From Actinomycetota bacterium (lineage in GTDB: Bacteria > Actinomycetota > Acidimicrobiia > IMCC26256 > JAENVU01): a stretch of DNA of 64,000 nucleotides. Below the pieces are notes generated by a model, which saw nothing but the letters and a program-made list of their open reading frames with translations, had not been told where the DNA came from and did not search any database. Position numbers and translations under genes: made by a program. Of this stretch, positions 1-64,000 are shown one piece after another; within the stretch, counting starts at the first letter, position 1; every line of letters begins with the position of its first letter. The stretch lies in the NCBI GenBank assembly GCA_016870395.1, contig VGBT01000006.1, forward strand, positions 1 to 64,000, given 5' to 3'.

Positions 1-153
1 GTGGCGGCTGGCGCACGGGGCGGTACAGGGCCGAAGGTCACCGGAACCTGCGACTTTGGGTGCCGCCGGCATTCGCTGAGCGGCCCGGACTGCGGTTGCC
101 GCGAACCTGGGCACCGGCGTAGGCGACCGAGCGGCCGGTGTCGGCGTGGCCGC

Positions 154-2002
<1,849 letters not shown>

Positions 2003-2109
2003 GTCGAACGCGCAGGAGCGGGACCAAGGTCCCGGATCGGGTGACGGTGGTCTCTAGGCCCGCCTGCCGGCGTCGGGCGACCATCGTCCGAGTCGACAGG
2101 AGGGCCCCC

Positions 2110-2700
2110 ATGGAAGTGCTGGTGTTGGAGTCGGACCCCGGCGCGGCCAGCGCCGCGGTGGCGCAGCTCGAAGCGGCCGGGCACCGGGTGCTGCGGTGCC
2201 ACGACGCGGGCGCCGCCCCGTTCCCTTGTGCCGGGCTGACCGGCGGATGTCCGCTCGAGGACGCGCCGGTCGACGTGGCGTTGACCGTCCGGGCCCATCC
2301 GCACTCACGCCCGACTCCGCTCGAGGACGGCGTCACGTGTGCGCTCCGACACCGGATCCCCGTGGTGGTCGCCGGCCGCACGATGCTCGACCCGTTCGAG
2401 CAGTACGGCGCCGAATCCGTGGCAGGAGACGTGGTCGAGGCCTGCGAGGCGGCAGTCGCCTCCGTGCGCAAGGAGCACTCGGCGATCGCGACCCGCGCGC
2501 TGCGGGACACGCTCGGGCGCGCGTCGCTTCCCGGTGACGCCGCCGTGGCCGAGGTGCGACGGAGCGGCGGGAGGCTGACCGTCGAGCTCTCGGTGCCGTC
2601 CGAGACGCCCCAGCAGGTGCGCGACACGGCGGCAGTGCGGATCACCGGCGCGCTGCGCGCGTTCGACCCCACCGCGACGGGGATCGACGTCGGCAGCTAG
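2110..2700 (+). CDS. Receiver-like hypothetical protein
   Basis: A 196-residue soluble protein. The start MEVLVLESDPGAASAAVAQLEAAGH resembles the first strand and helix of a response-regulator receiver fold. However, the usual acidic pocket, the phospho-acceptor Asp context and the conserved Lys are not evident, so phosphorylation is doubtful. The segment around residues 38-48 (PFPCAGLTGGCPL) carries two cysteines. The C-terminal third (VAEVRRSGGRLTVELSVPSE) looks like a separate small alpha/beta module. A good AGGAGG ribosome site sits 6 bases before the ATG. It follows the DosR-like gene by about 107 bases and its stop overlaps the convergent VanW gene stop. Function not known; a signalling adaptor is a guess from position only. 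Confidence 0.7.
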   Translation: MEVLVLESDPGAASAAVAQLEAAGHRVLRCHDAGAAPFPCAGLTGGCPLEDAPVDVALTVRAHPHSRPTPLEDGVTCALRHRIPVVVAGRTMLDPFEQYGAESVAGDVVEACEAAVASVRKEHSAIATRALRDTLGRASLPGDAAVAEVRRSGGRLTVELSVPSETPQQVRDTAAVRITGALRAFDPTATGIDVGS

Positions 2701-4547
2701 GCAGGGGGTGGGGCGGGTGCGGGCGCCGGCGGAGCCGGTGGCGGCGGAGGAGGGCTTGTTCCCCGGGCGATCTTGCGTGGGGTCATCGAGTAGCGCTCGA
2801 GGTAGCGCTCACGTTCGTCGGGCTGGCCCGCCCGGCTGATGACGCGGAAGTTCTCCACCGCGTAGCCCGTGTGTCCCGGGCTCAGCTCCTTCTCGGTGCC
2901 CGCCGGGAGGGCAGGGTCGTCGACGTACTCGACCGCCGGCGGAATCGTCTCGAGCACGTTCGGTCCCTCCGCCTTGCAGGACCGTCCCTCCTTGTTCCCG
3001 TACAGCGCGACCGTGATCGACGTCGAGCTGTAGAAGGTCCGGATGAGCACGCCCGATCCCGAGTCGTTGCGGAACCTGTTGTCGATCGAGGGGTAGTTGA
3101 GCGTCGCCTCCCGTCCCATCGGGTAGCGCGTGATGTAGAGCGCATGGACGGTGTGGGTCACGTCCTTGTAGCACCCGAAGAAGGACGCGTTGTACAGCGT
3201 CGTCGAGAGCTGGCTCACGCCGCCTCCCACGGAGTCCTCGTACTCGAGGTCGGCGCCGATCGCCGGCGCGGCGACATAGCCCTTCTCGGTGGTGCGCGGA
3301 CCCAGCGCCCCGTTGAGCGAGAACGTCGCGCCGGGCTCCACGATGGTCCCGTCGATCGCCTCGGCCGCGGTGTGGATGTTGTCGACCCGCGGTGCGCAGC
3401 AGGGGTGGTTCGTGGTGTAGCTCGACACGAGCTCGGTGATGTTGAGCTGCTGCGCCCATGCGGTGCTGCGCGCGGGCTCGACCGGTTCCATGGGCGCGGT
3501 GATCTCGTGTTGGCCTGCACCGACCCGGCGGGCTACGAGGTCGAGGTCGGCGAGCTGGCCGGTCACGGCGGGCACGACGCTCACCGTGGAGCCCGCGACC
3601 GTGAACCCGGCGTCTTTGGGTGCGGTCTCGATCGACGCCAGCGCCGGCGCCATGACCACGCGCAGCTTCGCCGGGTCGGAGCGCAGCACGAGCCGGGACT
3701 CGACGATCTCCGTGGAGAGCGTGCTCGCCACCTGCTCGGGAGGGAGCGGGATGGCGACGCCGTTCGCGGTGACCACGACCGGTGCCGAGAGCAGCTTCCG
3801 CGCCTTGCGGGCAGTCCGCCGGACGTCACGCAGGTCGATCGCCGGGGTCGTGTCGCCGATGGCGAGCCGGCCGGCGGCACTGTCTCCTCGCGCCAGCGCA
3901 GCGAGCACCGCGGCGCGCGCCTCCTCGCGGCGGATGCCGATGCCGCGACGCGGTGCGATTTCGACGACTTCGGCTCCCTCGAAGCGAAGGCCTCCGTCGA
4001 CGAGGCCCTTGCCGGTCTGGGCGACCCATCCGTCGAGCACGCCTTCGAGCCGGCCGCGGTCGACGGTGATCGCGAGCGGGACCCGGTCGTCGCGGCTGCG
4101 CCGGAGCACCGTGCCCGCCACCTGGGCGAGCGGGTTGCGGCTGCGGCCCACGAGCCGAGCCCGTCGGACCGTGACCGGGACGTCGACCTTCAACCCGAGC
4201 GCGGTGGGGTCGACCGAGAACTGGGTCTGTCCGGCGCGGACCGAGATCGGCGTCGACTCGAGGCGGGCCGCCTCTTCGCGGAGCGCCTCGCGGGCCCCTC
4301 GCACGGTCATGCCGCCGAGGTCGACGTGACCGGCGACGACACCGGGCAGCACCCGGTTGCGGTAGGCGAGGCGATCGGCGAGCGCCGCGACCACGAGCCC
4401 CAGCACGACGACGCCCACGACGAACGCAATCGCAGCCACGCGCTGGTTCGCCCAGAGGCGCGCGAGTACCTCGCGGCCCGGGGCCGGGAGGGGCTCCAGG
4501 TCGGGACGCGAACGGGGAACGCGGGCGGGGGGGCTCTCGACCGGCAC
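2697..4547 (-). CDS. VanW-family membrane-anchored wall protein
   Basis: A 616-residue envelope protein starting at GTG. A proline-rich cytoplasmic tail (1-36) is followed by one membrane segment at about 37-57 (AIAFVVGVVVLGLVVAALA). An extracellular part follows, with a repeated PG_binding_4/YoaR-like region (about 60-340) and a VanW domain (about 370-520: EPGATFSLNGALGPRT, GGGVSQLSTTLYNASF). The C-terminus ends in a Pro/Ala run. VanW domains occur in vancomycin clusters and in many Gram-positive wall proteins, but their reaction is not settled. It is divergent from the acyl-CoA dehydrogenase and shares the 4548-4653 intergenic region holding a palindromic operator. Nothing here suggests vancomycin resistance. 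Confidence 0.88.
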   Translation of the reverse strand: MPVESPPARVPRSRPDLEPLPAPGREVLARLWANQRVAAIAFVVGVVVLGLVVAALADRLAYRNRVLPGVVAGHVDLGGMTVRGAREALREEAARLESTPISVRAGQTQFSVDPTALGLKVDVPVTVRRARLVGRSRNPLAQVAGTVLRRSRDDRVPLAITVDRGRLEGVLDGWVAQTGKGLVDGGLRFEGAEVVEIAPRRGIGIRREEARAAVLAALARGDSAAGRLAIGDTTPAIDLRDVRRTARKARKLLSAPVVVTANGVAIPLPPEQVASTLSTEIVESRLVLRSDPAKLRVVMAPALASIETAPKDAGFTVAGSTVSVVPAVTGQLADLDLVARRVGAGQHEITAPMEPVEPARSTAWAQQLNITELVSSYTTNHPCCAPRVDNIHTAAEAIDGTIVEPGATFSLNGALGPRTTEKGYVAAPAIGADLEYEDSVGGGVSQLSTTLYNASFFGCYKDVTHTVHALYITRYPMGREATLNYPSIDNRFRNDSGSGVLIRTFYSSTSITVALYGNKEGRSCKAEGPNVLETIPPAVEYVDDPALPAGTEKELSPGHTGYAVENFRVISRAGQPDERERYLERYSMTPRKIARGTSPPPPPPAPPAPAPAPPPA

Positions 4548-4598
4548 GGTGGCGCAAAATTACCGGATCACCAGGGGTTTTCGGCATCGCGGCCAACC

Positions 4599-4612
4599 TG
4601 ACCGCTCGGTCA
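4599..4612. promoter_or_regulatory. TetR-type operator candidate (TGACCG-CT-CGGTCA)
   Basis: A perfect 6+2+6 inverted repeat lies 41 bases before the acyl-CoA dehydrogenase ATG and 51 bases from the divergent VanW start. Nearly the same dyad recurs at 19756-19769 and 34489-34504. TetR-family repressors commonly bind palindromes of this size near fatty-acid genes. That a TetR protein binds here is inference; no TetR gene is in the window. Confidence 0.6.
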
Positions 4613-4653
4613 AGTCTTCGCTACCCTCGCCCCCAGCCGACAAGGAGTGCGTG

Positions 4654-5931
4654 ATGGCCGTCGACACCCGGGCCGAGAGTCCCGAACAGCTCCGAGACGC
4701 GACGCTGGTGTGGCTGCGCGAGCAGCTGCCGGCCGGGTGGGTCGAGGCCGCCGATCGCGGCGACGCCGACGCGCTGGCCTCGCTGCGCGCCGGCCTCGAC
4801 TACGACGACTGGTGCGTCCGCTTCGGCGAGGCCGGATACGCGACGCCCACCTGGCCGGCCGAGTACGGCGCGGGCCTGTCGCTCACGCCGGGGGAGGCAA
4901 AGCACGTCAACGACGTGCTCAACCACTACAAGGTGCCCCGGCCCTACAACATCATCGGCATCGGCATGGGCGGCCCGACGCTGATCGCCTGGGGCACCGA
5001 GGAGATGAAGCACCGGCTGCTCAAGCCGCTGGCCTGCAACCAGGAGATCTGGTGCCAGCTCTTCAGCGAGCCCGTCGCCGGCTCCGACGTCGCTGGCCTT
5101 GCGACGCGTGCGGTGCGCGACGGCGACGAATGGGTGGTCAACGGCCAGAAGGTCTGGACCACGGTTGCGCACATCTCGCGCTGGGGGATGCTGCTGTGCC
5201 GCACGAACCCGGACGTCCCGAAGCACGCCGGCCTGTCGTACTTCGTGGTCGACATGCACCAGCCGGGGGTGGAGGTGCGCCCGTTGGTGCAGATCACCGG
5301 CGACGCCGAGTTCAACGAGGTGTTCTTCACCGACGCGCGGGTGCGAAACGACTGGATGCTGGGGCGCGAAGGCGACGGATGGAAGGTCGCGATCACCACG
5401 CTCATGAACGAGAGGGTGTCGCTCTCGGGTGCGGGTTCGATCGGCGGCGACGCGGTCGGCGGCAGCCCGGTGCAGCGGCTGCTCGAGCGGCACCGCGGGA
5501 TCGCCGACCCGCTCGCGCGCCAGCAGCTCGCGCAGGCCTACATCGAGAGCCGGCTGATCCGTCTCAACAACGAGCGCGCCGCCGCGAAGCGCAAGAGCGG
5601 TGGCGAGGCCGGACCGGAGGGCTCGATCACCAAGCTCCAGCAGGCCGAGTTCAACCAGCGCCTCCAGAAGCTCGCAATCGACCTCGAGGGTGCGACCGGC
5701 GTCGCGTGGGAGGGCAGGAACCTCTCCCTCACCGAACGTGTGGGCCGCGCCCCCCAGGTGGAGGAGGACGCGCTCGTCGCGTTCGGCTTCCTGCGCGCGC
5801 AGGCCAACACGATCGAGGGCGGAACGTCCGACATCATGCGCAACATTCTCGGCGAGCGGGTGCTCGGCCTCCCCAAGGAGCCTGACGCCTCCCGCGAGAT
5901 GGCGTGGAAGGACGTACCACGGTCCGGGTGA
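4654..5931 (+). CDS. Acyl-CoA dehydrogenase
   Basis: FAD-dependent acyl-CoA dehydrogenase of 425 residues, oxidising acyl-CoA to the 2,3-enoyl-CoA and passing electrons to ETF. The N-terminal helical domain is followed by the middle beta-domain (LFSEPVAGSDVAGLATRA, NGQKVWTTVAHISRWGMLL) and a C-terminal helical domain ending in the family signature (FGFLRAQANTIEGGTSDIM, at about residues 378-396). This subclass often acts on branched or steroid side-chain acids, but the substrate cannot be read from sequence. The ATG at 4654 is preceded by AAGGAG about 7 bases upstream. The stop codon lies in the first unit of a 14-base tandem repeat. A palindromic operator in its promoter suggests ligand-responsive repression. 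Confidence 0.93.
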   Translation: MAVDTRAESPEQLRDATLVWLREQLPAGWVEAADRGDADALASLRAGLDYDDWCVRFGEAGYATPTWPAEYGAGLSLTPGEAKHVNDVLNHYKVPRPYNIIGIGMGGPTLIAWGTEEMKHRLLKPLACNQEIWCQLFSEPVAGSDVAGLATRAVRDGDEWVVNGQKVWTTVAHISRWGMLLCRTNPDVPKHAGLSYFVVDMHQPGVEVRPLVQITGDAEFNEVFFTDARVRNDWMLGREGDGWKVAITTLMNERVSLSGAGSIGGDAVGGSPVQRLLERHRGIADPLARQQLAQAYIESRLIRLNNERAAAKRKSGGEAGPEGSITKLQQAEFNQRLQKLAIDLEGATGVAWEGRNLSLTERVGRAPQVEEDALVAFGFLRAQANTIEGGTSDIMRNILGERVLGLPKEPDASREMAWKDVPRSG

Positions 5932-5962
5932 GCCGGTCCGGGTGAGCCGGTCCGGGTGAGCG
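5921..5962. repeat. Three-copy 14-base tandem repeat
   Basis: Units GGTCCGGGTGAGCC at 5921-5934 and 5935-5948, and GGTCCGGGTGAGCG at 5949-5962. Each contains a TGA, so with a 14-base period a stop is offered in every frame in turn. The acyl-CoA dehydrogenase ends at the first TGA and the cyclase start follows 18 bases after the last unit. Probably slippage-derived; copy number may vary between strains. Confidence 0.9.
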
Positions 5963-5980
5963 CGGCGCGAGACTGTACCG

Positions 5981-7057
5981 GTGAACCGAAGGCTGGCGCG
6001 CTTCCTGCGTCGCCGCGGCGCGACCCCGGCGGAGGTGGAGCGAGCAGTCGACGACGGCTGGCTGGTGCTGCTCACGCTCGACCGGATGTTGCTGCCGGGT
6101 GCTTCCGCTTTCACCGCCAACGAGATGGCGGCGAGGGCGGGGGTCGACCGCGACTTCTCGAAGCGTCTGTGGCGCGCGCTCGGGTTCCCCGACGTCCCCG
6201 ACGACGTGCCGATCTTCACGCGCGAGGGTCTCGACGCGCTGCGGAACATCAACGTCGGGCTCGACACCCCGTTTCGACGGCACGAGAACGAGCACGAGGC
6301 GCTCGTCGGCCAGGTCCGCGCGATCAGCGCCGGCCTGGCGCGCGTCGCCGAGGTCTTCAGTGACGAGCTCGCCGCGGTGATCGCAGGCGCCCACGAGATC
6401 GGGATGGCCGACGAGGACATCGCGGCCGCGCTCGTCGACAGCTTCCAGTGGGACCGGCTCGCGGCCCTCAACGACTACGCGCTGCGACTTCAGGTTCGTG
6501 CCGCGCTGTGGCGCAAGCTCGCCGTGGAGCGCGATCCGAGCGCCGAGGTCGAGCTCGCGGTCGGGTTTCTCGACCTGGTCGGCTACACCGCGATCAGCCA
6601 GGAGCTCGAGGCCGAGGAGCTGTCGGAGCTCGTCGCGCGATTCGAGGCCATCACCCGTGACACCGTCGCGGAGCTCGGGGGTCGCGTGGTGAAGATGATC
6701 GGCGACGAGGTCATGTACGTCGCCGAGGAGCCGCGTGCTGCCGTGGAGATCGTGCTGCGGCTCACCGAGCGCGCGGGCGGCGATGCAGCCCTCCCCGACG
6801 CCCGGGCCGGGGTGGACTTCGGGCCGGTCGTCGGCCGGGACGGCGACTACTACGGACCGGTGGTCAACCTGGCCCATCGGCTGGTGGAGGTGGCGCGGCC
6901 GGGGACGGTTCTCGTCTCGGGCCGGGTGCGCGACGCCGTCGGCGACGATCCGGCTTTCGACTGGTCGCGCATGCGAGTGCGCCGCATCCGCGACATCGGG
7001 CGAGTCGAGTCCTGGTCCGTACGCCCGGGGGATCGAGTGCCCGCGCCGGAGCGGTAG
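5981..7057 (+). CDS. Class III adenylate cyclase, Rv1264-like
   Basis: A 358-residue soluble nucleotide cyclase producing cAMP from ATP. The N-terminal half (about 1-180) is all helical with a MerR-like stretch (FTANEMAARAGVDRDFSKRLW at 44-64). It matches the regulatory half of mycobacterial Rv1264, whose N-domain makes the cyclase pH-sensitive. The catalytic half begins at about 188: first metal Asp at 198 (VGFLDLVGYTAIS), second in IGDEVM, and the transition-state Asn and Arg in VVNLAHRLVEVARPG. All catalytic residues appear present. GTG start at 5981. It precedes mca by 13 bases and may be cotranscribed. Whether it senses pH like Rv1264 is inference from architecture. Confidence 0.88.
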   Translation: MNRRLARFLRRRGATPAEVERAVDDGWLVLLTLDRMLLPGASAFTANEMAARAGVDRDFSKRLWRALGFPDVPDDVPIFTREGLDALRNINVGLDTPFRRHENEHEALVGQVRAISAGLARVAEVFSDELAAVIAGAHEIGMADEDIAAALVDSFQWDRLAALNDYALRLQVRAALWRKLAVERDPSAEVELAVGFLDLVGYTAISQELEAEELSELVARFEAITRDTVAELGGRVVKMIGDEVMYVAEEPRAAVEIVLRLTERAGGDAALPDARAGVDFGPVVGRDGDYYGPVVNLAHRLVEVARPGTVLVSGRVRDAVGDDPAFDWSRMRVRRIRDIGRVESWSVRPGDRVPAPER

Positions 7058-7070
7058 GTTCTGCGACAGG

Positions 7071-7976
7071 ATGAGCGCCGACCCCCTCTGCGTGCTGTCC
7101 GTGCACGCGCATCCGGACGACGAGGCGTCGAAGGGCGCCGGGACCATCGCGAAGTGCGCCGCCGAGGGCATCCGCAGCGTTCTCGTGTGCTGCACCGGCG
7201 GCGAGGAAGGTGACATCCTCAACCCTGCCGTCGACACGCCGGAGGTGCGCGCGAACCTCAACGCGGTCCGCCTTCAGGAACTGCACGACAGTGTCGACGC
7301 GATCGGGTATGCGGCGCTGCACATGCTCGGCTACCGCGACTCGGGCATGAAGGACACGGAGGCGAATGCGCACGTCGACAACTTCGCCAATGCCCCGATC
7401 GAGGAGGCGACCGAGCGACTCGTGCGCGTGATCCGAGCCGAGCGTCCCCAAGTGGTCATCACCTATGCCGACGATCGTGAGTTCTACCCGCACCCGGACC
7501 ACGTGAAGGTGCACGACATCTCGCTCCCGGCATTCGAGGCAGCCGGTGACGCGACCCGGTTCCCGGACTCGGGAGCGCCGTGGCAGCCGTCGAAGCTGTA
7601 CTACACGGGTTGGTCGGCTCGGCGTGTACGGGCGTTGCACGACGCGTTCCTTGCGCGCGGCGAGGCGAGCCCGTACGCCGCCTGGTTCGAGCGTGGGTTC
7701 GACGATCGCAACGACGATTCCACCGACCGTCGCTTCACGACCTTCGTCGACGTCAGCAGCTTCCTCCACAAGCGACGCGCGGCACTGCTCGCACATCGGA
7801 CCCAGGTCGACCCGACCGGGTTCTGGATGCGTCTTCCCGACGAGGTGATCCGCGAGGTCTTCCCCTGGGAGGAGTTCGTGCTGGCCCGTTCCCTGGTCGA
7901 GACGGGGGTGGCCGACGGCGATGTGGAGGACGACCTGTTCGCGGGCCTGCGGGCCCCGGTGCGTGGCGACCCGTGA
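7071..7976 (+). CDS. mca: Mycothiol S-conjugate amidase (Mca)
   Basis: Zinc amidase of 301 residues in the LmbE/PIG-L fold. It cleaves mycothiol conjugates of electrophiles to a mercapturic acid and GlcN-Ins, a detoxification step found only in mycothiol-producing actinobacteria. The zinc motif AHPDDE (His14, Asp17) is near the N-terminus, followed by the Mca-typical CTGGEEGDILNPAVD, and the third ligand lies in FYPHPDHVKVHD. Length and motif order fit Mca better than the shorter MshB deacetylase, though the two are related. ATG at 7071, 13 bases after the cyclase. It is good evidence that the host makes mycothiol. Confidence 0.9.
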   Translation: MSADPLCVLSVHAHPDDEASKGAGTIAKCAAEGIRSVLVCCTGGEEGDILNPAVDTPEVRANLNAVRLQELHDSVDAIGYAALHMLGYRDSGMKDTEANAHVDNFANAPIEEATERLVRVIRAERPQVVITYADDREFYPHPDHVKVHDISLPAFEAAGDATRFPDSGAPWQPSKLYYTGWSARRVRALHDAFLARGEASPYAAWFERGFDDRNDDSTDRRFTTFVDVSSFLHKRRAALLAHRTQVDPTGFWMRLPDEVIREVFPWEEFVLARSLVETGVADGDVEDDLFAGLRAPVRGDP

Positions 7977-8009
7977 CGTGCCTACGATCGCCCCGGAGGT
8001 GATGTCGGC

Positions 8010-8396
8010 ATGACGAAGTACCTGTCCCAGGAGTGGCTCGACGAGACGCGCGCGCTGGCCGAGGAGCAGCCCGAGCGGCCGGGGGCATCGGCACTGATGC
8101 AGTACGTTGTGACCGGTGGTCCCGACGGCGAGGTGAAGTACTTCTGGCGCCTCGAGGACGGCAAGCTCCGCGAGAGCGGGCTCGGTGAGATCGACGCGCC
8201 CGACTTCACGATGACGCTCAGCTACGACGACTTGGTGAAGGTCCAGCAGGGTGAGCTCGACGCGCACGCTCCGTTCATGCAAGGTCGCATGAAGGTCGCC
8301 GGCAACATGGCCAAGTTCATGACGCTCATGCCCCTCATGACCTCGCCCGAGTACAAGGCGCTCCAGGAGGAGATCAGGAAGGTCACCGACTACTAG
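8010..8396 (+). CDS. SCP2 sterol-carrier domain protein
   Basis: A 128-residue single-domain protein of the sterol carrier protein 2 fold, a hydrophobic-pocket carrier for acyl chains, sterols or their CoA esters. The core is recognisable in the strand YFWRLEDGKL, the segment APDFTMTLSYDDLVKVQQGEL and the helix FMQGRMKVAGNMAKFMTLMPL, where GxMKVxGD-like wording is typical. No signal peptide, so cytoplasmic. A GGAGG lies 11 bases before the ATG. It follows mca by 33 bases. Its ligand is unknown; the many CoA-dependent enzymes nearby make a lipid carrier role reasonable. Confidence 0.85.
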   Translation: MTKYLSQEWLDETRALAEEQPERPGASALMQYVVTGGPDGEVKYFWRLEDGKLRESGLGEIDAPDFTMTLSYDDLVKVQQGELDAHAPFMQGRMKVAGNMAKFMTLMPLMTSPEYKALQEEIRKVTDY

Positions 8397-8549
8397 ACGA
8401 CCTGGCTCTCCTCCCCGGATCGCTCGTCGAGTCACCCGGCGCGGCGGTCGGTTCCACGGCGCTCCCGAGAACAGGGAGAGGGCAGGACCGATGGACGAGA
8501 CGCCCACCGAGCCGCCGGTATCGGCTTCGGACACCGAGGCGCGCGAGCT

Positions 8550-9041
8550 CTCCACTTCCAGCTCGACCCGGCGTCGTCGAGGGGGCGCGGTCCCTTCATT
8601 GCGAGCGTCGCGGCCGGTCGGCCGGCCGGCGTGAGGACCACGACGTCGGCCACGCCGGCATCCACTGCGGCCGTGCGTGGCACCGCAATCCAGATCCTCG
8701 GCGGCGCGACACCCGCCCTGTACGGAGGCAGCCAGGACAACCGGACGTGCGACCCGGCGCGCCTGGTGCGCTTCCTGGAGGCGAACCCCGACAAGGCGCG
8801 GGCGTTCGCTCGCGTGCTGGGACTCCCGCCCTCGGAGATCCGCGCGTACGTCGAGACCCTGACGCCGCTGCTGTTGACCCCTGACACGCGGGTGACCAAC
8901 CACGGCTACGCGAATGCTCGCGCGACCCCGCGCCAGGCCGCGCTCCAGGCCGAAACCGCGGTCCTCGTCGACCCCGACGGCGGGTCCCCGGGCGTGGTGG
9001 AAGGCGGGATCGAGCCCCCGGCGAGACGCAGACCTACACGA
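8550..9041 (+). pseudogene. DUF6777-like secreted protein remnant
   Basis: One frame reads LDPASSRGRGPF, then ATPALYGGSQDNRTCDPARL, RVLGLPPSEIRAYVETLTPLLL, DTRVTNHGYANARATPRQ and LQAETAVLVDPDG. This is the distinctive core of actinobacterial DUF6777 proteins, normally lipoproteins or fused to signalling modules. The remnant has no plausible start or signal peptide in frame; an ATG at 8491 opens a different frame that stops at once. The usual end (a RVRCxCGNPL-like segment and a long tail) is missing, with the frame breaking soon after 8990. It abuts the stop of the convergent deacetylase. I read it as a truncated, non-functional copy. Confidence 0.65.
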
Positions 9042-9878
9042 TCACCTACTCCCAGCGCGCTGGAGCTCCCGCAGGGAGCGGTAGCCGACGAGCGTCGCGC
9101 CGGAGCGCGCGACGAGGTCGGCGAACGCCGGGTCGGTGCAGAGTGCGGCGTGGTCCTCCACCCGGTTGGGCCAGTCGCGGTGCGAGGCGCGCAGCTCGTC
9201 GGTGTCGACCGCGGGGTGGAAGTACACCTCGGTGACGCCGGGGCGCAGGTCGACGAGCGCGCGTTCGATCGCCTTGCGGGAGCCGACCGACGTGTAGACG
9301 AAGTGGTCCGGGAAGACCACGCCCTCCTCCGCGGCCAGGCGCCGGAACGGGAAACCGACGAGTGCCTCCGCGCTCTCGCCGGCCATCCGCAAAGGGAGGC
9401 CGAAGTCGACGGCGAGCTCGAGGTACACGTCGAAGAACTCAGGGCGCAGCTGGAGGGTGCCCATGTGGCTGTCGAGGTGGCTGACGTCGAAGCCCCAGAA
9501 GATCGCCCGCTCGATCTGGGCGCGGCACTCCTTGCGGACCTCCTCCATGTCGGCGTGGTCCCATACGTCCTCGATCGTGCGCGGGAAGCCGCCGTCACCG
9601 TCGAGGAGGCTGGGGGAGTGGGTTATCGGGCCCCATCTGTACCGGTCCCACTCGGAGGTGAGGGTCAGGTGGACCCCGACGTCCTCCCCGCGATAGCCCG
9701 CGGCGGCGTCGCGCGCCCAGGGACACGGCACCATCAGCGTCGCGCTCGTGGCCAGCCCCGAGTGCAGCGCCTCGTAGATCGCGACGTTCGCCGAGCGCGA
9801 GGAGCCCAGGTCGTCGCAGTTGACGATGAGGACCTTCGTGTCTGGGGTGTAGCCGAGTCGCTCGGCGAGCGTGGGCAC
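9042..9878 (-). CDS. ChbG/HpnK (YdjC-fold) carbohydrate deacetylase
   Basis: A 278-residue metal-dependent deacetylase of the YdjC/ChbG family, which removes N-acetyl groups from short amino-sugar oligosaccharides or hopanoid head groups. The metal motif CDDLG appears at about residues 20-24 (VLIVNCDDLGSS), then VGVHLTLTSEW, HLDSHMGTLQ and a C-terminal EVYFHPAVD. The metal-binding Asp and His residues appear intact. GTG at 9878 was chosen because it lies just beyond the upstream oxidoreductase stop (10-base gap) and keeps the family's usual N-terminus. It is last in a minus-strand run with a luciferase-like enzyme and a thiolase. Substrate unknown. Confidence 0.82.
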   Translation of the reverse strand: MPTLAERLGYTPDTKVLIVNCDDLGSSRSANVAIYEALHSGLATSATLMVPCPWARDAAAGYRGEDVGVHLTLTSEWDRYRWGPITHSPSLLDGDGGFPRTIEDVWDHADMEEVRKECRAQIERAIFWGFDVSHLDSHMGTLQLRPEFFDVYLELAVDFGLPLRMAGESAEALVGFPFRRLAAEEGVVFPDHFVYTSVGSRKAIERALVDLRPGVTEVYFHPAVDTDELRASHRDWPNRVEDHAALCTDPAFADLVARSGATLVGYRSLRELQRAGSR

Positions 9879-9888
9879 GACTCCGAGG

Positions 9889-10830
9889 CTACGCGAAGTG
9901 ACCGGTGAGCAGGGCGCCGGCACGCCTGATCGCGTCCGCGCTCGCGAACGGCATGTTGACGATGACCTCGTCGACGCCAGCCTCGAGGATCTCGCCGATC
10001 CGCTCCGCGGCCTCGCTGTCGTTGCCGATGACGAAGCGCTCGTCGAGGTCCGCACCCGCGCCGGCGCCGATGATGGCTCGCATCTCCTCGGTCTCGATCG
10101 GGGAGCTGGTGAGCATCAGCGTTCCGAGCCAGGTCACCCGGATCGCGGCCGGGTCGCGGTCGACGTCGGCACAGTGCCGCTGGAGCACGTCGAGCAGGTG
10201 CCGGATCGTCTCCGGAGACCCGTGCAGGTTGCAGCGGTCCGCGTACTGGGCCACAAGGCGGAGCGTGCGGCGCTCGCCGCTGCCGCCGATCATGATCGGG
10301 ATCCCCTCCGCGCGCACCGGCCGGGGGAGGTTCCGTGCGTCGGTGATCGAGAAGTACCGGCCGCTGAAGGTCGCGTGGCCCTGGGTGAACATCGCACGGC
10401 AGATCTGTACGGCTTCCTCGAGCCGGTCGAGGCGCTCGCCGGCGCTCGGGAACGCGAAGCCGAGCGCATCGTGTTCCACGTCGTACCAGGCCGCCCCGAT
10501 CCCGCACACGGCACGGCCGCCCGAGATCACGTCGAGCGTCGTCACGATCTTCGCGAGCAGCGCCGGGTTCCGGTAGGTGACGCCGGTGACGAGCGTGCCC
10601 AGCTCCACACGCGCCGTGCGCGCCGCGAGGGCGCCGAGCAGCGTGTAGCCCTCGAGCATCGGCTGGTCGAATCCGCCGAGCGCGGGCAGCTGGAAGAAGT
10701 GGTCCATGACCCAGACCGAGGAGAAGCCGCTCGACTCGGCGGCGCCGGCGAGCCCGGCCACGTGCTCGAAGAGGTCGGCGTCGGGGACGTCGTAGGTGAA
10801 GTTGGGGATCTGGAACCCGAAGCGGGCCAT
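9889..10830 (-). CDS. LLM-class F420-dependent oxidoreductase
   Basis: A 313-residue luciferase-like TIM barrel. MARFGFQIPNFTYDVPDADL opens the first strand. The family segments FSSVWVMDHFFQLP, RVELGTLVTGVTYRNPALLAK, LDVISGGRAVCGIGAAW and IPIMIGGSGERRTLRLVAQYAD are all clear. Enzymes of this type use F420 or FMN to reduce or oxygenate small organics; the substrate cannot be predicted. The ATG at 10830 shares a base with the upstream thiolase stop (TGATG), so translation is probably coupled. One of four luciferase-like enzymes in the window. Confidence 0.88.
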   Translation of the reverse strand: MARFGFQIPNFTYDVPDADLFEHVAGLAGAAESSGFSSVWVMDHFFQLPALGGFDQPMLEGYTLLGALAARTARVELGTLVTGVTYRNPALLAKIVTTLDVISGGRAVCGIGAAWYDVEHDALGFAFPSAGERLDRLEEAVQICRAMFTQGHATFSGRYFSITDARNLPRPVRAEGIPIMIGGSGERRTLRLVAQYADRCNLHGSPETIRHLLDVLQRHCADVDRDPAAIRVTWLGTLMLTSSPIETEEMRAIIGAGAGADLDERFVIGNDSEAAERIGEILEAGVDEVIVNMPFASADAIRRAGALLTGHFA

Positions 10831-12017
10831 CAGACCCGCTCGAGCAGCGTGCCGGTGCCGAGCCCGCCGCCGCAGCACATCGTGACCAGCCCGAAGGTTG
10901 CGTCGGTGCGCTCGAGCTCGTGGAGCGCCGTTGTGACGAGCCGCGCGCCCGTGGCGCCGACCGGATGGCCGATCGCGATCGCGCCACCGTTGGGGTTGAT
11001 TTTCGCCATGTCGGGCTTCAGCTCACGCTCCCATGCGAGCACGACCGAAGCGAACGCCTCGTTGATCTCCACGGTGTCGATGTCGCTCATCGTCATGCCG
11101 GTGCGGTCCAGAAGGCGCCGCGTCGCGTCGATCGGACCCGTGAGCATGAGCACGGGATCCACGCCCACGAGACATGTGTCGACGACGCGGGCACGCGGAG
11201 TGAGGCCGAGGTCGCGCGCCCGGGCAGCCGTCATGAGGATCACCGCGGCGGCGCCGTCGCTGATCTGGCTCGCGGAGCCCGCAGTGTGTACGCCGTCCTC
11301 TCGAGCGACGGGCTTCAGCGTGGCGAGGGCCTCGATCGAGGTCTCACGTAAGCCCTCGTCCTTCACAACGCGCTTCGTCGTGCCGGAGGGCTTGCCGTCG
11401 TCGCCCAGGTCGGGTGCGTCGACGGCCACGACCTCGCGCTCGAAGCGGCCCTCGGCCCAGGCTCGCTGGGCGCGCTGCTGGGACTCGAGCCCGAAACGGT
11501 CGCAGTCGGCGCGGGTGATCCCCCACTGGTCTGCGATGCGTTCCGCGCCCTCGAACTGCGAGGTGGGCTCGTAGCGGGGGAAGTAGGACCGCGGGAGCGG
11601 GCGATCCATGTCCTTCACCATCGTGGCGCCCAGCGGGATCTTGCTCATCAGCTCGATGCCGCACGACAGCGCGCTGTCGATCGCGCCGGCCTTCACCATG
11701 GCCGCCGCCAGGTTCGTGGCCTGCTGGGACGAGCCGCACTGCGCGTCGACGGTCGTCGCCGCGACCCCGAGCGGCAGGCCGGCCGCGAGCCATGCCGTGC
11801 GGGCGATGTTGAAGGTCTGCGGGCCCACCTGGCCGACGCATCCGCCGATCACCTGCCCGATCGCGGCGGGGTCGATGCCGGAGCGCTCGAGCGCCGCGAC
11901 CTGCACGGCGCCGAGCAGGTCGGCCGGGTGCATGGTCGACAGGCCACCGTTGCGGCGACCGAGTGGCGAGCGGACGGCCTCGACGACGACGACGTCGGAA
12001 TCGGCGAGCTGGGCCAC
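10830..12017 (-). CDS. Acetyl-CoA acetyltransferase / thiolase
   Basis: Thiolase of 395 residues, cleaving 3-ketoacyl-CoA to acetyl-CoA and a shortened acyl-CoA, or the reverse condensation. The acyl-accepting cysteine is Cys94 (DAQCGSSQQA), the second catalytic set is in NGGAIAIGHPVGATGA, and CCGGGLGTGT closes the protein. GTG at 12017 follows GGAGG by 4 bases, giving the standard N-terminus (VVVVEAVRSPLGRRNGG). Its stop overlaps the luciferase-like gene, making a three-gene unit with the deacetylase. The FadA-type sequence suits beta-oxidation together with the acyl-CoA dehydrogenases and EtfBA in this window. Confidence 0.92.
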   Translation of the reverse strand: MAQLADSDVVVVEAVRSPLGRRNGGLSTMHPADLLGAVQVAALERSGIDPAAIGQVIGGCVGQVGPQTFNIARTAWLAAGLPLGVAATTVDAQCGSSQQATNLAAAMVKAGAIDSALSCGIELMSKIPLGATMVKDMDRPLPRSYFPRYEPTSQFEGAERIADQWGITRADCDRFGLESQQRAQRAWAEGRFEREVVAVDAPDLGDDGKPSGTTKRVVKDEGLRETSIEALATLKPVAREDGVHTAGSASQISDGAAAVILMTAARARDLGLTPRARVVDTCLVGVDPVLMLTGPIDATRRLLDRTGMTMSDIDTVEINEAFASVVLAWERELKPDMAKINPNGGAIAIGHPVGATGARLVTTALHELERTDATFGLVTMCCGGGLGTGTLLERV

Positions 12018-12082
12018 GGTGCCTCCATACCTGGTTGCTGTCACCGCAGAGCGGGGGACCGAATCGTACTGCGGCCCTAGAC

Positions 12083-12819
12083 CTAGAGGACCACCTTGCC
12101 GAACGTGGTGTCGGAGGCGAGCAGCTCGTACGCGGCCGGTGCTTCGTCGAGCGGGAGGACGCGGTCGACGACCGGCGTGATCCTGCCCGACGCGAGGTGG
12201 CGGCCCATCTCGGGCATGAACGCCGCGGTCATCGCCGCCTTCTCCTCGGCCGAGCGGATCCGCAACATCGTGCCGAGGAGTCGCAGCCGCTTCCTCATGA
12301 GCGGGAGGAGCGGGAGCGTGGCTTCGCCGCCGGCGAGCGTGCCTACGATGACGATCCGGCCGAACAACGCCGCCGCGAGCACGTCGGCTGTGACGTATGC
12401 GCCGCCGACGAGGTCGATCACGACGTCGGGCGCGCCGTTCGCGCTCAGGAGCCCGGTGAGCGTGGCCGGGTCGAGCTCGTTCGGGGCCACGACCCCGTGG
12501 TCGAGCCCGAGCGCGCGTGCTCGTTCGAGCTCTTCGGGTGTCCGCGCCGTACCCGTGAGAGGACACCCGAGGACGGACGCGATCTGGATGACCGCAGTCC
12601 CGACCCCGGAGCCGTGCGCAACGACCTCACCCGCGAACTCGACCCCGGGATGTCGGCTGGGGTCCCGGGTGGTGGCGGGTACAGCCCGGCTTGCTGGAGG
12701 AGGTGGCCGCGGTTGCAGCCGGCTGCGTGCACCCGGACCAGGATCTCGCCCGACCCCGGCTCGGGATCGGAACGCTCCTCGACCCTGACCGTGTCGTCGG
12801 CGACCACGACCGCTCGCGT
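12083..12819 (-). pseudogene. Zinc-free quinone oxidoreductase, three lesions
   Basis: Remnant of a medium-chain NADPH:quinone reductase. Its N-terminus (VVVADDTVRVEERSDPEPG, CNRGHLLQQAGLYPPPPG) is in one frame. A C-run at 12643-12646 appears one base short, after which FAGEVVAHG resumes in another frame. That segment runs straight into SGVGTAVIQIASVLG, skipping the roughly 80 residues that normally join them, so an internal deletion lies near 12610-12620. The Rossmann half and C-terminus (VVIDLVGGAYV, LASGRITPVVDRVLPL) are well kept. The expected ATG is ACG at 12819. Loss of start, frameshift and deletion together make a real pseudogene more likely than one base-calling error. Confidence 0.75.
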
Positions 12820-12874
12820 CGTCGGGAGCCTAGCGGCGGTTTCGCCCCGGGCGTGGCGGCGCTACCTTGCGGAT

Positions 12875-13225
12875 ATGGGCGCGTTGGCGTTCGTCGACTA
12901 TCACGGCGAGCAGGTGGTGCTCGACGGCCCGGAGGCGGTGTCGCTGCTCGCCTCCGCCGGGGGCCTGGAGGCCGCGACGGTCTCCGCGTGTCGCGACTGT
13001 CGCAGCCGGGTGCTCGCCGCGGTGGCGCTTGTCGACCTGCTGGAGCTAGCGCCCGTCCACCCGCGCGCGGGCGAGCTCGTGGAGTTCGCGGACGACGCGC
13101 CGACCCTGCATCTGTACCTCGTCGACGCCGAGGCGAGGTGTCGGCACCGCCGGTGGCGGGACCCGGGCCGTGAGGAGTGGCTCGACGCGGTGGCGCCTCG
13201 GGCGGGCCTGCCCCGACGTCCCTAG
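12875..13225 (+). CDS. Hypothetical protein with CxxC
   Basis: A 116-residue soluble protein not matched to a family I know. It starts MGALAFVDYHGEQVVLDGPEAV, has a CRDCRSRVLAAV segment at about residues 39-50 followed by a leucine/alanine helix (LVDLLELAPV), and ends in an Arg-rich tail containing RHRRWRDPGREEW. The CxxC with a later Cys could bind zinc, but this is speculative. The frame has strong third-position GC, the ATG is at 12875, and it ends one base before the convergent acyltransferase stop. Confidence 0.6.
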   Translation: MGALAFVDYHGEQVVLDGPEAVSLLASAGGLEAATVSACRDCRSRVLAAVALVDLLELAPVHPRAGELVEFADDAPTLHLYLVDAEARCRHRRWRDPGREEWLDAVAPRAGLPRRP

Positions 13226-13226
13226 C

Positions 13227-14615
13227 TCACGCGCTCGGGATGGGTGCGAGCAACGCGTCGAACGACTCGCGGAGGCACTCGACGAACGCGTCGGGGTCGG
13301 TGATCGCCGCCGGGTCGGAGTGGATCCCGATGCAGAGCGCGCCGCAGTAGGAGATGACGGTCACGTTGAGCGGGCAGCCGGCGCGCGGTCCCATGGGGTA
13401 GGTCGCGTCGATGCGCGCCCCGCCCATGTAAAGGGGGACGGGGCTGCCACGCAGGTTCGACGCCGCGAAGTCGATGGTGCGCGTCTGGGTGTGCATCAGC
13501 CCGACGAGCACCGACGTCGGCAGGCCGGCAGTCAGCGCGGCGAGCGGCTCGACCGCCCCGAGCGCGGGTTCCTCACGGATCCGCTCGAGTCGACGGTGCA
13601 CCTCCCGGAAGCGCTGGGCCGGATCCTTCGGGCCGGTGGGGACGAGGACGCGGCTCGGCGCGAAGCGGTTGGCGGCCGCGTCGCCCGCGCCGCGCATCGA
13701 CACCGGCATCGCCATGCGGAGGTCGTCGACGGGGATCCCCATCCGCTCGTGGTACCCGCCGAGCCCGCCGGTCACGCCGGTGACGAACGCGTCGTTCACG
13801 CTGCCCCCGAGGACGCGCGCCACCTCGTGGAGGCGATCGAGGGGCACGGAGAGCATGTCGAAGCGCCGTGCGAGGGAGTGATGTGCCATCAGTGGCGATC
13901 GGGCGGCGCCGGCGACGAGGACCTGACGCCGGATCGACCCGAGCGCTCGCGTCAGCACCGTGGGGTGGATCGCAACCCGGGCGAGACCGGACGACGCCCG
14001 CCACGCGGTCTCGAGCCCGGCGCGCGTCGCGTCGGCGAGCGCGTCGCGCATCACGTCGATCGGTGAGTCACGGTCGACGGGGTCTCCGGTCAGAGGATGG
14101 TCGGCGACCGCGTCGCGCAGGAGCGAGTGCATCCCGTACTGGGGGTCGCGCTCGGTGTCGACGAGGCTCAACGAGAGTCTGAGGCCACCGACGCCGTCGG
14201 TGATCGTGTGGTGGATCTTCTGGAGCAGCGCGGCGCGGCCGTGCTCGAGCCCTTTGACGACCGTGAACTCCCAGAGCGGCCGCGACCGGTCGAGGGGCGG
14301 TGCGCAGAGGCCCGCCGCGAGATCGAGGAGCTGACGCGTCGCGCCGGGCTCGGGCAGCGCCACGTGGCGGAGGTGGTAGTCGAGCTCGAAGGTCGGGTCG
14401 GGTCGCCACTCGGGGGGAACGAGGCGCAGCGGCGCCGACACGACGCGCTGGGCGAGCCGCGGCATCTCGACGAGCGCGTGCTCGATCTTCGCCTGCAGCC
14501 GCCGGTCGTCGGGCGCGCGATCGAGGAGCGTGAGGTTGCAGAAGTCGGAGCGCAGCGCCGGGTCCTTCTCGACCGCCCACATCACTGCCTCGGACGGCGA
14601 CATGCGCTCCGACAT
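13227..14615 (-). CDS. Wax ester synthase / diacylglycerol acyltransferase
   Basis: WS/DGAT enzyme of 462 residues, transferring an acyl group from acyl-CoA to a fatty alcohol or diacylglycerol to make storage wax ester or triacylglycerol. The N-terminus MSERMSPSEAVMWAVEK is typical. The catalytic HHxxxDG motif is HHTITDG at 135-141. Downstream family blocks are NDAFVTGVTGGLGGYHERMG and the segment ending SNLRGSPVPLYMGGARID. Actinobacteria carry many such paralogues with differing activity, so wax versus TAG is not decided. It begins a minus-strand run with a DsbA-like protein, a PAP2 phosphatase and a RecB-type nuclease. Confidence 0.9.
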   Translation of the reverse strand: MSERMSPSEAVMWAVEKDPALRSDFCNLTLLDRAPDDRRLQAKIEHALVEMPRLAQRVVSAPLRLVPPEWRPDPTFELDYHLRHVALPEPGATRQLLDLAAGLCAPPLDRSRPLWEFTVVKGLEHGRAALLQKIHHTITDGVGGLRLSLSLVDTERDPQYGMHSLLRDAVADHPLTGDPVDRDSPIDVMRDALADATRAGLETAWRASSGLARVAIHPTVLTRALGSIRRQVLVAGAARSPLMAHHSLARRFDMLSVPLDRLHEVARVLGGSVNDAFVTGVTGGLGGYHERMGIPVDDLRMAMPVSMRGAGDAAANRFAPSRVLVPTGPKDPAQRFREVHRRLERIREEPALGAVEPLAALTAGLPTSVLVGLMHTQTRTIDFAASNLRGSPVPLYMGGARIDATYPMGPRAGCPLNVTVISYCGALCIGIHSDPAAITDPDAFVECLRESFDALLAPIPSA

Positions 14616-14626
14616 GGTGGTGGCGC

Positions 14627-15214
14627 CTACCTCGGGATTCGGGTTCGCTTGTACTCGTTCAGGCGCGTCCAGCCGACGAGGTCGAGCGTGCGCAGCAGGT
14701 CGTCGACGCGGCCGCGCTCCATGAAGCGCACGAACACGGCTTCGTCACCCTCGATGAACGTGGGCACGCCGAAGACGGCCCAGCGGTCCACGGCCTCCGT
14801 GTGCTCCTCCGCGAGCGCCTTGAGCGGGCGGCCGCTCCATGCCTCGGCCTTGACCGCCGCGGGGTCGAGCCCCACCGACGCGACCGCCTCCTCGAGCACG
14901 TCCTCGTGACCCAGCTTCCGGCCGTGGTCGTGGCGGGCCGCGAACAGCGCGAGGTGCGCATCGACGAACCGCTCGGAGAACGCGTCCCGCACCGCGATCC
15001 CGTAGCACAGCGCGAGCACGCCCGTGCCCCAGGTGCTGGGGTCGCGCTCCCATACCGGGGCCTCGCCCTCCTCGACGTGCACCTGGTCGAGTGAGAACGG
15101 TAGGAACCGGACGTCGAGGTCGGCGCCGTCGCGCATCGCGTTGACGACCGCCTCGTGCCCGTTGCGGGCGAAGGGGCAGCGGTAGTCGAATGTGACGGCG
15201 ATCTCCCGAGGCAT
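14627..15214 (-). CDS. DsbA-family (FrnE/HCCA isomerase-like) protein
   Basis: A 195-residue thioredoxin-fold protein with the DsbA helical insertion. The active-site position reads FDYRCPFARNG, so only one cysteine (Cys13) is present instead of CxxC. That is the pattern of glutathione-transferase-like or isomerase members rather than disulfide oxidases. The cis-Pro loop is VFGVPTFIEGDEAVFV. No signal peptide, so cytoplasmic. Mycothiol-dependent chemistry is possible in this host but unproven. It lies between the wax synthase and the PAP2 phosphatase, with 10-12 base gaps. Confidence 0.78.
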   Translation of the reverse strand: MPREIAVTFDYRCPFARNGHEAVVNAMRDGADLDVRFLPFSLDQVHVEEGEAPVWERDPSTWGTGVLALCYGIAVRDAFSERFVDAHLALFAARHDHGRKLGHEDVLEEAVASVGLDPAAVKAEAWSGRPLKALAEEHTEAVDRWAVFGVPTFIEGDEAVFVRFMERGRVDDLLRTLDLVGWTRLNEYKRTRIPR

Positions 15215-15223
15215 GCCGCGAGC

Positions 15224-15763
15224 CTAGAACCAGCGGGCTGCGATCCGTCCCATCACGAGGCCGAGGGCTGCGCCGGCGAGGACGTCGGAGGCGTGGTGCA
15301 TCCGGACGTAGACCCGGCTCGATGCGACGACTGCCGCGAGGCCGTACCAGGCCGGGCCGCCCGGGCCGGTACGAGCCAGGATGACTGCGGCCGTGAACGC
15401 GGCCGTTGCGTGTCCCGACGGGAACGACGAGGTGATGGGCCGGCGCATCCCGAACGGCAGCGGTCCCTCGGCCACCTCGGGCTCGGGCCGGACACGGCGG
15501 AACAGCGCCTTGACGCCCCCGTTCGTGATCGCGGACTCGGCGCCCATCGCGGCGGCAAACTTGAGCGCGAAGCGCAGGTCGGCGCGCCCCAACGCGCGCA
15601 CGCCACCCACGGCGAACCACAGCAGGCTGTGGTCGGCGGCACTCGACAGCGTGTACATCACCCGGTCGAGCGCGGTGCCGCGGCACCGGTCGAGGGCACG
15701 GTCGACCACGCGGTCGAACGCGGCGACCGCGGGAAGCTCCTCGGGACTCGGCAGCGCGGGCAT
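15224..15763 (-). CDS. PAP2-family membrane phosphatase
   Basis: A 179-residue phosphatidic-acid phosphatase type 2 protein. The three catalytic blocks are all present: KALFRRVRP, the PSGH block (TSSFPSGHATAAF) and SRVYVRMHHASDVLAG. Membrane helices lie around FAVGGVRALG, ATAAFTAAVILA and the C-terminus DVLAGAALGLVMG. Family members remove phosphate from phosphatidate, undecaprenyl pyrophosphate or similar lipids. The neighbouring wax synthase makes release of diacylglycerol for triacylglycerol synthesis an attractive reading, but wall-lipid recycling is equally possible. The ATG at 15763 lies 11 bases after the upstream gene stop. Confidence 0.85.
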   Translation of the reverse strand: MPALPSPEELPAVAAFDRVVDRALDRCRGTALDRVMYTLSSAADHSLLWFAVGGVRALGRADLRFALKFAAAMGAESAITNGGVKALFRRVRPEPEVAEGPLPFGMRRPITSSFPSGHATAAFTAAVILARTGPGGPAWYGLAAVVASSRVYVRMHHASDVLAGAALGLVMGRIAARWF

Positions 15764-15774
15764 CGCCCGGCAGG

Positions 15775-16650
15775 CTACGGGGCGGTGGTGGTGAGGGGCA
15801 GGCCGGGGGCGATGACGGTGCCCGGGCCCAGCAGCTCCCGGGCCTGCTCCGGGTCGCCGCCGAACGCCGGGCAGTACGGCTGGAACGTGCAGTAGTCGCA
15901 GAGCTTGCCCGGCGAGGCGCGGAAGTCGTCGTTGGCGGCCGCACGCTGGATCGCGGCCCACAACGCGCTGGTCTTGCGCATCACGCCCGTGACCATCTGC
16001 GCCGAGGTCGCCATGTTGATCGCTTCGGGCGCGGAGAGGTAGAGCAGCTGGACACGCACCGGTCGCTTGCCGAGCAGCGACTCGACCATCGCCGCGTACA
16101 TGTGCACGCCGGCCATGCGTTGCTGCTCGTATCGCTCGCCGGGCACGGCGCCGGTCTTGTAGTCGGTGATGACGAGCTCGCCGTCGGCGTCGAGCTCGAG
16201 GCGGTCGATGATGCCGCGCAGGCGTACACCGCCGATCTCGGCGCGCACGAACAGCTCGAGACCGATCGGTCGGACCGTGGCCGGGTCCTCGAGCTGGAAG
16301 TACCGCTCCACGAGCGTGGCTGCGTCGGCGTGGAAGGCCTGCCACTGCTCGTCGGTGAGCTCGAGGCCGGTGAAGTCGGGATGGTCCGCGAGCGCCTCGC
16401 GTGCCGCGGCGAGGTCGACGAGCGCGTGCTCGAGCGTCCGGTGCTCCGGTTCGCGCAGCATCAGCCGTTCGAGTGCCGCATGCACGAGGGTGCCCTTGCT
16501 CGCCGGCACCGAGGGCGGCTGCGGGAGGCCCAGGAGGTACGACAGCTTGAACGCGAGGGGGCAGTCCTTGAACGCCGAGAAGGAGCTCGGCGAGAGGCCA
16601 CTCGGCATCCCGGTCATGGACGAAGCGTACGGGAGGGGTGCGACATCCAT
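15775..16650 (-). CDS. RecB-family PD-(D/E)XK nuclease with Fe-S cysteines
   Basis: A 291-residue stand-alone exonuclease domain related to the nuclease part of RecB/AddB and to Cas4. Motifs in order are SPSSFSAFKDCPLAFK, KGTLVHAALE, GIIDRLE and the catalytic VITDYKTG. The C-terminal LCDYCTFQPYCPAF supplies three cysteines which, with the one in KDCPL, match the 4Fe-4S iron staple of this group. Cellular role undetermined; no CRISPR genes are nearby, so a repair function is likelier than Cas4. The ATG at 16650 has AGAGG 9 bases upstream; ATGs at 16617 and 16608 are alternatives. Divergent from the luciferase-like gene at 16700. Confidence 0.82.
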   Translation of the reverse strand: MDVAPLPYASSMTGMPSGLSPSSFSAFKDCPLAFKLSYLLGLPQPPSVPASKGTLVHAALERLMLREPEHRTLEHALVDLAAAREALADHPDFTGLELTDEQWQAFHADAATLVERYFQLEDPATVRPIGLELFVRAEIGGVRLRGIIDRLELDADGELVITDYKTGAVPGERYEQQRMAGVHMYAAMVESLLGKRPVRVQLLYLSAPEAINMATSAQMVTGVMRKTSALWAAIQRAAANDDFRASPGKLCDYCTFQPYCPAFGGDPEQARELLGPGTVIAPGLPLTTTAP

Positions 16651-16699
16651 GGGGACATCCTCTAGCCTCCCGCCGACCGAGACCAGAGGGGGAGGCGTG

Positions 16700-17710
16700 G
16701 TGAAGGTCGACGGTGGGCTGATCGCCGAGTCGCTGAAGGGCGTGCCCGACGCGGCGCGCTCGCTGGAGGAGGTCGGCTACGACGGCGCCTGGTCGGCGGA
16801 GACCAGTCACGACCCGTTCTTCCCGCTGCTGCTGGCGGCCGAGCACACCGAGCGCCTGGAGCTCGGGACGGGGATCGCCGTCGCGTTCGCGCGCTCGCCG
16901 ATGACGCTGGCCAACCAGGGCTGGGACCTGAACGCGTACAGCCGCGGCCGGTTCATCCTCGGGCTCGGCAGCCAGATCAAGGCGCACATCGAGAAGCGGT
17001 TCTCGATGCCGTGGTCGCACCCCGCGGCGCGGATGCGGGAGCTGATCCTGGCGACGCGGGCCATCTGGGCGTGCTGGGGCGAGGGTGCGCCGCTGCGCTT
17101 CGAGGGCGAGTTCTACCGGCACACCCTCATGACGCCCTTCTTCGACCCGGGGTCCAACCCCTATGGCGCGCCGAAGGTCTTTCTCGCCGCGGTCGGGGAG
17201 AAGATGACCGAGGTCGCGGGCGAGGTCGCCGACGGGATCATCCTCCACGGCTTCACCACCGAGCGCTACGTGCGCGAGGTCACGCTGCCCGCGCTCGAGC
17301 GAGGGTGGGCGAAGGCCGGCAAGCAGCGCGCGGACTTCGAGCTCTCGGGCCCGCTGTTCGTGGTCACGGGCACCGACGAGGATGAGATGGCGAAGGCTGT
17401 GGCAGGCACGAAGCAGCAGATCGCGTTCTACGGGTCGACGCCCGCGTACCGCGGCGTGCTCGAGCTGCACGGCTGGGGTGATCTTCAGCCCCAGCTCAAC
17501 GCGCTTTCCAAGCAGGGCGAGTGGGTGAAGATGGGCGAGCTGATCGACGACGAGATCCTCGAGACGTTCGCGGTGATGGGCGAGCCCGAGCAGATCCCAT
17601 CGCTGCTGCTTGCGCGCTACGGCGACCTCGTGGACCGCCTCTCGTTCTACGCGCCGTACCGCAGCGACCCCGAGCGCTGGGCGAGGGTGCTCGACGGCTT
17701 CCGGCGGTAG
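16700..17710 (+). CDS. LLM-class F420-dependent oxidoreductase
   Basis: A 336-residue luciferase-like enzyme resembling the MSMEG_2256-type F420 oxidoreductases. Conserved blocks are GYDGAWSAETSHDPFFPLL, RLELGTGIAVAFARSPMTLA, SRGRFILGLGSQIKAHIEKR and GAPKVFLAAVGEKMTEVAGE. GTG at 16700 was chosen over GTG at 16697 because GGAGG ends at 16695, giving better spacing. It is convergent with the alpha/beta hydrolase, 14 bases from its stop. Substrate unknown. Confidence 0.87.
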   Translation: MKVDGGLIAESLKGVPDAARSLEEVGYDGAWSAETSHDPFFPLLLAAEHTERLELGTGIAVAFARSPMTLANQGWDLNAYSRGRFILGLGSQIKAHIEKRFSMPWSHPAARMRELILATRAIWACWGEGAPLRFEGEFYRHTLMTPFFDPGSNPYGAPKVFLAAVGEKMTEVAGEVADGIILHGFTTERYVREVTLPALERGWAKAGKQRADFELSGPLFVVTGTDEDEMAKAVAGTKQQIAFYGSTPAYRGVLELHGWGDLQPQLNALSKQGEWVKMGELIDDEILETFAVMGEPEQIPSLLLARYGDLVDRLSFYAPYRSDPERWARVLDGFRR

Positions 17711-17724
17711 CGCCGCGCCGTCGG

Positions 17725-18582
17725 TCAGTGGGCGGCGAAGGCCAAGATCGAGGCGGCGGCGCGATCGGGGTCCTGCTGCGGTCCGAAGTGCCCGCAGCGG
17801 TCCCAGATCTCGAGGCGCGAGCGCGGGAGCCGTTCGGCGATCATCCCGGCGAGCTTGGGGACGATCGCATCGGTCTGCTCGCCGCACGCGACGAGCACGG
17901 GGCAGCCCACCTCGGCGAGCCGCGGGTAGACGCCGTTGGCCGCGCCCATCGCATAGACCGTCGCCTCGTGCTCGGGCTCGCACTTGAGCGCCACGGTTCC
18001 GTCGGGCAGTTCACGGAAGCCGTGCTCCACGTAGGCGTGCAGGGATGCCTCGGTGAAAACGTCGAGCGGCGGCCGCGACGCGTACGAGGCGATGGCCTCT
18101 TCTCGCGACTGCCAGACGGCCCGGCGCTTGCGCGCGCCGGTCGAGAGGGGGTTGTCGTGGTGCGGGGGGAGCGGCTCGTCGCTCGGGAACACGATCGGCT
18201 CGTACGCCCAGATGCGCGCGTACGAACCCGGCGCGTCCGCCTCTCCGAGTAGCAGCGCGGCCGCGCCCTTCGAGTGGCCGGCGGCGAGCAGGCGTGGGTC
18301 ACCCGCGAGCTCGAGGTGGGTCATCACCGCGAGCGCGTCGCTCGCGAACTCCGCCCACGAGTAGGTGCCGTCGGGTGACTGGTCGCTGTCGCCGTGGCCG
18401 CGGAAGTCGAACGACCACACGTGGCGGCCCTTCACCACCAGCCGCTCGGCGACCGGTGCCCACACGTGGCCGTGGAACCCGGTCGGGTGCGTCAGCAGCA
18501 CGGGGTCGCCCGCGCCGCCCCAGTCGTGCACCGCGAGTCGCAGGCCCGACGGCGTGCCGAACGAGTGGGACGTGGGGGCCAT
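17725..18582 (-). CDS. Alpha/beta hydrolase
   Basis: A 285-residue alpha/beta hydrolase. The oxyanion segment HPTGFHGHVW, the block WSFDFRGHGDSD, the nucleophile elbow GHSKGAA and the catalytic-His region WDRCGHFGPQQDPDRAA are present, with the acid after VACGEQTDAIVP. Likely an esterase, lactonase or C-C hydrolase; sequence does not settle which. Its ATG directly follows the TAG of the upstream luciferase-like gene is not the case; rather, the luciferase-like stop codon is immediately next to this start on the other side (no gap), so this gene precedes and is transcribed after it. The pair is probably one unit read from the palindromic operator at 19756. Confidence 0.85.
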   Translation of the reverse strand: MAPTSHSFGTPSGLRLAVHDWGGAGDPVLLTHPTGFHGHVWAPVAERLVVKGRHVWSFDFRGHGDSDQSPDGTYSWAEFASDALAVMTHLELAGDPRLLAAGHSKGAAALLLGEADAPGSYARIWAYEPIVFPSDEPLPPHHDNPLSTGARKRRAVWQSREEAIASYASRPPLDVFTEASLHAYVEHGFRELPDGTVALKCEPEHEATVYAMGAANGVYPRLAEVGCPVLVACGEQTDAIVPKLAGMIAERLPRSRLEIWDRCGHFGPQQDPDRAAASILAFAAH

Positions 18583-19734
18583 CTACTGCTGTGTCGACTT
18601 CTCCGCGGCGTGGTCCTCGATCGCCTTGGCGATGGCGTTGGCGGCGCGCCCCACGAACTCACCGCCGCTGCCGGTGACCCACGCACAGGATGCGTCGAGC
18701 GGCTCGAGCTGGCCCTGGAAGCGCGGCATCACGTACTGGGCGAACAGCTCGTAAGAGTGCAGCTTCGCCTCGGGGTTCGCCCAGTCGTGGTCGAAGAGCA
18801 GGAACGCGCCGAACCCGCCGTTGCTCGACTCGAGCAGCTCCTCGATCTTTGCGATCGCGTCGTCGGGCGTGCCGATCACGGCGAAGTTCTGGGCCCGGTT
18901 GTTCTCCAGGATCTCCTCGACGGTGTTGCCTTGTGCCGGACCGCCGGGCAAGACGTGGGTGAAGTAGCGGGAGAACTGCGCGAGCCCGTGCTCGACGTCT
19001 CGCTCGGCCTGCTCGAGCGTCTCGGCGAGGTGCATCGGGCCGACCAGGCGCCACTTGGAGCGGTCGGCGACGTTGCCGTGGTCGGTCGCGATCTCCTCCC
19101 AGAGGTCCCAGTGGTGGGCGAGGAGGTCCATGCCCTGCTTGGCGGTGGCGGCGACCGAGAGCATCCCGATGCCGTGCTTGCCGGCCGCGCGCGCCCCCGT
19201 CGGTGAGAACGACGCCGCGACCGCGATGTCGAAGCACGGGTCGGAGTAGGGACGTAGCTGCAGGCGGGCGTCGCGAAGGGTGAACCACTCGCACTCGTAC
19301 GTGACCGTCTCGCCGCGCAGGAGTGCCATCATCACGTCGAGCGCCTCCTCCATGCGGGGGCGCTGGAGGTCGGCGGGGATGCCGAGCATGTGCGAGTCGG
19401 AGGTGAGCTGGCCCGGGCCCACTCCGAGCATCACGCGACCGCGGGTGAGGTGGTCGAGCAGGATCATGCGGTCGGCGAGCATCAGCGGGTGGTGGTACGG
19501 CAGCGAGCTCACACCGGTGCCGAGCAAGATGTGGCGGGTGCGCTCGGCGGCGACGCCGATGAAGACCTCCGGCGAGGCGATGATCTCGTAGCCCGCGGAG
19601 TGGTGCTCGCCCACCCAGGCCTCGTCGAAGCCGAGCCGATCGAGGTGCACGATGAGCTCGAGGTCGCGCTCCAGCGCCAGGGTCGGGTTCTGTCCCACCG
19701 GATGGAACGGAGCCATGAAGGTGCCGAAGCGCAT
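18583..19734 (-). CDS. Luciferase-like flavin monooxygenase (LimB-type)
   Basis: A 383-residue luciferase-family enzyme of the longer LimB/alkanal-monooxygenase type: MRFGTFMAPFHPVGQNP, FDEAWVGEHHSAGYE, LLGTGVSSLPYHHPLMLADR, LLDHLTRGRVMLGVGPGQL. The EHH motif is typical of the subgroup. Such enzymes use reduced flavin and O2 to oxygenate terpenoids or other hydrophobic compounds. ATG at 19734; a 16-base palindrome TTGACCGGACGGTCAA lies 20 bases upstream, so transcription is probably repressed by a TetR-type regulator. The downstream hydrolase begins directly at its stop codon, which suggests a joint oxygenase-hydrolase pathway. Confidence 0.88.
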   Translation of the reverse strand: MRFGTFMAPFHPVGQNPTLALERDLELIVHLDRLGFDEAWVGEHHSAGYEIIASPEVFIGVAAERTRHILLGTGVSSLPYHHPLMLADRMILLDHLTRGRVMLGVGPGQLTSDSHMLGIPADLQRPRMEEALDVMMALLRGETVTYECEWFTLRDARLQLRPYSDPCFDIAVAASFSPTGARAAGKHGIGMLSVAATAKQGMDLLAHHWDLWEEIATDHGNVADRSKWRLVGPMHLAETLEQAERDVEHGLAQFSRYFTHVLPGGPAQGNTVEEILENNRAQNFAVIGTPDDAIAKIEELLESSNGGFGAFLLFDHDWANPEAKLHSYELFAQYVMPRFQGQLEPLDASCAWVTGSGGEFVGRAANAIAKAIEDHAAEKSTQQ

Positions 19735-19755
19735 CAGCCCATTCGAGTCGGCCCT

Positions 19756-19769
19756 TGACCGGACGGTCA
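19756..19769. promoter_or_regulatory. TetR-type operator candidate (TGACCG-GA-CGGTCA)
   Basis: A perfect 14-base dyad, extended to 16 by a flanking T/A pair. It lies 21 bases before the luciferase-like monooxygenase start and inside the 37-base gap to the preceding gene. Half-sites are identical to those at 4599-4612. Its position close to the start would suit a repressor. Confidence 0.62.
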
Positions 19770-19771
19770 AC

Positions 19772-20473
19772 TCAGCCGAGCTGGGAGGTGATCCAGCGCT
19801 CGAGGGCGGGCCCGCTCTCGAAGCTGGTGATGAGCGCGTAGCGCGGTCCGGTGCCGTTGTTCACGACCACGTGCCACAGCCGCTGCGTGTCGACGACGAA
19901 CCGTGCGCCCTTGCGCAACGGCACGCGTGTCTCGGTCGACCGATCGGGGAGGCCGTCGGCTCCCGACTCCATCAGCAGCATGTAGCTGTTGGCGTTGTCA
20001 TTGAGCTCGAGCCACGAACGGACGACCCAGCCCTCACCGTCGGGGTTGAAGCGGTTGTTGTCGTCGCGGTGAAACGAGCGCAGCGCGACCTCGCGGTCCT
20101 GCGGCTCGAGCTTGATGATTCGGACGCGCCCGAAGTTCGCGCCGACGCTCTCCACGTAGGTGCGCAGCGTCGGGCACCGCTCGGCGTTGGACGTGAACCG
20201 GGCGTCCTTGTCGGGACGTTCGTCGCCGTCGTTCCAGAAGCCGCGGCAGTCGAGCTCACCGTCGGCCGTCGCGATCGGCGCGAAGTTGGTGTCGCCGCCG
20301 CTCTTCCAGTCCATGTACTCGAGGGAAAGGAACTCCTCCTCGGGCGCCTCGAACGGTGCGTCGGCGAGCTGCACCCATCCGTGCTCCCGTAGCGCCTCGC
20401 ACCGGTAGTGCGGGGTGTCGAGCGGGATCTCGACGGACCAGTGCTCTTGGGTGGGCCAGAAGGTGGTCGCCAT
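19772..20473 (-). CDS. Aspartyl/asparaginyl beta-hydroxylase-like 2OG-Fe(II) protein
   Basis: A 233-residue protein with the residue pattern of 2-oxoglutarate/Fe(II) oxygenases. The iron motif is HxD at His135-Asp137 (SFHRDDNNRF), the distal His is His201 (DTQRLWHVVVNNG), and an Arg at 211 sits where 2OG is bound. The double-stranded beta-helix strands WVVRSWLELNDN and RFVVDTQRLWHVV frame these residues. The match to aspartyl/asparaginyl hydroxylases is my reading of motif spacing, and the substrate is unknown. ATG at 20473. Transcribed toward the luciferase-like gene but separated from it by an operator, so probably an independent unit. Confidence 0.6.
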   Translation of the reverse strand: MATTFWPTQEHWSVEIPLDTPHYRCEALREHGWVQLADAPFEAPEEEFLSLEYMDWKSGGDTNFAPIATADGELDCRGFWNDGDERPDKDARFTSNAERCPTLRTYVESVGANFGRVRIIKLEPQDREVALRSFHRDDNNRFNPDGEGWVVRSWLELNDNANSYMLLMESGADGLPDRSTETRVPLRKGARFVVDTQRLWHVVVNNGTGPRYALITSFESGPALERWITSQLG

Positions 20474-20582
20474 GTGGACGAGTGTAGAGACGACCCGCCG
20501 CGATGGGGAGACTCCAGGTCGCGCTCTTACGAGGATTGTGACGAAGGTCCCGACCTGCATCTCGCTGAGCAGCCCGAGCTGC

Positions 20583-21803
20583 TCAGATGGGCAGCCCGCC
20601 GGTGGCCGTCTTGGTGGTGCCGTGGTCCTTGTACGCCGCGATGGTCCGCTCGGCGGTGCGCATCAGGTGGATCTCGTCGGCACCGTCCGCGAACCTCGCC
20701 CACCGAGCGTGCTGGAACATGTTGGCGAGGGGGGTGTCGGTGGAGTAGCCGAGCGCGCCGTGCACCTGGATCGAGCGGTCGATGATCCGGTTGAGCGCGT
20801 TGGCGACGAAGTGCTTCGCCATCGAGACCTCGGACTTGAAGTCCTCCTTGCGGTCGATCTTGTACGCCGCGTGCAGGACCATCAGCTTCGCCTGGTACAG
20901 CTCGATCGCCGACTCGGCGATCATCCACTGGACGCCCTGCTTCTCGGCCAGCAGCGATCCGTGCGAGAACCGGTTGAGCGACCGGTCGACCATCATGTCG
21001 AGCGCCATCTCGGCCTGCGCGATCCAGCGCATGCAGTGCGCGAGCCGGGCCGGCCCGAGGCGGTACTGGCCGAGCAGATGCCCCTGGCCGCGACCGCCGA
21101 GCATCTGGCCGTCGTGCACCCGCAGGTCCTCGATCACGATCTCGGAGTGGCCGGTGCCGCCGTGCATCGTCTCGACCTCGCGCACGTCGTTCCAACCCTC
21201 GCTCGGCAGGTCGATGATGAACGCGCTGTTCGCGGCCTGCTTGACCTCGGGCTGCTCCTCGGTGCGGCACACGAGGATCGCGAAGCTCGCGCTGCGGGCC
21301 TGGCTGATGAACCACTTGTGGCCGTTGATCACCCACTCGTCACCGTCCTGGTACGCGCGGGTGCGGATGAGAGTGGGGTCGGAGCCCGCGACCTCGGGCT
21401 CGGTCATCGCGAAGCACGAGCGGGCGCGCCCCTCGCAGAGCGGCTTGAGGTACTTCTCCTTCTGCTCGTCGGTACCCCAGTGCAGGAGGGTGTGCATGTT
21501 GCCCTCGTCGGGCGCCTGCGCGTTGATCGCGAACGGCCCGAAGCGCGCCTTCGCCGCTTCGGCCTGCACCATCGCGAGCTCCACGTGGCCGAGCCCCATG
21601 CCGCCCCACTCCTTGGGCATGTGGGGGAGCCAGACGCCTCGCCGCTGCGCCTCGGTGCGCATCTCGATGATGCCCTCGATCAGCTGCTTGCGGTCCGTCT
21701 CGTCCATCCGCTCCTCGATGGGCTTGACGACGGTCTCGATGAAGTCGCGCGTCGTGGAGCGGATCTCTTCGAGCTCGGGTGAGAGGGAGAAGTCGATGGC
21801 CAT
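20583..21803 (-). CDS. Acyl-CoA dehydrogenase, ACAD10/11 type
   Basis: A 406-residue acyl-CoA dehydrogenase. Conserved blocks are PKEWGGMGLGHVELAM, CFAMTEPEVAGSDPT, NGHKWFISQARSASFAILV, IQVHGALGYSTDTPLANM and the C-terminal ARFADGADEIHLMRTAER. In ACAD10/11-like enzymes the glutamate of the last block (GADEIH) is the catalytic base. In animals the ACAD10/11 dehydrogenase domain is fused to an APH-type kinase that phosphorylates 4-hydroxyacyl-CoAs; here two such kinases are encoded separately at 27801 and 30436. A pathway link is suggestive only. Transcribed away from the alpha/beta hydrolase-GGR pair with a 33-base gap. Confidence 0.92.
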   Translation of the reverse strand: MAIDFSLSPELEEIRSTTRDFIETVVKPIEERMDETDRKQLIEGIIEMRTEAQRRGVWLPHMPKEWGGMGLGHVELAMVQAEAAKARFGPFAINAQAPDEGNMHTLLHWGTDEQKEKYLKPLCEGRARSCFAMTEPEVAGSDPTLIRTRAYQDGDEWVINGHKWFISQARSASFAILVCRTEEQPEVKQAANSAFIIDLPSEGWNDVREVETMHGGTGHSEIVIEDLRVHDGQMLGGRGQGHLLGQYRLGPARLAHCMRWIAQAEMALDMMVDRSLNRFSHGSLLAEKQGVQWMIAESAIELYQAKLMVLHAAYKIDRKEDFKSEVSMAKHFVANALNRIIDRSIQVHGALGYSTDTPLANMFQHARWARFADGADEIHLMRTAERTIAAYKDHGTTKTATGGLPI

Positions 21804-21836
21804 GCGGCGCAGTCTCCCGAGCCCGTGGCCGTCAGG

Positions 21837-22874
21837 TCAAACGAGCAGTGGGTCGACGAACGACGCGATCGCGTCGAAGGTCGCGCGCGAGACGGTGGCC
21901 CACGGCATCAGGATCTCGTACACGTGGTACGTGTGGGGTGCCGCCAGGCTCTCGACGGGAACCCCGCGGTCGCGGAGATGCGCGACGAGCTCCTCGATCT
22001 CGTCGCGGAACATCTCGTCGGTGCCGTACGCGACGAACGTCGGCGGGTACCGGCCGACGTCGGCGTAGACGGCGGACACCATCGGGTCGGTGGGGCTGTC
22101 GTCGCCGAGGTACCCGCGGATGGGGATCCGGGGCGGCAGCACGTCGCGCCGTGCGTTCGCGGCAACCGACGGCTCGCCCATCGCGAGGTCGACCTCGGGA
22201 GAGAGCAGGACCGCGGCGGCCGGCGCGGGGAGGTGCTCGCGGCGCGCGTCCTCGAGGAGGGACGTTGCGAGCCCCCCGCCTCCCGAGTCACCGGCCACCA
22301 CCAGCCGGCCGGCCGGCACCCCGCTGCCGAGGAGCCCCTCGAAGACCGAGATCGCGTCGTGCAGCGCCGCCGGGAACGGGAACTCGGGCGCGAGGCGGTA
22401 GTCCGCGACGAAGACCTCGCAGCCGGTGCGGCGCACGAGCTCGGCGGTCACCGCGGTGTACATGAACGGCGTGGTCGCGAGGTACCCGCCGCCGTGCAGG
22501 TACAGGATCGTGCCGCGTGGCCGCGCGCCGTCGCGCACCCACATCCCGGGCACGCCGCCGACCGTCCCGTCCTCGATGGTGAGCCCGCGCGCGGCCAGCG
22601 GCGGGAGGACCGCTCGGCACAGGTCGTCGAGGAGCTTCTCGACCGAGCGCAGCTCGGGGGTGGGCAGCGCGAGGGCGCCCACGAGGAACGAGCGCAGCAC
22701 CTCGCGGGTGCCCTCCTGGGCCGTGTTGGTGAGGAGGTCGTCGGGCCCCCGCCACGGTCGGTGCAGCGGGAGGGTCGCCAGGGTCGTCGCGAGCCGGGTG
22801 GCGAGCGCGCCCACGGCGAGCGCGGTGCCGGGCAGGGACGCCGTCGGCACGTCGGGCCGGTCGGCCATCACCAT
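21837..22874 (-). CDS. Hormone-sensitive-lipase-type alpha/beta hydrolase
   Basis: A 345-residue HSL-family esterase. The oxyanion motif is HGGGY (ILYLHGGGYLATTPF), the nucleophile elbow is GDSGGGG, and the acid and His lie in the C-terminal DEMFRDEIEEL and PHTYHVYEIL. An N-terminal extension of about 90 residues precedes the catalytic domain. The ATG at 22874 has GGAG 7 bases upstream; ATG at 22868 is an alternative giving a one-base overlap with the upstream stop. Translationally coupled to the flavoprotein that precedes it, so the two likely handle one lipid. Confidence 0.87.
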   Translation of the reverse strand: MVMADRPDVPTASLPGTALAVGALATRLATTLATLPLHRPWRGPDDLLTNTAQEGTREVLRSFLVGALALPTPELRSVEKLLDDLCRAVLPPLAARGLTIEDGTVGGVPGMWVRDGARPRGTILYLHGGGYLATTPFMYTAVTAELVRRTGCEVFVADYRLAPEFPFPAALHDAISVFEGLLGSGVPAGRLVVAGDSGGGGLATSLLEDARREHLPAPAAAVLLSPEVDLAMGEPSVAANARRDVLPPRIPIRGYLGDDSPTDPMVSAVYADVGRYPPTFVAYGTDEMFRDEIEELVAHLRDRGVPVESLAAPHTYHVYEILMPWATVSRATFDAIASFVDPLLV

Positions 22875-24118
22875 CGTGCGCTCCCTGCGTACGCGCCCGG
22901 AGGCGTGAACACGTGCCGGCGCCACCGCGACGGCGTGAAGAGCACCGCGCGGGGGTAGTCCTCGAACATCCAGCGCGCGAAGCTCCGGCGGGTCCAGTCG
23001 TTCAGGTCGACCGCGCGGATCGCGCCGCGCGCGCCGAGCGAGTGGGCGAGCACGCGCTGGAGGAGCGCGGCGAAGCGCAGGTCGCGCCCGAGCGCGCGCT
23101 CGACCGCGTGGCGGTAGCCCTCGGCCACGTCGCCACCGGTCGTGACGCTGCGCGCGGCGAGGACGCCGGTCTCGAGTGCCTGCGCGATGCCTTCGCCGGT
23201 CATCGGGTCGGCCACGCCAGCCGCGTCGCCCGCGAACAGGACGCGGCCGTGCACGAGCGCGGCAGGGTCGAGATGCGTCGGGATCGGCCAGGCACGCATC
23301 GCGGCCTCGGGTCGCGCGCCGGGGCCGAGGACCTCGCGCAGCGTCGGCCGCGCCAGCAGGTCGTTCCAGCGTGCTTTCAGGACCTTCCCGGTGATTCCAG
23401 GCCCGCGCGGCATGCCGAGCCCGACGTTGGCGCGCCCGCCGGAGAGCGGGAACACCCAGGCGTAGCCGGGGAGCAGGTCCTTTTCGAAGAGGACGCAAAG
23501 GCGCGGGTCGTCGACCCCGGAGAAGTACTGGCGGAACGCGGCCCACTCGCCGAGGGCCGGAGCGCGGTGCGGCTCGAGCAGCCGGCGCATCACCGACCAG
23601 TGCCCGTCGGCGGCGACGGCCCACGGGGCGCGGAGCACCTCGCCGTCACAAAGGGCCGCCTCCACGCCCTCGCCGTCGGTCTTGGCGCCCGCCACGGCGC
23701 GGCCTTCGAGCACGGTGACGCCGCGGGAGCGCGCGAGGTCGACCAGCGCGGCGTCGAGCTCGGCGCGGGGGACGACGGCGGCGTGGGTGCAGTCGTCCGG
23801 TAGGGGCAGCCTCAAATGGCGACCGCTCGGGGAGACGAGGATCGCCTCCTGCACGGGGGTGTAGCCGGAGAGCTCGGTGAGCAAGAGCCCGAGCCGGTCG
23901 AGCAGGCGCAGCGCCCCGGCGGTCAGCCCGTCGCCGCAGGTCTTGTCCCGGGGGAACATCGCCTTGTCGACCACGACGACGGCTCGGCCCCGGTTCGCGG
24001 CGGTGATCGCCGCCGCGGTGCCAGCCGGTCCGGCACCGATCACGAGAAGGTCGGCCGAGGGCGCGCCGCGCATCGGGCGAAGGTAGCGCCCGGCTTCCTG
24101 GCCTGCCCGCTTCGACAT
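22868..24118 (-). CDS. Geranylgeranyl-reductase-family flavoprotein
   Basis: A 416-residue FAD enzyme of the geranylgeranyl reductase family, which saturates prenyl chains or other polyene lipids such as menaquinone side chains. The dinucleotide fold is DLLVIGAGPAGTAAAITAANRG, followed by the family block FPRDKTCGDGLTAGAL, then ADGHWSVMRRLL. The second FAD motif is RVLFAGDAAGVADPMTGEGI. ATG 24118 is used; an ATG at 24073 would trim 15 residues and bring the fold closer to the start. Overlaps the HSL hydrolase by 7 bases. Divergent from etfB across 95 bases, and ETF could supply or accept its electrons, although that is only a positional hint. Confidence 0.86.
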   Translation of the reverse strand: MSKRAGQEAGRYLRPMRGAPSADLLVIGAGPAGTAAAITAANRGRAVVVVDKAMFPRDKTCGDGLTAGALRLLDRLGLLLTELSGYTPVQEAILVSPSGRHLRLPLPDDCTHAAVVPRAELDAALVDLARSRGVTVLEGRAVAGAKTDGEGVEAALCDGEVLRAPWAVAADGHWSVMRRLLEPHRAPALGEWAAFRQYFSGVDDPRLCVLFEKDLLPGYAWVFPLSGGRANVGLGMPRGPGITGKVLKARWNDLLARPTLREVLGPGARPEAAMRAWPIPTHLDPAALVHGRVLFAGDAAGVADPMTGEGIAQALETGVLAARSVTTGGDVAEGYRHAVERALGRDLRFAALLQRVLAHSLGARGAIRAVDLNDWTRRSFARWMFEDYPRAVLFTPSRWRRHVFTPPGAYAGSARW

Positions 24119-24213
24119 CGCCCGGTGGGGGAGGCCAGAATCACGCCCGCAACCCGCGGTGTGCCGTTCGTCCGGCGCGCCCAGACGAACTGGCCTCAGA
24201 CCGGAGTACGCCC

Positions 24214-24984
24214 ATGAATGTCGTCGTCTGCGTGAAGCAGATCCCGGACCCGGCGGTGCCGGGCGAGCTGAATGCCGACAACACCCTCAAGCGTGAGGGC
24301 AAGCTCATCCTCGACGAGTCCGACAGCTACGGCGTCGAGATGGCCCTCCAGCTCGTCGAGGCGGCAGGCGGCGGCGAGGTGACGCTGATCTCCATGGCGC
24401 CGAACAACGAGGTGTCGGGGTTGCGGACCGCGCTGGCGATGGGCGCGGCCAAGGCGGTGCTCGTGTCCGACGACGCGCTACACGGCGCCGACGCGCTCAC
24501 CACCGCCAAGGTGCTGGCGAAGTGCGTCGAGCGGGTGGGTGGCGTCGACCTGTTGCTCGCGGCCACGGAGTCGACCGACGGCTACACCGGCACGGTTCCC
24601 GCGCAGGTGGGCGCGCTGCTCGGCTGGCCGGCGCTGACGTTCGCGAAGCACGTGGAGCTCGGCGACGGCAAGGTGGCGATCCAACGCCAGACCGAGGCCG
24701 GCTACGACGACGTCGAGGCGCCGCTGCCCGCGGTCGTGAGCGTGACCGCCGGTGTGGTCGAGCCTCGCTACCCGTCGTTCAAGGGGATCATGGCCGCGAA
24801 GTCCAAGCCGGTCGACGAGGTCACCGCGGGCGACCTCGGACTGTCGGGCGACGACATCGCCGCGCACCAGAACATCGTGTCCGTGGCCGCCGCACCCGCA
24901 CGCGAGGCCGGCGAGAAGTTCGAGGACGACGGCACCGGCTTCGAGAAGGTCGTGGCGTTCCTCGACGAGCTGAAGGTGATCTGA
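24214..24984 (+). CDS. etfB: Electron transfer flavoprotein beta subunit
   Basis: A 256-residue small subunit of ETF, the FAD/AMP heterodimer that takes electrons from acyl-CoA dehydrogenases and hands them to the respiratory quinone pool. MNVVVCVKQIPDPAVPGELN opens the subunit. AMP/FAD contacts are expected around ATESTDGYTGTVPAQVGALLG, and the signature RQTEAGYDDVEAPLPAVVSVTAG is the usual beta-subunit block. ATG at 24214. It is one base from etfA, so the two are an operon with equal synthesis. It serves both acyl-CoA dehydrogenases of this window by function. Confidence 0.96.
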   Translation: MNVVVCVKQIPDPAVPGELNADNTLKREGKLILDESDSYGVEMALQLVEAAGGGEVTLISMAPNNEVSGLRTALAMGAAKAVLVSDDALHGADALTTAKVLAKCVERVGGVDLLLAATESTDGYTGTVPAQVGALLGWPALTFAKHVELGDGKVAIQRQTEAGYDDVEAPLPAVVSVTAGVVEPRYPSFKGIMAAKSKPVDEVTAGDLGLSGDDIAAHQNIVSVAAAPAREAGEKFEDDGTGFEKVVAFLDELKVI

Positions 24985-24985
24985 G

Positions 24986-25942
24986 ATGAAGATCTGGGTC
25001 TTTGCGGAGTCCGAGGGCGACAACGCCACGACGGCCACCCTCGAGCTGCTGACCAAGGCGCGCGAGATCGGCTCGGTCGAGTGCGTGTACGTGGGGGCGA
25101 ACGTCGACGCGATCGCACCGCAGCTCGGCGAGCACGGCGCGGCCAAGGTGTTCGCCCTCGACGCGGGCGACGGGCTCCCCGGTGTGATCGGCGGCGCGGC
25201 GATCGCGGGCCTGGTCGAGGCGGAGCAGCCCGACCTGATCCTGTTCGCACAGAGCGGTGACGGTCGTGACGCGATGGCCGTCGCGTCGGCGAAGCTCGAC
25301 CGCACGGTGCTCACCAACGGCGTGGGCCTCGCGGCCGACGGCGACACGGTCACCGTCAACGCCGCGATCTTCGGCGGCAACACGCTCGTCGACACGGTGT
25401 TCGACGGTCCCAAGCCGTACCTCGCCGGCATCCGCCCGAAGTCGTTCGTGGCCGAGCCGGGTGGCGCAGGCGCGGGCGAGGTGGTGCGGGTCGACAGCGT
25501 CGACGCCGGCCGCGCGGGCGAGGCGAAGGTGCTGGAGCGCCACGTCGAGGAGCGCGAGGGACCGAAGCTCGAGGAGGCGTCGGTGGTGGTCTCCGGTGGC
25601 CGGGGCATCGGCGCCGAGGAGAACTACAAGCCGCTGGTGGAGGACCTCGCCAACATGCTCGGCGGTGCGTCGGGCGCGTCACGTGCGATCGTTGATGCCG
25701 GCTGGGTGCCGTACTCGAAGCAGGTGGGCCAGACCGGCAAGACCGTGAAGCCGAAGGTGTACCTCGCGCTCGGGATCTCCGGTGCCACCCAGCACATGGT
25801 GGGCATGAAGGGCTCCGACAACATCATCGCGGTCAACAAGGACCCGGAGGCCCCGATCTTCTCGGTGGCCGACCTCGGGATCGTGGGCGACGTGCACAAG
25901 GTGGTGCCCGCGCTGATCGAGGCGCTGAAGAACCGGGGCTGA
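24986..25942 (+). CDS. etfA: Electron transfer flavoprotein alpha subunit
   Basis: A 318-residue large ETF subunit carrying most of the FAD site. The N-terminal domain starts MKIWVFAESEGDNATTATLE. The FAD-binding C-terminal domain contains VVSGGRGIGAEENYKPLVED, YSKQVGQTGKTVKPKVYLALGIS, GATQHMVGMKGSDNIIAVNKD and VADLGIVGDVHKVVP, the standard alpha-subunit sequence. Begins one base after the etfB stop. Confidence 0.96.
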   Translation: MKIWVFAESEGDNATTATLELLTKAREIGSVECVYVGANVDAIAPQLGEHGAAKVFALDAGDGLPGVIGGAAIAGLVEAEQPDLILFAQSGDGRDAMAVASAKLDRTVLTNGVGLAADGDTVTVNAAIFGGNTLVDTVFDGPKPYLAGIRPKSFVAEPGGAGAGEVVRVDSVDAGRAGEAKVLERHVEEREGPKLEEASVVVSGGRGIGAEENYKPLVEDLANMLGGASGASRAIVDAGWVPYSKQVGQTGKTVKPKVYLALGISGATQHMVGMKGSDNIIAVNKDPEAPIFSVADLGIVGDVHKVVPALIEALKNRG

Positions 25943-25960
25943 CGGCCTAGGGTGGTCCTC

Positions 25961-26191
25961 GTGACCACCGTGACGTTCGACCCGCCCGAGCGCGACGCGG
26001 AGCCGCCGGCGCCGGCGCGCCACTGGATCCGCTGGGTCGTGCTCGCCGTGGTCGCGATCAGCATCGTGAAGATCGTGCTGCTCGTCTGGTGGTTCCGACG
26101 CGGCGGCGCCAAGGACATGGTGCGCGAGCTCGCGGAGGAAGGCGCCGTGATCCTCGCGGACAAGGCCGTCGAGGAGCTCTTCGGAACCTAG
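25961..26191 (+). CDS. Small single-pass membrane protein
   Basis: A 76-residue protein with one membrane helix at about residues 22-44 (WVVLAVVAISIVKIVLLVWWF). A Pro/Ala-rich N-tail precedes it and an amphipathic acidic C-tail follows (KDMVRELAEEGAVILADKAVEELF). GTG at 25961 is preferred over GTG at 25952 for spacing from an AGGG. It follows etfA by 18 bases and could be cotranscribed. Function unknown. Its stop is directly followed by the first copy of the CGGTTCCGCGGAACCG palindrome. Confidence 0.65.
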   Translation: MTTVTFDPPERDAEPPAPARHWIRWVVLAVVAISIVKIVLLVWWFRRGGAKDMVRELAEEGAVILADKAVEELFGT

Positions 26192-26212
26192 GGCGGTTCC
26201 GCGGAACCGCCC
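26191..26212. repeat. Palindrome copy 1 (CGGTTCCGCGGAACCG core)
   Basis: A perfect 22-base palindrome with the 16-base core extended by GGG/CCC arms, starting in the last base of the preceding stop codon. There is no unpaired loop and no T-run. Could fold as a hairpin terminator or be a protein-binding dyad; the same core recurs at 26557 and 27359. Confidence 0.85.
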
Positions 26213-26257
26213 TGCTCGTGTGGGTACGCTCGGTCACGTCCACGAGCGGAGCGCGCG

Positions 26258-26548
26258 ATGAGCGTCACGGTGATCGTCACGTTCCATGCGGCCGAGGGCA
26301 AAGCGGACGCGCTTCGGGCGCTGCTCGAGCACGGACGTGACGTGAGCAGGCGGGCCGAGGGCTGCGAGGACTTCGAGATCCACCAGCGCGAGGACGACCC
26401 GAACGAGTGCCTCTTCGTCGAGCGCTGGACCTCGATCGAGGCTCACCATGCCAACATGCAGACGAACATCGTGGAGACGGGCCACCTGGCCAAGATCCTC
26501 CCGCTCCTGAGCCGACCGATCGAGAGCGGCGCCTACCGCACCGTGTAG
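26258..26548 (+). CDS. ABM-domain monooxygenase-like protein
   Basis: A 96-residue dimeric alpha-beta barrel protein of the antibiotic-biosynthesis-monooxygenase/YgiN type. The fold shows as MSVTVIVTFHAAEGKADALRA, the EGCEDFEIHQREDDPNE middle strands, and FVERWTSIEAHHANMQT with the conserved Trp and His. Members oxidise quinols or heme, or act as small-molecule-binding dimers; nothing here fixes the substrate. ATG at 26258. Ends 8 bases before the second palindrome copy. Confidence 0.8.
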   Translation: MSVTVIVTFHAAEGKADALRALLEHGRDVSRRAEGCEDFEIHQREDDPNECLFVERWTSIEAHHANMQTNIVETGHLAKILPLLSRPIESGAYRTV

Positions 26549-26556
26549 GTCGGGCG

Positions 26557-26572
26557 CGGTTCCGCGGAACCG
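26557..26572. repeat. Palindrome copy 2 (CGGTTCCGCGGAACCG)
   Basis: An exact copy of the 16-base palindrome, 8 bases after the ABM gene stop and between two convergent genes. Location between 3' ends fits a bidirectional terminator. Confidence 0.85.
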
Positions 26573-26647
26573 TCGAGCGTGGAGCCGTTCTTCCGACCCG
26601 ACCTCCTCATCGATCGTCCCGGTCTTGCCCCGGTTTCTGCCCTGCCC

Positions 26648-26992
26648 CTAGCGGGCGGAGGAACCTGTCGTCGAGTCTCCGCGAACGACCGTCTCCGGCT
26701 GCTGATCGAGAGTCGGCAACGCGAGCGAGCGAGTCCTGGTTGATCGTTCCCGGAGCTCGGCAAGCCGCTGGTAGGCCGCCGATGTTCCGAACGCGATGAG
26801 CGCGTCCATGTCGGGGAACTCGATGATGATGACCCGATCTGGTTCCCATCCCCCTGCGATGGGAACGACTTCGTAGGAGCGTGAGACGTAGCGGCCACCG
26901 TATCCATACACGACGTCGGGCACTTGCTCGATGTAGCGGTCGTACAACTCTTGGTCGACGATCTCGATCTCCACGAGCAGAAGGACGGCCAC
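26648..26992 (-). CDS. DUF1330-like dimeric alpha-beta barrel protein
   Basis: A 114-residue protein from GTG 26992: VAVLLLVEIEIVDQELYDRY, then YGGRYVSRSYEVVPIAGGWEPDRVIIIEFPDMDALIAF. That is the ferredoxin-like half-barrel of DUF1330 proteins (usually about 95 residues). The C-tail from about residue 85 is Arg/Thr-rich and extra to the family. Role unknown. Divergent from the small gene at 27065 and convergent with the ABM gene. Confidence 0.72.
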   Translation of the reverse strand: MAVLLLVEIEIVDQELYDRYIEQVPDVVYGYGGRYVSRSYEVVPIAGGWEPDRVIIIEFPDMDALIAFGTSAAYQRLAELRERSTRTRSLALPTLDQQPETVVRGDSTTGSSAR

Positions 26993-27064
26993 GACACAAG
27001 AGTACGGACAACAGCCACACATTCGCAGCAGCGAATTTGCCCGACTCAAGAAGGGACGATCACG

Positions 27065-27349
27065 GTGACCGCGGTCGAGATCTGGAGTGGTGGGATCGTC
27101 ATCCATTACGCGGACGACCTCCCCGAGTTCTTCGCTGCCCGGGAACCGATCGCGATGCGGCCGCACTGGGGGGTCTTCGACGACGTCGGAACCCACTACG
27201 TGCCTCACGGCGGTGGGGGAAGCGGCGGGGATCATCTCAGCCTCGGGACGTGGTTGGTCGCGACCACGCCCCCCGAGGATGCGACGTGCCTCTATCTGCG
27301 AGGGCCGGGCATGAGCGACGACGACCGGCTGGTGGTCGTGCTCACCTGA
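27065..27349 (+). CDS. Hypothetical protein
   Basis: A 94-residue soluble protein from GTG 27065, with AAGGGA 10 bases upstream. Readable segments are VEIWSGGIVIHYADDLPEFF and a glycine-rich HYVPHGGGGSGGDH, then strands ending LYLRGPGMSDDDRLVVVLT. The strand-rich pattern suggests a small beta-sandwich. No family recognised. Ends 9 bases before the third palindrome. Confidence 0.55.
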   Translation: MTAVEIWSGGIVIHYADDLPEFFAAREPIAMRPHWGVFDDVGTHYVPHGGGGSGGDHLSLGTWLVATTPPEDATCLYLRGPGMSDDDRLVVVLT

Positions 27350-27358
27350 TCCCGCAGG

Positions 27359-27374
27359 CGGTTCCGCGGAACCG
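27359..27374. repeat. Palindrome copy 3 (CGGTTCCGCGGAACCG)
   Basis: An exact 16-base copy sitting in the 27-base gap between two convergent stop codons. With copies 1 and 2 it makes three in 1.2 kb and none recognised elsewhere in the window. Confidence 0.85.
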
Positions 27375-27376
27375 GT

Positions 27377-27763
27377 TCAGCCGGAGGTGTAGCGCGCGTC
27401 GGTGATCTCGAGGCCGTCGGTGGACGGCGCGACGCGGATGGTGAGCTCGGCGCCGGTGGCGTCCTTGCCCCAGGTGCAGAGCACGTCGGTCTCGTCGGCC
27501 GCGCAGCCCTTCGGGACGAGGCCGTCGCTCGCGTAGCCGGGGATCGCGAACATGCGCGCCGCGGCCACCGGCGTAGCGATCTCGAGCAAGCCTGCCTCGT
27601 CGCCCGCCCGCCACGCGTCGAAGCCCGCGTTCGCGATGCCTTCCGCGGTCTGTGCGGCGCGGGTGATGGTGGTGGTCGACGGGGTGGGATCGGTGTCACG
27701 TCCGGCGCACGCCGCGGCTGCGACCAGCACGAGCACTGCGGCAGCCAGACGAGTCGAACGCAT
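27377..27763 (-). CDS. Putative lipoprotein
   Basis: A 128-residue protein with a lipoprotein signal (MRSTRLAAAVLVLVAAAACAG; lipobox AAAC, Cys19), a Thr/Pro-rich linker (DTDPTPSTTTITRA), and a small globular domain with two cysteines (KGCAADETDVLCTWGKD) that may form a disulfide. The tail reads VAPSTDGLEITDARYTSG. No family recognised; a surface binding or sensing protein is a guess. Divergent from the APH-like kinase at 27801 with 37 bases between starts. Confidence 0.75.
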   Translation of the reverse strand: MRSTRLAAAVLVLVAAAACAGRDTDPTPSTTTITRAAQTAEGIANAGFDAWRAGDEAGLLEIATPVAAARMFAIPGYASDGLVPKGCAADETDVLCTWGKDATGAELTIRVAPSTDGLEITDARYTSG

Positions 27764-27800
27764 TCGCGCAGTCTGGCAGACGGCACTATCTTCCCCGCCC

Positions 27801-28832
27801 ATGTCCGCTCCACCACTCGTCGACCCGGCGCGTCTCGGCCCCTGGCTCGACGCCCAGGAGCTCGACCCGGGGGCTCCGCTCGAGGTCGAGCGGATCACGA
27901 CCGGGCACTCCAACGAGGTGTTCCTCGTCCGGCGCGGCGACACCGAGCTCGTCCTGCGCCGCCCCCCACGCACCCCGCTGTCGCCCACCGCGCACGACAT
28001 GGCCCGGGAGTATCGCCTCCTCACTGCCTTCTCCGAGCACGGCGCGCAGGTGCCCGTGCCCCGACCCCTCGGGCTGTGCGTCGACCCCGACACCCTCGGA
28101 GCGCCGTTCTACGTGATGGAGCGCGTCGACGGCCTCGTGGTGCGCGAATCGCTGCCCGAGCCGTACACCGCCAGCCCCGACGCCCCCGCGGCGCTGGCCG
28201 ACGCGCTGGTCGACCTGCTCGCAGGGATCCATGCCTTCGACTGGCGGGCCGGTGGCCTCGACGGGTTTGGTCGCCCCGAGGGCTATCTCGATCGCCAGGT
28301 CCCGCGCTGGCTCGGGCAGCTCGAGCGCTACAAGACCCGCGAGATCCCAGAGGTCGAGGAAGCCGGTCGCTGGCTCGCCGCGCACACGCCACCGATGCAG
28401 GCGCCCACCGTCATCCACGGCGACTACAAGCTCGACAACGTGATGTTCGCAGCGGCGCTGCCCGTGGCGCCGGTGGCGGTGCTCGACTGGGAGCAGGCGA
28501 CGATCGGCGACCCGCTCGTGGATCTCGGCTGGCTGCTCGGCCTCTGGCTCGATCCCGGCGAGACCGCGTCGCTCTTCGGTGGCGCGAACCTCGCGCTGCT
28601 CGGGCACGGGCCGGTGCCGAGCCGCGCGGAGCTCACGGAGCGCTACGCGGCGGCCACCGGACGCGACGTCACGCACGTCGGGTTCTACTGCGTGCTCGGT
28701 CTGTTCAAGCTGGCATGCGTGATGGAGGGGTCCTACGCTCGCTTCCGAGCCGGGACGAGCGACGACGCGATGTTTGCTCTGCTCGAGACCGGCGTTCCCG
28801 CGTTGGCGCGTCGGGCATTGGAGTTCACGTGA
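27801..28832 (+). CDS. APH-type phosphotransferase (ACAD10 kinase-like)
   Basis: A 343-residue aminoglycoside-phosphotransferase-fold kinase. The nucleotide loop region is ITTGHSNEVFLVRRGDTELVLRRPP, the catalytic loop is VIHGDYKLDNVMF, and the metal-binding DWEQATIGDPLVDLGWL follows. The block DYKLDNVMF with LDWEQATIGDP is characteristic of the kinase domain fused to ACAD10/11 in animals. In those proteins it phosphorylates 4-hydroxyacyl-CoA before beta-oxidation, so lipid phosphorylation rather than drug resistance is likely. ATG at 27801. Overlaps the nitrobindin-like gene by 4 bases (GTGA). Confidence 0.87.
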   Translation: MSAPPLVDPARLGPWLDAQELDPGAPLEVERITTGHSNEVFLVRRGDTELVLRRPPRTPLSPTAHDMAREYRLLTAFSEHGAQVPVPRPLGLCVDPDTLGAPFYVMERVDGLVVRESLPEPYTASPDAPAALADALVDLLAGIHAFDWRAGGLDGFGRPEGYLDRQVPRWLGQLERYKTREIPEVEEAGRWLAAHTPPMQAPTVIHGDYKLDNVMFAAALPVAPVAVLDWEQATIGDPLVDLGWLLGLWLDPGETASLFGGANLALLGHGPVPSRAELTERYAAATGRDVTHVGFYCVLGLFKLACVMEGSYARFRAGTSDDAMFALLETGVPALARRALEFT

Positions 28833-29284
28833 TCGAGAAGCTCTCGCTTCTCGTCGGCAGCTGGGTGGGGGAGGGCCACGGTGGCTACCCCACCGTCGAC
28901 GACTTCACCTACCGGGAGGAGATCAGCTTTGCCGATACCGGCAAGCCCTTCGTTGCGTATTCTTCGTGCACCTGGTCGCTCGACGAGCAGCGGCCGCTGC
29001 ACGCCGAGCACGGGTACTGGCGGGAGACCCCGATCGGCACCATCGAGGCGGTGCTCGCGCTCAGCAGCGGTCACACCGAGATCGCAGTCGGCACCGCGGA
29101 GGGCGGTCGGCTGCGGCTGGTGAGCACGAACGTCGACGGCTCACCCACCGCGAAAGAGGTGCACGCGGTGCGCCGCTTCTACGACGTGGAGGACGACGCG
29201 CTGCGCTACCGGCTGGAGATGGAGGCCGTGGGCCAGCCGCTCCAGTGGCATCTCGAAGCCGAGCTGCGTCGCAGCCCCGACTAG
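28829..29284 (+). CDS. Nitrobindin-like heme-binding protein (FABP-like)
   Basis: A 151-residue beta-barrel of the DUF1794/nitrobindin family. The signature GxWxGxG is LLVGSWVGEGHGGYPTVD at residues 8-25, followed by FTYREEISFADTGKPFVAYSS and HAEHGYWRETPIGTIEAVLAL. Nitrobindins hold ferric heme through a C-terminal His and bind NO or isomerise peroxynitrite. Here a His occurs near the end (LQWHLEAEL), consistent with heme binding. GTG at 28829 overlaps the kinase stop, so translation is coupled. The convergent xthA stop overlaps this one by 4 bases. Confidence 0.83.
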   Translation: MIEKLSLLVGSWVGEGHGGYPTVDDFTYREEISFADTGKPFVAYSSCTWSLDEQRPLHAEHGYWRETPIGTIEAVLALSSGHTEIAVGTAEGGRLRLVSTNVDGSPTAKEVHAVRRFYDVEDDALRYRLEMEAVGQPLQWHLEAELRRSPD

Positions 29285-30063
29285 GGACCGAGGTCCACCA
29301 CTACCGGCGCGTGGTCGCTCGGCTGCTTGCCCTTGCGGGCGTTGCGGTCGACGAGCGCCCACGTGACCCGCTCGAGCACCGGGGTGGTGGCGAGCACGAG
29401 GTCGATGCGCATCCCTCGCCCCTCGTGGAAGTCGCCGCGGCGGTAGTCCCAGTAGGTGAACAGGCGGTCCTGGTCGGGGTACACGTGACGGAACGCGTCG
29501 TGCAGGCCCCACTCCTCGAGCCTGCGGACCGCGGCCCGCTCGGGCTCGGTGACGTGGGTGCTGCCGACGAACGCCTTCGGCGACCACACGTCGCGGTCTT
29601 CGGGCGCCACGTTGAAGTCGCCGAGGATCATCAGGGGATCGTCGGAGCTGTGTTGGCTCTCGACCCACTCGGCGAGCCGTTCGAACCATTCGAGCTTGCG
29701 GTCGTAGAACTCGCTCGGCACCTCGCGCCCGTTGGGCACGTACACGCTGACGATCCGGATCCCACCGCAGGTCGCGGCGATGAGCCGCGCGTCGCCTTCG
29801 TACGGATCGACGGCACCGTCGCCGAACCCGGTGTGCACGTCGTCGAGCCCGACGCGCGACAGGATCGCGACGCCGTTCCACTGTCCCTGCCCGTGGTGCG
29901 CGGCGTCGTAGCCGAGAGCGGAGAACGCCATCGCCGGAAAGGCCTTGTCGGACAGCTTGGTCTCCTGCAGGCACAACACGTCGGGTCGCGCGTACTCGAG
30001 CCACTCCTCGACGCGAGGGAGGCGGGCTTTCAACGAGTTGACGTTCCACGTCGCGATCCTCAT
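29281..30063 (-). CDS. xthA: Exodeoxyribonuclease III
   Basis: A 260-residue AP endonuclease/3'-exonuclease of base-excision repair. Motifs in order: MRIATWNVNSLKAR, DVLCLQETKLSD, YVPNGREVPSEFYDRKLEW, LILGDFN-type block (MILGDFNVAPEDRDVW), FTYWDYR, GMRIDLVLAT and the catalytic SDHAPVVVDL. Catalytic Glu, Asp, Asn and His are all in place. Its ATG overlaps the upstream DUF6285 stop, forming a tight kinase-DUF6285-xthA run whose functional sense is unclear. Confidence 0.94.
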   Translation of the reverse strand: MRIATWNVNSLKARLPRVEEWLEYARPDVLCLQETKLSDKAFPAMAFSALGYDAAHHGQGQWNGVAILSRVGLDDVHTGFGDGAVDPYEGDARLIAATCGGIRIVSVYVPNGREVPSEFYDRKLEWFERLAEWVESQHSSDDPLMILGDFNVAPEDRDVWSPKAFVGSTHVTEPERAAVRRLEEWGLHDAFRHVYPDQDRLFTYWDYRRGDFHEGRGMRIDLVLATTPVLERVTWALVDRNARKGKQPSDHAPVVVDLGP

Positions 30064-30443
30064 GGTGCTTCGCCGGCCTCCAGGTACTTGGGATTGGCGA
30101 CCTCGAGCTTCGCCCGCACCGTCGCGCGGACGTGGTCCAGCACCTCCCCACGCCGGGCGTCCCACTCGCCGGCGCGGATGCCCCGTGCCAGCTCGACGGT
30201 GAGACCGCGCACCGTGCCCTCGCGGCCGAGCAGCTCGACAAGGCGCCGGTGCTCGGTGGCGTCCTGGGTGGCCCCCACGGTGAGCTCGCGCTCCACCATC
30301 CCGAGCACGTTGGCCGCGACTCGGGCGTGGAACGACACCCGGCCCTCGGTGGCGGGCATCACGTCACGCTCGAGGTACTCGCGCACCGCGGCCACGAGTT
30401 CCGCGGCCGACGGCCGGTCGTGCAACGTCTCGTGTTCACGCAT
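30060..30443 (-). CDS. DUF6285-like protein
   Basis: A 127-residue all-helical protein matching the DUF6285 pattern: RPSAAELVAAVREYLERDVMP, then EGRVSFHARVAANVLGMVEREL and a C-terminal helix of DHVRATVRAKLEVANPKYL. DUF6285 genes regularly sit next to APH-type kinases and acyl-CoA dehydrogenases in actinobacteria and proteobacteria, and this one overlaps the kinase by 8 bases. A partner or chaperone of that kinase is a fair guess but untested. Confidence 0.75.
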   Translation of the reverse strand: MREHETLHDRPSAAELVAAVREYLERDVMPATEGRVSFHARVAANVLGMVERELTVGATQDATEHRRLVELLGREGTVRGLTVELARGIRAGEWDARRGEVLDHVRATVRAKLEVANPKYLEAGEAP

Positions 30444-31422
30444 CGAGCAGCTCCAGGAGGTCCCACTCCATCTCGGCAACCCGCCGGCCCAGGGCCGCCA
30501 GCTCCACCGAGCGCACGAGGCCATTGAGGTGGGTGAAGCACTGCACCTCTGAGATCACGCCCCACTTCAACGTGCCGAAGACCTCCCAGTAGGCGAGACG
30601 GTCCGGCTCGACGGGCGCGCCGCCGGCCGCGGCGTAGGCCGCGAGCAGTGCCTCGGCCGAGCCGAATCCGCCGGCCCGGCGGTCGACGTTTCCGAACCGC
30701 CACGACTTCACGCACAGCCAGCCGAGATCCTCCACCGGGTCGCCGAGGTGCGACAGCTCCCAGTCGAGCACGGACCGGATTCCTTCGGGACCGACGACGA
30801 AGTTGCCGTTGCGGAAGTCACCGTGCACGAGTCGCGGCTGCAGCTCCGCGTCGGGCGCGCGCTCCTCGAGCCAGCGCAACGCGAGCTCGAATGCCGGGTG
30901 AGGCTCGCCGAAGCCGTCGAGGATCGCGCGGTACTGCGTGACCTGGGCGACGGCGCTCAGGACAGGAAGGTCGGGAAGCGCAGCCACGTCGACCGCGTGG
31001 ATCCGTGCCGCGATCTCGCCGCACTGCGCCGCGAGCTGGGGCCGTACCGCGGCGTACTCGTCGTCGCGCAGGATCTTGCGCGGGATGGTCTCGCCCTCGA
31101 CGCGGGCCATCACGAAACCCTCGCCGAGGCCGTCGTCGGCGCCGAGCAGGAAGCGCACCGCGGGCACCGGTACCCCGGCGGCCCCGGCGGCCTGCACCAG
31201 CGCACACTCCGTGGACCGGTCGGTGCCGCCGATCGACGAGCCCGGGTCTCGACGCAGCACGAGCCGGTCACGATGACCCTCGGCGGAGACCGCATCGAAC
31301 GACCACGTCTCGCGCGACGCGCCACCGGAGAGGCGGCGCAGTCCCTCGACGGTGACCGTGGTGCCGAGGTGGCGGGCACACGCGGCGGCGATGCGCTCGT
31401 CGTCGAGCGGGGTACGGACCAT
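30436..31422 (-). CDS. APH-type phosphotransferase, partner of DUF6285
   Basis: A 328-residue kinase-fold protein. Blocks: LRRLSGGASRETWSFDAV (nucleotide loop), GLGEGFVMARVEGETIPRKIL, the catalytic loop LVHGDFRNGNFVV, then LDWELSHLGDPVEDLGWLCVKSWRFG. The last block is typical of acyl-CoA-dehydrogenase-linked APH proteins rather than antibiotic kinases. A substrate such as a hydroxyacyl-CoA is inferred from the family. Overlaps the DUF6285 gene by 8 bases and is divergent from the methyltransferase across 25 bases. Confidence 0.87.
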   Translation of the reverse strand: MVRTPLDDERIAAACARHLGTTVTVEGLRRLSGGASRETWSFDAVSAEGHRDRLVLRRDPGSSIGGTDRSTECALVQAAGAAGVPVPAVRFLLGADDGLGEGFVMARVEGETIPRKILRDDEYAAVRPQLAAQCGEIAARIHAVDVAALPDLPVLSAVAQVTQYRAILDGFGEPHPAFELALRWLEERAPDAELQPRLVHGDFRNGNFVVGPEGIRSVLDWELSHLGDPVEDLGWLCVKSWRFGNVDRRAGGFGSAEALLAAYAAAGGAPVEPDRLAYWEVFGTLKWGVISEVQCFTHLNGLVRSVELAALGRRVAEMEWDLLELLDA

Positions 31423-31447
31423 GGCGCCGCACCGTAGTCTGCGTGCG

Positions 31448-32071
31448 ATGGGCTTCTACGAGGAGCGCGTGCTGCCTCGCGTGGTCGAGCTGACCTGCGG
31501 CGGCAAGCGCATGGAGGTCGTGCGCCGCCCGGCCCTCGACGGGCTCGCCGGGACGGTGGTGGAGCTCGGGTTCGGCTCGGGAACGAACGTCGGGCTGTAC
31601 CCTCCGGCCGTCGAGCGGGTGCTCGCGGTCGAGCCGTCCGAGCTCGCCCGGGCCCGCGCAGCCAAGCGCATCGCGGGGCACCCGGAACCGCCGGTGGAGT
31701 TCGTCGGCCTCGACGGCGCCCACCTGGCGCTCGACGCCGCCTCCGTCGACGCGGTGCTGTCGACGTGGACGCTCTGCACGATCCCCGACGTGGAGCGCGC
31801 GATCGACGAAGTGCGCCGAGTGCTGCGACCGGGCGGCGAGCTCCACTTCCTCGACCACGGCCTCTCCGACGATCCAAGGGTCGCTCGTTGGCAGCACCGG
31901 CTCGAGCCGATCCAGAAGCGCCTCGGTGGTGGCTGCCACCTCACGCGCGACCCGGCCGGTCTCGTTCGGGGCGGTGGTCTGCGCATCGTGCGCGAGGAGC
32001 ACTTCAGGCTCGCCGGCCCGCGCGTCTTCACCACGATGACCAGCGGCGTCGCGGTGAAGGACGTCGGGTAG
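31448..32071 (+). CDS. Class I SAM-dependent methyltransferase
   Basis: A 207-residue small-molecule methyltransferase of the UbiE/Methyltransf_11 type. Motif I is VVELGFGSGTNVGLYPP at about 38-54, motif II DAVLSTWTLCTIPDVERAI, and motif III EVRRVLRPGGELHFLDHGLSDDP. The N-terminus (MGFYEERVLPRVVELTCG) is typical of phosphatidylethanolamine or related lipid methyltransferases. Substrate not predictable. ATG at 31448. Confidence 0.85.
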   Translation: MGFYEERVLPRVVELTCGGKRMEVVRRPALDGLAGTVVELGFGSGTNVGLYPPAVERVLAVEPSELARARAAKRIAGHPEPPVEFVGLDGAHLALDAASVDAVLSTWTLCTIPDVERAIDEVRRVLRPGGELHFLDHGLSDDPRVARWQHRLEPIQKRLGGGCHLTRDPAGLVRGGGLRIVREEHFRLAGPRVFTTMTSGVAVKDVG

Positions 32072-32077
32072 AACCAG

Positions 32078-33091
32078 TCATGCGCGGGCGCCCACCGGCT
32101 CGCCGTCGACGATCTGGTCGAGGTACTCGGACAGCCCGTACCCGGTGCGCCCGTTCCAGCGCCACTCGGTCATGCCCTCGGAGATTCGGGTGACGAGCTG
32201 CTCGCCGTCGGGCGCCGTGCGCCGGTTGCGCAGCGGGATGAGGTTCAGGACGGTGCCCTCGATCTGGTAGGTGCGGTCACCGGCCGTTGCCGTCGCGCGG
32301 ATCTGCTGGTGGTAGGTATCGGTGCCGGTCCATTCCGTGTCGATGGTCGCACCGTCGATGTGGCGGTACTCGCCGTCCTCGAGCGCGACACCTCCGATGC
32401 GCTGCGAGCCGTCGGGCGCGGTGACGATCGAGATCACGAACCCGGCGTCGTCGCCGAAGTTCATCGTGAGCCATCGGTACCACCAGGGTGCCTGCCAGTA
32501 GCGCGGGCCCCATGAGTGGTCGCGCAGGCCGAAGCCGTCGATCTCCCACTCCTCGTCGCCCACCCGGATCACGCCCCGCGCGCCGACGTGCTGCTCGTAG
32601 TGGCCGCGCGCGAAGCCGCCGGAGAGGTCCTCGGTGAGCGGGCTGCCGTCGTCGTTGACGGGCTCGCCGCCCCACATCGGCGCGATCCCCCGGTAGTCGA
32701 GGTCGACGGTGCAGTCGACCCACGGGTTCTCGGTGAAGGCCTTCCGCGGGTTCGCCATCTGCAGCGGCTCGTCGAGGAGCGCCACCTTGCCGGTGTAGGT
32801 GGTGTGCAGTCGCTCGAACGGGGTGATCACCTCGAAGCGCATGCCACCTGCGTCGAACGCGTCGTTGCTCGCGATCTCGGGCCGGCCGAACATGAACCCC
32901 ACGCGCCCGTCGGGCAGGTAGAGGCACGTGGTCATCTCCGCGTAGCCCTCGTTGGCCCGGTTTCCGAGCCGGAGGAACCCCCCGACGCGCTCGGCGGGGT
33001 CGTACGCGTTGAAGTACATGCTCTCGTTGAAGTTGCTCGCGGACTCGAGCTCGTGCATGTACTCGTCGGCTGGGTCGAGGCGAAGTTTCAT
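32078..33091 (-). CDS. DUF7064/7065-like lipocalin-fold protein
   Basis: A 337-residue protein, mostly beta strands, resembling carotenoid 1,2-hydratase-like lipocalin proteins (DUF7064/DUF7065) common in lipid-degrading actinobacteria. Marker segments are ESMYFNAYDPAERVGGFLRLGNR near the start, GFARGHYEQHVGARG, FGLRDHSWGPRYWQAPWWYRW and NLIPLRNRR. The motif DHSWGPR is conserved in this group. Function unknown, probably a lipid-binding or hydratase enzyme. ATG at 33091; divergent from the SMP-30 lactonase. Confidence 0.6.
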   Translation of the reverse strand: MKLRLDPADEYMHELESASNFNESMYFNAYDPAERVGGFLRLGNRANEGYAEMTTCLYLPDGRVGFMFGRPEIASNDAFDAGGMRFEVITPFERLHTTYTGKVALLDEPLQMANPRKAFTENPWVDCTVDLDYRGIAPMWGGEPVNDDGSPLTEDLSGGFARGHYEQHVGARGVIRVGDEEWEIDGFGLRDHSWGPRYWQAPWWYRWLTMNFGDDAGFVISIVTAPDGSQRIGGVALEDGEYRHIDGATIDTEWTGTDTYHQQIRATATAGDRTYQIEGTVLNLIPLRNRRTAPDGEQLVTRISEGMTEWRWNGRTGYGLSEYLDQIVDGEPVGARA

Positions 33092-33147
33092 CTCGGCATT
33101 CGACTCCAGGGTTGCGGGAAGGGGCAAGTGCGGGGTCGAATGCGGCC

Positions 33148-34077
33148 ATGAGCGTGGCATTCAGCGAGGTCGCATCCGGCCTGGGGTTCCCCGAGGGCCC
33201 CGTCTGGATGCCCGACGGCACGGTGCTCTGCGTCGAGCTGCAACGGCGCACGGTCGACCGGGTGCACCCCGACGGACGGGTCGAGGTGATCGCGGAGCCC
33301 GGCGGGAGCCCCAACGGGCTGGCGATCGGTCCCGACGGCGCTGCCTACGTCTGCAACAGCGGCGGCTGGGCGTTCCACGAGGTGATGGGCATGACCGTCA
33401 CCGAGACGCGCCAGCCCGACGACTACTCCGGGGGCCGCATCGAGCGTGTCGACCTCGCGACGGGCGCGGTGAGCGTGGTGTACGACGCGTGCGACGGTCA
33501 CCCACTCAAGGGCCCGAACGATCTCGTGTTCGACGCCGACGGCGGGTTCTGGTTCACCGACCACGGCAAGATCCGCGCCCGGGAGCGCGACCACGGCGGC
33601 CTCTACTACGCGACTCCCGATGGCGCGTCGATCACCGAGGTCGCGTACCCGCTCGAGTCGCCCAACGGCGTCGGGCTCTCGCCGGAGGGCGACCGGGTCT
33701 ACGTCGCCGAGACGCACACCGGCCGCGTGTACTGGTGGCCCGTGGAGGGTCCGGGCCGCGTCGGACAACCCAACCCGGTCGGCCACGGCGGGCTGCTGCT
33801 CGCCGGGCTCCCCGGTATGCAGCTGCTCGACTCGCTCGCGGTCGACGCGGCGGGCAACGTGGTGGTCGGCACGATCGTCAACGGTGGGCTCACGGTGATC
33901 CCGCCCGACAACGACGGGGGAGCCGAGCGCGTCGAGCACGTCGCGCTGCCCGACATCCTGGTCACCAACGTGTGCTTCGGCGGCGACGACCTGCGCACCG
34001 CGTACGCGACGCTCTCGGGCACGGGGAGGCTGGTGTCGCTGCCCTGGCCTCGGCCCGGGCTACGCCTCGCCTTCTGA
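33148..34077 (+). CDS. SMP-30/gluconolactonase-family protein
   Basis: A 309-residue six-bladed beta-propeller of the SMP-30 family, calcium- or zinc-dependent lactonases. Key blocks: LGFPEGPVWMPDGTVLCVE with the metal Glu, SPNGLAIGPDGAAYVCNSGG, GPNDLVFDADGGFWFTDHGK, SPNGVGLSPEGDRVYVAETHT and LDSLAVDAAGNVVVGT. Metal ligands Glu, Asn and Asp appear present. May open lactones of sugars or of ring-cleaved steroid/aromatic intermediates. ATG at 33148. Its last 18 bases overlap the convergent secreted-protein gene. Confidence 0.88.
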   Translation: MSVAFSEVASGLGFPEGPVWMPDGTVLCVELQRRTVDRVHPDGRVEVIAEPGGSPNGLAIGPDGAAYVCNSGGWAFHEVMGMTVTETRQPDDYSGGRIERVDLATGAVSVVYDACDGHPLKGPNDLVFDADGGFWFTDHGKIRARERDHGGLYYATPDGASITEVAYPLESPNGVGLSPEGDRVYVAETHTGRVYWWPVEGPGRVGQPNPVGHGGLLLAGLPGMQLLDSLAVDAAGNVVVGTIVNGGLTVIPPDNDGGAERVEHVALPDILVTNVCFGGDDLRTAYATLSGTGRLVSLPWPRPGLRLAF

Positions 34078-34437
34078 GGGCGGCCGTGCACTCGGTGCCC
34101 GTGCTCGCCCCTCGACCCGGTAGAGGCCCGCGCCATAGCGCGCGTCGTCGGACACCTTCACGTCGCCGGTCCAGGTGCCGTCGGTGCCGTTCGTGGAGTT
34201 CCCCTTCGCGCTGAACTCGATCGGTCCGACCTTCATCTTCACCGAGTATCCGGTGATCGGACCGGGCGCGGTCCCGACCACCACGACTGTGTCGTTCTCG
34301 TCGACCTCGATCGCGTTGGCGGCGTTGTGCGCGGTGTTCGCGTCGACGCCGTTGACCGTGACCGTGCAGCCACCCTCGATCTGGCGCGGGGTGGCGTCTG
34401 CGCCGGCCGGTGCTGCGAGGACGAGACCGAGCAGCAC
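34060..34437 (-). CDS. Small secreted protein, start uncertain
   Basis: A 125-residue protein from GTG 34437 beginning LLGLVLAAPAGADA, a hydrophobic core and Ala-x-Ala cleavage site without the usual charged n-region. Upstream codons in frame (containing HGR) would supply positive charge but offer no standard start before the stop at 34501. The mature part is beta-rich: GGCTVTVNGVDANTAHNAAN, NDTVVVVGTAPGPITGYSVKMKVG, WTGDVKVSDDARYGAGLYRVEG. No family recognised. Either an atypical signal peptide or a gene that lost its first codons. Confidence 0.55.
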   Translation of the reverse strand: MLLGLVLAAPAGADATPRQIEGGCTVTVNGVDANTAHNAANAIEVDENDTVVVVGTAPGPITGYSVKMKVGPIEFSAKGNSTNGTDGTWTGDVKVSDDARYGAGLYRVEGRARAPSARPPSEGEA

Positions 34438-34488
34438 GCCGCTGTGTCGACCGTGCCCCTGAGGGCTTGCCCCGGGACCCGGTCCGAT

Positions 34489-34504
34489 CTGACGGGTCCG
34501 TCAG
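34489..34504. promoter_or_regulatory. TetR-type operator candidate (CTGACGG-GT-CCGTCAG)
   Basis: A perfect 16-base dyad 47 bases before the CoA transferase GTG and 51 bases from the divergent secreted-protein start. Half-site TGACGG differs by one base from TGACCG of the dyads at 4599 and 19756, with the same two-base spacer. Could belong to the same regulator or a paralogue. Confidence 0.55.
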
Positions 34505-34551
34505 GTCGCGCGTAACGTCGCCCGGCCAGCCACCTATGGAGGAGTGACGTC

Positions 34552-35694
34552 GTGTCGGGACCGCTGTCGGGGATCAAGGTCGTCGAGATCGCGGGGATCG
34601 GGCCCGGACCGTTCGCCGCGATGATGCTGGCCGACATGGGCGCCGAGGTGGTGCGGGTGGACCGGGCGCAGGCGGTCACCGGCTCGTTCGACAAGCCCAA
34701 CCTCGAGATCCTCAACCGCGGCCGGCGTTCGATCGGCGTCGACCTCAAGGCCCCCGAGGGCGTCGAGACCGTGATGCGGCTCGTCGAGCAGGCCGACGCG
34801 CTCGTCGAGGGCTTCCGGCCGGGTGTGGCCGAGCGGCTGGGGATCGGGCCCGACGCGTGCCTCGCCCGCAACCCGCGGCTGGTGTACGGGCGGATGACCG
34901 GTTGGGGACAGGACGGCCCGTACGCGCAAGCCGCCGGCCATGACATCAACTACATCGCGCTTGCGGGCGCGCTCGCGCACTTCGGCCGCGCGGGCACGAA
35001 GCCGACCCCCCCGATCAATCTCGTGGGCGACTTCGGCGGAGGCGGGATGCTCATGGCGTTCGGTGTCGCGTGCGCGCTCGTCGAGTCGGGCCGCTCGGGT
35101 GAAGGGCAGGTGATCGACGCGGCGATGGTCGACGGCGCCGCCGCGCTGATGGCGATGATCTGGGGCTTCCGCGCGCTCGGCATCTGGGGCGAGTTCGGCA
35201 CCAACGTGCTCGACACCGGCGCACCCTTCTACGACACGTACGCGACGTCGGACGGCAAGTTCATCGCACTCGGTTCGCTCGAGCCGCAATTCTACGCGGA
35301 GCTGATCGACCGGCTCGGCCTCGGCGACACCGTCGATCTTGCCCGTCAGATGGACCAGACGAGCTGGCAGGAGCTGCGCGACCGCTTCGCGACCCTGTTC
35401 GCGTCCAAGACCCGCGACGAGTGGTGCGAGGTCCTCGAGATGACCGACGCCTGCTTCGCGCCGGTGCTCACGATGGACGAGGCCGCGGCCCACCCCCACA
35501 TCCAGGCCCGCGACACTGTCGTCGAGGAGTACGGGCTGCTCCAGCCCGCGCCGGCGCCGCGCTACAGCCGCACGCCGGGCGCCATCCAGCGCCCGCCGGC
35601 CTGGCCGGGCCAGCACACCGACGAGGTCCTCGGCGACTGGGGCTTCGGGGCGGGCGAGATCGCGGAGCTGCGCGAGCGCGGCGCCGTCCGCTAG
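34552..35694 (+). CDS. CaiB/BaiF-type CoA transferase (Amacr-like)
   Basis: A 380-residue class III CoA transferase. Opening SGIKVVEIAGIGPGPFAAMML and MGAEVVRVDR are typical. The catalytic Asp is expected in the AGHDINYIALAGAL block (about residue 127), since alpha-methylacyl-CoA racemase members have the same GHDINY wording. Racemisation of 2-methylacyl-CoA, needed to oxidise branched or sterol side chains, is therefore plausible, with CoA transfer as the alternative. GTG 34552 follows GGAGG by about 11 bases. The palindromic operator upstream suggests control together with other acyl-CoA genes. Confidence 0.9.
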   Translation: MSGPLSGIKVVEIAGIGPGPFAAMMLADMGAEVVRVDRAQAVTGSFDKPNLEILNRGRRSIGVDLKAPEGVETVMRLVEQADALVEGFRPGVAERLGIGPDACLARNPRLVYGRMTGWGQDGPYAQAAGHDINYIALAGALAHFGRAGTKPTPPINLVGDFGGGGMLMAFGVACALVESGRSGEGQVIDAAMVDGAAALMAMIWGFRALGIWGEFGTNVLDTGAPFYDTYATSDGKFIALGSLEPQFYAELIDRLGLGDTVDLARQMDQTSWQELRDRFATLFASKTRDEWCEVLEMTDACFAPVLTMDEAAAHPHIQARDTVVEEYGLLQPAPAPRYSRTPGAIQRPPAWPGQHTDEVLGDWGFGAGEIAELRERGAVR

Positions 35695-35699
35695 CCGGT

Positions 35700-36165
35700 C
35701 TTCGCGGCCGCCTCGGCGCGAGCGCGGGCGGCGCCGAGCGCGTCCGGGTCTGGGCCCGAGCCGCCAGGACACCTACGAGGGTGAGGAACACGACGAGCGT
35801 CGTGACGATCACCGCCGTTCATTGCATCAGCGGTTTGATCGCGTCGGTGCCCGCCGTGAACAGGTGGATCGTGGCGAGCACGTAGAGGGGGAAGCTCAGC
35901 ATGTGCACGCCGCGCCAGCCCCGGCGCGGCCGTTGCTTCTGGATAAGCGCAGTCACCTCCACCGCGATCAGCAGGTAGAGCGCGATGACCCCTTACGCCA
36001 CGGTGCCTGGCTCCCCTCGGGCGGGCCGGCGCGGTGATCGACGAGCTCCACGTGATTGGGCCCGCCCCGATCGACGAGTCCGAGCATCCCGGTGTTCGCG
36101 CCGCCGGCGGTCCCACCTGCCACGATCGTGGCCGTGACGGCCGCCGCGGTTGCGAACGCTGCATC
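35700..36165 (-). pseudogene. Ferric-reductase-like transmembrane protein remnant
   Basis: Reading leftwards, one frame gives a possible membrane segment (TAAAVTATIVAGGTAGGANTG) and then APWRKG. At about 35990 the frame must shift by one base to continue VIALYLLIAVEVTALIQKQ, RGWRGVHMLSFPLYVLATIHLF and TAGTDAIKPLMQ. A TGA at 35819-35821 stands where a Trp is expected, after which TAVIVTTLVVFLTLVGVLAARA completes a last membrane helix. The helices with paired His (GVHMLSF, TIHLF) are those of the ferric-reductase-like heme-binding membrane domain. Two in-frame lesions make it non-functional unless they are sequencing errors. The N-terminal piece is less certain than the rest. Confidence 0.55.
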
Positions 36166-36279
36166 GGCGATGCACCCTCACTCCTTGGAGTCGTTGCCCA
36201 GGGCGGAGTCTCGGCAAGTGCGCCCCAAGAGCCGCAGTCCCGGACGGTAAAGGTTCCGGAAAAGCGGGCGCCTTGCGGC

Positions 36280-37410
36280 TCAGCCGCGGTCGGAGGGCAG
36301 CACGGCGCGCAGCTCCGCGAGCTTCGGACCGAGCTCCTGGTCGCCGTGCAGGGTCAGGGTCACGTGTCCGACCTTGCGCCCCGGGCGCGCCGCCTTGCCG
36401 TAGTCGTGGAGGTGCGCGCCCTCGACGGCGAGCACTGCGGCGGGATCGGGGAGCGCCCCGATGCAGTTCACCATCACGCTCGACACGAGAGGTGTCGTCG
36501 GACCGAGCGGCCATCCCAGGATTGCCCGGAGATGGTTCTCGAACTGGCTCGTCGGTGCACCTTCGATCGTCCAGTGGCCCGAGTTGTGCACCCGCGGCGC
36601 GAGCTCGTTCGCGAGCAGCGTGCCGCCGACGTCGAAGAGCTCGAGCGCGAGCACCCCGACGTAGTCGAGCTCGTCGAGCAGGGCGCGTGCGTACTGCTCG
36701 GCCTGCCGGCACTGCGTCGCGGGGAGGTCGGGTGCCGGAGCGATGCTCGTTCGCAGGATCCCGTGCTGGTGCTCGTTCGCCACGATTGGCCAGCACCGGG
36801 TGTCGCCGTCGGCGGCTCGGACCGCGAGGATCGACAACTCGCGATCGAACGGCACGAGGGCCTCGGCGATCAGCGGTGCGCCCGGCTCGAGCGTCGCCCA
36901 TGCGGCGTCGGCGTCGGCGCGCTCGCGCAGCACGACCTGCCCCTTGCCGTCGTAGCCGCCGCGGCGTGTCTTGAGCACCGCGGGAATCCCCACCGCATCG
37001 AGCGCGGTCTCGAGGCCGGCGCGGTCGTCGACCGGAGCGAAGTCGGCCACGTCGATCCCGAGCGACCGGAAGGTCGTCTTCTCCACCAGCCGGTCCTGGG
37101 CGACCCGCAGCGCCCGGCTCGAGGGCCTGACCATGCTTCCGTCGGCGGTGAGCAGGTCCACGCCAGCCGCGGGCACGCCCTCCCATTCGTAGGTCACGAC
37201 CGCCCCACCCGCAGCCGTCACCTGCAGGGCGTCGGGCTCGTCGAGCGCACCGACGACGAGATCGCCCACAGCGGCGGCCGGCGCCTCGGGCGAAGGGTCG
37301 AGGAATCGGAAGCGCAGACCGAGCGGGATGCCCGCGAGCCCGAGCATCAGGCCGAGCTGGCCGCCGCCGAGCACGGCGACGAGTCGCGGGTCGCGTGCCG
37401 ACGTGCTCAT
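36280..37410 (-). CDS. purK: 5-(carboxyamino)imidazole ribonucleotide synthase (PurK)
   Basis: ATP-grasp enzyme of purine synthesis, 376 residues, making N5-CAIR from AIR, bicarbonate and ATP. Blocks: VAVLGGGQLGLMLGLAG, FLDPSPEAPAA, VVTYEWEGVPA, VLKTRRGGYDGKGQVVL, ANEHQHGILRTSIAPAP, LFDVGGTLLANELAPRVHNSGHWTIEG and SQFENHLRAILGWPLG. All substrate and ATP residues of the family appear kept. ATG at 37410 overlaps the upstream gene stop by 4 bases. PurE, usually the partner, is not next to it here. Confidence 0.95.
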   Translation of the reverse strand: MSTSARDPRLVAVLGGGQLGLMLGLAGIPLGLRFRFLDPSPEAPAAAVGDLVVGALDEPDALQVTAAGGAVVTYEWEGVPAAGVDLLTADGSMVRPSSRALRVAQDRLVEKTTFRSLGIDVADFAPVDDRAGLETALDAVGIPAVLKTRRGGYDGKGQVVLRERADADAAWATLEPGAPLIAEALVPFDRELSILAVRAADGDTRCWPIVANEHQHGILRTSIAPAPDLPATQCRQAEQYARALLDELDYVGVLALELFDVGGTLLANELAPRVHNSGHWTIEGAPTSQFENHLRAILGWPLGPTTPLVSSVMVNCIGALPDPAAVLAVEGAHLHDYGKAARPGRKVGHVTLTLHGDQELGPKLAELRAVLPSDRG

Positions 37411-37955
37411 GCGGTGGAGAGCTGAAGCGTCGGTCGGGGGGGATAGTCGTCGAGCGCGGCGACGAGCCCGTCCCAGAAGCCGTCGCGGCCGTGCGCGTAC
37501 ACGTCGACGGCCTCGTTGTAGGTCGCGACTGCTTCCAGGGGTGGGACGGTGGCGTCGAACGCGCCGATCGCGGCGGTGAGACCCTGATCGGCCTTGAGCT
37601 TGTCGGCCGCGTTCACCGTGACCCGCACGCGTGCGGCGAGGCGTTCGAGCTCGTTCGCGGTCGCGGCCTGCTCCGCCTGGTCGTTGTGCTGCGCGGCTAC
37701 CGCCCAGTTCACGAGCACGTCCTCGAGCCTCTGGGTGACCTCGCGGTCGTCGGCGCCCGCGGCGTCGAGCGCTGCGGACACGCGGTCGAGCGCGTCGTAA
37801 CGCTCGCCGAGGGGGGCGGCGAGGGGCTTCCAGGCGCGGTCGACGGCGTGGGCGTCGTCCTGGAGCCCGGGGCGGACCGTGATCACCAGCGCGACGGTCC
37901 CGGTCACGAGGACCACCGCGAGCGTGAGGACGATCCGGCGGATCCGGCGGGCCAT
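37407..37955 (-). CDS. LemA-like membrane-anchored helical protein
   Basis: A 182-residue protein with an N-terminal anchor (RRIVLTLAVVLVTGTVALVITV, about 6-27) and a long helical extracytoplasmic part. The segments RYDALDRVSAALD, NELERLAARVRVTVNAADKL and the near-terminal ATYNEAVDVYAHGRDG, with an ending DDYPPRPTLQLSTA, recall LemA proteins, which have a YNxAVxxYNxxI motif. The match is weak. Overlaps purK by 4 bases; divergent from the nuclease gene. Confidence 0.6.
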   Translation of the reverse strand: MARRIRRIVLTLAVVLVTGTVALVITVRPGLQDDAHAVDRAWKPLAAPLGERYDALDRVSAALDAAGADDREVTQRLEDVLVNWAVAAQHNDQAEQAATANELERLAARVRVTVNAADKLKADQGLTAAIGAFDATVPPLEAVATYNEAVDVYAHGRDGFWDGLVAALDDYPPRPTLQLSTA

Positions 37956-38025
37956 GACGATCGACCACCCTAGCGACGTGCGTCGGGCGACCCGGTGATC
38001 CGGGCGGTCGATAGGCTGGGACCTC

Positions 38026-38514
38026 ATGGCCCGTTCCCGGGTCGCGGTCGTGGCGCTGCTCGCCGCCGTGTCGCTCGGGGGCTTCGGCGCCGGCCGACTG
38101 ACACGCGACCTGCACACCGAGGCCGTGGTCATCGACGTGCTCGACGGCGACACGATCAGGGTCGCGCGCGGCCCGGGCGAGGAGGAGACGGTTCGGCTCC
38201 TCGGCGTCGACACACCCGAGACCCATCACCCGGAGCGGCCCGTCGAGTGCTTCGGCCCGGAGGCCAGCGCGCACACCGAGACTCGACTGCTCGGTCGGAC
38301 CGTCCGACTCGAGACCGACGTCGAGACCCGCGACGTGTACGGGCGCCTGCTCGCGTACGTCGTCGTCGACGGTCGGCGTTACAACGACGAGCTGCTCGAG
38401 CTCGGCTTCGCGCGCTTGCTCGTCATTCTCCCGAACGGCGCACACGCGCGCGAGATGCTCACCGCCGAGCTCGCCGCTCGCCGAGCGGGTCGCGGCCTCT
38501 GGGGCGAGTGCTGA
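38026..38514 (+). CDS. Secreted micrococcal-nuclease-like protein
   Basis: A 162-residue staphylococcal-nuclease-fold protein with an N-terminal signal or anchor (RVAVVALLAAVSLGGFGAG). Catalytic region: VLDGDTIRVARG, VRLLGVDTPETHHPERPVE (active-site Arg and Asp/Glu), LETDVETRDVYGRLLAYVVVDGR (second Arg). Members cut DNA and RNA with calcium. Nutritional or defence use is possible. ATG at 38026. Confidence 0.87.
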   Translation: MARSRVAVVALLAAVSLGGFGAGRLTRDLHTEAVVIDVLDGDTIRVARGPGEEETVRLLGVDTPETHHPERPVECFGPEASAHTETRLLGRTVRLETDVETRDVYGRLLAYVVVDGRRYNDELLELGFARLLVILPNGAHAREMLTAELAARRAGRGLWGEC

Positions 38515-38551
38515 GCGGCGTCGGTGCCGTCACCTTGCTGAGCGGCTGTGC

Positions 38552-40546
38552 TCAGCCGCGACCGACGAGCTCGAGCACCGCGGCGCCGTAGCGGTCGAGC
38601 TTCGTGGGGCCCACGCCGGGCACTGCGAGCAGTGCATCGCGCGTGGTGGGGCGACGGCGCGCGACGGCGACGAGCGTCTTGTTGTCGAAGATGACGAACG
38701 CCGGGACGTCGGCGGCGCGGGCCTGGGCGAGGCGCCACTCGACGAGCTGGTCGTAGAGGCGGCGCTCGTTGGGGCCCAGCTCCTCCAGCGTCGCCGCCGC
38801 GAGCGCCGCACGCGCCCGAGACGCCCCGCGCCGGTTGGCCTCGACCGGCGTCGTGGCCGGCTTGCCGCCGGCGAGGGCGCGCTGGATCTCGGCCAGGTAC
38901 GGACTCGCGGACCGCTTGGAGGAGCGCATCCCGCGTGCCCGCTCGCGCGCGCGCGACAGGTGCAGCACATGACGTGCCCGGCTGCACGCGACGTAGAGGA
39001 GGCGTCGTTCCTCGTCAAGCGCCGCGCTGTCATCCTGGGCATGCGAGATCGGGACCAGGCCACGCTCGAGGCCCGTCACGAACACCGTGTCCCACTCGAG
39101 GCCCTTGGCCCGGTGGAACGTGAGCAGGTCGACCGCGTCGGCGGACAGACCGCCGTCGTCGCCGCCGCGCAGCGCCGCACGCAGGTATGCGTCGAAGCCG
39201 GCGACGCTGCCCGTGGCTCCCTCGGCCGCGAGGTACTCGCGTCCCAGGGTCGCGAGTACCTCCGCATGCTCCTGGCGCTCCTCGCCGTGCTCGGCCGACT
39301 CGACTACGAGGTCCGTGAGGTGGTCGACGAACGCGCGCCCGGGCGCCGCCCGGGCGCCGTCGTGGAGCGCGTCGAGCAGTGCGCGCACCTCGGGCCGGTC
39401 GAGGAACGCCACGCCTCCGCGGACCCGGCACGGGATGCCGACGCGCCCGAGCGACTCCTCGAACGCGGCCGACTGCGCATTGACGCGATACAGCACCGCG
39501 AGATCGGACCAGCGACGACCGTCGCGCTGCGCGCGCTGGAGCGCGGCCGCGATGCCCGCGGCCTCGGCCTCGCCGTCGTCGTACACCGTGACCTCGGGGC
39601 TCGGGCCGTCGGCGGCGGCGGCCCGCACCGGTGCAGCCGTGCGTCCGGGCAGCACGGCGCGGGCGGCGGACACGATCTGGGGCGTCGATCGGTAGTTGGT
39701 GCCGAGGCGGACCGTGGTCCCGCCGGGCAGCCACTCGGCGAAGCGCTCCAGCGCTCCGGGCACCGCGCCGGCGAACCCGTAGATCGACTGGTCGGGGTCG
39801 CCGACCACGCAGAGGTCGACCCCGTCGCCGAGCCACGCTCGCAGCAGGCGGAGCTGGGCACGCGTCGAGTCCTGGAATTCGTCGACGAACAGGTGGCGGA
39901 AGCGCCAGCGTTGCAACGCGCCGAACTCGACGTCGGTCTCGAGCGCCCGCGCGCACTCGTTGATCAGGTCGTCGAAGTCGACGAGACCGCGCCTGGCCTT
40001 TTCCTGCTCGTAGCGCGCGTAGATCTGCGCGATGTCCTCGGGACGCCGGTCGATGCGACGCCCGGCCTTCTCGGCCGCGGCCACGTAGCGCGGCGGCGTG
40101 ACCAGACGCGCCTTCGCCCACTCGATCTCGGCGGCGAGCTCGGTGAGGGCAATGGCGCGCTCGGCGCCGCTTCCCCTGCCGAGCATCGGTCCGAGGATGC
40201 GGGCCTTGCGCTCGAGCAGCTCGGGCATCCGCGTGCCGCGGTCGGTGTGGAGGCGGCGTAGCTGGGCGAGCGCGACCGCGTGGAACGTACCGGCGGTGAT
40301 GCCCTCGCGCACGCCGAGGTGGCGCAGCCGCGCTCGCAGCTCGCCGGCGGCCTTGCGGGTGTAGGTGAGGGCGAGCGTGTGGCCGGGCTCGATGCGCTCC
40401 GTCGCCGCCTGCCAGCCGAGTCGGCGGGTGAGGACGCGGGTCTTGCCCGAGCCGGCGGGGGCGAGGATCGCGAGCGGCAGGACGGGCTCGGTGACCGCCG
40501 CGCGCTGGTCGGCGTCGAGGTCCGAGAGCAGCTCGTCGGGGCGCAC
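38552..40546 (-). CDS. UvrD-family helicase with C-terminal HRDC domain
   Basis: A 664-residue superfamily 1A DNA helicase. Walker A is APAGSGKTRVLTRR, motif Ia LTYTRKAAGELRARL, motif II HLFVDEFQDSTRAQLRLL, motif III VVGDPDQSIYGFAGA, motif IV GTNYRSTPQIV, motif V LLTFHRAKGLEWDTVFV and motif VI EERRLLYVACSRARHVLHLS. An HRDC domain forms the last about 75 residues (ERRLYDQLVEWR to GAAVLELVG), the architecture of mycobacterial UvrD2. It unwinds DNA 3'-5' in repair. ATG at 40546. UvrD2 itself has zinc cysteines before HRDC, which I do not see here. Confidence 0.92.
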   Translation of the reverse strand: MRPDELLSDLDADQRAAVTEPVLPLAILAPAGSGKTRVLTRRLGWQAATERIEPGHTLALTYTRKAAGELRARLRHLGVREGITAGTFHAVALAQLRRLHTDRGTRMPELLERKARILGPMLGRGSGAERAIALTELAAEIEWAKARLVTPPRYVAAAEKAGRRIDRRPEDIAQIYARYEQEKARRGLVDFDDLINECARALETDVEFGALQRWRFRHLFVDEFQDSTRAQLRLLRAWLGDGVDLCVVGDPDQSIYGFAGAVPGALERFAEWLPGGTTVRLGTNYRSTPQIVSAARAVLPGRTAAPVRAAAADGPSPEVTVYDDGEAEAAGIAAALQRAQRDGRRWSDLAVLYRVNAQSAAFEESLGRVGIPCRVRGGVAFLDRPEVRALLDALHDGARAAPGRAFVDHLTDLVVESAEHGEERQEHAEVLATLGREYLAAEGATGSVAGFDAYLRAALRGGDDGGLSADAVDLLTFHRAKGLEWDTVFVTGLERGLVPISHAQDDSAALDEERRLLYVACSRARHVLHLSRARERARGMRSSKRSASPYLAEIQRALAGGKPATTPVEANRRGASRARAALAAATLEELGPNERRLYDQLVEWRLAQARAADVPAFVIFDNKTLVAVARRRPTTRDALLAVPGVGPTKLDRYGAAVLELVGRG

Positions 40547-40870
40547 CTGTGCAACCTACCGGCAGGGTGCGACAGCCCGCCGTTGCGGCCCAGGACGCGA
40601 GCAGGCCCCGAGTAGTCTTCGCTGCGAACAGCTCCGAACTCCTCGGGGCCAAGCCCACCGGTCTTGCGACCGGTACCGGCATTCCCGACACCCTCCCCGT
40701 CGCGCTCGCCGACCGCCTCGAAGCCTTTCGGCTCCTTTCGAAGCCTTCGGCTCCGGTGGCTGCCTACGGGGCGCCGGTACCGGGTGTCGTTCCAGCCGGT
40801 CCTGGCATCGTACGGACGCGCCGCGCGACCGTCAAGCGGTTTCTTCGCGCCGCTCCGGTACGGTGCCCCG
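40547..40870. other. 324-base non-coding stretch with hairpins and a repeat
   Basis: Holds no convincing gene. A strong stem GGCCCCGAG/CTCGGGGCC pairs 40604-40612 with 40642-40650 across a 29-base loop. An ACCGGT...ACCGGT arrangement follows at 40657-40674. An imperfect direct repeat of about 17 bases at about 40718-40752 (GAAGCCTTTCGGCTCC then GAAGCCTTCGGCTCC) has each unit able to form a short AGCC/GGCU hairpin. Could be the leader of the metallopeptidase operon or a small RNA locus; neither is shown. Confidence 0.5.
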
Positions 40871-41245
40871 GTGCGCGACATCTGGGGATCCGAGGAGATG
40901 TTCGAGGCGTTGGTTGCCGACGCGCTCGACGCGATCCCAGACGAGCTTGCGGCGAGCATGGACAACGTGGCCGTGGTGGTGGAGGACTGGCCGAGCCCCG
41001 AGCAGCTCGAGGGCCGCGACGGCACGCTGCTCGGCCTCTACGAGGGGATCGACCTCCGTGACCGCTCGCCGCTCTCGTACGCGGGAGTCATGCCCGACCG
41101 GATCACGATCTTCCGGGGCCCGCTGTGCGCGATGGCGCGCACGCCCGACGCGCTCGCGGCCCAGGTCCGGGTGACGGTGCTCCACGAGGTGGGCCATCAC
41201 TTCGGCCTCGACGACCACCGCCTCCGCGAGCTCGGCTGGGCCTAG
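40871..41245 (+). CDS. Metallopeptidase-family protein (HExxH)
   Basis: A 124-residue minimal zinc metallopeptidase of the zincin-like family found widely in actinobacteria. The motif LHEVGHHFGLDDHRLRELG gives the HExxH pair and the downstream Asp/His. N-terminal part FEALVADALDAIPDELAASMDNVAVVVEDWP is the conserved opening. GTG 40871 is chosen because VRDIWGSEEMFEALV leads naturally into the family, although ATG 40898 is possible. Its substrate is unknown. It follows a long structured non-coding stretch. Confidence 0.82.
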   Translation: MRDIWGSEEMFEALVADALDAIPDELAASMDNVAVVVEDWPSPEQLEGRDGTLLGLYEGIDLRDRSPLSYAGVMPDRITIFRGPLCAMARTPDALAAQVRVTVLHEVGHHFGLDDHRLRELGWA

Positions 41246-41261
41246 ACGTAGGCTCGCGACC

Positions 41262-41912
41262 ATGCCTGCGTATCCCCGTCGGCTCATCAACGAGGGCGAG
41301 ACCGTTGTGCTCGACCTCAAACCGCACTGGTGGTTCTTCCTGCGCGATGCGATCGCGACCACGATCGTGCTCGGTCTGTTCGTCGTCTTCCTCTCACTCG
41401 GCGACGGCTTCCTGCGGACGACGGCCAAGTGGGTCTTCGTGGTCGCCGCCGTGGTGTGGGTCGGGCTGGTCGTCCTCGACTACCTGCGCTGGACCTACAC
41501 CCACTTCGTGGTCACGGACCGGCGGGTCATCTCGCGCTCGGGCATCGTGTCGAAGCACGGAACCGAGATCCCGCTCGACCGGATCAACAACATCGACTTC
41601 CACCAGCGCCTCATTGATCGGGTGATCGGTGCCGGCGACCTCGACATCGAGTCCGCCGGAACGGACGGCAAGAGCCACTTCGACTTCGTCCGGCATCCCG
41701 ACGCGGTCCAGCAGGAGATCTACCGCCAGATAGAGACCAACGCGAAGCTTCAGGCCTCGTGGAGCCGCCCCGAGCCGGCTGCGGCTCCGGTCGCGGGCCC
41801 ACCGCCCGACATCGCCGACCAGATCGCGAAGCTCGCGAGCCTGCGTGATCAGGGGGCGATCACGTCCGAAGAGTACGAGGCGAAGAAGGCCGAGCTGCTC
41901 GACCGCATGTGA
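41262..41912 (+). CDS. Bacterial PH-domain membrane protein with SHOCT tail
   Basis: A 216-residue protein with two membrane helices (AIATTIVLGLFVVFLSL and WVFVVAAVVWVGLVVLDYL) followed by a bacterial PH (DUF304/bPH2) domain: HFVVTDRRVISRSGIVSKHGTE, IPLDRINNIDFHQRLIDRVIGAGDLDIESAG. The C-terminal SHOCT module (DQIAKLASLRDQGAITSEEYEAKKAELL) is often an oligomerisation element. Role unknown, perhaps membrane stress. Overlaps the next gene by 4 bases (GTGA). Confidence 0.87.
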   Translation: MPAYPRRLINEGETVVLDLKPHWWFFLRDAIATTIVLGLFVVFLSLGDGFLRTTAKWVFVVAAVVWVGLVVLDYLRWTYTHFVVTDRRVISRSGIVSKHGTEIPLDRINNIDFHQRLIDRVIGAGDLDIESAGTDGKSHFDFVRHPDAVQQEIYRQIETNAKLQASWSRPEPAAAPVAGPPPDIADQIAKLASLRDQGAITSEEYEAKKAELLDRM

Positions 41913-42616
41913 GCATGCGCGTCGTCTCGCTCGTCCCGTCGGCGACCGAGTCGCTGCTCGCGCTCGGCGTGGAGCCCGTCGCTTGCACGCGGTTCTGCGA
42001 CCAGCCCGGGATCCCGACGATCGGGGGGACGAAGGACCCCGACCTCGCGGCGGTCGTCGCGCTCGGGCCCGACTTGGTGGTCGTGAACGACGAGGAGAAC
42101 CGGCGCGAGGACGCGTCGGCGCTCGAGACGGCGGGACTGGCGCTTCACTCGATGTCGTTGCGATCGGTGCACGCGGTCGGCGCCGAGGTCTGCGCACTCG
42201 CCGACCGTGCCGGCGCGCCCGAGCCCGAGCGCTTCGTGGCATCAGCGTGGGCCGCGCTCCTTGCCGCGTGGTCGCGGCCAGCCGCGGGCCGTGCGGTGGT
42301 CTGCGTCTGGCGTCGACCCTGGATGCTCGCGTCGCCCGACACCTACGGGGCGTCGGTACTCGCGCTGCTTGGCTGGGAGGTGGTGGTGCCGGCCGGGACC
42401 CGTCGCTACCCGGAGGTGACCCTCGGCGCGATCGGCGCGCTCGATCCCGACCTCGTGGTGCTGCCGAGCGAGCCCTACCGGTTCGGTGCCCGGCACGTCG
42501 CGGAGGCGCACGATCGCGTCCCTGGCGCGCGCGTGACGCGAGTCGACGGGCGGGATCTGTTCTGGTGGGGCACCCGGACACCGGACGCGATCGCGCGCCT
42601 CGCGGCGATGCTCTGA
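41909..42616 (+). CDS. Cytoplasmic BtuF-like corrinoid-binding-fold protein
   Basis: A 235-residue protein of the helical-backbone metal-receptor (class III substrate-binding) fold, like BtuF: RVVSLVPSATESLLALGV, GLALGP-type block (AAVVALGPDLVVVNDEENR) and LDPDLVVLPSEPYRFG. It lacks a signal peptide or lipobox and begins directly with the first strand, so it is probably cytoplasmic, a known variant annotated as cobalamin-binding protein. ABC transporter genes are not next to it. GTG 41909 overlaps the upstream stop; ATG 41915 is an alternative. Confidence 0.82.
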   Translation: MSMRVVSLVPSATESLLALGVEPVACTRFCDQPGIPTIGGTKDPDLAAVVALGPDLVVVNDEENRREDASALETAGLALHSMSLRSVHAVGAEVCALADRAGAPEPERFVASAWAALLAAWSRPAAGRAVVCVWRRPWMLASPDTYGASVLALLGWEVVVPAGTRRYPEVTLGAIGALDPDLVVLPSEPYRFGARHVAEAHDRVPGARVTRVDGRDLFWWGTRTPDAIARLAAML

Positions 42617-42659
42617 AGGGTGGCCACGACGGTCCCGCTCGGTCACCTTGGACCTGTGC

Positions 42660-43721
42660 TCAGGAGCAGGGGCCGGCGGCGGCGACGGCGCGGACCACGA
42701 ACCCGCTCGGGACGATGCCGGTGCGCGCCTCGTACTCGCGGGTCGCCTTCGCCACGCAGTCGTCGGCGTGGTTCCGTTGGACCATCGCGACGACGCATCC
42801 GCCGAAGCCGGCGCCGGTGAGCCGGGCGCCGATCGCGCCGTGCTCGACGAGCAGCTGCACGAGGAGGTCCAGCTCGGGGATAGACACCCGGTAGTCGTCG
42901 CGCAGGCTGGCGTGGCTGGCGAGCAAGAGGGGGCCGAGCGCGTTCGCGTCGCCGTCGTGCAGTGCCTCGACAAACGCGAGCACGCGAGCGTTCTCCGCGA
43001 CGACGTGGCGCGCGATCGGGTCGTCGGCCACTTGGCTCGGAGTCGTATCACGCAGCGACGTGACGCCGAGGCGCGCGGCAACTTGCTCGCACGCGGCCCG
43101 GCGCTCGGCGTAGGCGCTGCCGGCAAGCGTGCGCGGCACGCCGGAGTGCACGGCGACGACGGCGTGGGTCGTGGGGAGCGGCACCGGCGTCACGTCGAGC
43201 GACCGGCAGTCGATCAGGATCGCGTGGTGCGCGACCCCGAACAGGGCACACAGCTGGTCCATCAGCCCTCCGGGCACGCCGGTCGCCTCGACCTCGGCGG
43301 CCAGGGCGGCCCGCGCGGCGTCACGCCGGTCGGGGAAGGCGAGACCGCCTGCGTCGGCCAGTGCGAAGGTGAGCGCGACCGAGAGCGCGGAGCTCGACGA
43401 GAGCCCCGAGCCGGGGGGGACGGTCGACGCGACGCGCAGGTCGACGCCTCTTGCGGCCCGGAGCTCGGCGAGCACCCGGAGCGCGCCGGCGACGAACCGG
43501 CCCCAGGGCGGGTCGACCCCGGCCGGATCGGTGGACCCATCGGCGGCCAGCGCGACCTCACCCGGCAGCTGTTCGGAGCTCGCGGTGACGAGCCCGTCGG
43601 TGCGGGGCTCCCAGCGAACGACGCACTCGCGGTCGATCGCGAGTGGCAGGCAGAAGCCGTCATTGTAGTCGGTGTGCTCCCCGATCAAGTTGATCCGGCC
43701 GGGAGCGCGCACGGCGGGCAC
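42660..43721 (-). CDS. galK: Galactokinase
   Basis: GHMP kinase of 353 residues phosphorylating galactose at C1, first step of the Leloir pathway. The signature RAPGRINLIGEHTDYNDGFCLP is at the N-terminus, the ATP loop is VPPGSGLSSSSALSVALTFAL, and the C-terminal motif is GARLTGAGFGGCVVAMV. The catalytic Asp of the GGLMDQL block is present. GTG 43721 (V-P-A-V-R-A-P-G) is chosen; GTG 43712 is a shorter option and no ATG fits. GalT lies 0.9 kb away in the same orientation, separated by an opposite-strand membrane gene; no galE is seen here. Confidence 0.93.
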   Translation of the reverse strand: MPAVRAPGRINLIGEHTDYNDGFCLPLAIDRECVVRWEPRTDGLVTASSEQLPGEVALAADGSTDPAGVDPPWGRFVAGALRVLAELRAARGVDLRVASTVPPGSGLSSSSALSVALTFALADAGGLAFPDRRDAARAALAAEVEATGVPGGLMDQLCALFGVAHHAILIDCRSLDVTPVPLPTTHAVVAVHSGVPRTLAGSAYAERRAACEQVAARLGVTSLRDTTPSQVADDPIARHVVAENARVLAFVEALHDGDANALGPLLLASHASLRDDYRVSIPELDLLVQLLVEHGAIGARLTGAGFGGCVVAMVQRNHADDCVAKATREYEARTGIVPSGFVVRAVAAAGPCS

Positions 43722-43769
43722 CTGGGAATTGTAGAGGGGTGTTGTTGAGGCGCGGCCCGGGAATCCATA

Positions 43770-44627
43770 ATGGTCGGCATGGGTCGAGTCAAACGCTCTT
43801 GGGTGCTCGCCAAGACGACTTGGGACGTGTTGCGCAGCGAGAAGCAGCTCGTGGGGTATCCGGTGCTCTCGTTCCTCGCCTCGATGGTCGTGCTGGTCGT
43901 GCTCGGCGTGCTCGGCTGGTTCACGAGCGGCAGCGAAACGGGCACGAACGGCAACGAGATCTACACGGCGAGCGTCGCCACCTACCTCGTCGGCATCGCC
44001 ACGTACCTCGGCCTGGCGTTCGTGCAGATCTATTTCCTCGCGGCGCTCTGCGCGAGCGCGAACGAGCGGTTGCAGGGTCGTGAGACGTCGCTGGGCCAGG
44101 GTATCTCGATCGCGAACTCGCGCCTGGCTCGCATCCTGGGCTGGGCCGTCGTGACCGCGACGGTCTCGGTGATCCTCAGGGCGATCGAGGAACGGCTCGA
44201 CTTCCTCGGCCAGATCATCGTGGGCGCGCTCGGCGTCGCATGGCGCGTGGTGACGTTCCTCACCGTCCCGATCATCGTGTTCGAGGACGTCGGCCCGGTG
44301 ACCGCGTTGAAGCGCTCGGGCACGCTCTTCAAGAAGACCTGGGGTGAGAACCTGATCGCGCACATGAGTCTCGCACTCGTCGGCATCCTCGCGACGCTGC
44401 CTGCGATCCTGGTGATCGTCCTCGGGGTCGTCTCGCTCACAGCCGTGGTGGCGGTGCCCGTCATCGCGATCGGCGTCTTGTGGATCATCGGCGTGAGCAC
44501 GGTGATGAGTGCGCTGAGCGGCATCTACCGCACCGCGTTGTACCGCTATGCGGTGGACGGCCAGATCCAGGGGGCGTTCTCGAGCCTCGACCTCGAGCAT
44601 GCCTTCGGCCAGAGAAAGAGTAGGTAG
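43770..44627 (+). CDS. DUF6159-like polytopic membrane protein
   Basis: A 285-residue integral membrane protein with about five to six helices: FLASMVVLVVLGVLGWF, ATYLGLAFVQIYFLAALCA, GWAVVTATVSVILRAI, QIIVGALGVAWRVVTFLTVPIIV, and SLALVGILATLPAILVIVLGVV with following VAVPVIAIGVLWIIGVSTV. The pattern RSWVLAKTTWDVLRSEKQL before the first helix and ALKRSGTLFKKTWGENL in the middle loop is the DUF6159 signature. Function unknown. ATG at 43770 (or 43779). Interrupts galK and galT on the opposite strand. Confidence 0.82.
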   Translation: MVGMGRVKRSWVLAKTTWDVLRSEKQLVGYPVLSFLASMVVLVVLGVLGWFTSGSETGTNGNEIYTASVATYLVGIATYLGLAFVQIYFLAALCASANERLQGRETSLGQGISIANSRLARILGWAVVTATVSVILRAIEERLDFLGQIIVGALGVAWRVVTFLTVPIIVFEDVGPVTALKRSGTLFKKTWGENLIAHMSLALVGILATLPAILVIVLGVVSLTAVVAVPVIAIGVLWIIGVSTVMSALSGIYRTALYRYAVDGQIQGAFSSLDLEHAFGQRKSR

Positions 44628-44650
44628 AGACCGCGGGCTTAGAGACGGGC

Positions 44651-45574
44651 CTAGAGAGTGCCACGTAGGGCGTCGGCGGCCAGCTCGGGCGGTACGGGGT
44701 TCGAGAGCGTTCCGCTGCCGAGCTCGCCGGACGCGACGAATCGCTGGAGCCCGGCCGCGCGAAGCAGCGGGGCGAAATGGACGTGCAGGTGCACGCCGGG
44801 GTGTACCCACATCAGGTAGGGCATCTCGCCGTCGAAGAGCCGGTCGTAGCGTTCGACCACGTCGACCAGCGCGGCCGCGAGCTCGTCGCGGCCGGGGTCG
44901 TCGAGCTCGGGCAGGCCGGCGACGTGTGCTCTGGGGGCAAGGATCGTTCCGTACGCGTATCCCGACGCGTACGGAACGTAGGTCACCCACCCGCCGCCCT
45001 CGCGCACGATCCGGGTCGCGGTCACGACCTCCGCGGGCACCGTCTCGCAGAGGGAGCACCCGTGCTCCGCGGCGACCTCGGCCTCCCGCCGCGGCACGGG
45101 TGGCAGGAACCCGAAAGCGTAGATCTGCCCGTGCGGGTGCGAGATGGTCGCGCCGACGAGCTCGCCCCGGTTCTCGAAGACGAGCACGTACTCGATCTCG
45201 GGTCGCGCCAGCAGTGCCTCGGTGCGCTCGGCCCAGCAGTCGACGACGGCGCGTGCGCCGTCGAGGCCGATCGTCGCGAGTGAGCCCGTGTGGTCGGAGG
45301 AGTAGAGCACGACTTCCGCCGCCCCCCGTGCGGGGAGCGCGCGGAACCCGGTCGCGTGTGCGGCCGCGCCGTCGGGGTCGATCGGCGCCCCGGGCCCGAA
45401 CGCGGGCCAGCGGTTCTCGAAGGCGCGCACCGTGTACGGCTCCGGGGCCTCGAGCCCGCCCACGCAGAACGGGCACCCCTCGCTCGGGAGGTTCGGCCGC
45501 GCCTGGCGTTGCCCGACGATCGCCACCCACTCCAGGGTCAGCGGGTCGAGCCGGAGCTCGTTGTCGGTGGTCAC
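44651..45574 (-). CDS. galT: Galactose-1-phosphate uridylyltransferase
   Basis: A 307-residue HIT-superfamily enzyme of the Leloir pathway, exchanging UMP between UDP-glucose and galactose-1-phosphate. The covalent His motif is HPHGQ at 146-150 (ATISHPHGQIYAF). The metal-site cysteines are in GCPFCVGG (34-37), and HVHFAPLLR near residue 255 matches the second histidine set. GTG at 45574 is chosen because the upstream luciferase-like stop falls at 45585. Likely cotranscribed with that gene, 10 bases apart. Confidence 0.92.
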   Translation of the reverse strand: MTTDNELRLDPLTLEWVAIVGQRQARPNLPSEGCPFCVGGLEAPEPYTVRAFENRWPAFGPGAPIDPDGAAAHATGFRALPARGAAEVVLYSSDHTGSLATIGLDGARAVVDCWAERTEALLARPEIEYVLVFENRGELVGATISHPHGQIYAFGFLPPVPRREAEVAAEHGCSLCETVPAEVVTATRIVREGGGWVTYVPYASGYAYGTILAPRAHVAGLPELDDPGRDELAAALVDVVERYDRLFDGEMPYLMWVHPGVHLHVHFAPLLRAAGLQRFVASGELGSGTLSNPVPPELAADALRGTL

Positions 45575-45584
45575 CGGCGCCGCT

Positions 45585-46484
45585 TCATCCGAGCGCAGGG
45601 AGGATCTCGGCCGCGAACCGGTCGAGTCCGTCGACGTCGAACGGCGCCCGCATCGCGAGGATGCAGAGCTCCGCGCCGGCATCGCGGTACGCCGCCACCC
45701 GGTCGAGCATCTCCGCGACGCTGCCCTGGAGCACGCCCGGGCTCACGGCCTCGGCGATGCGGCCGAACTGTGCGTGGAGATCTTCTTCCCGGAACGCGAG
45801 GCCGACGTTGATTGCGTGGGTGATCTCCGCGGGGTCGCGGCCGGCCTGCTCGCAGTGCGCGTGCAGCACCTCGACCTTGTGCGCGTACGTCTCGGGGGAG
45901 ACGAACGGGACGTTCCACCCGTCGGCATGGCGAGCGGCGATCCGCAGCGTCACTTTCTCGCCGCCGCCGCCGATCCAGATCGGCAGCCGCTCCTGGACCG
46001 GCTTGGGCTCGCAGCGGGCCGCGTCGAGCGCGTAGAACTTGCCGGAGAAGGTCGTGACGTCCTGGGTGAGCAGGCTCCGTACGCACTGGACGGCCTCTTC
46101 CAGGCGCCGGAGGCGTACGCCGACGGGCTCGAAGTTGAGCCCGTACGCGGCGTACTCCTGGGCCAGCCAGCCGGCGCCCAGGCCGAGCGTGATCCGTCCG
46201 CCGGAGAGGTCGTCGAGGGTGGCCATCGCGTTGGCGAGCACCGCGGGATGGCGGTACCCGACGGAGTAGACGAGGCTGCCGCAGCGCACCGTCGACGTGC
46301 TCGCCGCCAGCGCCGCGTGGCTGGCTACGGCCTCCAGTGAGTGCGGGTTGCCGGTCCCGTCCGCGGCGTAGAAGTGGTCCCAGATCGAGATCCAGGAGAA
46401 GCCGTGGTCCTCGATGCGGCGCCACAGCGCCTGGAGCTCGCCGATGCTCGTGTTCTGAAGGCCGGTGTGGACCCCGAAGCGCAC
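45585..46484 (-). CDS. LLM-class F420-dependent oxidoreductase
   Basis: A 299-residue luciferase-like enzyme: VRFGVHTGLQNTSIGELQALW, FSWISIWDHFYAADG, SLVYSVGYRHPAVLANAMATLDDLSGGRITLGLGAGW, LPIWIGGGGEKVTLRIAARHADGWN. Very close in block wording to the enzyme at 9889, so a paralogue. GTG at 46484. Divergent from the PAC2 gene with 38 bases between; galT follows 10 bases downstream. Confidence 0.88.
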   Translation of the reverse strand: MRFGVHTGLQNTSIGELQALWRRIEDHGFSWISIWDHFYAADGTGNPHSLEAVASHAALAASTSTVRCGSLVYSVGYRHPAVLANAMATLDDLSGGRITLGLGAGWLAQEYAAYGLNFEPVGVRLRRLEEAVQCVRSLLTQDVTTFSGKFYALDAARCEPKPVQERLPIWIGGGGEKVTLRIAARHADGWNVPFVSPETYAHKVEVLHAHCEQAGRDPAEITHAINVGLAFREEDLHAQFGRIAEAVSPGVLQGSVAEMLDRVAAYRDAGAELCILAMRAPFDVDGLDRFAAEILPALG

Positions 46485-46522
46485 CCCCGAGAAGGTAGTC
46501 GGGCGTCTTCTACGATGGACAT

Positions 46523-47350
46523 GTGCTGGACGTGAAGGCATGGCCCGAGCTCGACGACCCGGTGATGGTCGTCGCGCTCACAGGCTGGGTCGACGCGGGC
46601 ATCGCCGGGACGGGCGCGCTCGCGGTGCTCGCCAACCAGGCGGGGCGCGTGAACCGCTTCGGTGCGATCGACCTCGCCGACTTGTGCGACCTGCAGCAGA
46701 CGCGCCCCACTGTGCGCCTCGTCGACGGGGTCACCCACGGCGCCGAGTGGCCGGCCGTCGAGCTGGTGTCCGGGCGGGTGGGTCGGGATGTCGTGCTCGT
46801 CTCCGGGCCCGAGCCGTCGATCCGGTGGCGGGCCTTCAGTGCAGCGGTCGTCGAGGCGGCCTTCCGGCTCGGGGTGCGTACTGTCGTCGCCCTCGGAGGC
46901 ATGCCTGCGCCGGTCTCGCACCGGAGGCCTGTGTCGGTGCTGGCGACCGCGTCGAGCCGCTCGGTGGCCCAGGAGAGCGGCGCGCTGCGGGCCGACTACG
47001 TGGGGCCGACCGGCGCGCAGACGGTGCTGCAGGTCGCGCTTGGCGAGGCCGGCATCCGTGCGATCGGCCTCTGGGCGCAGGTTCCCCACTACGTCGCGGG
47101 AACGCCGTCGCCGACCGCGATCCGGGCACTGCTCGAACGTTTGCGCGACCTTACCGGTGTGTACGCCGATCTGCGTGCGCTCGACGAGCAGTCGGATGCG
47201 TACCTCGAGAAGGTCGAGGAAGGGCTGGACGGCCGGCCAGACGTCGCCGACCTCGTGCGGCGTCTCGATGCCAGCGCCGGCCCGGAGGACCTGCCTTCAG
47301 GCGACGACCTCGCGCGCGAGATCGAGCGGTTCCTGCGCGACGAGCGATGA
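46523..47350 (+). CDS. PAC2-family protein
   Basis: A 275-residue protein of the PAC2 family, related to archaeal/eukaryal proteasome-assembly chaperones and to actinobacterial proteins of unknown role. Blocks: VMVVALTGWVDAGIAGTGAL, VVLVSGPEPSIRWRAF, VRTVVALGGMPAPVSHRRPV, and GLWAQVPHYVAGTPSPTAIRALLERL. In actinobacteria a link with the proteasome is suggested but not shown; no prcAB here. GTG at 46523. Its stop overlaps the decayed histidine kinase start. Confidence 0.87.
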   Translation: MLDVKAWPELDDPVMVVALTGWVDAGIAGTGALAVLANQAGRVNRFGAIDLADLCDLQQTRPTVRLVDGVTHGAEWPAVELVSGRVGRDVVLVSGPEPSIRWRAFSAAVVEAAFRLGVRTVVALGGMPAPVSHRRPVSVLATASSRSVAQESGALRADYVGPTGAQTVLQVALGEAGIRAIGLWAQVPHYVAGTPSPTAIRALLERLRDLTGVYADLRALDEQSDAYLEKVEEGLDGRPDVADLVRRLDASAGPEDLPSGDDLAREIERFLRDER

Positions 47351-49160
47351 GCGCGGAGCACCGCTGGACGCCCGACCCGGAGCGCCTCCGTTCGCGAGCG
47401 TTCCTCGACGCGCTGGAAGCAGGGGTGATGCTGGCCGGCGAGAGCGGCCTGCTCGCGGTCAAACTCGCGGCGGAACGCATCCTCGGCCACGATTTGGCCT
47501 CGCTGCGCGCCCAGGGGCACCGGGTGGGAGATCGAGGACGAGCACGGTTGTCGGCTCGGACTGGCTGAGCTCCCCGGCGCGCAGGTGTTGCGAGGCGGGG
47601 AAACGCTGCGTGGCGTGCTGCTGCGAACGCGCCGACGGCGACCGCGAGCGGGTACTCCTGGACGCCATGCAGGACGGGATCGTGGAGGGCGATGTCGACC
47701 AGCGGATCACGCGCGTGAACGAGCGCTTTCGCGAGATGCTCGGGTTCTCCTGCGAGGAGCTGGTGGGGGGCTCCCGCCTCATCCCTTCTGGCCGAAGGGC
47801 CGGTACAGCGAGTTCGAAGCGTGGGGGCCGCCGGGCAACGCGCCGCTCACGCTGGGTTGCCCAACCAGTCTGCTGCGCAAGGACGGCACCGAGATACCCG
47901 TGGCCATCTCGCTCGCCACCGCGAACGACGCCGACGGCCGGCCCATCGGGCGGATCGGTGTGGTGCGCGACATCACGCTCGAGCTCGAGCGGGCTCGGTG
48001 CGAGACCCAGGAGCGGCTCGCAGCCAGCGAGGCCCGCTTCCGTACGGCGATGGACAGCATGCTCGACGGGCTGATCGTGTACTCGGCGGTCCGTGACGAG
48101 CACGGGCGCGTGGTCGACCTGCTCACCGAGTACGCGAACCGGGCCGTCGTCCGCCACGAGGGACTCCCGCCCGAGCAGCAGGTCGGCCGGACCATGCACG
48201 AGCTGTACCCGAACCGCGACGAAGACGGGGTGTTCGATCGCTACGTGCAGGTCGTCGAGGCGGGCGAGCCGGCCAGGCTCCAGGTCGGTGCTCCGACGCG
48301 GCGATCGACGGTGTCTACGACATCCGGATCGCGCCCCTCGGCGACGGGTGCGTGGGAACGTTCCGCGAGGTCTCGGAACGGCGCCGCATCGAGGCGGCGG
48401 CCCGTGAGCACGATCTCGCGCTGGCCCGCGTCGAGCGGCTCGAGAGCCTCGGTCGGGTCGCGGCCGGCGTCGCCCACGACTTCAACAACCTGCTCGGCGT
48501 GATCGGCAACTACACGGCCTCTCTCGAGAAGCACCTCGCGGACGACGACCCGCTCGTCGAGGACGTGCACCGCATCCGCGACGCGGCCGCGACGGCAACG
48601 CAGCTCACGCGTCAGCCGCTGCTCTTCGGGCGCCGACGACCGGCGAGCCGCTCGATCTCGAGGGGATCATCCACGACGTGCTGACCCTGATGGCCCAGTC
48701 CCTCGATGAGACGGTCGAGGTGGTGTAGGCCGCCGACGTGACACCACTTCGGGTCCTCGCGCCACGCGGGTTGGTCGACCAGGTGCTGGTGAATTTGTTG
48801 CTCAATTTCCGCGCCGCGATGCCCGACGGCGGGACAGTGGAGATCACGATGTCGGTCACGACGGTCGAGTCGGAAGCGAAGGGCGAGCTCGAGCCGGGCC
48901 GGTACCTCGCGTTCGGGGTCGCGGACAGCGGGCCCGGGATGCCGGTCGAGGTCGCGGAGCACGCGTTCGAGCCGTTTTTCAGCACGAGAGCGGGCTCGCA
49001 CGGCACCGGCCTCGGTTTCTCGACGGCCTGAGGGATCGTGTGTGCCCTGGGCGGGACGGTCCGCATCGAGTCGGCTGAGGGGGCCGGAACGACGGTGACC
49101 GTGCTCGTACCCGCCGTGGAGCCCGATCGTCCTGCGGAAACGGAGCGGGTGAGTCCCTGA
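47347..49160 (+). pseudogene. Decayed PAS sensor histidine kinase
   Basis: A roughly 600-codon kinase scattered over several frames. It starts MSAEHRWTPDPERLRSRAFLDA in one frame. WEIEDEHGCRLGLAELPGAQ, a PAS block (LLDAMQDGIVEGDVDQRITRVN), DGTEIPVAISLATANDADGR, a further PAS (FRTAMDSMLDGLIVYSAV) and the HisKA segment LGRVAAGVAHDFNNLLGVIG follow after shifts. The ATPase part then holds two in-frame stops, TAG at 48726 and TGA after STA near 49029. The N-box reads NFRAAM instead of NARDAM. At least four shifts plus two stops make it a genuine pseudogene, likely of NtrB type. Convergent with a decayed regulator. Confidence 0.88.
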
Positions 49161-49169
49161 CCGGCGTCA

Positions 49170-49612
49170 GCCGGGGGGACGGCGCGACGGGGAGCCAGTT
49201 CGCGCCGCACCGCGATCGCGACGGCTTCCAGGCGCGAATGCGCGTCGAGCAGCTCCTCGGGCGGCTGGTCCGTCGACACGAAGCCGTCGCAGCCCGCGGC
49301 GAGCGCTGCCGCCAGCGCCTGCTCGTCGTCGAGCGCCGTGAGCACCAGGACCTTGGCGGTTGGAACCGCGATGCGCGGCGCCTCGATCACCTGAGGACCG
49401 CCGCCGTCCGGAAGGAGGAAGTCGACGATCACCACGTCGGGTCGGGCTACCGGGGCGCGGGCGGCCGCCTCGTCGATCGTGGCGGCGGTGCCGACCACCT
49501 CGAGGTCGGGCTTTTCGTTGAGCACGCGAACGAGGCTTGCCGAGAACATCTGGTGGTCGTCGAGCAGGAAGACCCTGCTGGGCCCCGCGTCGGTGGGTAT
49601 CGGCTGGGGCAC
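49170..49612 (-). pseudogene. Truncated receiver of a NarL-type response regulator
   Basis: From GTG 49612 a receiver domain is readable: [35 protein letters not shown] with the acceptor Asp, AKVLVLTALDDEQALAAAL and GCDGFVSTDQPPEELLDA. The invariant Lys of the TKD block is Thr (STD), and after about residue 115 the protein loses any relation to a regulator: the helix-turn-helix is absent and the frame runs antisense through the kinase remnant. Lacking output domain and key Lys, it cannot act as a normal regulator. It probably once paired with the facing kinase. Confidence 0.7.
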
Positions 49613-49687
49613 GCCCTGCCAGCATAGGAGCCCCCCTGCGGGGCATGACTAGCCTTGCGCAGCCGATCTGACCCGGGAGTCGCTTCG

Positions 49688-49996
49688 ATGAGTGTCGTGA
49701 AGGTCAACGCCATCACCGTCCCGCCCGAGCGGGCCGACGAGCTGGTCGCCCGCTTCGCGGCGCGGGCGGGCGAGGTGGCCAAGATGCCGGGGTTCGAGGC
49801 CTTCGAGCTCCTGGCGCCCTCCGACGACCGCAACGTGTTCCTCGTGTACACGCGCTGGGCGAGCGAGGACGACTTCCGGGCCTGGGTGGAGAGCCCGGCC
49901 TTCGCGCGCGGCCACCGCGCGCACGCGACGGAAGGACCGGTCAGCACCGAGTCAGAGCTCTGGAGCTTCGACGTGGTGCAGGCGGAGCGCGTCTGA
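49688..49996 (+). CDS. MhuD-like heme-degrading monooxygenase
   Basis: A 102-residue dimeric alpha-beta barrel protein closely resembling mycobacterial MhuD, which degrades heme to mycobilin and releases iron. MSVVKVNAITVPPERADELV places Asn7 as in MhuD; YTRWASEDDFRAWV supplies the active-site Trp; and SPAFARGHRAHA carries the proximal His region. Identification rests on these positions and the overall match. ATG at 49688, its stop shares a base with the next start (TGATG), so it is translationally coupled to an acyl-CoA synthetase, an unexpected pairing. Confidence 0.83.
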   Translation: MSVVKVNAITVPPERADELVARFAARAGEVAKMPGFEAFELLAPSDDRNVFLVYTRWASEDDFRAWVESPAFARGHRAHATEGPVSTESELWSFDVVQAERV

Positions 49997-51723
49997 TGGA
50001 GTCACCGGTGGCACAGCTCACGGGTCCCGGCGCGCCGTTCGAGATCGCGGTCGAGGACGTCTGCGGCACCCCGCTCTCGGTCTACAAGCAGCGGTTCGCG
50101 TCGATGCAGGACCTCATCGGGATCGCCGACACCCGCCCCGACGTCGACTGGCTGGCGCAGGGTGAGCGACGTCTGACCTTCGGGGAGCACAACGCGCTGG
50201 TGCGAGGGGTCGCGACGGCGCTGCTGGAGCTCGGGGTCGAGCCCGGCGACCGAGTGGCGGTGCTCTCGGCCAACAACATCGAGTGGGTCGTGATGTTCTG
50301 GGCGTGCGCGGCCATCGGCGTCGCGTGCGTGCCTCTCAACGCGTGGTGGAAGGCCGAGGAGCTCGACTTCGCCCTGCGCGACTCGGGGGCCAGGGCGCTC
50401 GTCTGCGACCTGAAGCGCTGGCTCGTCGTGTGCGACATCGTGGGTGCGCTGCCCGACTTGGCCCACGTGTTCGCGATGGACCTCGAGGCGCCCGACAAGG
50501 GCGCGCGCCCCGGTGTCGACCTGTTCGCACGCGAGGACCCGGGCACGCTGCCCGCGGCGACGGTGTGCGAAGACGACCTCCTGGCGATCCTTTACACCTC
50601 GGGTACGACGGGCAAGCCCAAGGGTGCGACGGTGACCCACCGCCAGGCGCTCGCGAACCTGCAGAACCTCGCGCTGCTGAACGCCACTGCCGCGGCGGCG
50701 TCCGCGCCGGAGCCCCAGGAGGCGGCCTCGAACGGGCAGGCGGCGACCCTGCTCGTGGTGCCGCTGTTCCACGTCACCGGGGCGCTCGCCAGCATGGTCA
50801 CCGCCTACGCCGCCGGGGCGAAGCTCGTGCTGATGCCACCGGGGCGGTTCGATCCCGAGGAGGCGATGGCCACGATCGAGCGGGAGCGGGTCACCAACAT
50901 CGGCGGCGTGCCCACCGTCATGTGGCGTATCGTCGAGCACGACACGTTCCACGAGTACGACCTCAGCTCGGTCGCCCGCATCGGGTACGGCGGCGCGCCG
51001 GCAGCCCCCGAGCTGGTCGAGAAGATCAAGGTCGCATTCCCGCAGGTGCGCCAGTCGCTCTCGACCGCCTACGGCCTCACCGAGACCGCCTCGGTCGCGA
51101 CCGTCAACGCCGGCGACGACTACTTCTCGCACCCCGACTCGGTGGGTCGCCCGGTGCCGACCGTCGAGGCGACGGTGGTCGACCCCGACGGCAACCAGTT
51201 GCCGCTCGGCGAGACGGGAGAGATCGCACTTCGCGGGCCGACGATCATGATGCGGGGCTACTGGAATCGACCCGATGCCACCGACGCGGTGTTCCTTCCG
51301 GGCGGCTGGTTCCGGACCGGCGACATCGGACGGATCGACGGGGAAGGGTTCGTCTACCTGTCGGACCGCGCGAAGGACATGATCATCCGCGGCGGCGAGA
51401 ACGTGTACTGCGTCGAGATCGAGCACGTGCTCTTCGAGCATCCCGATGTGCTCGACGCGGCCGTTGTCGGCGTGCCGCACCGCACCCTCGGCGAGGAGGT
51501 CAAGGCGGTCGTACAACTCCGCGCCGGTTCGCGCACCACGGCCGACGATCTGCGCGTCTATTGCAGCGAGCGACTCGCGTCGTTCAAGGTGCCTGAGTAC
51601 CTCGAGCTGCGCGATGAGCCGCTGCCGCGCAACCCGGCCGGCAAGATCCTCAAGCAGCTCCTGCGCGGCGACAGCGAGGACTCGGCGTTCACGCCGTCGG
51701 CCGACGACGACTCGGCGCTGTAG
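49996..51723 (+). CDS. Fatty-acid/acyl-CoA synthetase (AMP-forming)
   Basis: A 575-residue adenylate-forming ligase activating carboxylic acids to acyl-CoA with ATP. The P-loop is AILYTSGTTGKPKGATVTH, then VVPLFHVTGALASM, TAYGLTETASVATVN, ALRGPTIMMRGYWNR, the hinge GWFRTGDIGRIDGEGFVYLSDRAKDMIIRGGENV and the C-terminal Lys motif PRNPAGKILKQLL. Chain-length class not resolved; likely medium or long chain or sterol acids given its neighbours. ATG at 49996 overlaps the MhuD-like stop. Confidence 0.92.
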   Translation: MESPVAQLTGPGAPFEIAVEDVCGTPLSVYKQRFASMQDLIGIADTRPDVDWLAQGERRLTFGEHNALVRGVATALLELGVEPGDRVAVLSANNIEWVVMFWACAAIGVACVPLNAWWKAEELDFALRDSGARALVCDLKRWLVVCDIVGALPDLAHVFAMDLEAPDKGARPGVDLFAREDPGTLPAATVCEDDLLAILYTSGTTGKPKGATVTHRQALANLQNLALLNATAAAASAPEPQEAASNGQAATLLVVPLFHVTGALASMVTAYAAGAKLVLMPPGRFDPEEAMATIERERVTNIGGVPTVMWRIVEHDTFHEYDLSSVARIGYGGAPAAPELVEKIKVAFPQVRQSLSTAYGLTETASVATVNAGDDYFSHPDSVGRPVPTVEATVVDPDGNQLPLGETGEIALRGPTIMMRGYWNRPDATDAVFLPGGWFRTGDIGRIDGEGFVYLSDRAKDMIIRGGENVYCVEIEHVLFEHPDVLDAAVVGVPHRTLGEEVKAVVQLRAGSRTTADDLRVYCSERLASFKVPEYLELRDEPLPRNPAGKILKQLLRGDSEDSAFTPSADDDSAL

Positions 51724-51743
51724 CGAGCGGTCGGGCCGCGCCC

Positions 51744-52121
51744 GTGGAGACGATCCTCGACATCCACGAGACGTGGGGTTACGTCGCGATCGCCCTCAAC
51801 GCGCTCGCCGGGATCTACGCCCTGATCGCCTGGAAGGTGCGCGCGTGGCGCGGCCGCGGCGTGTGGATCGTGACGATCGTCGCCGAGGTCGCCATCCTGA
51901 TCCAGGTGCTGCTCGGCACGATCCTCGTGGCCGGCGACGAGGCGTACCGGGAGTCGGTGCCGCGGTTCCACATGTTCTACGGGTTCGTGATCTTCATCAC
52001 CGTCGGACTGCTCTACCAGTACCGTGCGCAGATGAAAGGCCGCCAGGAGCTCCTCTACGGGATCGGTGGGCTGTTCATCATGGGACTCGGCATCCGCGCT
52101 GTGCTGCAGGTGGCCACGTGA
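51744..52121 (+). CDS. Small polytopic membrane protein
   Basis: A 125-residue protein with about four helices: VAIALNALAGIYALIAW, VWIVTIVAEVAILIQVLLGTILVA, FHMFYGFVIFITVGLLY and LLYGIGGLFIMGLGIRAVL. GTG at 51744. A His/Met face (RFHMFYGF) could bind a cofactor, but I see no known family. Lies between acyl-CoA synthetase (20-base gap) and ddl (4-base overlap, GTGA), so part of the same unit. Confidence 0.7.
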   Translation: METILDIHETWGYVAIALNALAGIYALIAWKVRAWRGRGVWIVTIVAEVAILIQVLLGTILVAGDEAYRESVPRFHMFYGFVIFITVGLLYQYRAQMKGRQELLYGIGGLFIMGLGIRAVLQVAT

Positions 52122-53227
52122 GTCCGGTCGCATCCGCCCGCCCCGGACGGATCCGGGTGATGCTGGTGTTCGGCGGGCGATCCGCCGAACACGACGTGTC
52201 GCGGGTCACCGCCGTCGCGGTGGCGAAGGCCCTCGATCCGGCGCGCTACGAGGTGGTGCCGGTCGCGATCACGACCGACGGCCGTTGGCTGCACGCGAGG
52301 GAGGCGCGAGCGCTGCTCGCATCGTCGCGGGCCGCCTTGCCCGTCGCGTTCGAGGTGGAGGGTGAGGAGCTCGACGAGCTGGGCGCGGTCGTCGCGTCCC
52401 CCGGCAGCGGCGGGCTCGGCGTCGACGTGGTGCTGCCGCTCCTGCACGGCCCCTACGGTGAGGACGGCACGCTGCAGGGCCTGCTCGAGCTGGCCGACCT
52501 GCCCTACGTGGGCTCGGGAGTGCTTGGCTCCGCCGTGGGCATGGACAAGGTGATGATGAAGCGTGCGTTCGCCGCGTGCGGGCTGCCTCAGGCCGCGTAC
52601 CTGTCCATGCGCGACGGCGCCGATCGTGACGAGTTCTGTGCCGCGGTGGAGGGACGTCTCGCCTACCCGTGCTTCGTGAAGCCGGCGAACATGGGCTCCT
52701 CGGTCGGGGTGTCGAGGGCAGCGGATCGCGCCGAGCTCGAGTCGGCGATCGATCGGGCGCTCGCGTTCGACGAGTGGGTGGTCGCAGAAGCCGCCGTGCC
52801 CGGGCGCGAGATCGAGGTCGCGGTGCTGGGCGACGACCCACCCGAGGCATCGCTGCCGGGGGAGATCGTCCCGGGGGCGGAGTTCTACACCTACGCCGAC
52901 AAGTACGAGGACGGGGTCGCGCAGGGACTCGCGCCCGCGCCGCTCGACGAGGACCGAGTTGCCGAGGTGCGTGCGCTCGCGGTCCGAGCGTTCGAGGCGT
53001 GCCGGTGTGAGGCGATGGCGCGCGTCGACTTCTTCTTCGAGGAGCACGGCCGCGGCTTCCTCTTGAACGAGCTCAACACGATCCCGGGGTTCACCCCGAC
53101 TTCGATGTACCCGCGGCTCTGGGAGGTCAGCGGACTGCCGTATCCGGCGCTGCTCGACCGTCTCGTCGACCTCGCGTTCGAGCGCCATGCCCGCCGCGCC
53201 CGCCGCGCCGGCCGCCAACGCGCGTAA
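52118..53227 (+). CDS. ddl: D-alanine--D-alanine ligase
   Basis: ATP-grasp ligase of 369 residues joining two D-alanines for peptidoglycan precursors. Blocks: VMLVFGGRSAEHDVSRVTAVAVA, DVVLPLLHGPYGEDGTLQGLLEL, PYVGSGVLGSAVGMDKVMMKRAF, CFVKPANMGSSVGVSRA, EYYTYADKYED-type segment (EFYTYADKYEDG), and the C-terminal LLNELNTIPGFTPTSMYPRL. Usual residues for both ligand sites are visible. GTG 52118 overlaps the upstream stop. Being wall-related, its position after an acyl-CoA synthetase is probably a matter of genome order. Confidence 0.95.
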   Translation: MSPVASARPGRIRVMLVFGGRSAEHDVSRVTAVAVAKALDPARYEVVPVAITTDGRWLHAREARALLASSRAALPVAFEVEGEELDELGAVVASPGSGGLGVDVVLPLLHGPYGEDGTLQGLLELADLPYVGSGVLGSAVGMDKVMMKRAFAACGLPQAAYLSMRDGADRDEFCAAVEGRLAYPCFVKPANMGSSVGVSRAADRAELESAIDRALAFDEWVVAEAAVPGREIEVAVLGDDPPEASLPGEIVPGAEFYTYADKYEDGVAQGLAPAPLDEDRVAEVRALAVRAFEACRCEAMARVDFFFEEHGRGFLLNELNTIPGFTPTSMYPRLWEVSGLPYPALLDRLVDLAFERHARRARRAGRQRA

Positions 53228-53239
53228 CTGAGCGGCGAG

Positions 53240-53476
53240 CTACAAGTTGACGACGGGGCAGGTGTGGGTGCGGGTGATGCCGTCGACCGCCTGGATCTCG
53301 GAGACCACCATCCGGCCGAGCTCGTCGATGTCGCTTGCCTCGGTGCGGACGATCGCGTCGTAGGGCCCAGTCACGGCGTCGGCCGACACCACCCCGTCGA
53401 CGCCGCGGATGGCCTCCACGACGCGGGCGGTCTTGCCGACCTCGGTCTGGACGAGCAGGTATGCGGTGACTGCCAT
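53240..53476 (-). CDS. Lrp/AsnC ligand-binding (RAM) domain protein
   Basis: A 78-residue stand-alone RAM/ACT-like domain of the Lrp/AsnC family without a DNA-binding domain: VTAYLLVQTEVGKTARVVEAIRG, VVSADAVTGPYDAIVRTEASDIDELGRMVVSEIQAV, GITRTHTCPVVNL. Such orphans form oligomers that bind amino acids and may bind to complete Lrp proteins. ATG at 53476. Lies next to pckG on the same strand with 60 bases between. Confidence 0.87.
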   Translation of the reverse strand: MAVTAYLLVQTEVGKTARVVEAIRGVDGVVSADAVTGPYDAIVRTEASDIDELGRMVVSEIQAVDGITRTHTCPVVNL

Positions 53477-53536
53477 TTCCGCCTCCTCGAGCTGGGCGCT
53501 TTTCGACAACCCTACGGCGTGGGCGGGCCAGGGGCG

Positions 53537-55339
53537 TCAGCCGAGGCGCGACTCGAGCGCGTCGAGCTCCTCGACCAGTGCCGCCGGCAGCTGGTCGCCG
53601 AAGCTCGCGAAGTGCTCGCGGGTGCTGGCGCACTCGGCTCTCCACTGCGCGACGTCGACGGCCAGCGCGCCCGCGACCTGCTCGGCGGTCGCGTCGACGC
53701 CGTCGAGCTCGAGGTCCTCGGGCCGGGGCAAGACGCCGATCGCCGTCTCCTCGCCGCCCGCGGTGCCTTCGAGCCGGCCGACGATCCAGGCGAGCACGCG
53801 TGAGTTCTCGCCGTAGCCGGGCCAGAGGAATTTGCTGTCGGCGTCCTTGCGGAACCAGTTGACTCCGTAGATCCGAGGTAGCTTCGACTCGTCGGTTCGG
53901 TCGGTCATCGTGAGCCAATGGGCGAAGTAGTCCCCCATGTGGTACCCGCAGAACGGCAGCATCGCGAACGGGTCGTGGCGTAGCTCGCCGAGGTGGCCGA
54001 ACGCGGCCGCGGTCTTCTCCGAGCCCATGGTGGCGCCCATGAACACGCCGTGCCGCCAACCGCGGCTCTCGTAGACGAGTGGCACCGTGGACGCGCGGCG
54101 TCCGCCGAAGAGGATCGCCGAGATCGGCACGCCCTTCGGGTCCTCCCACTCGTCGGCGATGACCGGGCATTGGCCGGCTGGGGCGCAGAACCGCGAGTTG
54201 GGGTGCGCGGCGGGGCCATCGGCGGTGTCGGGGGTCCACTCGCGGCGCTTCCAGTCCGTGCAGTGCGCCGGTGGGTCGCTCATGTCCTCCCACCACACGT
54301 CGCCGTCGTCGGTAAGCGCAGTGTTGGTGAACACCGTGTTGCGGGTGAGCGTCGCCATCGCGTTGGGGTTGGTGTCCATGTTCGTGCCCGGCGCGACGCC
54401 GAAGAACCCGAACTCCGGGTTGATCGCGTACAGGCGGCCGTCGTCGCCGAGCTTCATCCACGCGATGTCGTCGCCGACGCACTCGGCCTTCCAGCCGGGA
54501 ACCGTCGGGATGAGCATGGCCAGGTTCGTCTTGCCACACGCCGACGGGAAGGCGGCAGCGACGTACCGGACGGCGCCGGACGGCGCGGTCAGCTTGAGGA
54601 TGAGCATGTGCTCCGCGAGCCAGCCCTCGTCGCGGGCGATCACCGACGCGATGCGCAGCGCGAAGCACTTCTTGCCGAGTAGCGCGTTGCCGCCGTAGCC
54701 CGAACCGAACGACCAGATCTCACGGGTCTCGGGGAAGTGCACGATCCACTTCTCCGCGTTGCACGGCCAGGCGACGTCGTCCTGGTCCTCCTCGAGCGGC
54801 GCGCCGAGGGTGTGCACGCAGGGGACGAACTCGCCGTCGTCGCCGAGCGCGTCGAGTGCGGCCTGGCCGGCGCGGGTCATGGTGCGCATGCTCACGGCCA
54901 CATAGGGAGAGTCGGTGATCTCGACGCCGATGTAGGACAGGGGCGAGCCGATCGGCCCCATCGAGAAGGGCACCACGTACATCGTGCGGCCACGCATGCA
55001 GCCCTCGTAGAGGCCGTGAAGGACCGTGCGCATCTCCGCCGGATCCTTCCAATTGTTGGTCGGGCCTGCGTCCTCTTCGCGCTCGGAGCAGATGAAGGTG
55101 CGGTCCTCGACCCGCGCGACGTCGGACGGGTCGGTCGCGGCCCAGTAGCAGTTGGGGCGCTTGGCGTCGTTGAGGGGGACGAACGTGCCGGCGTCCACCA
55201 GCTGCTTGCAGAGCAGCTCGGCCTCCGTCTCGGACCCGTCGAACCAGTGGATCGCGTCGGGCTCGGTGAGCGCTGCGATGTCGATGACCCAGGCCAGGAG
55301 ACGCTCGTGACGGGTGGGGGCGTTGGCGACCAGGGACAC
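53537..55339 (-). CDS. pckG: Phosphoenolpyruvate carboxykinase (GTP)
   Basis: GTP-dependent PEPCK of 600 residues, converting oxaloacetate to PEP for gluconeogenesis. Blocks: [69 protein letters not shown], the P-loop [17 protein letters not shown], the metal-site block [33 protein letters not shown], and [27 protein letters not shown] at 55339 gives the family's usual size. Key for growth on fatty acids, consistent with the many acyl-CoA genes. Confidence 0.95.
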
Positions 55340-55514
55340 GACGCACTCCTCGACCGGCTCGTGGAAAACGGTGCAGCGAGTGTAGTGACGACCCCGGAAC
55401 CCACCGAATCCGGGCTGTTGTGGGTGCACCGGGCGGGTGAGCCCACCGTCGCACACGGTCATGGGGGCGGTCGTCCGACTGAGCAGCGTGTGGGGGCACG
55501 CGTAGGGTCGGCGC

Positions 55515-56084
55515 ATGACCGATGGCCCGACCCTTCATTCGGATCGCCTCATCATGCGCCGATGGCGCGATGAGGACCTGGACCCGTTCGCTGCCTTGAA
55601 TGCTGATCCCGCCGTGATGGAGCACTTTCAGAAGGTGATGACGCGGGAGGAGAGTGCCGGGTTCATAGATCGGATCGAGGCCGAGTTCGAGGAGTGCGGC
55701 TGGGGGTTCTGGGCGGTCGAGGTCGAGGATGGCGCGCCGTTCATCGGCTTCGTCGGCCTACACCGAGTGCCTTTCCAAGTGAAGTCCAGCACCGCCATCG
55801 AAGTCGGATGGCGGCTCGCCCAAGAGCATTGGGGTCACGGGTACGCGACGGAGGCCGCCGAGCGCGCCGTTCGTTTCGGCTATGACGAGGCGGGTCTCCT
55901 TGAGATCCTGTCTTTCACCAACCCGGCCAATGTGCGCTCTTGGAAGGTGATGGAACGGATCGGTATGGTCCGCGACCCGTCCAGCAACTTCGAGCACCCG
56001 AACGTTCCCGTTGGCCACCACCTTCGAGACCACATCGTCTACCGATTCCCGGAACGGCCCGACGGACTGCGCCGCCCAAACTGA
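55515..56084 (+). CDS. GNAT acetyltransferase (RimJ/RimL-like)
   Basis: A 189-residue N-acetyltransferase, transferring acetyl from acetyl-CoA to an amine. The N-terminus [23 protein letters not shown] is RimJ/RimL type; the acetyl-CoA loop is [26 protein letters not shown]; then [23 protein letters not shown]. Substrate unknown. Codon choice is looser than in its neighbours (more A/T in third positions), a hint of later acquisition. ATG at 55515; 175 bases separate it from the divergent pckG start. Confidence 0.88.
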
Positions 56085-56170
56085 GCCACTACCGGCTCGC
56101 CCGGTCGGCGAACAGCTGCCGAGCCACGACCCTGATCGGCGCTCCGATGGCTGCCCGGCGGTGGGGGCGT

Positions 56171-56401
56171 CTAGACCCGGACGTCGGGTGGGAGGCCCAT
56201 GTCGACCTCGCTGCCGGTGCGCACGCGGGTGGCGCGCCCGTCGTCGTCGAGGTCGAACACGACCCGCTGGCCCTGGCGGAGCATGCGCAGGATGGAGCCG
56301 TCGAGCGCGTCGGCGGCGAGCACGACGTCGCTGCGGTCGGTGTCGCGAACCACGACGCCCTCGCCGGTGGCCGGGTCGAAGCTGCGGACGACGCCCTGCA
56401 C
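56171..56401 (-). CDS. Cold-shock-domain-like small protein
   Basis: A 76-residue protein from GTG 56401: VQGVVRSFDPATGEGVVVRDTDRSDVV then GSILRMLRQGQRVVFDLDDDGRATRV. The GxVxxFDxxxGxGxVxxxD strand pattern and GQRVxFDL are those of an S1/cold-shock OB fold, but the nucleic-acid aromatic residues of classic CspA (WFN.EKGFGF) are mostly missing, so it may not bind RNA in the usual way. Sits 8 bases after rpmB on the same strand, so cotranscribed with it. Confidence 0.72.
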   Translation of the reverse strand: MQGVVRSFDPATGEGVVVRDTDRSDVVLAADALDGSILRMLRQGQRVVFDLDDDGRATRVRTGSEVDMGLPPDVRV

Positions 56402-56409
56402 GGCCGGCC

Positions 56410-56598
56410 CTACGGCTTCTGGACCTTGCCGGCCTTCAGGCAGGCGGTGCACACGTGGATGCGCTTCGGGGTGCCGTTGACCACGGCACGCACGCGCTGC
56501 ACGTTCGGGTTCCAACGCCGGTTCGACCGGCGGTGCGAGTGGCTGAGGCGCTTGCCGAAGATGGGCTGCTTGCCGCAGACGTCGCAGACGGATGCCAT
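56410..56598 (-). CDS. rpmB: Ribosomal protein bL28
   Basis: A 62-residue large-subunit protein. [24 protein letters not shown] and [33 protein letters not shown] are the standard sequence. The two CxxC pairs (CDVC, CTAC) mark the zinc-binding form, which is replaced by a cysteine-free paralogue under zinc limitation in many actinobacteria. ATG at 56598; divergent from the fakA-like gene across 105 bases. Confidence 0.96.
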
Positions 56599-56703
56599 GA
56601 CGCGAAACCTCGAGCTCGTGGAGCGGGCGGACCCGCACGGGAACCGGGCAAAGGTAGCAGGCAAGCCTCGATCGGATCGGCTCGGCCGTTACGATCGGCG
56701 CCC

Positions 56704-58341
56704 ATGACCACCCTCGAGCGCCTCGACGCCGCCAACCTGGGCCAGGCGGTGACGCGCTTTCGTGACGCGCTGCGACTCCACCAGGAGGAGCTGAACCGGC
56801 TCAACGTCTACCCGGTTCCCGACGGCGACACCGGCACCAACCTGACGCTCACGCTGGAGTCCGTCGTCACCGAGCTCGGCAGCGCCGAGGGCATGTCCGA
56901 GGTGTGTCAGGCGATCTCGCACGGCTCGCTCATGGGGGCCCGAGGCAATTCGGGCGTGATCATGAGCCAGATCCTGCGCGGCGTCTCCGACGTGTTCCGC
57001 GACCTCGAGACGGCCGGCCCCGCGGATCTGGTCAAGGCCCTGCGTACAGCGGCCGACGCGGCTTACGAGGCGGTGATGCGCCCGGTCGAGGGCACGATCC
57101 TCACCGTCGTGCGTGAGGCGGCCGAAGCCGCGGAGTCGGCAATGGCGGCGGGGGAGACCGCGCTGGTGGGTCTTCTCGAGCGTGTTTCACATGCGGCGCG
57201 GGACGCGGTGCTGCATACCCCGGAGGTGCTCCCGGTGCTCAAGGAGGCCGGTGTCGTCGACGCGGGCGGCCGCGGGTTCACACTCTTCATCGACGCGTTC
57301 CTCGAAGTCGTCGACGGGCGTCCGATTCCCGCGCCCGAGATCGTCGCGACGCCGAGCGTCGTGGAGGCCCACCTCGCGGGTGACGACGTCTCCGCGCTGC
57401 GCTACGAGGTGATGTACCTGCTCGAGGCCGCCGACGAGACGGTGCCTGCCTTCAAGCACGCGTGGGCCGCGCTCGGCGACTCTATCGTGGTGGTGGGCGG
57501 TGACGGTCTCTGGAACTGCCACGTGCACACCGACGACATCGGCGGCGCGATCGAAGCGGGCGTGGAAGCAGGTCGCCCACGCAAGATCAGGGTCACCGAC
57601 CTCCTCGAGGAGGTCGCCGGGGAGCACCGTGACAACGATGCGGCGCGCGCTGGTGCACCTGACCTCGAGGACCTGCGGCCGCGGGTCACGACGGGTGTGG
57701 TCGCGGTCGCGGTCGGCGACGGGGTCCGCCGTCTGCTCACCGGCCTCGGCGTGCACGAGATCGTCGCCGGGGGCCAGTCGATGAACCCCTCCACCGCACA
57801 GATCCTCGAGGCGGTGGAACGGTGCCCGTCCGGGGCCGTGGTGGTCCTTCCGAACAACAAGAACATCGTGCCGGTGGCGCGCCAGGTCGATGCGCTCAGC
57901 ACCAAGCGCGTAGTCGTGGTGCCCACGGTGTCGGTCGTCGAGGCGTTGGCCGCGCTTGTGTCGTACGACCCGCACGCCGAGGTCGTGGTGAACCTCGAGG
58001 CGATGTCGGCGGCCGCGGGCAGCGTCGCCTCCGGCGAGGTGACCCAAGCGGTGCGCGACAGCGTCGCGGAGTGCGGTCCGATCAAGGCCGGCGACTGGAT
58101 CGCGATCGGGCCGAACGGGATCTGCATCTCGACCGGCTCCGCAGTCGAGGCCGCGTTCGCGCTGCTCGACGAGCTCGTCGACGATGACTCCGAGGTGGTC
58201 ACCGTCCTGCTCGGTGCCGAGGCGCGCGGGCAGGAGACCCAGCGCTTGCGCGAACACGTGGAGCTCGCGTACCCGAGCCTCGAGGTCGAGGTCCACGACG
58301 GCGGCCAGCCGCTGTACCCGTACCTGATCGGGGTGGAGTAG
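56704..58341 (+). CDS. DhaL-DegV-type fatty-acid kinase subunit (FakA/YloV-like)
   Basis: A 545-residue two-part protein. The N-terminal DhaL-type kinase domain has NVYPVPDGDTGTNLTLTLES (metal-binding Asp triplet), HGSLMGARGNSGVIMSQILRG and PVEGTILTVVREAAE. The central and C-terminal parts contain HVHTDDIGGAIEAG, PNNKNIVPVARQVDALSTKRVVVVPT and GIDIxxG-type end blocks. In Firmicutes FakA works with a FakB binding protein to phosphorylate fatty acids; no fakB is seen here. Position next to rpmB and recG is conserved in Gram-positives. ATG at 56704. Confidence 0.88.
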   Translation: MTTLERLDAANLGQAVTRFRDALRLHQEELNRLNVYPVPDGDTGTNLTLTLESVVTELGSAEGMSEVCQAISHGSLMGARGNSGVIMSQILRGVSDVFRDLETAGPADLVKALRTAADAAYEAVMRPVEGTILTVVREAAEAAESAMAAGETALVGLLERVSHAARDAVLHTPEVLPVLKEAGVVDAGGRGFTLFIDAFLEVVDGRPIPAPEIVATPSVVEAHLAGDDVSALRYEVMYLLEAADETVPAFKHAWAALGDSIVVVGGDGLWNCHVHTDDIGGAIEAGVEAGRPRKIRVTDLLEEVAGEHRDNDAARAGAPDLEDLRPRVTTGVVAVAVGDGVRRLLTGLGVHEIVAGGQSMNPSTAQILEAVERCPSGAVVVLPNNKNIVPVARQVDALSTKRVVVVPTVSVVEALAALVSYDPHAEVVVNLEAMSAAAGSVASGEVTQAVRDSVAECGPIKAGDWIAIGPNGICISTGSAVEAAFALLDELVDDDSEVVTVLLGAEARGQETQRLREHVELAYPSLEVEVHDGGQPLYPYLIGVE

Positions 58342-58403
58342 CCACGGCTGCCGGCCGCACGCTGCACGAGCTCGCGGCGACTCCGCTCGGCGACGTCGGC
58401 GGG

Positions 58404-60470
58404 GTGAAGCCCGCGCTGCTGGAGAAGCTCGCGCGCATGTCGCCGGCCATCGAGACGGTGCTCGATCTGCTTCAGCACTACCCCCGGCGGTACCACGACC
58501 GCACGAGGCGGGCCGAGATCGCGGAGCTGTCGGTGGGGGAGGAGGCGACGATCGTCGCCGAGGTGCGCCGCGTCGCCGCGCGCAAGGCCCGCACCGGCAA
58601 GTGGATGGTCGAGGCGGTGGTCGACGACGGCAGCGGCATGCTGAACCTCGTCTTCTTCAACCAGCGCTGGCGTGAACGTCAGCTCGCGCCCGGTACTGAG
58701 GTTGCGCTCTATGGGAAGCTCGACGTCTACCGGGGCAAGCGGCAGCTCACCAACCCGATCGTCGACGTGCTCGGTCGCGCGGGAGATCCGAAGACCGGGC
58801 TGGTGATCCCGATCTACCCGCAGTCGGGCAAGGCCGACGTTTCGACCTGGGAGATCCAGCCGGCCGTCGCCTGCGCACTGGGTTGGGCGGGCAACCTGGC
58901 CGAGACGCTGTCGCCGGGTGTGCTCGGGGAGGCGAAGCTGGTCGGCCGCACCGACGCGTACCGCTGGATCCACCGGCCCGAGACGGCGGAGCAGGTCCGC
59001 AAGGCGCGGCGACGGCTCACCTTTGACGAGTTCCTGCGCCTGCAGGTCGGCTTGGTGGCGCGCAAGCGCGCCATCGAGGCCGAAGCGCGCGGCTTCCGTC
59101 ACGTGGTCGACGGAACGCTCGTGGCGAGGTTCCATAAGGCGCTGCCATTCGAGCTCACGAGTGATCAGCGCGAGGCGATCGCGACGATCGCCGCCGACAT
59201 GGCCGGGCCCGCCCCGATGCACCGGCTGCTCCAGGGCGAGGTCGGCTCGGGCAAGACCGTCGTTGCGCTCAGTGCGCTGCTGATGGCGGTGCAGGGCGGT
59301 TACCAGGGCGCGCTCATGGCGCCGACCGAGGTGCTGGCCGAGCAGCTGCACGCCGTCGCTCGCGACACGCTTGGCGCGATCACCGTGCCGAGCGAACAGA
59401 CGTTGCTCGCGGAACGGCCGGTCACGGTCGCGCTGCTCACCAACCGGGTCGGCGCCGCCGAGCGTCGGAGGATCGCGGCCGGGCTGACCAACGGCGAGGT
59501 CGACATCGTCGTCGGCACCCACGCGCTCCTCTTCGGCGACGCGCCCTTCACGAAGCTCGGGGTCGTGGTCATCGACGAACAGCACCGGTTCGGCGTCGAG
59601 CAGCGCGCGCTGCTGAAGGGCCTGGGCGACGACCCCGACGTGCTGGTGATGACCGCCACGCCGATCCCGCGTACGGCGGCGATGCTCGTGTACGGCGACC
59701 TCGACCACACCGAGCTGCACGAGATGCCGCCCGGGCGCAAGACGGTGCAGACGGTCGCCCTGGCGACGGCCGAGCGGGCCGAGGCCTACGGCCGGCTCCA
59801 GCGCGAGATCGCGGAAGGGCACCAGGGGTACGTGGTGTGCCCGCTCGTCGAGGGCTCGGCCAAGGTCGAGGCGAAGGCCGCGACCGACGAGTACGAGCGC
59901 CTGCGCGCCGAGGAGCTGCGCGGGCTGGACCTCGGCCTCCTCCACGGGCAGATGGCCGCGACCGACAAGGAGGCGGCGATGGCAGCGTTTCGCGCCGGCG
60001 ACACCGACGTGCTCGTCGCGACCACGGTGATCGAGGTCGGCGTCGACGTGCCCAACGCGACGATCATGATCGTGGAGGACGCCGACCGGTTCGGCCTGTC
60101 GCAGCTCCACCAGCTGCGCGGTCGGGTCGGGAGGGGCGGTGACGACGCCTGGTGCTTCCTGCTCGCCGACCCGACGACGCCCGACGGTGAGGCGCGGCTG
60201 GAGGCGATGGTGAGGTCTTCCGACGGGTTCGAGCTGGCCGAGCGCGACCTCGCGATCCGCGGCAGTGGCGAGGTGCTGGGCGAGCGCCAGTCCGGTCTCG
60301 GAGACCTCAAGCTCGGGCAATTGCCGCGGGACGAGCGCTACGTGCTCTACGCGCGCGGCGTCGCCGAGCGGCTGCTCGACGACGACCCGAAGCTGGCGCG
60401 CAACCGGCCGCTGGCCGAGGAGGTCGACGACCTCCTCGGTGACGACGTCGAGTTCCTCTTCAAGAGCTGA
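58404..60470 (+). CDS. recG: ATP-dependent DNA helicase RecG
   Basis: A 688-residue replication-fork helicase. The wedge OB domain is near residues 30-130, then Walker A LLQGEVGSGKTVVALSALL, APTEVLAEQLHAVA, DEQHRFGVEQR, TATPIPRTAAMLVYGDLD and the helicase C-half ATTVIEVGVDVPNATIMI, FGLSQLHQLRGRVGRGG. Start uncertain: codons upstream in frame encode RTLHELAATPLGDVGGVKPALL, the usual RecG opening, yet no ATG/GTG/TTG stands before them. GTG 58404 therefore drops about 20 residues of the expected N-terminus. Confidence 0.93.
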   Translation: MKPALLEKLARMSPAIETVLDLLQHYPRRYHDRTRRAEIAELSVGEEATIVAEVRRVAARKARTGKWMVEAVVDDGSGMLNLVFFNQRWRERQLAPGTEVALYGKLDVYRGKRQLTNPIVDVLGRAGDPKTGLVIPIYPQSGKADVSTWEIQPAVACALGWAGNLAETLSPGVLGEAKLVGRTDAYRWIHRPETAEQVRKARRRLTFDEFLRLQVGLVARKRAIEAEARGFRHVVDGTLVARFHKALPFELTSDQREAIATIAADMAGPAPMHRLLQGEVGSGKTVVALSALLMAVQGGYQGALMAPTEVLAEQLHAVARDTLGAITVPSEQTLLAERPVTVALLTNRVGAAERRRIAAGLTNGEVDIVVGTHALLFGDAPFTKLGVVVIDEQHRFGVEQRALLKGLGDDPDVLVMTATPIPRTAAMLVYGDLDHTELHEMPPGRKTVQTVALATAERAEAYGRLQREIAEGHQGYVVCPLVEGSAKVEAKAATDEYERLRAEELRGLDLGLLHGQMAATDKEAAMAAFRAGDTDVLVATTVIEVGVDVPNATIMIVEDADRFGLSQLHQLRGRVGRGGDDAWCFLLADPTTPDGEARLEAMVRSSDGFELAERDLAIRGSGEVLGERQSGLGDLKLGQLPRDERYVLYARGVAERLLDDDPKLARNRPLAEEVDDLLGDDVEFLFKS

Positions 60471-60490
60471 ACGCCGAGATCGGAGATCAC

Positions 60491-60718
60491 ATGACGGCGA
60501 GCGGGCGCTGTTTGGTCGTCGGGCTCCACGTCGACCCGGTAGGGCTCGGTGTCCTCGAGCAGCACCCATACGTCGTCGAGCGCGACCTCGAGGACGGTTC
60601 GGTCGCGGGCGTCGACTGGTGGATCATGCTCGAGCCGGGCGACGAGGGCTGGCTGGTCTTACGCGCCGAGCAGCGCTTCTCCTGTCTCCGTGGCGTCAGC
60701 AACACCCTCTGCGTCTGA
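60491..60718 (+). CDS. Small hypothetical protein
   Basis: A 75-residue open frame beginning MTASGRCLVVGLHVDPVGLGVL and containing VVERDLEDGSVAGVDWWIMLEPGDEGWLVL, with two cysteines near the end. GGAG lies 7 bases before the ATG and it follows recG by 20 bases. It may be a genuine cotranscribed small gene, but the opposite strand is also open here, so coding is only moderately supported. Confidence 0.4.
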   Translation: MTASGRCLVVGLHVDPVGLGVLEQHPYVVERDLEDGSVAGVDWWIMLEPGDEGWLVLRAEQRFSCLRGVSNTLCV

Positions 60719-60727
60719 ACGAGGGGC

Positions 60728-61321
60728 CTATTTGGCGGCGAGGTGCGCGGCGAGCGCAACCCGCGCGAGCCGCTCGTGGTTGTGGTGCCAGTGCTCCACT
60801 TCGTCGATCACGCGGTAGCGCGCGTCGCGTACCTCGTGCGAGAGGGTCATCTCGCCAGGTGCGACAGCGCACCGGTAGACGACGGCCACCGCGCCATGCG
60901 GGCCGTACCCGCTTCCGGCGGGACGGCCGATGACGTCGACGAGCCCGAGAACGGTCGCGTCGAGGCCCACCTCCTCGGCGATCTCCCGCACGACGGTGTC
61001 GGCCGGGGTCTCGCCCGCGTCGACCCACCCGCTCACCAGGCCCCACGTGTCGTCGTCAGCGCGGTGCACGAGGAGCACGCGGTCCTCGTCGTCGAAGATC
61101 GCGCCGTCGGCACCTACCTTGGCGGTGACGTAGCCGAGCTCGCCGCCGAGCCGCGCGCGCACCACCTCGGGCGGCATCGACAGCGCCTCGCCGTAGCCGC
61201 GAATGGCGAGATCGAGGAGCCGCTCGTAGCGCTCGCGGTCGTACGGGTTCTCGGAGTAGGTGAGGCCGTTGCGCGCGATCGCCTGGAGCTCGTCGAGGAG
61301 CGCGAGGAGGTCGATCCCCAC
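60728..61321 (-). CDS. NUDIX hydrolase with N-terminal NUDIX helical domain
   Basis: A 197-residue pyrophosphohydrolase from GTG 61321. A helical N-terminal domain (LLALLDELQAIARNGLTYSENPYDRERYERLLDLA) is common in ADP-ribose-pyrophosphatase-like members. The Nudix box is GWVDAGETPADTVVREIAEEVG at about 118-139, with all catalytic Glu residues present. Substrate likely a nucleoside diphosphate derivative, unspecified. Divergent from rsmD with 35 bases between starts. Confidence 0.9.
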   Translation of the reverse strand: MGIDLLALLDELQAIARNGLTYSENPYDRERYERLLDLAIRGYGEALSMPPEVVRARLGGELGYVTAKVGADGAIFDDEDRVLLVHRADDDTWGLVSGWVDAGETPADTVVREIAEEVGLDATVLGLVDVIGRPAGSGYGPHGAVAVVYRCAVAPGEMTLSHEVRDARYRVIDEVEHWHHNHERLARVALAAHLAAK

Positions 61322-61356
61322 GACGCTATGCGACGCCTGGCACCATCGACTCGCAT

Positions 61357-61968
61357 ATGGCGAGGGGAGCTCACGGCGGTGGGCGGGGACCGCGGGTGAT
61401 CGCGGGGGAAGCCGGCGGCCTCCGGCTGAGCGCGCCGAACGGCACGCGCACGCGACCCACCGCCGACCGGGTCAAGGAGGCCCTGTTCGCCGCGCTCGGG
61501 CCACTGCGCATCGTGGGCGCCAACGTGCTCGACGGCTACGCGGGGAGTGGCGCGCTCGCGATCGAGGCCCTCTCGCGTGGCGCGGCCCGGGCCCTGCTCG
61601 TCGACCGCGAGCCGCTCGCGGTCGACGCGGTGCGGCGCAACCTTCGCACCACGAAGCTCGCCGACCGGGCGTCGGTGCAGCGGCGGGGGCTCGGCAGTTT
61701 CCTGCGAGCTGCGCCGCCGGAGGTTCCCTTCGACCTGGTGTTCCTCGACCCGCCCTACGACCAGCCGGGCCCCGAGCTGGCGGGCGTGCTGACGGCGCTC
61801 GCCGCGCCCGGATGGTGCAGCCACGACGCGACGCTCGTGATCGAGCGCGCCGCCTCCGCGGGGCCGCCGCCGCTGCCAGCCGGGTGGTTGGTCACGTGGC
61901 ACCGGGTGTACGGCGATACGCTCGTGGTCCTTGCCGCCCGCGACCCGGGCAGCCGCGACCCTCTCTGA
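61357..61968 (+). CDS. rsmD: 16S rRNA (guanine(966)-N2)-methyltransferase RsmD
   Basis: A 203-residue rRNA methyltransferase. The entry VIAGEAGGLRLSAP, TRPTADRVKEALFAAL, SAM motif VLDGYAGSGALAIEALSRGA, and catalytic DPPY block (LVFLDPPYDQPGP) are complete. RsmD typically precedes coaD, as here (16 bases). ATG at 61357. Confidence 0.94.
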   Translation: MARGAHGGGRGPRVIAGEAGGLRLSAPNGTRTRPTADRVKEALFAALGPLRIVGANVLDGYAGSGALAIEALSRGAARALLVDREPLAVDAVRRNLRTTKLADRASVQRRGLGSFLRAAPPEVPFDLVFLDPPYDQPGPELAGVLTALAAPGWCSHDATLVIERAASAGPPPLPAGWLVTWHRVYGDTLVVLAARDPGSRDPL

Positions 61969-61984
61969 CAAGGAGCATCACCGC

Positions 61985-62479
61985 GTGGCCACTGCCCTCT
62001 GCCCGGGATCGTTCGACCCGGTCACCAACGGTCATCTCGACATCATCGAGCGGACCGCCCGGCACTTCGACCTCGTGATCGTGGCTGTCATCCGAAACCC
62101 GCAGAAGTCGCAGTCGCTGTTCACGCTCGAGGAGCGCCAAGAGCTGCTGGGCGAGGTGACCGCGCACCTCGACAACGTGCGGATCAAGTTCTTCAAGGGG
62201 CTCCTGGTCGACTTCGCCCGCGACCACGGGGCCGCGGCGATCGTGAAGGGGCTGCGCGCCATCTCCGACTTCGACTACGAGCTCCAGATGGCTCAGATGA
62301 ACCAGCGGCTCTCGGGGATCGACACGTTCTTCATCTCCACCAGCCCGCAGCACTCCTTCCTCTCGTCGAGCCTCGTCCGCGAGGTGGCTCGCTTCGGAGG
62401 AGACGTCTCGAGCATGGTGCCGCCAGTCGTGGCCAAGCGGCTGGCGGAGTGCTACGAATCGACGAAGGGGGCAACGTGA
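61985..62479 (+). CDS. coaD: Pantetheine-phosphate adenylyltransferase
   Basis: A 164-residue nucleotidyltransferase of coenzyme A biosynthesis, forming dephospho-CoA from 4'-phosphopantetheine and ATP. The motif GSFDPVTNGHLDIIERTARHFD, KFFKGLLVDFARDHGA, KGLRAISDFDYELQMAQMN and ISTSPQHSFLSSSLVREVARFGGDVS are standard. GTG at 61985. Overlaps the SepIVA-like gene by 4 bases. Confidence 0.96.
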   Translation: MATALCPGSFDPVTNGHLDIIERTARHFDLVIVAVIRNPQKSQSLFTLEERQELLGEVTAHLDNVRIKFFKGLLVDFARDHGAAAIVKGLRAISDFDYELQMAQMNQRLSGIDTFFISTSPQHSFLSSSLVREVARFGGDVSSMVPPVVAKRLAECYESTKGAT

Positions 62480-63018
62480 GCCAGTTCGAGCAGCCGTTCG
62501 AGCCGCTCGACACCGAAGAGCTGTTGCTGCGGACCCGTGACCAGATCGAGACCGCGCGCTCGGTGCCGATGTCGGCCTCCGTCATGGTCAACCGCGACGA
62601 GCTGCTCGCGCTCGTCGACGACGCCCTCCAGGCGCTGCCGGAGGAGATCCGCCAGGCCCGCTGGCTGCTGAAGGAGCGCGAGGAGTTCCTGGCCAAGGCC
62701 CGCCGCGAAGCCGAGGACATCATCGACGCGGGGCGCCAGCAGGCGGAGCGGATGGTGGAGCGCACCGAGGTGGTGCGCGAGGCGCGACGGCGCGCCCAGC
62801 AGGTGGTCGACGACGCCGAGGCGCAGGCTCGGGCGATCAAGCACGAGGCCGAGGACTACATCGACCAGAAGCTCGCCAGCTTCGAGGTCGTGCTCGACCG
62901 CACTATGCAGGCCGTGCAGCGCGGTAGGGAGCGGCTCCAGGTGGTGGTCGAGCTTCCCGAAGCCGAGGTGGTCGCCGAGCCCGAGGAGGGCGCCTTCTTC
63001 GACCAGGACCTGGGTTAG
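62476..63018 (+). CDS. SepIVA-like DivIVA-type coiled-coil protein
   Basis: A 180-residue highly charged coiled-coil protein matching mycobacterial SepIVA (Rv2927c) at both ends: ARSVPMSASVMVNRDELLALVDDAL near the start, AKARREAEDIIDAGRQQAERM and DYIDQKLASFEVVLDRTMQAVQRGRERL at the end. SepIVA is an essential division or intracellular-membrane factor in mycobacteria and sits beside the yceD-rnc cluster there; here it overlaps coaD and precedes yceD. No membrane segment seen. GTG at 62476. Confidence 0.85.
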   Translation: MSQFEQPFEPLDTEELLLRTRDQIETARSVPMSASVMVNRDELLALVDDALQALPEEIRQARWLLKEREEFLAKARREAEDIIDAGRQQAERMVERTEVVREARRRAQQVVDDAEAQARAIKHEAEDYIDQKLASFEVVLDRTMQAVQRGRERLQVVVELPEAEVVAEPEEGAFFDQDLG

Positions 63019-63101
63019 AAGAATCTGGGAATCGAGGCTGACCTGCTAGTCTGGGTCACCTTCCGGTCCCGATCCGCGGGGCCGAGCGCGCCCATGGAAC
63101 C

Positions 63102-63605
63102 ATGAACGCTTTGCGCTGCAACGTCGCCGATCTGTTGCACCACCCGGCCGCGCGCCGCCCGGTGCACCTCGAGACCGATTCCGCCGAGCTCGGTGAGGTG
63201 GGTGGCTCGCGTTTGGCCGAGGCTCCGCTCGTGCTCGACGTCGTGCTCGAGCGGGTGCCCGACGGTGTCGTGGTGCACGGCACGGTGCACGGCGTCTTCA
63301 CCGCCCAGTGCAGCCGGTGCCTGCGCCCGCTCACCCGCACGTTCGACACGGCCGTGCGCGAGCTCTTCGAGCCCGATCCCCTCGACGGCCAGACCTACCC
63401 GCTCGAGGGCGAGGAGATCGATCTCGAGCTGCCCGTGCGCGACACGGTGCTGCTCGACCTGCCGATCGCGCCGCTGTGCCGGGAAGACTGCGCGGGCATC
63501 TGCCCGGTGTGCGGCAGCGACCGCAACGACAAACCCTGTGACTGCGACGACACGCCGCCCGATCCCCGGTGGGACGCGCTGCGCGAGCTGCACCTTGACG
63601 ACTGA
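63102..63605 (+). CDS. YceD/DUF177-family protein
   Basis: A 167-residue protein of the DUF177/YceD family, usually encoded directly before rpmF and involved in 23S rRNA/ribosome biogenesis. Blocks: VVHGTVHGVFTAQCSRCLRPL with a CxxC, and C-terminal LDLPIAPLCREDCAGICPVCGSDRNDKPCDC, whose several cysteines likely hold zinc. ATG 63102 was chosen; an ATG at 63093 is out of frame. Eighteen bases before rpmF. Confidence 0.92.
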   Translation: MNALRCNVADLLHHPAARRPVHLETDSAELGEVGGSRLAEAPLVLDVVLERVPDGVVVHGTVHGVFTAQCSRCLRPLTRTFDTAVRELFEPDPLDGQTYPLEGEEIDLELPVRDTVLLDLPIAPLCREDCAGICPVCGSDRNDKPCDCDDTPPDPRWDALRELHLDD

Positions 63606-63623
63606 GAACCAGGAGCTCGACCG

Positions 63624-63803
63624 ATGGCTGTCCCGAAGCGCAAGACGCCCCGTTCCAAGACCCGCAGCCGCCGGGCCGCCAACTGGCGGCCCGAAACGCC
63701 GGCGCGGTCGCTGTGCCCGAACTGCGGCGCGGTCAAGCTGCCCCACACGGTGTGTGGCAACTGCGGTTGGTACCGCGGCCGCCAGGCAATCGACGTTGAC
63801 TGA
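63624..63803 (+). CDS. rpmF: Ribosomal protein bL32
   Basis: A 59-residue large-subunit protein: MAVPKRKTPRSKTRSRRAANW then ARSLCPNCGAVKLPHTVCGNCGWYRGRQ. Two CxxC pairs define the zinc-binding form. Located between yceD and plsX as in most bacteria. AGGAG lies 8 bases before the ATG. Confidence 0.95.
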   Translation: MAVPKRKTPRSKTRSRRAANWRPETPARSLCPNCGAVKLPHTVCGNCGWYRGRQAIDVD

Positions 63804-63815
63804 CGCGGTGTTGAC

Positions 63816-64000
63816 ATGAGGGTCGCGGTCGATGCGATGGGGGGCGACTTTGCCCCGTCCGCGATCGTGGCGGGCGCGCTCGAGGCCGTCGAGGCGCTCG
63901 GGGTCGAGGTGCTCCTGGTCGGCCCCGAGGCGGCGGTCCGAGCGGAGCTGCCCGGCGGCGAGCCGCCGGCCGGAGTCGAGCTCCTCGACTGCTCGCAGGT
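63816..64000 (+). CDS. plsX: Phosphate acyltransferase PlsX, 3' end outside window
   Basis: First 61 codons of PlsX, which forms acyl-phosphate from acyl-ACP for phospholipid synthesis. [21 protein letters not shown] is the family opening (VDAMGGDxAP). ATG at 63816, 12 bases after rpmF. Truncated by the window edge. Confidence 0.93.

Follow-up and report, generated by a model that had tools for sequence, protein, structure and literature searches.

A dispersed 16-bp palindrome in an acidimicrobial genome and its candidate partner, a clade of DUF222-HNH nucleases

Results

Three palindromes among the small genes of the locus

The window, by which we mean the whole 64,000-nucleotide stretch that was analysed, belongs to an actinobacterial genome of the class Acidimicrobiia (G000; 2.98 Mb in 97 contigs, 99% complete), and gene calling gave it a coding fraction of 0.917. 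A gene for the electron-transfer flavoprotein alpha subunit (ETF-alpha; 24986–25942, + strand; named from the sequence and not by a family search) is followed by genes for a 79-aa predicted membrane protein with no Pfam family (25952–26191, +), an antibiotic biosynthesis monooxygenase (ABM) domain protein (26258–26548, +; PF03992, E=2e-14), a DUF1330 protein (26648–26992, −; PF07045, E=4.5e-20) and a 94-aa protein called without a Pfam family (27065–27349, +). On the right, the region is bounded by a called lipoprotein-like gene, again with no Pfam family (27377–27736, −), which is also found in same-genus relatives. Three solitary, exact copies of the 16-bp palindrome CGGTTCCGCGGAACCG, to which no strand is assigned, lie among these genes. 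Copy 1 (26194–26209) follows the stop codon of the membrane protein gene by 2 bp and is part of a perfect 24-bp palindrome (26190–26213, AGGGCGGTTCCGCGGAACCGCCCT). Copy 2 (26557–26572) lies 8 bp past the stop codon of the ABM gene, and copy 3 (27359–27374) lies 9 bp past that of the 94-aa protein gene and 2 bp from the stop codon of the opposite-strand lipoprotein-like gene, so that copies 2 and 3 each have convergent genes on either side. The ABM gene is thereby enclosed by copies 1 and 2, and the DUF1330 and 94-aa protein genes by copies 2 and 3.

A sequence-only reading of this DNA had reported the palindrome after three consecutive gene 3' ends, 0–10 bases past a stop codon and twice between convergent genes, with no further copy in 64 kb. 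All of this was borne out by the gene calls and by a search of the window, in which the nearest other match has 2 mismatches; of the three start positions it gave, 26557 and 27359 were exact and the first, 26197, was 3 bases off. A perfect related palindrome, CGGTGCCGCGGCACCG, with 2 mismatches to the 16-mer, is present at 15673–15688 and is unrepeated in the window.

The DNA of the ETF-alpha gene is 80–86% identical in six genomes of the same family, and in same-family genomes ETF-alpha is followed almost directly by a lipoprotein or phosphotransferase gene. Compared with these genomes, the window has extra small genes at 25943–27376 (those for the 79-aa membrane protein, the ABM and DUF1330 proteins and the 94-aa protein). 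The window genome is approximately 1.3 kb longer here than a same-genus relative, and the extra DNA holds the ABM, DUF1330 and 94-aa protein genes. Palindromes 1 and 3 stand at the two ends of this trio, so that two of the window copies flank small genes not present in relatives, copy 3 being at the edge of the missing segment. The exact junctions of the block are unreadable because the identity of the flanking DNA is too low.

Copies across the genome and the question of termination

The 16-mer occurs in 11 exact copies on 7 contigs of the window genome, compared with 0.004–0.005 expected, and the reversed 16-mer, used as a control, has 0 copies in the whole genome. For the core 12-mer GTTCCGCGGAAC, the count is likewise 11, and every one lies within the full 16-mer, which makes the set homogeneous and unlike a degenerate set of operators. 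Five further copies carry one mismatch, and three of these are less than 800 bp from an exact copy. All 11 exact copies are intergenic and so do not show the abundant random distribution, gene interiors included, that the sequence-only reading had named as counting against its proposals. Seven of the 11 lie no more than 10 bp past a stop codon, compared with 8% of random intergenic positions (p=5e-6); this bias is strong in the window genome and weak in the other genomes examined. On contig C8, a HIT-like gene between two palindromes (L162, 5042–5488) looks frameshifted near its start.

Intrinsic terminators without a T-run had been suggested from the sequence, and the position of these copies is what would be expected if they were such terminators or 3'-end hairpins, reused by chance or local duplication. 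A hairpin with a CGCG loop can be drawn, with a 10-bp stem at copy 1, and in some Clostridia the exact 16-mer does form part of ordinary T-run terminators. No T-run follows any of the three window copies, however, and a terminator scan called none of the three sites; the RNA folds at copies 2 and 3 were no better than those of shuffled DNA, and the loop sequence is conserved exactly. Other copies are found upstream of tRNAs and genes or in frame inside genes. Since this explanation also leaves the nuclease pairing and type matching described below unaccounted for, we consider it improbable.

Patchy distribution in other genomes

Within the class Acidimicrobiia, 10 of 296 genomes carry the 16-mer, and it appears in bursts of 4, 4, 6, 7 and 11 copies per genome; neither of two genomes of the same genus as the window genome has any. 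A public scan found it in Frankia, Modestobacter, Pseudonocardia, Arthrobacter and other actinobacteria. Some matches in other phyla are plain T-run terminators; in two Clostridia MAGs (L089 and L128), for example, the 16-mer forms the top of a common terminator hairpin with a T-run behind it, and is unconnected with the nuclease pairing. Outside the window genome, some copies precede genes or tRNAs, and others form in-frame parts of coding sequences (G049 L176 and G023 L169). Five palindromes (L160, L171, L174, L178 and L017) have a tRNA gene (Thr, Leu, Cys, Arg and Leu) no more than 45 bp away; four of them are upstream of the tRNA gene and one is downstream. Two local clusters were also seen: a 31-bp tandem array of four palindromes 13 bp past a stop codon (G049; L175, 1899–2007), and nine occurrences of GTTCCGCGGAAC within 1.4 kb in Pseudonocardia nigra (L129, 1864–3300), mostly of the CG outer type. 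An Rfam search gave no match, and a literature search for the palindrome string found no relevant paper.

The palindrome accompanies one clade of DUF222-HNH genes

The called genes around the copies were recurrently those of DUF222 (PF02720) HNH endonucleases, which adjoin the palindrome in the window genome, in G006, G023, G048 and G049, in Modestobacter, in Parafrankia and in others. Of five partner proteins scanned, all matched PF02720 above cut-off and four matched HNH (E<=0.001), the fifth being a decayed copy; the HNH residues are invariant in an alignment of DUF222-HNH proteins. We also listed the DUF222 genes of 14 genomes by a protein-profile search that was blind to the palindrome. 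In this list, two G007 genes and one G004 gene have a related palindrome, CGTTCCGCGGAACG, just upstream, and the G004 gene has it at the 3' end too. A maximum-likelihood tree of 55 DUF222-HNH proteins placed the 11 palindrome-bearing genes in a single clade (support 94/98), and none of the 44 other genes has the palindrome.

Thirty further DUF222-HNH loci, gathered by protein similarity alone, added palindrome types that share the centre TCCGCGGA: GCTTCCGCGGAAGC in G333, GGCTCCGCGGAGCC in G347 and GTTTCCGCGGAAAC in G471. When a larger, quickly built tree was used, a palindrome with this centre flanked or lay inside 16 of 23 clade members and none of 65 others, several of the clade loci having first been found via the palindrome and many of the genomes being drafts. 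Among loci found without using the palindrome, the figures were 8 of 15 inside the clade and 0 of 65 outside (p=2e-7, ignoring shared ancestry). One of the 16, that of G085, has a single internal copy that may be a chance palindrome; the remaining seven of the 23 have none. G045 has six copies, yet its draft assembly contains no clade member. The window genome's own member, on contig C29, is decayed, with a stop codon and missing parts, and two palindromes 30 bp apart (L165, 6725 and 6755) lie directly upstream of it. A clade gene may have its palindrome shortly before its start, within a linker inside the gene, at its 3' end, or at more than one of these places. In four members (L169 6401, L037 4254, L255 2054 and L265 2085), an in-frame palindrome occupies a similar internal place, a variable linker after the N-domain. 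Collections of plasmids and of phages each gave one distant protein relative of the clade, which argues that the clade is mainly chromosomal. A defence-system library gave no match. No paper linking DUF222 with a palindrome was found in the literature searched.

A partner of this kind bears on the idea that these are classical REP elements moved by a RAYT (Y1 HUH) transposase, with which they share being short, extragenic, palindromic, dispersed and paired with a gene. The sequence-only reading had raised a mobile REP-like unit restricted to this spot and had proposed a check for a REP-associated transposase. Y1_Tnp (PF01797) was absent from the 10 carrier genomes but was matched in 5 of 14 control genomes, and the flanks of all copies contain no GTAG or CGTC tag; the perfect 16 bp also differ from the imperfect palindromes of 20–40 bp, with a GTAG or CGTC tag at one end, that characterize REPs (PMC3733652). 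Classical REP elements are therefore a most improbable explanation. Of the three ideas raised from the sequence, the REP-like unit nevertheless came closest, in that there is a dispersed palindrome with a cognate nuclease gene; what did not hold were the restriction to one spot, given the 11 copies on 7 contigs, and the REP transposase as partner.

The type of palindrome matches the local nuclease gene

Perfect palindromes of each type, defined by their outer letters, were counted in 16 genomes. In nine of them, the dispersed copies mainly share their outer letters (GG, CG, GC or GGC types) with the copy at the genome's own nuclease gene. Of the ten GC-type copies in G333, three are at its gene, and the types of the second search pattern are absent from this genome; in G347, two of five GGC-type copies are at the gene, and in G004, which lacks the GG type, two of five CG-type copies are. 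For G007, the CG type was counted eight times, with three of these at its genes, and the GG type three times. The window genome, G006, G023, G048 and G049 have the GG type only, the same as at their own genes. Both GT-type copies of G471 are within its gene, and in five genomes in which the nuclease lacks every listed palindrome type, there are 0–1 copies of any. Together with the Noc/ParB-like reading of DNA predicted below, this match in spelling suggests that nuclease and repeat form a pair in actinobacteria that has so far gone undescribed.

These counts bear on the view that the palindrome is a passive hitchhiker, that is, a frequent scar of repair or template switching or an edge of acquired DNA, with which nuclease genes merely came along. 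The patchy distribution, the short tandem arrays such as the 31-bp units of G049 and the copies at the edges of the window's extra gene block would all fit such an origin. It is hard to reconcile with four palindrome types that each match the local nuclease gene and with an association confined to one clade, and we regard it as a poor candidate.

Homology ends at the palindrome

G007 has two paralogues, located apart on the chromosome, whose homology (80% identity) extends precisely between the stop codon and the outer border of the palindrome upstream; outside these limits the two loci show no relationship. This is the single paralogous pair in which both unit ends are visible. In a comparison of Geodermatophilaceae URHA0031 with Modestobacter altitudinis, 90% identity over 7.2 kb ends at the palindrome.

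A predicted Noc/ParB-like domain and LexA-like boxes

AlphaFold2, applied to four clade proteins, gave a model that was good for the N-domain (residues 25–150, pLDDT mostly 70–95), poor for the rest and weak overall (mean pLDDT 57.8). When the PDB was searched with Foldseek, the nine best matches were all Noc or ParB; the top match, 6y93, is the DNA-binding domain of Noc in complex with the 16-bp Noc site (probability 1.00, target TM 0.68, E 0.3, all E-values being 0.3 or worse). With hhalign, an N-domain profile matched the HTH of a six-sequence ParB profile at E=0.0024, compared with 0.42 for the reversed control; the full DUF222 profile gave E=0.0077 against the same profile, and E=0.023 had been obtained with an earlier four-sequence ParB profile. 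Pfam found no family besides DUF222 in the N-domain alone. The motif LSYSKVRA aligns over the ParB stretch that holds residues 201 and 204, which are DNA contacts (PMC7383237), and palindrome-bearing members retain SYSKVRA; in clade members that lack a palindrome, it has mostly been lost or changed. From these comparisons, the N-domain is predicted to fold like the DNA-binding domain of Noc/ParB, which reads 16-bp palindromes. The suggestion of a nucleoid-protein site, made from the sequence, was thus indirectly close, inasmuch as the predicted reader has a fold of this type. The HNH part resembles the HNH domains of group II intron maturases and IscB.

A LexA/SOS-box-like GAACN4GTTC is present upstream of 48 of 86 DUF222-HNH genes (loci L180–L279 and others; 0.04 expected per upstream stretch searched), both in and outside the palindrome clade; within the clade, it precedes 10 of 21 genes. 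These boxes agree with the membership of the 13E12 genes of Mycobacterium tuberculosis in the LexA regulon (PMC5005354).

A reading head of this kind could also serve a binding site without mobility, at which a DUF222-HNH or other Noc/ParB-type protein regulates its own gene or organises DNA, the dispersed copies being kept by selection. The palindrome does lie 50–140 bp upstream of the gene start, site and gene co-vary, and the predicted ParB/Noc-like head would suit such a role. The absence of copies from same-genus genomes and their arrival in bursts argue against it, as do copies inside the gene or past its 3' end with no common promoter position, homology edges that coincide with the palindrome, and a core never met apart from the exact 16-mer, which is less variation than operator sets usually show. 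We therefore think this explanation unlikely.

Discussion

The explanation that we favor, with a probability of roughly 0.6, is that the window palindromes are solitary recognition sites of a palindrome-reading subfamily of DUF222-HNH nucleases and have spread in the fashion of REPs. DNA damage would lead to production of the nuclease through SOS induction. Its Noc/ParB-like N-terminal domain probably reads the two-fold-symmetric 16-bp site as a dimer, and the C-terminal HNH domain probably makes its cut there or close by. Break-and-copy repair after cutting would then carry palindromes to new places, occasionally together with the gene or adjacent DNA, with copies persisting mostly at spots where they do little harm, such as just past stop codons. 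The nuclease gene carries its own site and in some cases may move as a unit edged by the palindrome. Several points count against this explanation: one end of the G007 unit falls exactly at the stop codon, and the unit is known from a single pair; seven clade members have no palindrome, and G045 has copies without a clade member in its draft; some of the clade loci came to light through the palindrome itself; the fold match has weak E-values and a weak overall model behind it; and the stop-codon bias is mainly a feature of the window genome. As the nuclease gene of the window genome is decayed, the window copies are probably relics.

Gene and palindrome would act like a REP/RAYT pair made of unrelated parts. 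The resemblance to REP/REPIN and RAYT lies in short, dispersed palindromes, mostly extragenic and sometimes clustered (PMC3116915, PMC3733652), and in an enzyme gene, here DUF222-HNH, that is flanked by its own repeat type and with which the repeat type co-varies. The enzyme, however, belongs to DUF222-HNH instead of the Y1/HUH transposases; the palindrome, perfect and 14–16 bp long, is built on the centre TCCGCGGA and has no GTAG/CGTC tag; and the carriers here are actinobacteria, a group whose name is absent from PMC3733652. Because REP/RAYT-like behaviour is accompanied by the failure of the defining REP/RAYT features, we place the pair in the known kind that joins a dispersed palindrome to a cognate enzyme, the enzyme here being an unrelated one. 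Some copies are in frame (G049 L176 and G023 L169), as in rickettsial palindromic elements (RPEs) and other in-frame palindromic repeats, but the element described here is much shorter than an RPE and comes with a putative partner enzyme. RPEs are counted with the CGTC repeats, a group that lacks a transposase of its own (PMC3733652).

The REP13E12 or 13E12 repeats of M. tuberculosis belong to the same family (DUF222, PF02720) and are likewise mobile-element-like (PMC5005354, PMC10589994); 13E12 is under LexA control, and LexA-like boxes lie upstream of the genes studied here. No dispersed cognate palindrome for 13E12 was found described in the papers searched. The window genome's gene belongs to a clade that makes up a single branch of DUF222, and the palindrome is missing from most genes of that family.

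The Noc site is TATTTCCCGGGAAATA, and TTCC/GGAA is common to it and the palindrome. The predicted fold of the reading domain and the 16-bp two-fold-symmetric site resemble those of ParB/parS and Noc/NBS (PMC7383237, PDB 6y93). Unlike ParB/Noc, the DUF222 proteins have an HNH nuclease domain where ParB has its CTPase part, and the sites are patchy and dispersed instead of clustered near the origin. ParB/parS as such was set aside: the 16-mer differs from canonical ParB-bound parS (GTTTCACGTGAAAC-type), and each genome, G000 included, has its own ParB gene.

One might go further and envisage, tentatively and at somewhat less than even odds, a distinct class of mobile system: an SOS-inducible HNH nuclease whose Noc/ParB-type head reads a 16-bp palindrome that is also the unit boundary, with bare copies, and sometimes neighbour genes, scattered through actinobacterial chromosomes, and with enzyme and palindrome co-evolving into separate specificities. 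DUF222-HNH genes are present in several copies in many actinobacterial genomes, the 13E12 family of M. tuberculosis included; a defined cognate DNA site for a clade makes the question of their target and purpose directly testable. If the favored explanation is true, DUF222-HNH would be a second, unrelated enzyme among the few that are tied to short palindromic repeats, which bears on how palindromic repeats without a RAYT, such as the CGTC repeats (PMC3733652), spread.
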